IMG/VR virus record: IMGVR_UViG_3300044675_007478
Span: 1 to 28,188 of that record
Reading direction: 5' to 3' (one strand)
DNA length: 28,188 bases
Origin: a virus
The notes beneath the pieces were generated by a model. The model saw only the letters and a list, made by a program, of their open reading frames with translations. It searched no databases and was not told the DNA's origin. This document shows, piece after piece, positions 1-28,188 of the stretch. How positions within the stretch are numbered: position 1 is the first letter of the stretch; each line of letters begins with the position of its first letter. The position numbers and the translations under genes were made by a program.

Positions 1-93
1 TTCGCGAGGTATTGTAGATTTCCGCATCGCAGCCTCGATCGACTGCTGGAGCAATCCGAGGATCTGCGTGGTGTCCGTAGAATTTGCCGACAT
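1..93 (-). CDS. Partial phage-type ORF running off the left edge
   Basis: An open frame reads leftwards from an ATG at 93 and is still open at base 1 after 31 codons (MSANSTDTTQILGLL...). A GGAG sequence lies 5 bases upstream of the ATG, a good ribosome binding site. The visible part is a short polar N terminus followed by an amphipathic helix (ILGLLQQSIEAAMRK). I do not recognise the family. It lies downstream of the terminator-like hairpin that ends the next - strand gene, so it is probably transcribed separately. Confidence 0.55.
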   Translation of the reverse strand, partial: MSANSTDTTQILGLLQQSIEAAMRKSTIPRE

Positions 94-117
94 GATGGCT
101 CCGAGTGGTCTTCATCC

Positions 118-140
118 TGAAAACCGCCCCGAGCGGGGTG
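118..140 (-). terminator. Possible intrinsic terminator after the secreted PDZ-like gene
   Basis: On the - strand CACCCC and GGGGCG form a 6-bp stem (one G-T pair) around GCTC, followed by GTTTT. It lies about 30 bases after the stop of the 172-1005 gene. The T-run is short, so termination may be partial. Confidence 0.45.
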
Positions 141-171
141 TCCAAACAGTCTACGGACTCGGTCGGCAGAG

Positions 172-1005
172 TCAAGGCTTGGCCGACATCATGCGATAGA
201 AATCGACGACGTCCTTGTTGATCCAGATCTCCGAGAGCGACAGATCGTGGTCATAGTACTCTTTGGTTCCTGTCATGCGAACCTTGGTCCCTGGCTGAAC
301 CAGCAAATCACCAAATACCTGCGATACCTGACAAGTCTTTCGCTCCACAATGAACCCGGTCTTGATCTTCTCAGCACCGGTGAACGGCTTGACGTCGGCG
401 GTTTCCTTCCTGGTTCCATTGGCCACCGTGAGCGAATTGATGAACAACCACTCTTTGTCAACCCACAGGACCTCGGCTCGGAGCTGCGGCGGCTTGTCGA
501 TCTGGGCCAGCGCGTAAAGCTTGACCTGTTTCAACTGCCCCTCCGGTTCGAACTTGTGATCCCAACGAATGATCCCCTCGATCGAATCCACCGATCGCTC
601 CATCGACGATTGGAGCACATCGCGGTGCGTCATCACCTTGGTTTTGACGGTCCCGGACTTCCACACGTTCTTTCGAAGTGTGTGGCCGGCAAGCAGCACA
701 TCGGCTCCAAGCTCCAGCGACGAAAGCACCTCGGCAGCATCGTCCTCGGATCCGACCGGCTTGCGGTTAATGGCACTGACGATCGCCAACGGAAGCAGTC
801 CCCCGGCAGCAGTCGGCGTGTCCGGATTGACCACCGCGACCAGGATTCCCTTCTTGACCGGAAGCTTGGCAAATCCGAGCCCCTTCATCAAGGTTTCGTT
901 TCCCTGGATTGGGATCCCTGAGAATCCCAAGTGCTTGACGTCCCACTCGTCGGCGCCAACACTGCCGACCAACATGGCGACCATAAAAATCACTCGTGCG
1001 AACAT
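172..1005 (-). CDS. Secreted protein with a PDZ-like segment
   Basis: This 277-residue protein starts with a clear signal peptide: MFAR, then a hydrophobic stretch (VIFMVAMLVGSVGA) with a likely cleavage site before DEW. Residues about 28-110 resemble a PDZ-type fold: a GLGFAKLPVKKG strand, a V-NPDTPTAAGGLLP loop and a AINRKPVGSEDDAAEVL helix, as in the 'shared substrate site' of PDZ proteases. No protease domain is attached. The C-terminal half is strand-rich and unrecognised. A GAGGA ribosome binding site lies 8 bases before the ATG. Such exported PDZ proteins are common in planctomycete genomes. Inside a phage it would be a cargo gene acting outside the cytoplasm, or it marks a host boundary. 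The role is unknown. Confidence 0.75.
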   Translation of the reverse strand: MFARVIFMVAMLVGSVGADEWDVKHLGFSGIPIQGNETLMKGLGFAKLPVKKGILVAVVNPDTPTAAGGLLPLAIVSAINRKPVGSEDDAAEVLSSLELGADVLLAGHTLRKNVWKSGTVKTKVMTHRDVLQSSMERSVDSIEGIIRWDHKFEPEGQLKQVKLYALAQIDKPPQLRAEVLWVDKEWLFINSLTVANGTRKETADVKPFTGAEKIKTGFIVERKTCQVSQVFGDLLVQPGTKVRMTGTKEYYDHDLSLSEIWINKDVVDFYRMMSAKP

Positions 1006-1026
1006 TGGTTTTTCCTCGATTTTTGC

Positions 1027-1046
1027 GTTTTACTCCGTAGTAAAAC
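1027..1046. promoter_or_regulatory. Perfect 8-bp inverted repeat upstream of the secreted protein gene
   Basis: GTTTTACT and AGTAAAAC flank the tetranucleotide CCGT. The repeat lies 22 bases upstream of the ATG of the 172-1005 gene and has no T-run after it, so an operator or mRNA leader hairpin is likelier than a terminator. I see no other feature in the rest of the 262-base gap (1006-1267), and no convincing promoter. Confidence 0.4.
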
Positions 1047-1267
1047 TGGACGGTTTAGGAAATCTAGGACGGCTTTGACCATACGTGTCAAAACCCATCG
1101 GATACTAGCTGCGTTATTTCAAAGTCTTGTTGTTTTGAGTGGTGAAATCATGCCGAAAGTCAACGTTTTTATTGTCGACACCTTAGATTCCAAGGTTCTG
1201 CTTCGCTTCTCGCGAGTCGGACGAAAAAAGGCGAGTTGGATTGCCAGTCAGTGGGGAAAAAAGGGGG

Positions 1268-1663
1268 TTAGTCAGACGTCCGTTTTGATTTGCGACTCGG
1301 AGATTCCTTCGCCACCCTTGCTGCCTCAGCAAGTTGTTTCGCAATCGCCGACTTAGTTTTGCTGGACCTCTTTTCGCGATACTTCGCTTCGAGTGTCCGC
1401 TTTTCTTCAAGCTGCTCAGGGAGCAGCATTTCGTCGGCGTTTCTCATCACCATTGGACTGACAGGGCCGACGAACTTCCGGCCCTGCTCGAACACATGCT
1501 CCATGCCAGTGTGCAGCGTTTTCCATGCGCCGTGCGGAAACTCCTGGATTTTTGCGTCCTCCAGGTTCTTGAGTGCTGTTCGCATCTCCGTGGCCGCAAG
1601 CTCTAGCAGTTCAACGAACTTTCGGATTCGTTCGATCGGTATTTGGTTCTTCTCGTGGTTCAT
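1268..1663 (-). CDS. Small charged hypothetical protein
   Basis: A 131-residue protein starting MNHEKNQIPIERIRKF. An in-frame TTG start at 1690 would add nine residues. The ATG at 1663 is preferred because GAGAAAG lies 8 bases before it. The chain looks mostly helical: an acidic/hydrophobic N-terminal helix (RKFVELLELAATEMRTALKNLE), a middle with PHGAWKTL and GRKFVGP, and a very basic Lys/Arg/Ser tail (KREKRSSKTKSAIAKQLAE...RKSKRTSD) that could bind nucleic acid. No family is recognised. It is the first - strand gene leaving the divergent control region at 1664-1890, so its expression is probably set by the repeats there. Confidence 0.6.
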   Translation of the reverse strand: MNHEKNQIPIERIRKFVELLELAATEMRTALKNLEDAKIQEFPHGAWKTLHTGMEHVFEQGRKFVGPVSPMVMRNADEMLLPEQLEEKRTLEAKYREKRSSKTKSAIAKQLAEAARVAKESPSRKSKRTSD

Positions 1664-1700
1664 GCCGTAATCTTTCTCGATTTTTTTCAAAGATCAATAG

Positions 1701-1773
1701 CCCAATGAAAACATTGGGAAACATCTACACGAACGGGAGCACGTTGGGAGAATGTTGGGAGTAAGTTGGGAGA
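1701..1773. promoter_or_regulatory. Inverted repeat plus 11-bp iteron ladder (divergent control region)
   Basis: An 18-base inverted repeat, CCCAATGAAAACATTGGG, occupies 1701-1718. Three abutting 11-bp units of the form NNGTTGGGAGN follow at 1741-1751, 1752-1762 and 1763-1773, and a degenerate unit (CGAACGGGAGC) lies at 1730-1740. All share a YRTTGGGA-like half-site. The period of one helical turn puts the copies on one face of the DNA, as for a cooperative regulator. The array lies between divergent genes and directly upstream of a possible -35 box. Confidence 0.6.
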
Positions 1774-1779
1774 TTCCTG

Positions 1780-1808
1780 TTGACGTCTATAGACTTACAA
1801 CGTAAAAA
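1780..1808 (+). promoter_or_regulatory. Candidate early promoter with palindromic spacer
   Basis: TTGACG (1780-1785) and TAAAAA (1803-1808) are separated by 17 bases, a sigma70-like arrangement with a weak -10 box. The spacer contains GTCTATAGAC (1785-1794), a perfect 10-base palindrome where a repressor would block polymerase. The iterons end 6 bases upstream of the -35 box. It would drive the + strand genes from 1891. Confidence 0.4.
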
Positions 1809-1890
1809 TCCAGACAAGTGAAAACGAGCGTATGAAACGCTTGTCTCAGTGGCATGACGCCAACCGCGTCTCGCCCAGAGGGTTTTGGTC

Positions 1891-2205
1891 ATGAGCAACT
1901 CAAGAGAACAGCTGATTATGGTTTTGCGTGCTGGAAGGACTCGACGAAAGCAATCACGAGTCGAGGAGCGTGTCCGATGTGACAAGTGCCTCGGTACAAA
2001 TCGCGATGGTTCGGAGTGCGACAAGCAGGCAACGCGTCGAGGGCTTTGTGAGAATTGCTACCGCGCATGGATGTCCTCTGTTCGAGGAATGAATCCAGAG
2101 CAGAAAGCGGCAGCCGAATCTCGGTTGATCTCGGCTGGTGCTTTGCTTGGCGATCGGGAGGTTTTGAGAATCAAAAACAGGTCGGTTTTTGTGAGACTAG
2201 CTTGA
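1891..2205 (+). CDS. Small zinc-finger protein, first early gene
   Basis: A 104-residue protein. The ATG at 1891 is chosen over the in-frame TTG at 1885 because AGAGGG lies 8 bases upstream of it. After a basic N terminus (RAGRTRRKQSRVEERVR) come five cysteines, Cys30-x2-Cys33-x9-Cys43-x9-Cys53-x2-Cys56, within a C-K/E-C...GLCENCYRAW pattern typical of small phage zinc-binding modules. The C-terminal third is helical. As the first gene behind the early promoter, and separated from the rest by a strong terminator, it could be a regulator or antiterminator, but no such family is recognised. Confidence 0.7.
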   Translation: MSNSREQLIMVLRAGRTRRKQSRVEERVRCDKCLGTNRDGSECDKQATRRGLCENCYRAWMSSVRGMNPEQKAAAESRLISAGALLGDREVLRIKNRSVFVRLA

Positions 2206-2226
2206 GCCGCTTCGGGCGGGGTGTGT

Positions 2227-2263
2227 GGCCCCGGTATCACGGATCGATACCGGGGCCTTTTTT
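2227..2263 (+). terminator. Strong intrinsic terminator
   Basis: A perfect 12-bp stem (GGCCCCGGTATC with GATACCGGGGCC) closes a 7-base loop and is followed at once by TTTTTT. It lies between the zinc-finger gene and the next + strand gene, which starts only 26 bases after the T-run. The rest of the early block must be reached by read-through or from a promoter I cannot see. Confidence 0.9.
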
Positions 2264-2288
2264 CAATCTCAGTAAAGGGCAAGTCAGA

Positions 2289-2618
2289 ATGACGGGAAAG
2301 CAACAACGATTTTTGAATCATGTGGATCGACTGTATCAAGTCGCAGCTCGCGTCGGCGATCGCGAAGCAGTCCTGCGAGTCGGCTCGACTCTGCTGGTCG
2401 TACGAGGCTCGGTGCCAGAGTTGGCGTCGGCTTGGAATCAGTTCGCTCACCATGTCGGCAACACCGACGGGACGCTACTGAACCATCTGCGGTACTTCTG
2501 GGCCGTGATGCGAAACATGCGAGGCCGAGACTCAGTCACGCTCGTCGAACTGACGGCCGACGTCTCATTCACGGTCGAAGTCGACATCGAGGCCTCAGTC
2601 GTGGACATGGTGGCCTGA
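2289..2618 (+). CDS. Hypothetical early protein
   Basis: A 109-residue protein starting MTGKQQRFLNHVDRLY, with AAAGGG 9 bases before the ATG. The frame is open further upstream, but that part overlaps the zinc-finger gene and terminator and lacks this start signal. The sequence suggests an alpha-helical N-terminal half (RLYQVAARVGDREAVLRVG) and a strand-rich, acidic C terminus (VTLVELTADVSFTVEVDIEASVVDMV). No motif is recognised. Its TGA overlaps the next ATG (TGATG), so the two are translationally coupled. Confidence 0.65.
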   Translation: MTGKQQRFLNHVDRLYQVAARVGDREAVLRVGSTLLVVRGSVPELASAWNQFAHHVGNTDGTLLNHLRYFWAVMRNMRGRDSVTLVELTADVSFTVEVDIEASVVDMVA

Positions 2619-2998
2619 TGGGAATCGCCCTAAAACCAAAGAAGATCCAACCACTGCCCAGCAAACGACAGCCCGAAAATCACACGGTCGTCGTCGTGAT
2701 CGCCAGATCGTCGGCAGACGACATGCCGTTGAGAGCTTTCGTCGGCAGCAATGCGATGGCTGACGCTCTCACCTGGGCGACAAAGCTCGCCAAGTCCAGA
2801 GAGGCGACGACTGAGACGACGCATGCACTTGCTGCGTGGATGGGCTGGTCGGCTAGCACTGGCGTTATGGATCGCTTGCCGACCGGCATCACACATTTGA
2901 CCCTGGTGACCTTCGATAGAGGCGTCCCCAATGAACAAGAGACAATCGCTGTCGCAGCACCTAAGGCCGATCGGACTGTGAGGTGCAGCGATGCCTGA
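2618..2998 (+). CDS. Hypothetical early protein
   Basis: A 126-residue protein starting MGIALKPKKIQPLP at an ATG that overlaps the upstream stop. Strand-forming VVVVIARSS, an ALTWATKLAKSREATTETTHALAAWMGW helix pair and a final strand (ITHLTLVTFD) suggest a small alpha/beta fold. I do not recognise it. The end overlaps the following ATG by eight bases, as expected in a compact phage operon. Confidence 0.6.
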   Translation: MGIALKPKKIQPLPSKRQPENHTVVVVIARSSADDMPLRAFVGSNAMADALTWATKLAKSREATTETTHALAAWMGWSASTGVMDRLPTGITHLTLVTFDRGVPNEQETIAVAAPKADRTVRCSDA

Positions 2999-3479
2999 GA
3001 CACCTGACTGCTGGGAAGTCCTAGCCGACAAGATCCAAGATTGGATCGATTCGGCCCATGTCCCACCTAAGCTGGGATCGACAATGGAAGGCTACTGCGA
3101 AGTTGCGAAGATCATCCGTCGCAACTTACCACCGTCCTACGAACGGCACGTAGCACTGCGAAAGCTACTCGATTCGCAGAACTGGGCGGGTCGGATCTTG
3201 TCATGCAATTCCGTTTCGGACCGACACAAACAGGACATGGACTCAATTGCGTTGCACATGTCGGTGCCGAGGGTGCCCAAAAATGTCATGGGGATTTTCG
3301 CACGGTACTGGAGTCTCTTCACAGAAATCACAATCGCGCACGATTTTGATGGCGCCTTTGAGCACGTTCAGGCTGCTCGATTGCTGCTGGAGTCGCGAGA
3401 CGCAGCCGTGCGAGCATGCCTCGACATGCTAGCCGAACAACAGAAACAAGAACTGAGAGCCGTTTCTCAGTCGGAGTGA
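2991..3479 (+). CDS. Acb2/Tad1-like hairpin-domain protein (copy 1)
   Basis: A 162-residue protein starting MPETPDCWEVLADKI. Residues about 33-60 read EVAKIIRRNLPPSYERHVALRK followed by LLDSQNWAGR. This fits the helical-hairpin pattern LPPS-x-ER-x2-AL-x-KL...A seen in small phage proteins of the Acb2/Tad1 hairpin family. Acb2 oligomers sequester the cyclic nucleotide signals of CBASS and Tad1 those of Thoeris. A C-terminal second half (residues about 100-155) ends in LLLESRDAAVRACLDMLAEQ, echoing the same motif, so the protein may carry one intact and one degenerate hairpin. Assignment is from motif memory, not a search. Signal binding is inferred only. The neighbour at 3512 has the same motif. 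Confidence 0.6.
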   Translation: MPETPDCWEVLADKIQDWIDSAHVPPKLGSTMEGYCEVAKIIRRNLPPSYERHVALRKLLDSQNWAGRILSCNSVSDRHKQDMDSIALHMSVPRVPKNVMGIFARYWSLFTEITIAHDFDGAFEHVQAARLLLESRDAAVRACLDMLAEQQKQELRAVSQSE

Positions 3480-3511
3480 GTGAAGTGTTTTTTGCGAAAG
3501 GGCAAAAGACT

Positions 3512-4204
3512 ATGGCGTGGGAAATGAAAAACGATTCTTCTGGCGAAAGGCTTTATTCGGAGGGAAGTGGCCGGGTCAATAGACCCAACAGATCATACGT
3601 CCGGTTCCAGTCCAACGCTAATGTGGCAACGATTTGTTTTTTCACAGACGAAATCAAGCAGTTTAGTTGGATGCAAGCTGGGATCTGCATGGACATTACT
3701 GGAAGAAACCGCAATGAAAATCAAGTTTTAATTGAACATGTTGAAAAAGGGAATCTACTGTCTGTTGATGGAAAGCGCAACGCAAAAAAATGGTTGCGAT
3801 TACACGTTTCAATTCGAGATGCATGCGTGTTGCGGGAATGGTTGAAAATAAATCGGACGGAACAGGTTCGCGTTCCATTTTCTATTGCCACTAGCGATCA
3901 AACGTTGCAAGGTCTTGTGTTGCAATTTGAAAACGATTGCAGCGGTATTCAACCTGCATACCCCGCGATTTTGAAACACAGTGACAAGCAAGCGGACATC
4001 TCACCCATGATTGATCGCATGTTGGTCTGGTTTTCGTTTGATCACTTGCCCGACCACCTGAAGCTAGTGTCACAACCTTTTTTCGTTGTGGCTCATCGGC
4101 TATGTGAGTTGTGCGAGCCTGGGCCAGAGCGGACGGTGGCACTGCGGAAGCTGCTAGAGGCAAAAGACGCAGCGGTGCGAGCTAGGTTGCACCCAGGAGG
4201 TTGA
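3512..4204 (+). CDS. Two-part protein with C-terminal Acb2/Tad1-like hairpin (copy 2)
   Basis: A 230-residue protein from the ATG at 3512, with AAAGGG 9 bases before it. Residues about 1-160 are strand-rich and unrecognised. Their DNA is clearly richer in A and T than the flanking genes. The last 65 residues read FDHLPDHLKLVSQPFFVVAHRL followed by CELCEPGPERTVALRK and LLEAKDAAVRARL. This is a strong match to the consensus tail of hairpin proteins in many phages (GPERTVALRKLLEAKDAAVRA). In the Acb2/Tad1 family such a hairpin oligomerises and binds cyclic nucleotides. A fusion of an acquired N-terminal domain with the hairpin is the simplest reading. It could instead be an oligomerisation module with no defence role. 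Confidence 0.65.
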   Translation: MAWEMKNDSSGERLYSEGSGRVNRPNRSYVRFQSNANVATICFFTDEIKQFSWMQAGICMDITGRNRNENQVLIEHVEKGNLLSVDGKRNAKKWLRLHVSIRDACVLREWLKINRTEQVRVPFSIATSDQTLQGLVLQFENDCSGIQPAYPAILKHSDKQADISPMIDRMLVWFSFDHLPDHLKLVSQPFFVVAHRLCELCEPGPERTVALRKLLEAKDAAVRARLHPGG

Positions 4205-4432
4205 GTAACACACACGAACGAGCGTAGCGAGTCGCAATGGCCTTGTCATGGCGGTGCTTTTCGCAAGCTCGAACGTTGAGGCGGCAACTGCCTAAGTTGC
4301 GAGGACCGTATACCACCAAGTATTACCCTTTTCACGTTTGAGTAGCGGGTGTGAACCCCGCACGGTCCTTTGCCAGTCGTACGAGTGACGTACGAGGCGT
4401 TTCGGTTGATGTCTTTTCCAGCGGAGGCGACA
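4205..4432 (+). ncRNA. Candidate structured RNA / long leader
   Basis: This 228-base stretch has no convincing ORF but holds consecutive perfect stems. They are GCAACT/AGTTGC (4284-4300, 5-base loop), GGACCGT (4303-4309) with ACGGTCC (4362-4368), GCGGG/CCCGC (4345-4361, 7-base loop TGTGAAC), and TCGTAC/GTACGA (4377-4395, 7-base loop). The second and third stack without a gap as a 7+5 bp helix, like the acceptor and T arms of a tRNA. A GCCA lies at 4372-4375, just beyond the helix. Only 35 bases separate acceptor and T arm, and no anticodon arm is evident, so this is not a normal tRNA. It may be a leader controlling the small secreted protein at 4433, or an independent RNA. Confidence 0.4.
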
Positions 4433-4639
4433 ATGAAGTCCCAAAGTCTGTGGTTGGTTGTTTATGCGATGTGTTTGGTTCTTCTCGGCGGTGGCTATGC
4501 GGCGATCGCAGCAGCCGAGACGACCAAGTCGGCGACACAGTGCGTGTCAGGCCAGTGCTCACGTGCGATCTCTCGCACAGTGAAAACCCCAGTTAGGCAG
4601 TATCGTCCGCTCGTCGGACGCATCGTGCCTCGTCGTTAG
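4433..4639 (+). CDS. Tiny secreted protein
   Basis: A 68-residue protein. The ATG at 4433 has GGAGG 5 bases upstream and is preferred to the in-frame ATGs at 4370 and 4412. Residues 1-29 form a textbook signal peptide: MKSQS, a hydrophobic core (LWLVVYAMCLVLLGGGYAAIA) and an AAA/E cleavage region. The mature part is about 40 residues, basic, with one Cys pair (CVSGQC) and an Arg-rich end (VGRIVPRR). No family is recognised. Cargo acting at the envelope, for example in superinfection exclusion, would fit, but nothing proves it. Structured non-coding DNA lies on both sides. Confidence 0.65.
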   Translation: MKSQSLWLVVYAMCLVLLGGGYAAIAAAETTKSATQCVSGQCSRAISRTVKTPVRQYRPLVGRIVPRR

Positions 4640-4777
4640 CGCGGTAGCCCTTTCCCGCGCTGCACGGTCGCGGGTTACGTGGTGGCTTGCCACACGGAAG
4701 ACCCTCGGGGGGCGGTTCCCCAGCGATCGTTTTGTTTGTTGTGTGTTTTTTCTGGTTGTCATCTGAAAGGGTTCATG
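4638..4777 (+). promoter_or_regulatory. Structured intergenic stretch with competing hairpins
   Basis: AGCGCGG (4638-4644) can pair with CCGCGCT (4655-4661), or CCCGCG (4654-4659) can pair with CGCGGG (4669-4674). The two stems share bases and exclude each other. GTGG-CTTG-CCAC follows at 4682-4693. A G-rich/C-rich pair and a T-rich run (4731-4752) then lead to GAAAGGG, the ribosome binding site for 4778. This could be an attenuator or the terminator of the small secreted gene. Confidence 0.35.
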
Positions 4778-5113
4778 ATGCCAAAGTTATCAGGTTTTAC
4801 GCTTCAAGCCGGAAAGCTTTATGCGATCGGCTTGGGCACGAAAAAGAAACCAGTCAAGACGTTCTATGACGTCGACCTGGATCAGTGGTACATCCGATTC
4901 GGCGATGCACCTTGGAATCATCTCGGGGAGTTCATCGAGCAGAATCCAGGCATCGAGATCGACGAGGTCGACGTAGAAGGTCGGCAAGTCTCAGACGATG
5001 CTCCCGAGGTCGCTTGGCCCGCGGTGGCCACGGCTGCGGAAGTCGATGTGATGCCGACAGTCCAGTCGGCTGCGTCGGCACTTCCTGAACAACAACCAGC
5101 TTGGATGGAGTGA
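4778..5113 (+). CDS. Hypothetical early protein
   Basis: A 111-residue protein starting MPKLSGFTLQAGKLYAIG. Adjacent ATGs lie at 4775 and 4778. The second is favoured because GAAAGGG then lies 6 bases away. The N-terminal 70 residues look like a compact beta/alpha domain with several aromatic residues (FYDVDLDQWYIRFGDAPWNHLGEF). The tail from about residue 75 is acidic, Ala/Pro-rich and probably disordered. I do not recognise it. The next gene starts 5 bases after its stop. Confidence 0.65.
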   Translation: MPKLSGFTLQAGKLYAIGLGTKKKPVKTFYDVDLDQWYIRFGDAPWNHLGEFIEQNPGIEIDEVDVEGRQVSDDAPEVAWPAVATAAEVDVMPTVQSAASALPEQQPAWME

Positions 5114-5118
5114 TCGCC

Positions 5119-5466
5119 GTGACAGCGCTCGAGCAACAATTCCTCCCCCTGTCTGGCGATGCTGCGGATGCTAATCGAGACATCGTCCGATTGGCTGCGG
5201 CACGGTCGGACTCGGGCCGCAAGGAATCGAGGCTGATCGTCGGCAAGCGACTGCAAGTCTTCACGGCGATCTCCCGAGCTGCTCGCGGACTCACCATGCG
5301 TGAGATGGCCGCAATCAGTGGCCGGGGGATCAACTGTTGGACACAACCTTTCTCGGACCTGAGGGCCTGGGGAATCATCGAGACGACGGAAGAACGACGG
5401 GACGGAGGCACTGTGCACCGGCTCAAGAAAACGATTTCGGTAAATGACAAGGGAGAATGGGCATAA
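5119..5466 (+). CDS. Winged-helix DNA-binding protein
   Basis: A 115-residue protein. A GTG at 5119 with GGAG 8 bases upstream is the favoured start; a TTG at 5101 would add six residues. From about residue 45 the sequence reads as a winged helix: VFTAISRAARGLTMREMAAI, then SGRGINCWTQPFSDLRAWG as recognition helix, then IIETTEERRDGGTVHRLKKT as wing. This is typical of MarR/ArsR-like phage regulators that replace a classic repressor. The N terminus is short and polar. Its TAA overlaps the ATG of the metallopeptidase gene (TAATG). It probably regulates phage transcription; the DNA target is unknown. Confidence 0.65.
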   Translation: MTALEQQFLPLSGDAADANRDIVRLAAARSDSGRKESRLIVGKRLQVFTAISRAARGLTMREMAAISGRGINCWTQPFSDLRAWGIIETTEERRDGGTVHRLKKTISVNDKGEWA

Positions 5467-6347
5467 TGGCTTGGTATTCAATTGCAAATGAAGAAGTGAA
5501 CCTGACGATTCAGAAGGTGATGAAGGAGAACCACGGGGATCTGCATGCAGCAGGCGTGACGATCACCGCACTGATTGCCAGGAGCGAAGAGGGGCCAGCG
5601 ATCAAGGTGCGAGGCTCCGAGGCCGCTGGATGCATCCGGATCACCAAGCTAGCCGAGCGGACCTGCGGGCTCGGCGATGCTCTGATGACCCTCGACGGCG
5701 AATCGATGATCGCATGGAGCAGCAAGCGACTCCAAGCGGTGATCGACCACGAGCTGCGGCACCTGATGCTCGCGAAGAACAAAAAGACGGGTCAGATCCA
5801 ACTCGACGACGAAGGTCGGCCCAAGCTCCGGATCCGGCCCCACGATTTCGAGTTTGGCTGGTTCGCCAGGACTGCCGAGCTCTACGGCGAAGAGTCTTAC
5901 GAGGTTTCCCAGGCTCGTGAGATTGTGGCCGCTCAATTCGTCCAGGCTTTTCTTCCTGGCTTCGAGATCGATCCAGACCCCACCGGCCTGGCTGCGTTCC
6001 ATAGCAAGCTCGATCCAGTACGAGCGATCGGTTCGAGAGTCAAGCATGTCAACCTGACGGTTACCAAGAAGCAGATCGCCGAGCGTGAAAAGCTCCAGTC
6101 GGAAAAGACCGACGACACCCACAAGTTTCAAGTGATCGACGAAGAGGATGGCGAGGAAGGAACCACGGCAGAGTTTCTGGCGCTACGCAAGAAGATCGCT
6201 TCCGAGCGTCGCAAAAAAGACGTCATAGCCTCGAAAGACCACGACGAATTTGAGGCGTCCGTCCGCCGTCAATCCACCGCAGCTCTCTCGGCCAAGGCCA
6301 CCAAGCCCAAGCGAGCCAGCAAGAAAGGTGACACGGTGGCATCTTGA
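5466..6347 (+). CDS. Putative phage metallopeptidase
   Basis: A 293-residue protein. The ATG at 5466 overlaps the upstream stop and has AAGGGAGA before it; an ATG at 5457 is too close to that site. Residues 1-125 fit the 'putative phage metallopeptidase' family: a conserved AERTCGLGDALMTLDGESMIAW region, then VIDHELRHL with the zincin HExxH at residues 95-99, then a RPHDFEFGWF segment (residues about 126-135) in which the His and Asp could supply further ligands. Residues 190-293 are charged, Lys/Glu-rich and probably a flexible tail. Such proteins are common in phage early regions and their substrate is not known. The final 13 codons lie in a 50-bp repeat shared with the next gene. Confidence 0.75.
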   Translation: MAWYSIANEEVNLTIQKVMKENHGDLHAAGVTITALIARSEEGPAIKVRGSEAAGCIRITKLAERTCGLGDALMTLDGESMIAWSSKRLQAVIDHELRHLMLAKNKKTGQIQLDDEGRPKLRIRPHDFEFGWFARTAELYGEESYEVSQAREIVAAQFVQAFLPGFEIDPDPTGLAAFHSKLDPVRAIGSRVKHVNLTVTKKQIAEREKLQSEKTDDTHKFQVIDEEDGEEGTTAEFLALRKKIASERRKKDVIASKDHDEFEASVRRQSTAALSAKATKPKRASKKGDTVAS

Positions 6348-6356
6348 GCAGCGAAC
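6307..6356 (+). repeat. 50-bp perfect direct repeat, copy 1
   Basis: This copy is identical to 6525-6574, 218 bases downstream. It covers the last codons of the metallopeptidase gene (...KRASKKGDTVAS, stop) and the TTG start of the next ORF (MSSE...). Confidence 0.95.
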
Positions 6357-6565
6357 CACAACAAGAACAACCAGAGCCCTTGACCGACGACCAGCGGCTC
6401 GAACTTGCGGCCTGCTATGCCGAATGGGTCGGTGTAGATCCCGAGGACAGGCAAGATTGGCGAACTGAAATGGTTGTCGCAAAAAAGTGGGTCCGACAGT
6501 TGATGACGATCTGGGCTAGGCGAGCCAAGCGAGCCAGCAAGAAAGGTGACACGGTGGCATCTTGA
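6344..6565 (+). CDS. Small ORF bracketed by the direct repeat
   Basis: A 73-residue protein from a TTG that overlaps the upstream stop (TCTTGAGC). It reads MSSEPQQEQPEPLTDDQRLELAA, then CYAEWVGVDPEDRQDWRTEM. Its last 13 residues (KRASKKGDTVAS with the preceding A) are the same as those of the metallopeptidase because both lie in the 50-bp repeat. The central helix pair is unrecognised. It may be a real small protein that arrived with, or was created by, duplication of the gene junction. There is no better start codon. Confidence 0.5.
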   Translation: MSSEPQQEQPEPLTDDQRLELAACYAEWVGVDPEDRQDWRTEMVVAKKWVRQLMTIWARRAKRASKKGDTVAS

Positions 6566-6574
6566 GCAGCGAAC
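6525..6574 (+). repeat. 50-bp perfect direct repeat, copy 2
   Basis: The second copy covers the end of the 6344-6565 ORF and the TTG start of the 6562-6804 ORF, in the same phase as copy 1. The stop/start junction is therefore preserved at both places. Confidence 0.95.
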
Positions 6575-6804
6575 AGGACCCTCAATGGCGCATCGTCAAT
6601 GCCCTTAACAACTCTGTGCTTGACACCCATCTGGATGTCATTTCAATCAAGTGGGATGTCCGTTCGATAATCTCGCTGTTTTTACCTTTAGCCGTTCTTT
6701 CGATCCTGAACTTCTTTCTGCTTTTTTACTGTGCTGTTTCGTTGTCAAAAATCAAGCACTCTCCCACTCCGAGCCAGTCAGTGCAGATGGAGGCCAACCA
6801 GTGA
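6562..6804 (+). CDS. Small single-pass membrane protein
   Basis: An 80-residue protein from a TTG start inside repeat copy 2 (MSSEQDPQWRIVNALNN). Residues about 34-62 form one hydrophobic segment (SIISLFLPLAVLSILNFFLL and FYCAVSL), followed by a short polar tail. Its AT-rich DNA differs from its neighbours. It overlaps the next GTG start (CAGTGAGC). It could be a holin-like or superinfection protein on size and topology alone. No family is recognised. Confidence 0.55.
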   Translation: MSSEQDPQWRIVNALNNSVLDTHLDVISIKWDVRSIISLFLPLAVLSILNFFLLFYCAVSLSKIKHSPTPSQSVQMEANQ

Positions 6805-7208
6805 GCCTCGTCCAAGCGGAGCTTCAATTCGAAAGGCGATCGGTTGCCCCACCAAAGGTGCTGGTCGTCTTGAGCGAGCTCGACAAATCATACCGCGACG
6901 GATGCGTCCGCACGGACAAAAGCTTTTCCGAGTCGTTCCTCGCACAAACACGGTGCCAACGAATTGGATGCACGATGAGCGAATTGTATGCGATGCGAAA
7001 CTACGAGCGAGCATTGCATCTGGCCGACGAGTCGGTGATTCTCCGGTACGAATCTTGGGACACCACCCCAGCAATGTATTTGGACTGGCCGACCATCAAC
7101 AAGAGAGCTGTCCAGGCTGCCGAGCAGCTCGGACAGGACTTTGCCGAGTGGCGTGCGAATCGCCACAGCACGAAAACATCCGTACTCAAAAAGACCAAGG
7201 GACTATGA
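6801..7208 (+). CDS. Hypothetical early protein
   Basis: A 135-residue protein. The GTG at 6801 has GGAGG 7 bases upstream and overlaps the upstream stop; the longer open frame to 6651 is a shadow of the membrane protein gene. The chain (MSLVQAELQFERRSVAPPKV...) appears helical and contains CTMSELYAMRNYERALHLAD and NKRAVQAAEQLGQDFAEWR. It is not recognised. It ends in a basic tail (STKTSVLKKTKGL) and overlaps the next ATG (ATGA). Confidence 0.6.
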   Translation: MSLVQAELQFERRSVAPPKVLVVLSELDKSYRDGCVRTDKSFSESFLAQTRCQRIGCTMSELYAMRNYERALHLADESVILRYESWDTTPAMYLDWPTINKRAVQAAEQLGQDFAEWRANRHSTKTSVLKKTKGL

Positions 7209-7855
7209 ACCAGCTCTACACCAAATACCACGTACGCACTCCCGACGAGCAGCCGCTCGACTCGGGGTGTTTTGTTCTCAGACCGTTCAACCACGACGGA
7301 ACCATCCGCGATCCAGCAGCGGTCGCGGCATTGAAGACCTACGCGAATTTCCTCCCGTCGGCTCAACGTGAGCTCCGGGCCGAGATCACCGATTGGGTCG
7401 ACACCCCTGGCCTGAGTCAAGCGACGCGGGAGCTTAACGTTCCACCGAGTGTCACCGTCGCGGCACCTCAACAGCCCTGTGATCAGATCGGAAAGTGGTC
7501 TCTCTCGACGGACGAAGAAACCTTCCACGGCATGTTCGACTCGGAAGAGGAAGCCATTGCCGAAGGTAAGGCGACCGAAACAGGAAGCTTCTATGTCGGC
7601 AAATGCATCCGCCCAGTCCAGCCCGAAATGTTGTTCGATTCGATTGCAGTCGAAGATTGGATCGAGCGTCGCATTTACGAGCACGAAGATTACAGCGGCG
7701 ACTGGGCCGATGGTGACTTTGCCCCTAATCCTGATCAGATGCGTGAGCTAGCCGAGCAAATCAGACCAGTCATCGCTGCTTGGTTGGATCGCCAAAAGCT
7801 CCGCCCCACCTTTTTCATCATCGATCCAAAGACCGTGCGTCGGATCGCGATGTAG
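7205..7855 (+). CDS. Hypothetical early protein
   Basis: A 216-residue protein starting MNQLYTKYHVRTPDEQPLDS, with AAGGGA just upstream and an ATGA overlap with the preceding stop. The N-terminal 55 residues (GCFVLRPFNHDGTIRDPAAVAALKTYA...) resemble a short domain often found in phage and planctomycete proteins of unknown function. An acidic middle (FDSEEEAIAEG) precedes a second domain (SFYVGKCIRPVQPEMLFDSI...LAEQIRPVIAAWLDRQKLRP). No catalytic motif is visible. Confidence 0.65.
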   Translation: MNQLYTKYHVRTPDEQPLDSGCFVLRPFNHDGTIRDPAAVAALKTYANFLPSAQRELRAEITDWVDTPGLSQATRELNVPPSVTVAAPQQPCDQIGKWSLSTDEETFHGMFDSEEEAIAEGKATETGSFYVGKCIRPVQPEMLFDSIAVEDWIERRIYEHEDYSGDWADGDFAPNPDQMRELAEQIRPVIAAWLDRQKLRPTFFIIDPKTVRRIAM

Positions 7856-7888
7856 TCACTGATTGTAACCATCGAAAGGGCATAAACG

Positions 7889-8098
7889 ATGTACAACGAA
7901 CTAGAACTTTCCGGCATGGATCACGACGACGACAGCTTCGACAACGACCGAGACGACTGGCAAGACGACCTCGCCGGGGAAGGGCTTCCACCGCTCACCC
8001 CCGAAGCGGCCTTTCTGGCCTGCGCGTCAGTCGTGGCCGTGTTGTTCGTGATCGTGCTCGCAAGCTTCGAGGCCTGGAGGATCCTGACGAATGGATAG
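7889..8098 (+). CDS. Small acidic membrane protein
   Basis: A 69-residue protein starting MYNELELSGMDHDDDSFDND, with AAAGGG upstream. The first 35 residues are extremely acidic. Residues about 41-60 form a single hydrophobic helix (AFLACASVVAVLFVIVLASF) near the C terminus. The layout suggests a tail-anchored inner-membrane protein with an acidic cytoplasmic face. It overlaps the replication gene by eight bases. The role is unknown. Confidence 0.6.
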   Translation: MYNELELSGMDHDDDSFDNDRDDWQDDLAGEGLPPLTPEAAFLACASVVAVLFVIVLASFEAWRILTNG

Positions 8099-8993
8099 CT
8101 CCGGGACTGGGACCGTCTACCGAATCGCCAAGTGGACTGAGACATTCGAGCGAGCGGAATCTCGCAAGTTGAAACAGCTCACTTGGATCGCCATGCCAGT
8201 CGGCTTTTCGTCGACCGGCTACCAAGCCATGCTGGAGGACTTCGACGCCGAACGAGCTCCAGCGATCTATGGCGCGTGGTGCGCCCTTTGTGCTTATGCT
8301 GCCTCCTGCCATGTCAGGGGGACGCTGGGGAACAGTCGGGGGATTCCCCTGAAGATCTCCCACGTTGCCAGGATCACTGGTTTTGCCGAGTCCGTTTTCC
8401 GGGACTTGTTCGCTTGGGCCTCACGTGAGGACATCGGATGGCTTGAGGCTGTCCCAGCGGGTGAGATCGCTCAGGAGATCGCGGACCAAGCGGAAAAACT
8501 CAGGGATTCTAGTACTTCGGGGGAATCCCCCGACAATCCCCCGACGCCTCAGGGGAATCCCCCGAGCACACGACCGGACCGTACCGAACAGGACAGGACA
8601 GGACCCGACCTAACCGGACCAGACAAGACCCGTCGTTCGAACGATTGGGCGTCGGCGGGATTTGAATTTCGGGAATCGGTTCGGGAAATCGCGATGAAGA
8701 TGTCCGAGATGCAAGCTCGTGGCAGAAGGCTTGGTCTTAATCGCGACGAGATCTGGCGGATCGCTTGGGTAGCCACTGACTTTGACCGGGCTGGCTTGCT
8801 CGATGCGTTGGCCAGGATCACCGAAGACGAAGTGGCTAAACCCAAAGGATACCTCGGGATGGTCATGGTCAAGATGTGCCAAGCCAGGGGCGAGAGCTGG
8901 GACGAGCTCAAACTGCAAGTCCCACCGCCACCACCCCCACCAGCCAAACCCGGTGCGAACGTAGCACCGCAGATGGCCGCCGAGGTTGCTTAA
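8091..8993 (+). CDS. Putative phage replication initiator (DnaD/O-like)
   Basis: A 300-residue protein. Residues 35-125 have the layout of phage replication initiators: a helical start, a IPLKISHVARITGFAESVFR winged-helix-like segment and a LFAWASREDIGWLE strand/turn. A Pro/Asp/Arg-rich linker (about 140-185) follows, with repeats such as DRTEQDRTGPDLTGPDKT. The C-terminal helices (GFEFRESVREIAMKMSEMQA...EDEVAKPKGYLGMVMVKM) resemble the DnaD/replisome-organiser tail that ends in a YL-like motif. A poly-Pro stretch (PPPPPPP) lies near the end. Its linker DNA carries iteron-like repeats, as lambda O carries ori. The assignment rests on layout and location. Confidence 0.55.
   Translation: MDSSGTGTVYRIAKWTETFERAESRKLKQLTWIAMPVGFSSTGYQAMLEDFDAERAPAIYGAWCALCAYAASCHVRGTLGNSRGIPLKISHVARITGFAESVFRDLFAWASREDIGWLEAVPAGEIAQEIADQAEKLRDSSTSGESPDNPPTPQGNPPSTRPDRTEQDRTGPDLTGPDKTRRSNDWASAGFEFRESVREIAMKMSEMQARGRRLGLNRDEIWRIAWVATDFDRAGLLDALARITEDEVAKPKGYLGMVMVKMCQARGESWDELKLQVPPPPPPPAKPGANVAPQMAAEVA
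8518..8635. repeat. Iteron-like repeats inside the replication gene (candidate origin)
   Basis: AATCCCCCGA occurs at 8524-8533, 8535-8544 and 8556-8565, spaced 11 and 21 bases, close to one and two helical turns. The first copy sits in a perfect inverted repeat, CGGGGGAATCCCCCG (8518-8532). A related GGGGATTCCCC lies at 8339-8349. A second set of degenerate ~10-base units built on GGACAGGACC/CCGGACC runs from 8572 to about 8631. The arrangement recalls lambda ori within gene O. Confidence 0.5.
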
Positions 8994-9015
8994 CTTTTTC
9001 CCCCATGGAGGCATG

Positions 9016-9309
9016 ATGCCAGCCAGCAAAAAGACCAGCCCGAAACCGAACAGCCTCCTGGAGGAAGCTCGCCAGTCGGCGACAGAGTACCAACGGAAAA
9101 AGGGCATGCAGACCTGGTTCCAGGTCCTGGAAGCCAACGAGCCCAAAAAGGCCGGAGAACTCAAGACGCTGTGCATCGATTGGCACAAAGGCGGTGAGTC
9201 GCGAGACCTGTTTCCCGGCAAAGCGGACCTCCTCCGGTTTGTGAATGCCAAGGTCTGCAAGGTGGGTCGATTCGGTTTCGACACCTGGATGAACGAGGTC
9301 ACTTCATGA
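9016..9309 (+). CDS. Hypothetical early protein
   Basis: A 97-residue protein. ATGs at 9013 and 9016 compete; the second is favoured because GGAGG lies 4 bases away rather than 1. It is basic and probably helical (MPASKKTSPKPNSLLEEARQ...EYQRKKGMQTWFQVLE), then has GGESRDLFPGKADLLRFV and ends VGRFGFDTWMNEVTS. The family is not recognised. Between the replication protein and the phosphoesterase it may serve DNA metabolism. Its end overlaps the next ATG by four bases. Confidence 0.6.
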   Translation: MPASKKTSPKPNSLLEEARQSATEYQRKKGMQTWFQVLEANEPKKAGELKTLCIDWHKGGESRDLFPGKADLLRFVNAKVCKVGRFGFDTWMNEVTS

Positions 9310-10319
9310 GCCTCAAAAAGCAGATTAAAGCATGGACCCGCAACGAGGCGACCGAGTCCCAAGAGCTCCTGACCGCCAGAGCACAGCTCAAGCAGCTTGA
9401 GGTCGCACTCAAGCGAGAGCGGTCGGCGCGAGAGCTGCTCGAGCAGACCCTCGATCGATTGCGAAGCTCGTCGGTGAAATTGAACCTGACGCGCAAGGCC
9501 AAAAGTTCCAAAGGGGGTGTCACCCTGCGAGTCATCGTCCCGGATTCGCATGGATGCTTTGTCGATCAGTCGGCAGCGTCGGCGATGCTTGCGGACATTG
9601 CGATGCTCAAGCCCTCGTCGATCATCCTCCTGGGTGATCATCTCGACTGCGGTGGCTTCCTGGCCGAGCACCACACTTGGGGCTATGTGGCCGAGACCGA
9701 CTACACTTTTGAGGACGACTGCCAGGCCACGAACCAGTTCCTCGATGCGCTGCAGTCGGCAGCACCACAAGCGACTATCGAGTACCTGGAGGGAAACCAC
9801 GAGCGACGCATCGAGAAGTGGATCGTCACTGATGCACTGCGATCCGGCAAAGGATCCCGAGGCGACGTCAAGATGCTCAACACGTTGTTCTCGACCGAGA
9901 CGGTGTTGCAGCTCGACAAGCGGAAGATCCCCATTTACAAGCAGGGCCAGTGGTACGACGGGTGCCATGTCCCCGGTACGATCCTGCGGGACAACTGCTA
10001 CTTCACCCATGGCCAATTCACATCCAAGGCCGCAGCGGCCGCTCACCTTGCCAAGTACAACTCGAACATTTGGTTCGGCCATACCCACCGCATGGACATG
10101 GCGACCAAGCGGACGGTGGCCTCGGGCCCGATCGGAGCATGGAACCCCGGTTGCTTGTGCCAGCTCCAGCCTTATTGGATGCATCAAAACTTGACCGACT
10201 GGGTCAACGGTTACGGGATCCAGTTGGTGCAGAAGGGACTTGGGCATCTCAATTTGCAGATCCCGATCATAGACGGCGTGTCATACCTATCACCGCTGAT
10301 CCGCAGGGGAGCAGCGTAA
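9306..10319 (+). CDS. Calcineurin-like metallophosphoesterase
   Basis: A 337-residue protein. Residues 15-60 form a coiled coil. The catalytic domain then shows the full metallophosphoesterase motif set: PDSHG (Asp80, His82), GDHLD (110-114), GNHE (163-166), THGQ (His235) and GHTH (258-261). These residues bind two metal ions. The family includes Mre11/SbcD nucleases and many phage phosphatases; the spacing does not say which. Its place after the replication gene favours a DNA or nucleotide substrate. The Tyr/Trp-rich end (WNPGCLCQLQPYWMHQNLTD) is typical of the phage subgroup. Bases 9346-9389, coding the coiled coil, are repeated in inverted orientation at 11154-11197. Confidence 0.85.
   Translation: MSLKKQIKAWTRNEATESQELLTARAQLKQLEVALKRERSARELLEQTLDRLRSSSVKLNLTRKAKSSKGGVTLRVIVPDSHGCFVDQSAASAMLADIAMLKPSSIILLGDHLDCGGFLAEHHTWGYVAETDYTFEDDCQATNQFLDALQSAAPQATIEYLEGNHERRIEKWIVTDALRSGKGSRGDVKMLNTLFSTETVLQLDKRKIPIYKQGQWYDGCHVPGTILRDNCYFTHGQFTSKAAAAAHLAKYNSNIWFGHTHRMDMATKRTVASGPIGAWNPGCLCQLQPYWMHQNLTDWVNGYGIQLVQKGLGHLNLQIPIIDGVSYLSPLIRRGAA
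9346..9389 (+). repeat. 44-bp long-range inverted repeat, left copy
   Basis: This segment matches the reverse complement of 11154-11197 at 41 of 44 positions. It encodes part of the coiled coil (ATESQELLTARAQL) of the metallophosphoesterase. Confidence 0.9.
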
Positions 10320-10355
10320 GAAATTTAGGGTGGTTTTTCTTACAAGGATGAGATA

Positions 10356-12101
10356 ATGAGCAGCAGTCCAAAAAGCAACTATCATGTGTTGCCACTTCCA
10401 GTGGCAATCCCGTGCGGTTGGCAACCATTGAAGATCCAGGAGATCACAGCACCAGGAGACTGGGAATGGGAGGCAGCAAGCCAACAGTGGGTGCCAGTGC
10501 TGGTTCGGAAATGGGTTTGTTATGGTGAGACACGCATCCGACGCATGAGCTTCCGGGTCGGCGAAGCGGTAAGGGTAATTCGCCAGCACCCTAAGTACCC
10601 AGAATTGCATCTTTGTCGATTAATTGTTGCGAAGATTTTTTCCGCTGATGCCCAGGGTAAGCAATTGCTTTACTGCGATCACAGCCCAAATTTTGGGCTC
10701 AGCATCGAAAGCGACTTTTTACAGCCTGCCAACGAGGACGGTAGCGGTTCGTACCGGCCACTGGAAAGGTGGAATCTGCAAGATGTCATTACCGCAGAGA
10801 TGGATCCGCAGGACAACCCCAACTTTGTCCAGAATCCCACTCCGCAGCCCGAACCAACTGTTAAGGAATCCTTGACAGTTGCCGTCGAGCCCGAACCAGT
10901 TATCAAGGATTCCTTAACAACTGAGGAAATCGCTGACACCAACAAGACCGTCAAGCAAATTGTTGCCGTGACTGACGACAGCGGAGACGAGGCCTTGTAT
11001 GTTGATGGCGTGCTTAAAGCATGGGATTCGACGATTTACGCATGCGACATTGCTGCGATCGCTGGAGATGCAGTCGTTACGGTTTCCCATACAAACGCGG
11101 GGCGAACGCTTTCGGACTGGCCAAAAAAGCTAAGCGATGTCTTTGCATCCAACGAGCTGTACTCTGGCGGTGAGGAGCTCCTGGGACTCGGTCGCCTTTG
11201 TCCGGAAATCCTGGACAGTTCGGACTCTTCGGAAACTCCGAACAGTTCGCCCGAAATGTGCGGAGCGTCCGAGCCGATCACGATCGGATACACGGTACCC
11301 AATGCCTACGATACAGACGCGGAGCCCATTACGGAGCCGATCCAACGCAAGCGAGTCCTGTACATTGCTGGTCCGATGCGGGGAATCGCTTGGTTCAACT
11401 ACCCCATGTTTGATCGCGTCGCCAAAGAGCTGCGTGAGGCCGGCAACGAAGTCATCAGCCCAGCGGACGAAGATCGGCAGCACGACGGTTTCGACCCGTT
11501 TGCCAATCCATCGCATGCAAATCCTGACGCCTGCACCTTTCCCAAAACCATGGACTTCGCAAAGACCGTGCGACGCTGCTTGGATGCAGTCCTGCGGTGC
11601 GACGAGATTGTCCTGCTTCCAGGCTGGGAGAACAGCAATGGAGCTGTTGCCGAGCTAACCCTGGCCATGTGGCTCGGCAAGCGGGTGCGAGACGTTCGAA
11701 TCGACGACCAAGATCGGATCACCTATCTTGGCCAGTGGATGGGGCTCGCAGGCCTGGCCATGCAGCTAAGCGACTATCACCTAGAGGTCGAAGTCCCGGT
11801 CGTTGTCGACGACGAAGACGACGACGAAGACGACGACGAGGACATCCTGGCCGAAGCGTCCCGGATCACGCGGGGCAGTCGCCAATCGCAATACGGGCCA
11901 CCGGATCAAGACTTCCGCCGGACCGCTGGCATGTGGTCGGCGTTGTTCCTTTCCAAGCTCAAAGACGGCGTGACATTCGAGTCCCGAGACGTCGCACTGG
12001 CGATGATCTTGCTGAAGACCTCCCGCGAGACGCACCAGCGCAAGCGGGACAACTGGGTCGACATCGCTGGGTACGCAAGCTGCGGGAGTCGGTGCAACTG
12101 A
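10356..12101 (+). CDS. DUF4406-DUF6378 fusion with a novel N-terminal half
   Basis: A 581-residue protein with AAGGA 8 bases before its ATG. Residues 1-150 form an unrecognised, Trp-rich domain. A linker (about 160-330) holds two 14-residue repeats, a Ser-rich stretch and the inverted 44-bp segment. Residues 333-447 are a DUF4406 / nucleoside 2-deoxyribosyltransferase-like domain (RVLYIAGPMRGIAWFNYPMF ... LPGWENSNGAVAELTLAM). Residues 484-496 are almost all Asp/Glu. Residues 497-577 are a DUF6378 domain (ILAEASRITRGSRQSQYGPP ... WVDIAGYASC). Both known domains occur as separate phage proteins linked to nucleotide metabolism. The fusion suggests coupled processing of nucleotides or of a base-modified substrate. 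Confidence 0.75.
   Translation: MSSSPKSNYHVLPLPVAIPCGWQPLKIQEITAPGDWEWEAASQQWVPVLVRKWVCYGETRIRRMSFRVGEAVRVIRQHPKYPELHLCRLIVAKIFSADAQGKQLLYCDHSPNFGLSIESDFLQPANEDGSGSYRPLERWNLQDVITAEMDPQDNPNFVQNPTPQPEPTVKESLTVAVEPEPVIKDSLTTEEIADTNKTVKQIVAVTDDSGDEALYVDGVLKAWDSTIYACDIAAIAGDAVVTVSHTNAGRTLSDWPKKLSDVFASNELYSGGEELLGLGRLCPEILDSSDSSETPNSSPEMCGASEPITIGYTVPNAYDTDAEPITEPIQRKRVLYIAGPMRGIAWFNYPMFDRVAKELREAGNEVISPADEDRQHDGFDPFANPSHANPDACTFPKTMDFAKTVRRCLDAVLRCDEIVLLPGWENSNGAVAELTLAMWLGKRVRDVRIDDQDRITYLGQWMGLAGLAMQLSDYHLEVEVPVVVDDEDDDEDDDEDILAEASRITRGSRQSQYGPPDQDFRRTAGMWSALFLSKLKDGVTFESRDVALAMILLKTSRETHQRKRDNWVDIAGYASCGSRCN
10848..10931 (+). repeat. 42-bp tandem repeat containing two 25-bp quasi-palindromes
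   Basis: Units start at 10848 and 10890 and encode PEPTVKESLTVAVE and PEPVIKDSLTTEEI. Each contains a 25-base quasi-palindrome (10856-10880 and 10898-10922) centred on AAGGAATCCTT or AAGGATTCCTT. Because of the palindromes, both strands encode VKESL/VKDSL-like peptides here. Confidence 0.8.
11154..11197 (-). repeat. 44-bp long-range inverted repeat, right copy
   Basis: This is the partner of 9346-9389, in opposite orientation, inside the linker of the DUF4406-DUF6378 protein. Read in the sense frame it encodes ELYSGGEELLGLGRL. Confidence 0.9.
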
Positions 12102-12505
12102 TGGACGACCAAACGATAGACGACAATCCATTGAGCGTCGATGAGGCAATGGCCCTCATCGGCAAATGGGAGACCCACCCAGGTCTCCTGATGGCGATCT
12201 TCGACGCAGCAAGGAAACTTCGCGACGAAGTCGAGGTGCGGCGGGACAACAACGTGACACTGATGACCAAGATCGGGGAACTGTGCAAAGAGAACAAGGC
12301 CCTTCGAACCGAGCTCGACCAGCTCCGTGACACCAAGAAAAATCTGGTGAGAAACTTCGAAGAATTGTTGAAGATCAACGCGGAGCATTGCAAGGCCAGG
12401 AAAGCCAAGGACGCCGAGCTCGACCAGCTCCGGGCCGTTGTGGCCCAGAACAACCAGAGCTTGTGCGGCATCATTACCAGATGGATCAAACCTAGCGAGA
12501 ACTGA
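12101..12505 (+). CDS. Coiled-coil protein
   Basis: A 134-residue protein whose ATG overlaps the preceding stop (TGATG). Residues about 50-115 form an extended coiled coil (RRDNNVTLMTKIGELCKENK, ALRTELDQLRDTKKNLVRNF, AELDQLRAVVAQNNQSL). TELDQLRDTK and AELDQLRAVV may mark an internal duplication. The acidic N terminus (MDDQTIDDNPLSVDEAMALI) looks like a short helical cap. The function is not recognised. Confidence 0.65.
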   Translation: MDDQTIDDNPLSVDEAMALIGKWETHPGLLMAIFDAARKLRDEVEVRRDNNVTLMTKIGELCKENKALRTELDQLRDTKKNLVRNFEELLKINAEHCKARKAKDAELDQLRAVVAQNNQSLCGIITRWIKPSEN

Positions 12506-12518
12506 GGGCATGTGGACC

Positions 12519-12764
12519 ATGATGCTATTTCGAGAACTACCAACCTTCCGACGGACCCGTCCCAGGGAAGCGGTCGGCAAAATTGTCGTCGAGCTTGGTT
12601 TCACGCGAGACTACTCTGCTGGCCCTGGATGGAGAAGCCTTTCCTTCGGGATCTTTCGGATCAACCGACTTGCGGAGCCCGGAACGTACTTTTTTCGCGG
12701 GGACCACATCAGCGGATTCCGTCGACAGTACTCCGTTTGGCTTCCCGTCTACAGGGAGTTCTAA
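12519..12764 (+). CDS. Small hypothetical protein
   Basis: An 81-residue protein. ATGs lie at 12510, 12519 and 12522. GAGGG at 12504-12508 is too close to the first and 10 bases from the second, which is chosen. The sequence (MMLFRELPTFRRTRPREAVG ... YFFRGDHISGFRRQYSVWLP) is basic and strand-rich, with G or C at most third codon positions, which supports it over competing frames. No family is recognised. Confidence 0.5.
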   Translation: MMLFRELPTFRRTRPREAVGKIVVELGFTRDYSAGPGWRSLSFGIFRINRLAEPGTYFFRGDHISGFRRQYSVWLPVYREF

Positions 12765-12767
12765 CCC

Positions 12768-12935
12768 ATGTTCAAACTACTCGGCATGCTGCTCGGCGGC
12801 GGAGCGATCCCCCGCGAAGCAGCTCGGGCCCGTAGCAACAACGGATGCTGGCCGGAGTTGCTTGGCATCGCAATCGGTATCATACTGGGCGTCATTGTGA
12901 CGCTTGCTGTCCAGGCTTGTAGGGGAGAACTATGA
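12768..12935 (+). CDS. Tiny membrane protein
   Basis: A 55-residue protein with GGGAG 9 bases before its ATG. A Leu/Gly-rich N terminus (MFKLLGMLLGGG) and a basic region (PREAARARSNNG) precede a hydrophobic segment at about residues 31-48 (LLGIAIGIILGVIVTLAV), ending QACRGEL. Its TGA overlaps the next ATG (ATGA), which supports it as a real gene. Size and topology would allow a holin or small membrane modulator; nothing more specific is visible. Confidence 0.55.
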   Translation: MFKLLGMLLGGGAIPREAARARSNNGCWPELLGIAIGIILGVIVTLAVQACRGEL

Positions 12936-13228
12936 CAACGAGCACCAAAAGCAACGACAAAGACACTCTCGCCTTCGCCGGTCTTTGCAACTTTGTCGCG
13001 TGGTGGGAGTCGTTCAAGGCTTCGCACTGCGAGGGCCTGTATGCTAATTGGTCCTGCAATGATGACCTGGTGGTCAGATTCGTGTTCCGAAACGCATACT
13101 CGGTTTTCAACTACAAGCTTGACCTGAAAGATCGATACATCCCCAAAGCAATGTTCGAGCTGCGGGTCGGCTTGCTCAAATTGCAGGCGGTACCAACCAT
13201 CACCAAACCCAACGTTAGCGAGTCTTAG
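12932..13228 (+). CDS. Hypothetical protein
   Basis: A 98-residue protein starting MTTSTKSNDKDTLAFAGLCN, with GGGGAG upstream and an ATGA overlap with the preceding gene. The body is aromatic and looks alpha/beta (FVAWWESFKASHCEGLYANW, VVRFVFRNAYSVFNYKLDLK). I do not recognise it. It is followed by a 107-base gap holding GTGGTCCT twice and GTCCGTAGAC. Confidence 0.6.
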   Translation: MTTSTKSNDKDTLAFAGLCNFVAWWESFKASHCEGLYANWSCNDDLVVRFVFRNAYSVFNYKLDLKDRYIPKAMFELRVGLLKLQAVPTITKPNVSES

Positions 13229-13335
13229 CAAGACTCGCACAAGCCAGAAAAACCAAAGGATTTCCCGTCCGTGGTCCTAGTTGTGGTCCTGGGTTGTCCG
13301 TAGACTACAAGCAGCAAACAGGGGGAAACGCAAAA

Positions 13336-13656
13336 ATGGATAGTGAGCATGTCGCCAAAGGCGACCCGTCAAAGCTTCCAAGCCGGTTGTTTTACGTGCA
13401 AGCAATAATTCGAAATCGATTGTCTGAGTCTGGATTTTACTATCCTGTCCGTGGAGCATTGCCATTGCTCGCAGATGCATGGAGGGGTGGAGTGTCTATC
13501 GAATTGCTAGAATCAATCTCCAAATCAGTGGATGTAAGGACATGGACCAATTTTCGAGACGCTGTGCACGACGCATGGGAAAAAGCTTCTCGGGAAAGCG
13601 AAACCGATAGCTCGCAATCACCCACTCTTCCGCCTGAGGGCCCGCAGCTCGGCTAG
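13336..13656 (+). CDS. Hypothetical protein overlapping the terminase gene end
   Basis: A 106-residue protein. The ATG at 13336 follows GGGGGA by 9 bases; the in-frame ATG at 13294 lacks such a site. The sequence (MDSEHVAKGDPSKLPSRLFY) continues with QAIIRNRLSESGFYYPVRGA and helices LPLLADAWRGGVSIELLESI and DVRTWTNFRDAVHDAWEKAS. It is somewhat AT-richer than its neighbours. Its last 39 bases overlap the 3' end of the terminase gene on the other strand, so the two blocks converge without a gap. The function is unknown. Confidence 0.55.
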   Translation: MDSEHVAKGDPSKLPSRLFYVQAIIRNRLSESGFYYPVRGALPLLADAWRGGVSIELLESISKSVDVRTWTNFRDAVHDAWEKASRESETDSSQSPTLPPEGPQLG

Positions 13657-15879
13657 GGTGAGCTTGCCATCGTTGGGCCGCTTGGCGATCTTCTCAACGG
13701 CTTCGACGCGCTGCTCGACGGGCGACGGCTCTCGGGATTGATCCTGCTCGGGTCGATCCTGTCCGGATCGGTCGGACATGCTGATCTTGCGGCGGCGTAC
13801 CACTCGATCGGACTCGCCGGGGACTTTCACCCCCAGGATCGATGCACCTACCGCGGCTAGGATCGTCGCGTCAAGGAAGTGATTGTCCCGTCCTGGCCTG
13901 CATCCCCACTCAAACAGCTCTCTGCCTTGCCCCTGAGTCTTCGTGGGGTATTCTGCAGAAAGGTTGTCAGCGATCATCCGGTGACGCAGCGGGGCGGCTC
14001 GGTAGAGCCACCAAGCACCAGGCTCCCCTGCATCGGTGGTCCAGCGTTCCATCATGGCCGTCTTCCAAGTGTTCGTGTCGACGAGGCAGTACCGCGGGGC
14101 CCTCGTCCCTCGGGTCGGTGGCATGCGCCAGCCAAAACCCATACGCTCCCCGGCTTTCTTCTTTTCTTGACTCCAGGGTCTTTGGCGAGCGGTTACCCCC
14201 TTGCCGTGGCTTGGCATCACGTGCTGATGTATCTGGGAGAATCGATAGACGACTTCCGTCTGGTACCCCGCATCCACGACCATGATCTCAGGCCGGAACT
14301 GCGTCCCGTCGTCGCGACTATAAATCACCGCTTGTCGCTCGTCTCGGAGCTTGCCTAGCGCGACCAATAGCGACTCGGTAGAGGATCGGATTCCGGTGGC
14401 TCGTATGATGGTCCGATCGATGTCGGCGAGCGTGACATAGTCGATCCCAGGCTCGGGCCAGATCCCATAATCGACAACTACCCCAGAGAAGTCGGCACCG
14501 ACACCGGCAACGACCCACCACAGCGAGGATCCTTGGACGTCGACCCCCAAGGTTATGTGCTCGACCCAGTCGGGGATTTCCCCGCGGCGGTGGGTTGGCA
14601 GTATCCGCAAGCAGAACTCATCCGAAGTAAGGCAGCGAATTCCATCAACCGCAACAATCGATTTCTTGGGTTCATTTTGGTACTCGGCGTCAAAAGTGTC
14701 CGGATTGTCGAAACGCAGATTCTCGGCGTGCTGGATCGCCGAGATCTCGTGAGGAAACTTGCGATGTGCCCAGCCCACCCGGGACCCTGCGTCCATCGCT
14801 TCGCGGTTGGCCTTGTAGCATTTGTTAGCTTTCGGGTGCTCGTCGTTTCCTTCGGCGATCTCTTCGGCGCGGATGTCGAAGTACTTGTTCCACAATTCCC
14901 GGTTTGTCGGCCACTCGTAGACGAGCCTGCATCGATCGCCGTGCCATTTGGGCATGAGCTTGTGGTTTAACATCCGGTCAGCTACGTCGCCCTCTCGGAT
15001 GACGGTGACGGCCGCAAAGCCTGCGATTCGTTTCCCAGGCCCACCAAGGCCCAGGATTGCCCCACCGATCACCTTTTCCCGCTTGGCACATTCCGCGTCG
15101 GACAGTGCCGAAGTGTCGGTCTGTGGGTCGTTGACGAGCACGAAACTAGGTCGAATCGTCTTGCCGTCGGCGAGTACCTTCTGCATGCCTCGGACTCTCC
15201 CAAGGATTCCGGTGCAGCGAATGATTGCCCCAGCCGCCTGCGATCCCTCTATCGTCGGAAACACGAGCTCTTTCCGACGCCATCCAATCAGCGTTCGCTT
15301 GCCCTGGGTCGTCTGCGCGTTGCCTCGCTGGGTGATTCCCTCGAGGCATCGGATTGGGAAAGCGATCTCAGGAAAATCCTCCAGGAGCAGCGGATTGGTT
15401 TCCCACTCCATCTTGATCACATCAAGCGATTCCTCGGCAGCACCTTCGTCGGCTTCGACAAGCACCCCGAATCGCTGATGTCCATAGGACAGCACCCAGA
15501 GCAGGGCTCGCAACAGGACAGTTGTCTTGCCACTCCCTCGCGGCATGGCGATGCACTTCAAGCTTCCGTTGATCGCTCGCTCTTCGATTTCCTTGAGGAT
15601 CCGCTCATGGTCCTCACTGAACGGCAGCGGGAAGGACTCTTTGAAGTACGTGAGAAGGTACTTTTTAAGATTGAGCCGACAGGACTCTCGTCGCTTGGCG
15701 TTGACGATCGCCGGAATCGGCCCGATGTCTCGGGCCTCGGTCGATTCCTCTTTGGCTTTCGACGCCTGGCGTTTACGGTGCTTGGCATACGAGTCCTTGG
15801 GACGCTCCGAGCCAGACTCGTTGTCGTCGTCCTCGGGATCCTCGGGAGCTGCTGCGGCTGGCGGTCGCTTGCGTGCCAT
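13618..15879 (-). CDS. terL: Terminase large subunit (GpA-like)
   Basis: A 753-residue DNA-packaging motor. The ATG at 15879 overlaps the stop of the zinc-ribbon gene, whereas the longer open frame to 16002 is that gene's shadow. A charged, disordered N terminus (1-50) precedes the ATPase: Walker A AMPRGSGKT (111-119) and Walker B-like FVLVNDPQ (246-253). The nuclease domain has LGVDVQGSSLWWVV (Asp447), MVVDAGYQTEVVYRF (Asp536) and NHFLDATILAAVGA (Asp670), the pattern of the lambda gpA family. The tail (about 700-722) is a repetitive DRSGQDRPEQDQSREPSP linker. It is the last gene of the virion block rather than the first, an unusual order. No small subunit is seen next to it. Confidence 0.9.
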   Translation of the reverse strand: MARKRPPAAAAPEDPEDDDNESGSERPKDSYAKHRKRQASKAKEESTEARDIGPIPAIVNAKRRESCRLNLKKYLLTYFKESFPLPFSEDHERILKEIEERAINGSLKCIAMPRGSGKTTVLLRALLWVLSYGHQRFGVLVEADEGAAEESLDVIKMEWETNPLLLEDFPEIAFPIRCLEGITQRGNAQTTQGKRTLIGWRRKELVFPTIEGSQAAGAIIRCTGILGRVRGMQKVLADGKTIRPSFVLVNDPQTDTSALSDAECAKREKVIGGAILGLGGPGKRIAGFAAVTVIREGDVADRMLNHKLMPKWHGDRCRLVYEWPTNRELWNKYFDIRAEEIAEGNDEHPKANKCYKANREAMDAGSRVGWAHRKFPHEISAIQHAENLRFDNPDTFDAEYQNEPKKSIVAVDGIRCLTSDEFCLRILPTHRRGEIPDWVEHITLGVDVQGSSLWWVVAGVGADFSGVVVDYGIWPEPGIDYVTLADIDRTIIRATGIRSSTESLLVALGKLRDERQAVIYSRDDGTQFRPEIMVVDAGYQTEVVYRFSQIHQHVMPSHGKGVTARQRPWSQEKKKAGERMGFGWRMPPTRGTRAPRYCLVDTNTWKTAMMERWTTDAGEPGAWWLYRAAPLRHRMIADNLSAEYPTKTQGQGRELFEWGCRPGRDNHFLDATILAAVGASILGVKVPGESDRVVRRRKISMSDRSGQDRPEQDQSREPSPVEQRVEAVEKIAKRPNDGKLTLAELRALRRKSG

Positions 15880-16106
15880 CAGTATCGGCTGGGCCTTTGG
15901 CGTGGAATACCATGCTTGGGGGCACAGTTGCATTGACGGTAGTACCAAGTGATCCGCTCTCGAGTGGAGGCGGCTTTGTACTTGGCTCCACAGCATGGGC
16001 ATGTGGGCGCTGTGCCTCTAGCCTGACGACGGTATCGTCCGTGTGGGCTGGAATTGTGCGGCATGAGATGCGTCATCTCGGCATTCAGTTGGGCGAATAC
16101 GACCAT
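15879..16106 (-). CDS. Zinc-ribbon protein upstream of terminase
   Basis: A 75-residue protein with AGGAGG upstream of the ATG at 16106. A Cys-Pro-Cys-Cys knuckle (TCPCCGAKYKAASTRERITW) and a second Cys pair (YYRQCNCAPKHG) form a likely zinc ribbon, as in small phage proteins next to terminases or HNH genes. Its first 22 bases overlap the preceding gene and its stop overlaps the terminase ATG. Coupling to TerL suggests a packaging accessory role, which is an inference. Confidence 0.65.
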   Translation of the reverse strand: MVVFAQLNAEMTHLMPHNSSPHGRYRRQARGTAPTCPCCGAKYKAASTRERITWYYRQCNCAPKHGIPRQRPSRY

Positions 16107-16582
16107 AGTCCTGAGTCCTCCTGGCTAGTGCGAATCGAAGTCCCATCAAATAGCGACGCTCCGTCTTTTGGTTGCTCTTTGGTTGCCACTCCGAGCTCGA
16201 CCAGCCTCTCGGAGAGGGTCTGGTGCTCGCTGATCCACAGGTGGCCTGGTTGTTTGGATTTGGGCCGGAGGTTGCGAAACCATTCCCGGTCATGCTGCGG
16301 GGTGGGGATCAGCACTCGAGTCCACAGAGGGCACTTCTCAAGGATCTGGACTGTCGCTTTGTAGGCCGCGACTCCGGCAGGATTTGGTTCCTCCTTGTCG
16401 TGCTTCTCGTCAGTGCCCATGCGTTTATGCTCGATCTTTCGCGACATGGGCGGCGTGAAGCAGTCGATCAGCACCAGTTCGATCTCGCTGTCGTCAGGGA
16501 GCATGATGCGGATCACGTTGGGGGACAATGCGAACATGATCCGTGCGCGGGTCATCAGGCCTAGCAATCGTGGGCAACGCAT
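16085..16582 (-). CDS. Divergent SNase-like (staphylococcal-nuclease fold) protein
   Basis: A 165-residue protein. The ATG at 16582 follows the upstream stop by five bases, with AAGGA before it; the longer frame lies inside the glycosyltransferase gene. The order of elements resembles an SNase OB-fold: VIRIMLPDDSEIELVLIDCF TPP (strands and ID loop), PAGVAAYKATVQILE (helix), LWTRVLIPTP (strand), HLWISEHQTLSERLVELGVA (strand plus the C-terminal 'L-x2-LV-x2-G-A' helix). The usual catalytic Arg/Glu positions look substituted, so it may be an inactive or binding version. This is a fold-level guess from pattern; it sits between the glycosyltransferase and terminase module. Confidence 0.5.
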   Translation of the reverse strand: MRCPRLLGLMTRARIMFALSPNVIRIMLPDDSEIELVLIDCFTPPMSRKIEHKRMGTDEKHDKEEPNPAGVAAYKATVQILEKCPLWTRVLIPTPQHDREWFRNLRPKSKQPGHLWISEHQTLSERLVELGVATKEQPKDGASLFDGTSIRTSQEDSGLWSYSPN

Positions 16583-16587
16583 GGGCG

Positions 16588-17754
16588 TCAATCCTTTGGG
16601 GTGAGTGTGAGCGCAGGGTTTCCTACCAAGCGGAGCTGCTCGACGAGCGATCGGAGCAATTCGGTTTTCTTTGGCTCGCCGGAAGCATGGACGAAATGGG
16701 CGTCGGGCAAAATCCGGTTGAATTCTTGGTTCCAGACCTGACAGTTCTTTTGAGGCGACAGCATTCGCTTCGCGACTTGCATTCGATGAAAGTTGATCCC
16801 TACCAAGGTTTGCTCGGAGACATGGCCAGTGGGAATCGGCAGCGTCGGAGGCTTCCACACATCCGCACCGTGCTGCTTGCAATGAACCACTCCCGAATTT
16901 AGGGATTGAATGAAAAGCCTAGAGACTGGCCGGTAGTCGATGCAGCTCGAAACCGACTTGACCGACGCTTCCACCCAAGATGTCGCAGGCAGGTAATCGA
17001 ACTCGTCGTGAATCGAAACGCTCGCTTGCGTATGGAAAATCGATTCGCCGGCCGATTCGGTCACAAGCACATCGGCATCAAGGTAAAGCGTTTCTTCGTA
17101 CTGTTTCGCGAATGCATGAACTCGGAACTTCTCGAGGCCCCACCAGCCCTGGGTGGTATTCTTCAAGGCGACAAAATCCGCACCGCAGGCCTCGGCGTAG
17201 GCTCGCATCGGGCCCTCGGTGTATCGCAGCCACTCACGAGCTTTGCCGGTTGCGACGGTGATCACAAGACGCCGACCGCCCTTGATGGTATCATTCACAG
17301 GGCGAAACCAAGCCACTTGCCCGGCCGCAGCAATCCTCGACCAGATCTCGCGAGCGCGGGCAAGTGGCACTTGGGGGTGCGAGTGATCGACATCGATCCT
17401 CTCGTTGATGGCGTTGTGCAGTTCGACCCCCCAATAGAAAAATGAATCGGGACCCACGAGTACTTCGTCTGTCAGTGGAAACGTTTCCAAGGTCGCCTGG
17501 ATGTGGACCGCACAAGAGCACCCGGGCGGAAGACTCCACCGAAGCCACTCGGCGAACCATTCCTTGGCCTTGGCCGGATCCCAGTCGTTGGCATTGCGAA
17601 ACGAGTACAGATGCAGTGCTGGCCAACCGAGGTCCCGTTGCTCGGGCTCTAGGTACAGATCCTCGCCAAATTCGTGAGTGACACCACTGATGCCATCGAC
17701 GGTCTGGGCGAGGAAGGAACCTTCGCGGATTGGATGACCGAACATGTCTTGCAT
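16588..17754 (-). CDS. Glycosyltransferase family 8-like protein
   Basis: A 388-residue protein whose ATG at 17754 overlaps the stop of the Cys-rich gene; an in-frame upstream ATG at 17775 lies inside that gene. Residues 1-160 form an unrecognised N-terminal domain (MQDMFGHPIREGSFLAQTVD...). From 162 on it resembles a nucleotide-sugar transferase of the GT-A fold: RLVITVATGKAREWL, GWWGLEKFRVHAFAKQYEE and TLYLDADVLV (the DxD metal site at 226-228). LNSGVV (285-290) and a late HFVHASG follow. It could glycosylate a virion or host surface component. Placement among structural genes favours a virion target, but the sequence does not prove it. Confidence 0.7.
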   Translation of the reverse strand: MQDMFGHPIREGSFLAQTVDGISGVTHEFGEDLYLEPEQRDLGWPALHLYSFRNANDWDPAKAKEWFAEWLRWSLPPGCSCAVHIQATLETFPLTDEVLVGPDSFFYWGVELHNAINERIDVDHSHPQVPLARAREIWSRIAAAGQVAWFRPVNDTIKGGRRLVITVATGKAREWLRYTEGPMRAYAEACGADFVALKNTTQGWWGLEKFRVHAFAKQYEETLYLDADVLVTESAGESIFHTQASVSIHDEFDYLPATSWVEASVKSVSSCIDYRPVSRLFIQSLNSGVVHCKQHGADVWKPPTLPIPTGHVSEQTLVGINFHRMQVAKRMLSPQKNCQVWNQEFNRILPDAHFVHASGEPKKTELLRSLVEQLRLVGNPALTLTPKD

Positions 17755-18848
17755 CAGGAAAGCTCCACGGTCCATTCGGTGGGGAATGCAGTCGGGGGCA
17801 GAGAGCCAGGCGTGACTATTCCTGAGTCGGTTGATCCGGTCAGTGTTTGTTCAAAACCACTTGAGACATTGACGAAATTCGGAGGATCGCAAAACGGATC
17901 GTCGCAGTCGGTCGGAGTGCAAATACTGTTTTCTGCATCTTCAAGACCTCCAGTGTCAGTCGGCAATTCATCGAAGGCATTGCAGACGAACGCAGGAGGA
18001 TCGGCAAAGGTAGGCGTAATCGCCGAGATGCTGGCTGCACACTGCGGGCCGCAGCTCAAGCCCACAGCGTTGGATGTGTTGAAGACCATCGGGAACTCGA
18101 GGGTGGCGACCGAGCGACGCAACACGAGACGAAACGGGTGCAGAGTGACGGACAACAGCGATGGGTTGAACGGCGGCGGTGATCCAACAGGCCAGAATTC
18201 GCTACTCCCGGATTCGCAAGTAGTACTCAACGGGAAGTCGCAAAAGGACGCTGAGGAAACAACGGTGGTTTGTGACCCTTGAGTGTATTGCGTCCCCCAG
18301 GTCAGTCCGATTTGCCCATCGATCACAAGTGCCAAACGATAGCGGCACTCGTCCGTTTCGTCGCATCCATAGCGAGGCTGAGTCCGGCTGACGTAGAGTC
18401 GTGCTGTCGTGATCCCCGCGCGGAGACGCCAGCCCTGTGCGCATCCGAAAGCCTCTTGAACATTGCTTCGGCATGTCTCGATTGGGCCGATGATCTTGCA
18501 AGTCCCCGGGAGGCTGGGATTCGTGCAGATCGCCCAGTGTTTCTGGACGGATGTGAAATTCCGCTGATAGCGTCGCCATCGGTACAGACCGTTGATGTCA
18601 CTCAGATCGTTCGGAGCAGCTCTCGGGAAAGCGGTGATGCTCGAGCAGCATCCGTTGACGGTCGCAAAACTGGCATCGTACGCCACGGCAAAGGGCAGCA
18701 GTCCATTGTTGCCAGTCACCTGCATGCTGTAGAGACGGTCAGACAGCTTTGGTTGTCTGCATGCGTCTCGGCAGCGGTAGCACTTCTTTTGCGAGCCGTT
18801 GGCGTCGCACCACGCACAGGTCAATCCTTCTATGGTCGTCGATGTCAT
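17754..18848 (-). CDS. Cysteine-rich virion-type protein
   Basis: A 364-residue protein with 21 cysteines. It starts with CAWC...CYRCRDAC, a zinc- or disulfide-type cluster. Further pairs follow (NGCCSS, CTNPSLPGTC, CDETDEC, CGPQC, CTPTDC DDPFC) in an otherwise Ser/Thr/Pro-rich, strand-forming chain with little helix. There is no signal peptide. It lies in the distal-tail part of the late operon. I recall similar Cys-rich proteins from planctomycete prophages but know no function. A tail-tip, receptor-binding or baseplate role is plausible. It is followed directly by the glycosyltransferase. Confidence 0.65.
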   Translation of the reverse strand: MTSTTIEGLTCAWCDANGSQKKCYRCRDACRQPKLSDRLYSMQVTGNNGLLPFAVAYDASFATVNGCCSSITAFPRAAPNDLSDINGLYRWRRYQRNFTSVQKHWAICTNPSLPGTCKIIGPIETCRSNVQEAFGCAQGWRLRAGITTARLYVSRTQPRYGCDETDECRYRLALVIDGQIGLTWGTQYTQGSQTTVVSSASFCDFPLSTTCESGSSEFWPVGSPPPFNPSLLSVTLHPFRLVLRRSVATLEFPMVFNTSNAVGLSCGPQCAASISAITPTFADPPAFVCNAFDELPTDTGGLEDAENSICTPTDCDDPFCDPPNFVNVSSGFEQTLTGSTDSGIVTPGSLPPTAFPTEWTVELS

Positions 18849-18851
18849 TGG

Positions 18852-19580
18852 CTAGCTTCCCACACACCAAGGATGGATCACTCGCCAGAAACCAGTGTCG
18901 TAAATCGCCCAGCCTTTATCACCGTTTACTTGCCAAGTGGCGATGTTGAACGAATCTAGGATCTGCGTCGAGTAGCCTGCGATTGTCGCTGTGGCGGAGC
19001 CAGCAGCCCAATTGGTCGTGAGTGTGTAACTGGCTTGCATGGCCCGGCAAGACAAATCCCAAATCCCAAAACCAGCATCCCCAGAGAGTCCAGAAGTGTT
19101 GGCGACGATCTTTGCCAAGCCGAATGCACTACCGACTACCGATCCAGCGATCGGCATCACGAATCCGCTTGCGATCGAGTAGTCCGCCACCGCCAGTCCA
19201 GCGATAGCAACCCGACCGAATTTGAGGTGTGGGATTGGCTCGACCGTGACAGCCATGGATTCAAAATGAGGATTGGCCCCACTGATCAGAGGCGTCAGGG
19301 CCTTGAGGGTGTAGTACCCTTTTTGGTAACTTGGATCTTTGCGAGGGCTGGCCTCCTGGCTCGATACTCCAGGAGGGTTTCCAGCCTGGGGGATCAAAGC
19401 AGCCTTGCCGATTGCCAGATTCGCACCGGTTTCATTCTTAGCGATGACATGTCCAGGCCCGAGGCCATCGAGGCCAGGCACCCCGAACGAAGCAGCATTG
19501 CCACGCGCAGCCTCGATGAGCTTCGTGATCTCTCTTTCACGGCTTGCCGATGGTCGGAATTTGTCGCCTGGAAATGTCAT
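18852..19580 (-). CDS. Distal tail / virion structural protein
   Basis: A 242-residue protein starting MTFPGDKFRPSASREREITK. The ATG at 19580 follows the upstream stop by 11 bases; the longer frame is that gene's shadow. The opening motif (GDKFRPSA...I..L..AA) followed by a Gly/Ala-rich, strand-forming body (GSAFGLAKIVANTSGLSGDA, YDTGFWRVIHPWCVGS) is typical of distal tail or baseplate components in this phage type. No enzyme motif is seen. Confidence 0.65.
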   Translation of the reverse strand: MTFPGDKFRPSASREREITKLIEAARGNAASFGVPGLDGLGPGHVIAKNETGANLAIGKAALIPQAGNPPGVSSQEASPRKDPSYQKGYYTLKALTPLISGANPHFESMAVTVEPIPHLKFGRVAIAGLAVADYSIASGFVMPIAGSVVGSAFGLAKIVANTSGLSGDAGFGIWDLSCRAMQASYTLTTNWAAGSATATIAGYSTQILDSFNIATWQVNGDKGWAIYDTGFWRVIHPWCVGS

Positions 19581-19591
19581 GATGGAAGGGG

Positions 19592-20428
19592 TTAGATTCC
19601 TAGCAAGGCAAAATTGCCCTCTTCGTACACTCGCTCGACGTACACTCCGCGAGGACGCCTGATGACAAAGCCACCAGACTCCCAAGCTTCATAGTCAATC
19701 CACAAGTATTCGTGCCCCTTCTTGGCAACGCCGGTAATTGTACCAAAGACCAAGCCAGTACGATTTGGCGAAGCGGAAAATTTGAAAACAACTGTGACTT
19801 CTCCGGTCGATCCGTTCCGGAACTCCGCGCCGAGGAAAAGCAGTTCTCCAGCGGCGAAGTTGCGGAAAGCAGCAACGTTGGTTTTGTACGTGAGATTGAC
19901 CAGCGTCATGACATAAGCGAGCGTCAGTACACCCTTAGCCAATGTCTTTTCAATCTGGAATTCAAGCCCTGGAATCCCGATCTCTACACCCTTAACCCCG
20001 TTCTGATCGACATTGATCGCCGATCCATAGTTGGCCGCGCCTGAACCATAGATGCTCGTCGCATAAGATTGGGTGACAAGCTGAGTCTTGCCGAGCGTCG
20101 TGCCCGAGAAAGTCCACGTGAGCGGATCTGTTCCGTCATAGGCTCGGGACTCATACGAGAATACGATTTCCCATGCCTGGGGCGTAAGCGGCTTGGCTTT
20201 GGCGGCGACCATCACCATCTCGGGCTTTCCCATCGTCGCGGCAATCACCAGCGGGAATGGAGTACTCGGTAGGTCGACAGCAGCCTGGGTCGCGTCTTCG
20301 GCCTCGGTGTACCCAGTAACAATTGCGATGCGGTTCTGAGTGCGTTTGCCTCCCTTGAGATCGAAATCCATTTCGCGAGACTCGGCGGTCTCATCGATTG
20401 AGATTGGTAGATGCGTCCATGCACTCAT
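19592..20428 (-). CDS. Phage tail protein downstream of tape measure
   Basis: A 278-residue protein starting MSAWTHLPISIDETAESREM. It is beta-rich throughout (ITWTF, VTVVFKFS, YLWIDYEAWESGGFVIRRPR), without membrane segments. Its position right after the tape measure gene is where distal tail (Dit-like) or baseplate-hub proteins are encoded in siphoviruses. I do not recognise the exact family. It is followed by three more structural-type genes before terminase. Confidence 0.65.
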   Translation of the reverse strand: MSAWTHLPISIDETAESREMDFDLKGGKRTQNRIAIVTGYTEAEDATQAAVDLPSTPFPLVIAATMGKPEMVMVAAKAKPLTPQAWEIVFSYESRAYDGTDPLTWTFSGTTLGKTQLVTQSYATSIYGSGAANYGSAINVDQNGVKGVEIGIPGLEFQIEKTLAKGVLTLAYVMTLVNLTYKTNVAAFRNFAAGELLFLGAEFRNGSTGEVTVVFKFSASPNRTGLVFGTITGVAKKGHEYLWIDYEAWESGGFVIRRPRGVYVERVYEEGNFALLGI

Positions 20429-20434
20429 TGTTGG

Positions 20435-22504
20435 CTAGCTCCCAAATACCAATGGTTGATTTTCGCCAGTGTTTTTCGCGATCTGCGTAAGTAGCTCGTT
20501 CGACTTGGCCGACTGATCTGCCATGCGATCGAGGGCAGATGTGGTGCTTCCGATCATTCCGGCAGCAAAGCCGGAGAAAGTCCCAGCGGTCTGAGTGGCG
20601 GTGGTCGATTTGACTTGCTCGACCGTTGGAATCTTGGGACGTTCGGGAGCAGGCTTCTCCTGTGCAAACTTGGACGTCTCAGCGGTCTTGGCTTGCTCGT
20701 CGGCAGTCTGTTGGATCGACTTGGTTTGATCAGCGAGATCCTTTCGGAGTTGCTCGATCTGCGAATCAAATCCGGTCAGCAGTTCCTTGTTCCGGTCGTC
20801 TCGTCCTTGCTTGGTCGCATCGGCCTGGGACTGGATACCACGGTTCATCTCGTTGGCGACACCGAGTCGGCCTTGGTTGGCTCGTTGGAGATCCTCGTTG
20901 CGTTTCGCGTTGGCATCGTCGAGCGACTGTTGCCGATTGTCGGCTCGCTTGTTCGCTTCGGTATCCATCTGCTTTGCAGCTCTTTCATAGTCGACCGACT
21001 TGTCGAAAAGCGAATACAGGTAAAGCAGCCTCTTGGCGATGAAATTGACGGTTTGGTCGAAGGTCCCTTGCAGCCAGGTGAAGACCGTTCCGAATCCGTT
21101 TTGAATGCCTGTTGGGATTCCGGCCATGACATTGATCAGGTGTGCCACAAACGAAACCGCACCCTGGGAAACCATGGAGGACAGATCCGTCCAAGCATTT
21201 TGGAGCTTCGTGATCATCGAAAGCCACCCCGCGTAGATGTCCCGCGTTGCGACACGGAAGACCAATTGCAGGCCGGTCATGGCGACTTGGCCAGCGGCTT
21301 GCCACTGGCCGGACATCAGAGCGGTCTTGATGGCGTCGAACACCGGCAGCACAATCGATTTGAGCTCGTTGAATTTGGCGACCAAGGAATTGACCATCTC
21401 TCCCCCCACTCCGGAGAAGTAGAGGAATGCTCCAGTGGCTGCGGTGACTCCGACGATCACCAGACCGATCGGGGAAACCATGGCGGTGATCAGTCCGACG
21501 ATCATGCCGAACACCGTGGCGATCGCTCCACCGATCGCAGCCAGGCCGGTCATGGCCACCGAGGCGACGGCCGCAGCTCCACCGAGTGCGAATAGGCCAG
21601 CGAGCAGGCCAGCTCCGACCGCAGTCCATTTGGCGATCGTCACGATCAACTCTTGGTTCTCGCCGATGAACTTACTGACGCTCGAGACCACACTGATGAT
21701 TCGTTCGCCAACTGCGGTCAGCAGCGGCGCGAGGGCCGAACCGATTCTGGTTTGCAGGCCACCGATCACGCCGAGCAATCGATCGAACACATCGCCGAGC
21801 TTAGCGGCAGCGGCAGCATCCTCGCCGGACATGGTTTGCCCAAGGTCCGTGGCATCCTGTTGGAGCTTGCGAATTTCCTCAGCACCTCCGGAAAGCATGG
21901 GGACCAGGTCTGCACCGGCTTTGCCAAAGTACTCCATGGCGGCAGCACTTTTCAACGCCGGATCCTGGATCAGCGACAGCTTGTCGGCGATCGCGAGGAA
22001 TTGCTCATCGGGCGACATCTTTGCAAGGTCATCGACACTCAAGCCCAGAGCGTTGAATTTTTCAGCGGCACCAGGCACCCCGGCCACCGCGTCGGCAATC
22101 CCGACTTGCATCTTGCGGACGGCTTTCTCGAGGGTGCCTACATCGGTACCGGAGAGCTTTGCAGCATAGCCGAGCGAGGAAACCGCTTCGGCACTCATGC
22201 CAGTTCTCTGGGCCATGTCGTCGACCGCACCGCCAGCGTCGGCGAAATTCTTCGCCAGTGCGACAAGGCCAGTCACAGCGACCGAGCCAGCGATCGCAGC
22301 AGGTAGGCTAAGTACGCTCTTGGAAAAGCCGGACAATGCACCTTGGGCACCAGCGAATCCTTTTCCGATTCCGGTGCCCATGGTCGTCGCGACGCCTTTG
22401 AGCCGTGCCATCGCGGCTTGGACTTGGGCCATTCCTTTATCAAAAGACCCCTGTTTGGTGGCAATCTCGACGTAAGCTTGACCAGCCTTGATGTTACTTG
22501 CCAT
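20435..22504 (-). CDS. Tail tape measure protein
   Basis: A 689-residue protein, the second largest in the window, with GAGG 7 bases before its ATG. The N terminus (MASNIKAGQAYVEIATKQGS) opens a helical region with GMSAEAVSSLGYAAKLSGTD and LGTLEKAVRKMQ-type heptads that match tape-measure proteins (TP901/lambda-H-like). Residues about 290-370 are very hydrophobic (GAGLLAGLFALGGAAAVASV; AIATVFGMIVGLITAMVSP), the segment thought to enter the host membrane. Residues about 520-640 are a Gln/Asp/Lys-rich coiled coil. Length predicts a short tail of roughly 100 nm by the usual 0.15 nm per residue rule. Confidence 0.88.
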   Translation of the reverse strand: MASNIKAGQAYVEIATKQGSFDKGMAQVQAAMARLKGVATTMGTGIGKGFAGAQGALSGFSKSVLSLPAAIAGSVAVTGLVALAKNFADAGGAVDDMAQRTGMSAEAVSSLGYAAKLSGTDVGTLEKAVRKMQVGIADAVAGVPGAAEKFNALGLSVDDLAKMSPDEQFLAIADKLSLIQDPALKSAAAMEYFGKAGADLVPMLSGGAEEIRKLQQDATDLGQTMSGEDAAAAAKLGDVFDRLLGVIGGLQTRIGSALAPLLTAVGERIISVVSSVSKFIGENQELIVTIAKWTAVGAGLLAGLFALGGAAAVASVAMTGLAAIGGAIATVFGMIVGLITAMVSPIGLVIVGVTAATGAFLYFSGVGGEMVNSLVAKFNELKSIVLPVFDAIKTALMSGQWQAAGQVAMTGLQLVFRVATRDIYAGWLSMITKLQNAWTDLSSMVSQGAVSFVAHLINVMAGIPTGIQNGFGTVFTWLQGTFDQTVNFIAKRLLYLYSLFDKSVDYERAAKQMDTEANKRADNRQQSLDDANAKRNEDLQRANQGRLGVANEMNRGIQSQADATKQGRDDRNKELLTGFDSQIEQLRKDLADQTKSIQQTADEQAKTAETSKFAQEKPAPERPKIPTVEQVKSTTATQTAGTFSGFAAGMIGSTTSALDRMADQSAKSNELLTQIAKNTGENQPLVFGS

Positions 22505-22508
22505 GGTA

Positions 22509-23069
22509 CTACCTCACCGCTGCGATCGAGTTCTTGAACAGCTCGGGGAAATTGGGGGCTTCGGCCTCGAGCGCAGGACGCATGAAGGGCCGCTTGGGGT
22601 ACCGAGCTCGGCGACGGCGAGTCTCGAATCGATACCCAGGCCGCTCGTCATACCTTCGACGGCCGTCGACCCGTCGCCAGTTGGCCGGTTCGCCCTCTCC
22701 CTCGATGGAAGCGTATCGGTACTCCCGAATGATCGCAGTCTCGCCCCGTTCATGCAGACCGGCCACGGTGCTCGTGACCGACTCGATCGTGAAGTTGACT
22801 TGGTTCAGTTGCACTGGGCCGACGATCGTCGATTCGCTTTGGGGCTGGTAGGCGAACAGGATCGTCTTGAGCGAGTGCGTGTTGGGCGAGTGAGCCGAAG
22901 GTGGAGAGCCAGGTGCCGAAGCGGACTTTCGCCGACGCATCGACGAGCGAGCTCGCTTGCGAACGAAAGCACCGGCCTTTGAAAGGACTTTGCGTTTCGC
23001 TTTTTTCAGCGAGGCAATCACTTTGGGGCGGTCGAAGAAAGCTTCGCGGACTTTGAATGTCACATTCAT
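22509..23069 (-). CDS. HK97 gp10-like tail completion / head-tail protein
   Basis: A 186-residue, strongly basic protein starting MNVTFKVREAFFDRPKVIAS. The ATG overlaps the upstream stop (ATGA). The N-terminal helix and a segment rich in Arg (RKRARSSMRRRKSASAPGSPP SAHS), followed by LKTILFAYQPQSESTIVGP, match the HK97 gp10 / virion morphogenesis pattern in which a basic helix precedes the 'PG.PP..H' turn and strands. The Arg-rich tail (RRRYDERPGYRFETRRRRAR) is unusually long. It would cap or join the tail. Its place directly before the tape measure is unusual for gp10-like proteins. Confidence 0.65.
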   Translation of the reverse strand: MNVTFKVREAFFDRPKVIASLKKAKRKVLSKAGAFVRKRARSSMRRRKSASAPGSPPSAHSPNTHSLKTILFAYQPQSESTIVGPVQLNQVNFTIESVTSTVAGLHERGETAIIREYRYASIEGEGEPANWRRVDGRRRYDERPGYRFETRRRRARYPKRPFMRPALEAEAPNFPELFKNSIAAVR

Positions 23070-23761
23070 GGCGTGAATTTCTCCAGGGCCACGAACGGAT
23101 CCTCGTAGTACACTCGAGTCAGTTCGACGCCGGCCGCATTGTGGACAGCGACCGAGTATCGATACTCTCCGGGCACCAGTCCGCCCGAGGTCGCTCGAGG
23201 CATCTCGCAGGTGAGCGACCATTTCCCCGATCCGATGTCCGCAGCGGTGCCAGTGACGGCGAATGGATGAGTCCCGTTGGTGCCACCGAAGTGGACCGTG
23301 ACAGCACCGACCGACATGCCTGGAATCGCAGAGATCGTCCAGACGAATGCGGTACCGTGGGCCACAAGGTAATCATCGCCGATGACGATCTGATCGACGG
23401 TGCCTTTGGCGGTGACTGGGCCAGCATAAGACACCTTGCCCGATTGGATCGTGTTGGTTTTGGCCGCGATCACATTCTCAAGCGACAGGTAGCGGGAGTG
23501 CTCGACGGGGATCACCTGGACATTCGCTGTTGCGGACTCGGGAAAGAAGTCTGCGGTGGTTCCGTTGTTCTCTGCTGCGGTGACATCAAAAAGGTAGTAG
23601 CCGTCCTCCATCTCGGTTGGATTGGTATCCGCAAGCGCAGCACGAGCACCGCCGTCGAGAGAGACTCGGCAAGTGATCTGCGCAGCACCGCCAGTCACCG
23701 GAGCATTGGTCGTCCGGTCAAACGCGAATACTTTCAGCGTGCCTGCGGTGTTGCGGTACAT
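23066..23761 (-). CDS. Beta-rich virion protein (Ig-like)
   Basis: A 231-residue protein starting MYRNTAGTLKVFAFDRTTNA, with AGGAA 7 bases before the ATG. It looks like two beta-sandwich domains: residues 1-85 (TCRVSLDGGARAALADTNPT EMEDGYYLFDVT, the shape of an Ig-like/BppU-type domain) and 120-231 (TAFVWTISAIPG ... GEYRYSVAVHNAAGVELTRV). No enzymatic motif is present. It probably decorates the tail or baseplate. It overlaps the gp10-like gene. Confidence 0.65.
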   Translation of the reverse strand: MYRNTAGTLKVFAFDRTTNAPVTGGAAQITCRVSLDGGARAALADTNPTEMEDGYYLFDVTAAENNGTTADFFPESATANVQVIPVEHSRYLSLENVIAAKTNTIQSGKVSYAGPVTAKGTVDQIVIGDDYLVAHGTAFVWTISAIPGMSVGAVTVHFGGTNGTHPFAVTGTAADIGSGKWSLTCEMPRATSGGLVPGEYRYSVAVHNAAGVELTRVYYEDPFVALEKFTP

Positions 23762-23805
23762 AGTTGGGATTCCTATTGGGTCGTCAATGGGCCAATTGGC
23801 TTAGA

Positions 23806-24216
23806 TTAGGTCAGCGTCAGAACACCGTTGGCCTGGTCAAAGTCCACCGTGAGCGTTTCACCGGAGGCCAGCGTAATGCTCGATCCGTAGTCGAACCAAC
23901 CAATGAGCGGGTCGCCTGCGGCAGTGTCGTTGTAGAGGACGACATAGCGAAACGGACCCACCGAACCACCCGTGGCAGTCAGCACCAGGTCAGCACAAGT
24001 GAGCTTGTAGACTCCACCCGTCTGGGCGCTCGATGATGTCGTGACATTGCGAGCACTGAGGTTGGTGTACGTGATCTCGGTAAGGTCAGCCAGGACCGAG
24101 TTTCCAGCGACCGGTGCGGTGTTGGTCAGAGCGATCCGCAGTTGGTTCGATCCGAGGTTATGGACACCCTCGGCGACATTTTCGGCGAATGCGTTGAACT
24201 TGTTAAAAGTAGCCAT
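23806..24216 (-). CDS. Conserved phage structural protein
   Basis: A 136-residue protein starting MATFNKFNAFAENVAEGVHN, with GGAGG upstream. The start followed by LGSNQLRIALTNTAPVAGNS is a pattern I recall from many phage structural or decoration proteins. The rest is strand-rich and Thr/Gly-rich (YVVLYNDTAAGDPLIGWFDY). The gene abuts the preceding LamG gene. Its exact place in the virion is not known. Confidence 0.7.
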   Translation of the reverse strand: MATFNKFNAFAENVAEGVHNLGSNQLRIALTNTAPVAGNSVLADLTEITYTNLSARNVTTSSSAQTGGVYKLTCADLVLTATGGSVGPFRYVVLYNDTAAGDPLIGWFDYGSSITLASGETLTVDFDQANGVLTLT

Positions 24217-25389
24217 CTATCGAGATCCTCCGAGCAAAAACAGGTAGTAGTAGGGAGCAGCACCACCGGTGCCGGGTGCGCCAGTTCGAAGATTGACGGG
24301 ACTTGCGACCAGGACGTATTGACCCGTCCCAGCCTCTAGGACTCGACTGCGCAGGAATCCTGCATCGAGACCACTGGCCAAATAAGCGGCGGTGTCCGCA
24401 GAGATCCGGCGGCTAGCGAGGAACCCAGCGGCATTTCCGTCGAGTGTGTAGGCCGCAGCTCCTGCGTCGAGCAGTCTGCCGAGTAGCGTTGCTGCATCGG
24501 TGCCAGAGTAGGCGTAGGACCCCTGGTCCGCATTGAGCAACCGCGATGTGAGCAGCGGAGTCGTTTGGCCCGACAGCAAAAGGCTACCGGTGTCCGCTGG
24601 TAACACTCGGCCGTACAGCAGCGGGATCGGTTGGCCGGAGAGAACGTAAGAACCAGATTCTGCGAGGATCGAAAAAGCAGCGGCTAATTGTGCGTAATAA
24701 GATCGTCGTCTCGGTGGTTGCATGAGCATGCCACCGCCCCGACCTTGCTCGTAGAGAAAACGGACTTCGTTGGGGGTTGAAGCTGCGTTAAACATGCAAA
24801 AATCATCTGCTAAGCCATTCAGATAACTCGCTGTAGCTATCCGCCCACCGATCGCAAAATCGAACATTGTCGAAAAGTTCGCTGCACTTGTTCCAGTCGT
24901 GGTCCCTTGCAAGGAGCCGTCTAAATACGCTGCAATTGTGTTGCTGCCATTGAATGTTAAAGCGATGTGCTGCCATCGGTCCAGAGACAAGCCTGTTAAA
25001 GTTCGATCAAAGCCCCAAACACCGATCGTCGCTGTCGTCGCGGTAAAATTGAAACAGTAGAAACCATTTTCGCAAAAGTAAGCAGCACCACCAGACGCGC
25101 GACGGTAAACCCAAATTGACCAAGTCCCTGCAAAGCCAGTCGGCCCGACTCGCAGTGAAGCTGGCATACGCACAAAATTGTTCGTTCCGTTGAAATTTAT
25201 TGCCAGCTTGTCAGGACTTGCAACATACGCATTATTGCTGTTGTTCGCAAAGTTGGTCAGCACGCCGTGATTCCCGAAACCACTTGTGTCCGGCAGTTGC
25301 AACCCGGTCGCACCAGAAAAAGACGGACACCACCGACCGACCATCCGGCTTTGCAGACTTTCCCATTCCGGCCCGTAGTACGCCAACAT
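24217..25389 (-). CDS. LamG-domain virion protein with a six-unit 22-residue repeat
   Basis: A 390-residue protein whose ATG overlaps the upstream stop (TAATG). Residues about 25-215 form a concanavalin A-like/LamG domain: DTSGFGNHG, FNGTNNFVRMP, AGTWSIWVY, DRWQHIALTFNGSNTIAAYL DG and YLNGLADDFCMFNAA, as in carbohydrate-binding tail proteins. Residues 241-368 are six tandem 22-residue units of the type (L/I)-x-A-x2-G-S-Y-x-L-S-G-x4-LL-x-x-R-(L/V). The end is Gly/Ala/Tyr-rich. It is probably a tail or baseplate protein that binds surface glycans. The number of repeats may vary between relatives. Confidence 0.75.
   Translation of the reverse strand: MLAYYGPEWESLQSRMVGRWCPSFSGATGLQLPDTSGFGNHGVLTNFANNSNNAYVASPDKLAINFNGTNNFVRMPASLRVGPTGFAGTWSIWVYRRASGGAAYFCENGFYCFNFTATTATIGVWGFDRTLTGLSLDRWQHIALTFNGSNTIAAYLDGSLQGTTTGTSAANFSTMFDFAIGGRIATASYLNGLADDFCMFNAASTPNEVRFLYEQGRGGGMLMQPPRRRSYYAQLAAAFSILAESGSYVLSGQPIPLLYGRVLPADTGSLLLSGQTTPLLTSRLLNADQGSYAYSGTDAATLLGRLLDAGAAAYTLDGNAAGFLASRRISADTAAYLASGLDAGFLRSRVLEAGTGQYVLVASPVNLRTGAPGTGGAAPYYYLFLLGGSR
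24286..24669 (-). repeat. Six tandem 66-bp units (22-residue repeat)
   Basis: Unit boundaries fall at residues 241, 263, 285, 307, 329 and 351 of the LamG protein. The DNA copies have diverged, and the conservation is mostly at protein level (A/D-x-GSY-x-LSG and LL-x-x-R). Confidence 0.85.
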
Positions 25390-25994
25390 TAGGTGATGGT
25401 CTCTCCCTTGTCGACGATGGCCAGCAACTGCACGACGTAGGGGATGGACGAGTAGTTGACGAAGCGACACTCGTAAATGTCACCGCCAGGGATCCACACT
25501 CGGCGGACATCGGCGAGGTTGGTCACCGAGTTGGTATTGAGATTAAGAACGCGGTGATTTCGCTCGAGCGTCCAGGAGGTTGTCGCACCCGAAGCGATGC
25601 GGTTCCACTGGATCAGCGTTCCGACAGAGTTAAAAATGCAGACGGTGTCGCCGATAGCAAAGTTAGTCGAGGCGATGGCGATCGTATTCTGCGAGAGTGA
25701 CACATCAGCAGTGAGTGCCCCGAGCAAAGCGGCAGTCGTTGGGCCTTGGCCGACCATGTCGAAAATGGTCGTTGGAACGATGTCCGTGTTATTGTCCGTC
25801 GGGCGGATCGCGAAGTATCCGGCGCGGGTCGGGGTGCCAGCGCTTCCACGGCCCATAAAACCGACGACCCAAGCCCCTGGCACGTTTCGCAAATCGAGCG
25901 TCGTCGAGGCGACGACAATGTTTCCCGTTGCCACGATTTGAGGCGTGATGAGCGTGGTGTAGTCGGGCGTGGTTTTCGTTACCAGGGATGGCAT
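25389..25994 (-). CDS. Phage structural protein
   Basis: A 201-residue protein starting MPSLVTKTTPDYTTLITPQI. It is beta-rich and Thr/Asn/Val-rich, lacks cysteine-rich or enzymatic motifs, and ends VVQLLAIVDKGETIT. The segment VGFMGRGSAGTPTRAGYFAI may be a repeat-like strand pair. It sits in the tail gene cluster before the LamG protein; a tail-fibre or baseplate component is likely but not proven. Confidence 0.6.
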   Translation of the reverse strand: MPSLVTKTTPDYTTLITPQIVATGNIVVASTTLDLRNVPGAWVVGFMGRGSAGTPTRAGYFAIRPTDNNTDIVPTTIFDMVGQGPTTAALLGALTADVSLSQNTIAIASTNFAIGDTVCIFNSVGTLIQWNRIASGATTSWTLERNHRVLNLNTNSVTNLADVRRVWIPGGDIYECRFVNYSSIPYVVQLLAIVDKGETIT

Positions 25995-25997
25995 TAC

Positions 25998-26447
25998 TTA
26001 GATTTCCTCGCTAGCTAGAAGCTCGATGTCTCGTCCTGTGATTGTGTCGGGCTGCTGGCCAGCGGCTAGCAGCGGAGCAGCTTGCTGAGGTGTGAGTCCC
26101 AGTCCATGCGGTTGCGGTGCCGTGAGAGCAGCACGGATGCTCGGGTCGCCAAAATCTGGCCGGGCATCCTCGGCGGCTTCGCGCGTCATGAACGAGACCA
26201 TGAGCCCAATAATCGGATTGACGTACGCGACCGTTTGCAGCGCGGCAATGACCTCTCCGCCCATGGGCAGATTGTCGCGATAGACAGCGATGATCCCCAT
26301 GAATGACAGCGGCAGCGATCGCGGAACTCTCGGCGCGATCTCGCAGCACCGAATCGCGCAGTCCCCATACCGGCCATCGGCCAGAGCTGCGGCAGCTTGC
26401 TGGTCGTTGGCAATCAATTGTCGAAGGGTCAATTGGTCAAGTTGCAT
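25998..26447 (-). CDS. Phage tail-region hypothetical protein
   Basis: A 149-residue protein starting MQLDQLTLRQLIANDQQAAA, whose first 11 bases overlap the second tail chaperone gene. It is mostly helical (AALADGRYGDCAIRCCEIAP, GGEVIAALQTVAYVNPIIGL), with a hydrophobic middle and an acidic end. I recall proteins with similar opening residues beside planctomycete tail genes, but no function. Confidence 0.6.
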   Translation of the reverse strand: MQLDQLTLRQLIANDQQAAAALADGRYGDCAIRCCEIAPRVPRSLPLSFMGIIAVYRDNLPMGGEVIAALQTVAYVNPIIGLMVSFMTREAAEDARPDFGDPSIRAALTAPQPHGLGLTPQQAAPLLAAGQQPDTITGRDIELLASEEI

Positions 26448-26667
26448 CGGTTTTTGGTAGCGTCACATAGTGGACCGGGAGCCCGTCTCGCAAATTGTGC
26501 AGCTCGGCGCGGCTAATGCTCGGCGGAGGACTGTTGGTGCGGTACGGATGAAAATCAGTGCGTCTGTATGGGCGAGCTCGCTTCGGACTGTGGATGTTGG
26601 CTAGCAGGGTCATCAGGTCACTGGTGCGATCCCAGCGGTCTTTGTTGACCTCGCCGGACATCCACAT
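26437..26667 (-). CDS. Tail assembly chaperone, second (frameshift) product
   Basis: The frame from the ATG at 26667 gives 76 residues (MWMSGEVNKDRWDRTSDLMT, LLANIHSPKRARPYRRTDFH PYR). However, the same frame stays open upstream beyond 26763 and reads AEYWPTILRLAARIGIEPGP YTLRELMW. This matches the conserved start of this chaperone family (W...R..GI.PGP.TLREL.WM). No ATG, GTG or TTG exists in that added part. The full protein is therefore best explained as a -1 frameshift continuation of the 26715-27215 gene, as with lambda G/GT. Tail chaperones bind the tape measure during tail assembly and are not in the finished particle. Confidence 0.75.
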   Translation of the reverse strand: MWMSGEVNKDRWDRTSDLMTLLANIHSPKRARPYRRTDFHPYRTNSPPPSISRAELHNLRDGLPVHYVTLPKTDAT

Positions 26668-26714
26668 CAGCTCTCGCAGTGTGTAGGGCCCTGGCTCGAT
26701 CCCGATTCTCGCTG

Positions 26715-27215
26715 CTAGTCGGAGGATGGTTGGCCAGTACTCGGCGCGCTCTTCTGCATCGCTTTTTCGATCATCTGATCCAGACTCGTCAGTTGCTCCT
26801 GGATCCCCATCTCCAGCAGCCCCTTGTCCATGGCGTTGGTGATCCGAAGTGCCGTCTGATTCTGGAGTGCCTTTCCTGCCTCGAGGATTCGCCGAGCGGT
26901 GGCCCGGCGATTGGACTCCGGGAGGAATTCCACCAGTGCTTCCTCAAATGCGGTGACGGCGTGGCCGAGAGCATCGCCAGCGAGTGAACGTCCGAACAGC
27001 TCGGCAGTGACCCCGATTTTCTCAGCGACGGGTCGGCAGATTTCGTAGATCACATCGATCGTCAACACGATGTCGGAAGTGAGCCGTTCGATCGTTTCGG
27101 GGTCCGCCAGTGCCCTGGCAAGATCGATCGAAAATACAGTGCGGACGCGACGGATGACGTCGACATCAATGCGAAGATCCCAAGAGCGGGATTCGCAATC
27201 CTTGAAACTGGGCAT
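26715..27215 (-). CDS. Tail assembly chaperone, first (zero-frame) product
   Basis: A 166-residue protein from the ATG at 27215 (MPSFKDCESRSWDLRIDVDV); an ATG at 27275 lies inside the preceding gene. It matches what I recall of the gene before the second chaperone in planctomycete phages: a strand pair, IRRVRTVFSIDLARAL, ERLTSDIVLTIDVIYEICRP, EKIGVTAELFGRSLAGDALG, TAFEEALVEFLPESNRR. It is all helical after residue 20 and ends in a Lys/Gln/Ser tail. By analogy with lambda G it interacts with the tail tube, and its C-terminal overlap is where the frameshift occurs. Confidence 0.75.
   Translation of the reverse strand: MPSFKDCESRSWDLRIDVDVIRRVRTVFSIDLARALADPETIERLTSDIVLTIDVIYEICRPVAEKIGVTAELFGRSLAGDALGHAVTAFEEALVEFLPESNRRATARRILEAGKALQNQTALRITNAMDKGLLEMGIQEQLTSLDQMIEKAMQKSAPSTGQPSSD
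26761..26769 (-). other. Candidate -1 ribosomal frameshift site
   Basis: On the - strand CGAAAAAGC is read in the first gene as GAA AAA GC. A slip back by one base on the A-run gives CGA AAA AGC and continues in the second chaperone frame. The upstream gene goes on to its own TAG at 26715-26717. The site is not one of the classic heptamers. Confidence 0.5.
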
Positions 27216-27243
27216 GGTCGAGTTGCCTTCGTTGGGATTGGAG

Positions 27244-27489
27244 TTATCGAAGAAAACGGATCGTTCGGATTGCACCCCGAACGATGGTAAATTGGGTGAC
27301 GTTGTAATCGTCGTGCTTAAATCGCTTCGCAGGATCCGAGTAGACCCAGGAAGCGACCACGATGTTGTTCTTGTCCTGTGAAATCACACGGCCGTAAACC
27401 GTGAATTCTAAGGGCCCTTGCGACGATTCCCCATGGTCCAGGAAATCGATCGCTACTTCGTTGCCTTTGCGGACTCTCGGAAGTGGCAT
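27244..27489 (-). CDS. Small virion-region protein
   Basis: An 81-residue protein starting MPLPRVRKGNEVAIDFLDHG. Beta-strand pattern: EFTVYGRVISQDKNNIVVAS WVYSDP and TQFTIVRGAIRTIRFLR. The size, basic charge and SH3-like strand order suggest a small adaptor domain. It lies between the tail tube and chaperone genes. The function is unknown. Confidence 0.55.
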   Translation of the reverse strand: MPLPRVRKGNEVAIDFLDHGESSQGPLEFTVYGRVISQDKNNIVVASWVYSDPAKRFKHDDYNVTQFTIVRGAIRTIRFLR

Positions 27490-27531
27490 GGCCGACTCCG
27501 CTTGGGTGGAACGATCAGTGATTCAAACGGA

Positions 27532-28032
27532 CTAGGCCGACGGTGCGACAATCAACCAAGCTGGATCAACCAGGACGGCTGGAGTCCCAACCCTGACTCG
27601 GGACAACGCAACGGCGACATCGATCTTCATGTTCCCTTCAAGCGGTTGATCGATGGGGAATTCCATGATCTCGCCGGGCAGCGTGAGCCCCTGCGATCCG
27701 GCTGGGCCAGGAGTCGCGATCAGGTTGTCCATGATCGCCCAGTGCCAGACGGTTTTGTTCAAGAACGCGGTCCGCATGGCGGTGAAAATTGCATCGTCTG
27801 GGTCTGCGTTGTAAAGCAGCGAGAAATTCAGACCGACCTCGATGGTCCCGGAAATCGCAGCCTTGTAGAGGCTGGCTCGCGAGGTGATGTCGATCTTCGT
27901 CTTGTTCAGGGTGATGTTCAGGTCCTGGACTTCGGTGACGAGCGTGGGTGTGGTGACACTGAACGTCGCGGCGACCGCAGTCTGGTAGTAAAGCTTGCAC
28001 TCGATGCCAGCTCGTGGTCCTTTTCGGCTCAT
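27532..28032 (-). CDS. Major tail tube protein candidate
   Basis: A 166-residue protein starting MSRKGPRAGIECKLYYQTAV. It is beta-rich, with TKIDITSRASLYKAAISGTI EVGLNFSLLYNADPDDAIFT and AFLNKTVWHWAIMDN, the look of siphovirus tail-tube subunits. Its place just before the chaperone pair is also where the tube gene lies in most siphoviruses. A late GLTLPGEIMEFPIDQPLEGN MKIDVAVALSRV fits the 'DQPLEG..KVDV...' end of tube proteins. The assignment rests on context plus pattern. Confidence 0.7.
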   Translation of the reverse strand: MSRKGPRAGIECKLYYQTAVAATFSVTTPTLVTEVQDLNITLNKTKIDITSRASLYKAAISGTIEVGLNFSLLYNADPDDAIFTAMRTAFLNKTVWHWAIMDNLIATPGPAGSQGLTLPGEIMEFPIDQPLEGNMKIDVAVALSRVRVGTPAVLVDPAWLIVAPSA

Positions 28033-28044
28033 GTCGATTCCTTT

Positions 28045-28188
28045 TTAGGTGCGGTAGTAGACAGTGATCACGCTGCGAAAAGCACCGTGTTGCTCCAGTG
28101 CCTGGACGTCGTACAGGCTGACTTCGGACCTCGACCACACTCCCCCGTCGATCGTGGCCGTGGCCAGTGCTTCGTCGAGCTCGTGAGT
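28045..28188 (-). CDS. Partial head-tail/tail terminator-type protein
   Basis: The frame enters from the right edge and ends with TAA at 28045-28047. The 47 visible C-terminal residues (THELDEALATATIDGGVWSR, SEVSLYDVQALEQHGAFRSV ITVYYRT) show a strand order typical of head-tail connectors or tail terminators. It is 12 bases upstream of the tube gene. The start and N terminus are beyond the window. Confidence 0.6.
   Translation of the reverse strand, partial: THELDEALATATIDGGVWSRSEVSLYDVQALEQHGAFRSVITVYYRT

Follow-up and report, generated by a model that had tools for sequence, protein, structure and literature searches.

The stretch of DNA analysed here (the window) is the 28,188-base IMG/VR virus contig IMGVR_UViG_3300044675_007478, which carries a gpA-type terminase (the nearest annotated terminases are ~25% identical to it), a putative phage metallopeptidase and, on the minus strand, a block of probable structural genes. 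Far from this block, on the plus strand, lie two adjacent genes: gene 1 (ORF1, 2991-3479), which encodes 162 residues arranged as two tandem helix-hairpin units, and gene 2 (ORF2, 3512-4204), which encodes 230 residues ending in a third hairpin. The second frame was originally listed as 3416-4204, of which 3416-3479 overlaps the 3' end of ORF1 in another frame; the first ATG past this overlap, at 3512, is likely to be the correct start (3416 is not believable as one), and reduces gene 2 from 262 to 230 residues. Upstream, the 3' end of a gene at 2618-2998 (plus strand), whose DNA is 88-96% identical in most relatives, overlaps the start of gene 1 by 8 bases (ATGCCTGA), while ORF2 begins ~33 bases past the end of ORF1. 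This overlap and the short gap suggest a single transcript. Since the region is present at 100% identity in two further IMG/VR contigs, it is not an assembly accident of a single contig.

An earlier note had pointed to a motif in each gene that resembles the hairpin of small phage proteins such as the CBASS inhibitor Acb2 and the Thoeris inhibitor Tad1. Both motifs are real: LPPSYERHVALRKLL occurs in ORF1 (~3126-3170) and GPERTVALRKLLEAKDAAVR in the second ORF (~4121-4180), and when the whole window was scanned in six frames with a hairpin HMM these two frames were the sole matches (2.6e-26 and 5.1e-16, the next best being 1.4), so that they are more than chance matches. On the evidence of profile matches both genes belong to the family PHROG_1761/5120, whose function is unassigned in PHROG. 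This family is large, with 312 annotated phage records recovered by tblastn and at least 574 and at least 587 confirmed relatives in two scans of IMG/VR. Many of the members sampled are stand-alone proteins of ~60-75 residues, showing the pattern F-x-Y-x-H-L-P...Q-x-V-S-[KR]-P-F-x2-L-A...L-P-x-N-P-E-R-T-x-A-L-R-K-L-L-E-A-K-D-A-A-V-R-A.

Gene 1 differs from the rest of the family in fusing two units in one chain. ORF1 matches phrog_1761 with E = 8.3e-9 (residues 14-68) and phrog_5120 with E = 9.1e-7, and its first hairpin unit (residues 9-68; 3015-3194, plus strand) aligns by hhalign to the PHROG_1761 profile with a probability of 98.3% (P = 1.6e-14). The suspicion that this gene might hold a second, degenerate hairpin was well founded: the C-terminal half aligns to the hairpin profile at 94.1% (P = 1.2e-7; column shuffles ≤3.0%), AlphaFold (AF2) predicts a second helix-hairpin unit there, and the unit so defined (residues 77-161; 3219-3473, plus strand) can also be followed in the alignment of the relatives, among which its end, VQAA-LLLESRDAAVRACLDMLAEQQKQ, is nearly invariant. 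Compared as profiles, the two halves resemble each other at 65%. The AF2 model contains six helices (residues 9-20, 26-45, 50-66, 77-91, 97-115 and 123-161), that is, a short helix plus a hairpin, twice; mean pLDDT is 80 in the best of five models and ~48-56 in the other four. The F-x-Y start of the family is absent from ORF1, which has W18, in a part of the alignment without statistical support. Homologues in viral contigs are 44-48% identical to ORF1, and no gene 1-like protein was found outside a set of eight related viral contigs, which includes two that are identical to the window. The single GTDB match to the ORF1 alignment (L229, from Marinicella) was rejected as a false hit: it lies in a type II secretion pseudopilin-like cluster and is confined to the surroundings of LADKIIDWID.

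The hairpin of gene 2 (residues 164-226; 4001-4189, plus strand) matches phrog_1761 with E = 1.5e-20 and phrog_5120 with E = 1.2e-16, and is 43-68% identical to stand-alone members (68% to a 75-residue stand-alone hairpin at the same locus in the related contig L005). AF2 models it as a short helix and two long ones (residues 164-174, 181-200 and 205-226) with pLDDT mostly 95-98. At the place of the PHROG_1761 tyrosine ORF2 has F (WFSFDHLP), again where the alignment has no statistical support. As the earlier note had described, the hairpin is carried behind a larger uncharacterised region, an addition with respect to the stand-alone members of the family. This orphan region of ~160 residues (~residues 1-160; 3512-3991, plus strand) is AT-rich, with a GC content of 41-45% versus 53-60% around it; it has no relatives among phages or viral contigs except in the two identical contigs, and its AF2 model is beta-rich (strands 30-34, 38-45, 59-61, 71-82 and 92-100) and largely of low pLDDT. 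Two family members with other partners were also observed. In Vibrio phage 1.185.O (L012, AUR93218.1) the hairpin is preceded by another N-terminal domain (GFLVEYVDGG...GYISWSPKDVFERAY), and this further type of fusion partner may be the N-terminal part of PHROG_1761 itself; in Ochrobactrum phage OH (L017, QIG66118.1), in a protein annotated as an anti-TRAP domain protein, it follows a CxxC...CxxC zinc-finger-like N-terminus.

The locus is variable among its relatives. In most of them the flanking genes are ~88-100% identical in DNA to those of the window, and gene 1, which keeps its place and its ends, is ~35-76% identical over 3003-3362 and 85-97% identical at its 3' end. Simple positive selection was considered as an explanation and discarded: dN/dS is ~0.4-0.55, and smaller than 1 in every pair, while dS itself, at 0.9-1.4 relative to the window allele, exceeds the 0.09-0.18 of the gene just upstream about tenfold. 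This combination points to swapped old alleles, and judging from these comparisons gene 1 is a real, constrained gene with exchanged alleles, whose conserved ends are the likely crossover points. Gene 2 takes the form of the bare 75-residue hairpin in L005, with the 60-base bin 4143-4202 being 100% identical to the window, and is absent in five relatives (L006-L010). In one of these (L008:3818-4324) its spot is occupied by an unrelated ORF that appears by eye to be a phage DNA adenine methyltransferase-like protein; thus, the spot hosts alternative genes. A second mosaic patch occurs downstream of gene 2, at ~4380-4620, where the window is near-identical to L007-L009 and 38-55% identical to L005 and L006. 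Among the loci examined, tandem PHROG_1761-type hairpin genes are found only in this clade; a second case of neighbouring hairpin genes, of the Pfam PF24729 type described below, is provided by two ORFs lying close together in a viral contig (L186:140-466 and 944-1183). Turnover of this kind is usual in phage counter-defence regions, of which it is no proof, and the behaviour of genes 1 and 2 fits such a locus.

The kinship with Acb2 and Tad1 proposed in the earlier note holds at the level of a superfamily, and fails at that of the curated family. The curated cut-off of PF24729 (Acb2_Tad1_hairpin) is 27 bits; T4 Acb2 and its counterpart from phage p26 score 71.4 and 66.5 bits, respectively, the PHROG_1761 member of Vibrio phage martha 12B12 scores 14 bits, and neither ORF1, nor ORF2, nor three relatives of ORF1 give any match to this profile. 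Comparisons between profiles were made with 90 PHROG_1761-type hairpins and 79 PF24729-type phage hairpins; the latter were collected by means of a generic, hand-written consensus query (94 bits against PF24729), and the members of this set are real sequences. With hhalign the two profiles align with a probability of 90.6 (P = 1.3e-6, score 33.3), as compared with 86.3 (score 33.0) for the accepted pair of PF24729-type hairpins and T4 Acb2. The aligned part consists of the end of helix 1 and helix 2, and is gap-free (P-x3-E-[RK]-[TS]-[VL]-A-L-x-K-L-x-E-A); an F-x-Y-H-P-like start is common to both families, and the HMM of each picks up some members of the other.

The two families are bridged by the first unit of ORF1. 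It aligns to the PF24729-type profile at 92.7% (P = 4.2e-7; shuffles ≤31.6%), and has ER-x-VALRKLL as in PHROG_1761; in helix 2 it also carries Trp-Ala where PF24729 has its MWAN motif, a feature that sets it apart from PHROG_1761/5120; on these sequence features it is an intermediate between the two types of hairpin. Relatives of ORF1 and some stand-alone members match the HMMs of both families, and the relative in L009 matches phrog_1454, the PHROG to which phage proteins of the PF24729 type are assigned, with E = 1.4e-5. It could be argued that amphipathic helices have simply converged by chance and that the similarity has no evolutionary meaning, as the segments are short and none exceeds the Pfam cut-off. 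This explanation is very improbable, because all controls gave far lower values: 600 shuffled profiles (300 by column, 300 keeping hydrophobicity) reached at most 33% probability and a score of 22.1, reversed profiles at most 0.2%, and natural decoys, which were families assembled blindly from the genes of the retrieved loci, at best 1.0% with the PHROG_1761 profile and no more than 7.8% with the PF24729-type one (PHROG_1761 and T4 Acb2 families aside). The intermediates that match both families also stand against it. In the direct comparison PHROG_1761 shows no similarity to T4 Acb2 (0.7% by hhalign), and the link is thus a transitive one, through the PF24729-type proteins. Queries of the PDB (ORF1, ORF2 and two hairpin profiles) yielded noise, with no solved Acb2 or Tad1 chain rising above it (Acb2 homologue 43, 9ptq, appeared at E = 1.4 with one hairpin profile and was not retrieved with a larger one); PADLOC and NCBIfam searches returned nothing, and nothing was found in the literature on PF24729, DUF7681 or the motif text. 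Overall, PHROG_1761 is likely to belong to the Acb2/Tad1 hairpin superfamily.

The predicted folds can be compared with those of the known proteins. The Acb2 protomer is formed by a short helix and two long antiparallel helices, and its hexamer binds 3'3'-cGAMP between protomers, while Tad1 consists of an N-terminal sheet followed by two C-terminal helices (PMC10419184; PMC12043709). Each unit of ORF1 and the hairpin of ORF2 are predicted with the published layout of Acb2 (T4 Vs.4, PDB 7uq2; Pseudomonas aeruginosa phage p26, PDB 8h2j), which is also a small phage protein; the layout is a simple one, the window proteins have no direct sequence or profile similarity to Acb2, and they are represented here by predicted single chains. 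The predicted arrangement of gene 2, with its beta-rich N-terminal part and C-terminal two-helix hairpin, is that of Tad1 (PDB 7uav), although the N-terminal model is of low confidence and the region has no similarity to Tad1. When the two models were run through Foldseek against the PDB, nothing reached E ≤0.001; what came back were unspecific helical or beta folds, Acb2 not among them. For so small a fold this outcome speaks neither way, as short helical hairpins make poor queries, and the N-terminal model of ORF2 is weak.

Nucleotide-signal sequestration, that is, a sponge function, is our leading reading for genes 1 and 2, with a probability of roughly 0.45 in our estimation. According to this hypothesis the two genes would be a cassette with which an uncultured tailed phage counters host defence. 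The hairpin units would each assemble into a compact Acb2-like oligomer, whose subunit interfaces would bind and hold small cyclic nucleotides or signals of the cyclic ADP-ribose type, so that CBASS-like or Thoeris-like effectors of the host are not triggered. The fused units of gene 1 would supply two protomers per chain, one of them diverged (for example, three chains could form a pseudo-hexamer), and gene 2 would combine one hairpin with an additional beta-rich domain, in a loose parallel to the beta-sheet and hairpin of Tad1. A broader proposal is more tentative, and we consider it rather doubtful: that PHROG_1761/5120 as a whole is a large, so far unnoticed branch of the Acb2/Tad1-type sponges whose pocket has been re-modelled, that gene 1 is a two-protomer sponge whose units could bind different signals, and that the locus exchanges sponge alleles between phages.

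Observations on the ligand pocket bear on a sponge function in both directions. The Y8A variant of T4 Acb2 has been reported to be a dinucleotide-binding mutant (PMC12657218), and in our reading Y8 corresponds by position to the conserved Y of F-x-Y. At the position like that of the pocket tyrosine PHROG_1761 has Y or a different aromatic residue in almost every sequence (Y in 68 and F in 12 of 90), in a part of the alignment that has no statistical support. PF24729 (approximately phrog_1454) shares with the family of the window proteins the gap-free helix 2 signature E-[RK]-[TS]-x-A-L-x-K-L-x-E-A, the similar F-x-Y-H-P start and the helical layout. In contrast, between the Tyr and the conserved Ala of helix 1 PHROG_1761 is four residues shorter, the Arg conserved in PF24729 is missing from it at the corresponding position, and RKLLEAKDAAVRA stands in place of TKLEEAVMWANAAIAR. 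With a shorter stretch and no such Arg, the pocket need not be kept in PHROG_1761, and the aligned segment could serve assembly alone. The hairpin might then be a general oligomerisation module, in genes of an early or variable phage region that act otherwise (for example, by directly blocking a host defence protein, or as small regulators), and the link to Acb2 and Tad1 would be real only at the level of the assembly fold. We regard this as a serious possibility, if one falling well short of even odds. It accounts for the differing residues on the pocket side, for the conservation of what we take to be the helix pair that also builds the Acb2 and Tad1 oligomers, and for the variety of N-terminal fusions (zinc-finger-like in phage OH, a separate domain in phage 1.185, the orphan region here); it is at odds with the fact that the superfamily members with tested function, Acb2 and Tad1, are sponges, and with the invariant polar residues H11, S20, E39, R45, E49 and K51 and the nearly invariant D52 of PHROG_1761, which go beyond obvious packing needs.

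The genomic placement of relatives in other phages bears on a further alternative, that the hairpin proteins play a minor part in the structure or assembly of the virion. Relatives in PHROG_1761 do adjoin portal, capsid, head-tail or tail genes in several phages (Vibrio martha 12B12, Rhodococcus Perlina, Acinetobacter Ab105-2, Gordonia Puppers, Morrissey and Pimento), but others are found among nucleotide-metabolism or early genes (Ruegeria RpAliso, Gordonia Evaa, Mycobacterium ThulaThula), and PF24729-type hairpins occupy the same kinds of places: beside the portal gene in Gordonia Gray, beside thymidylate synthase in Mycobacterium Anthony and Gordonia MinecraftSteve, and at the tail-lysis junction in Jace. 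In this small sample both families thus share positions on the portal side, near the tail-lysis junction and in nucleotide-metabolism clusters, which argues against a fixed part of the virion and suggests that the two types of hairpin are interchangeable in role. That genes 1 and 2 are so distant from the structural block and differ between close relatives also speaks against a virion factor, which we consider improbable.

The fused double hairpin and the hairpin with an orphan partner come from a family that neither Pfam nor the papers searched recognise as Acb2/Tad1-like. If its hairpins are sponges, counter-defence genes are now listed as hypothetical in hundreds of sequenced phages (of Vibrio, Erwinia, Acinetobacter, Gordonia and others) and in very many viral contigs, and the double hairpin would illustrate how the binding sites of sponges become asymmetric. 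Should the hairpins have another function, a large orphan family still gains its first structural and evolutionary place through the Acb2/Tad1 fold.

Three other genes of the window were recorded in passing. The product of 9306-10319 (plus strand) resembles calcineurin-like phosphoesterases (Metallophos_2, E = 4e-5, under the cut-off) and could also act on signal nucleotides. The frame at 10356-12101 (plus strand) encodes a 581-residue protein with DUF4406 (E = 1.6e-16) and DUF6378 (E = 4.7e-22) in a single chain, a possible nucleotide-handling enzyme; its DUF4406 part presumably resembles a domain of the nucleoside deoxyribosyltransferase type. On the minus strand, 24217-25470 contains a concanavalin A-like lectin domain (Laminin_G_3, E = 8e-16), and its product is probably a receptor-binding or tail protein.
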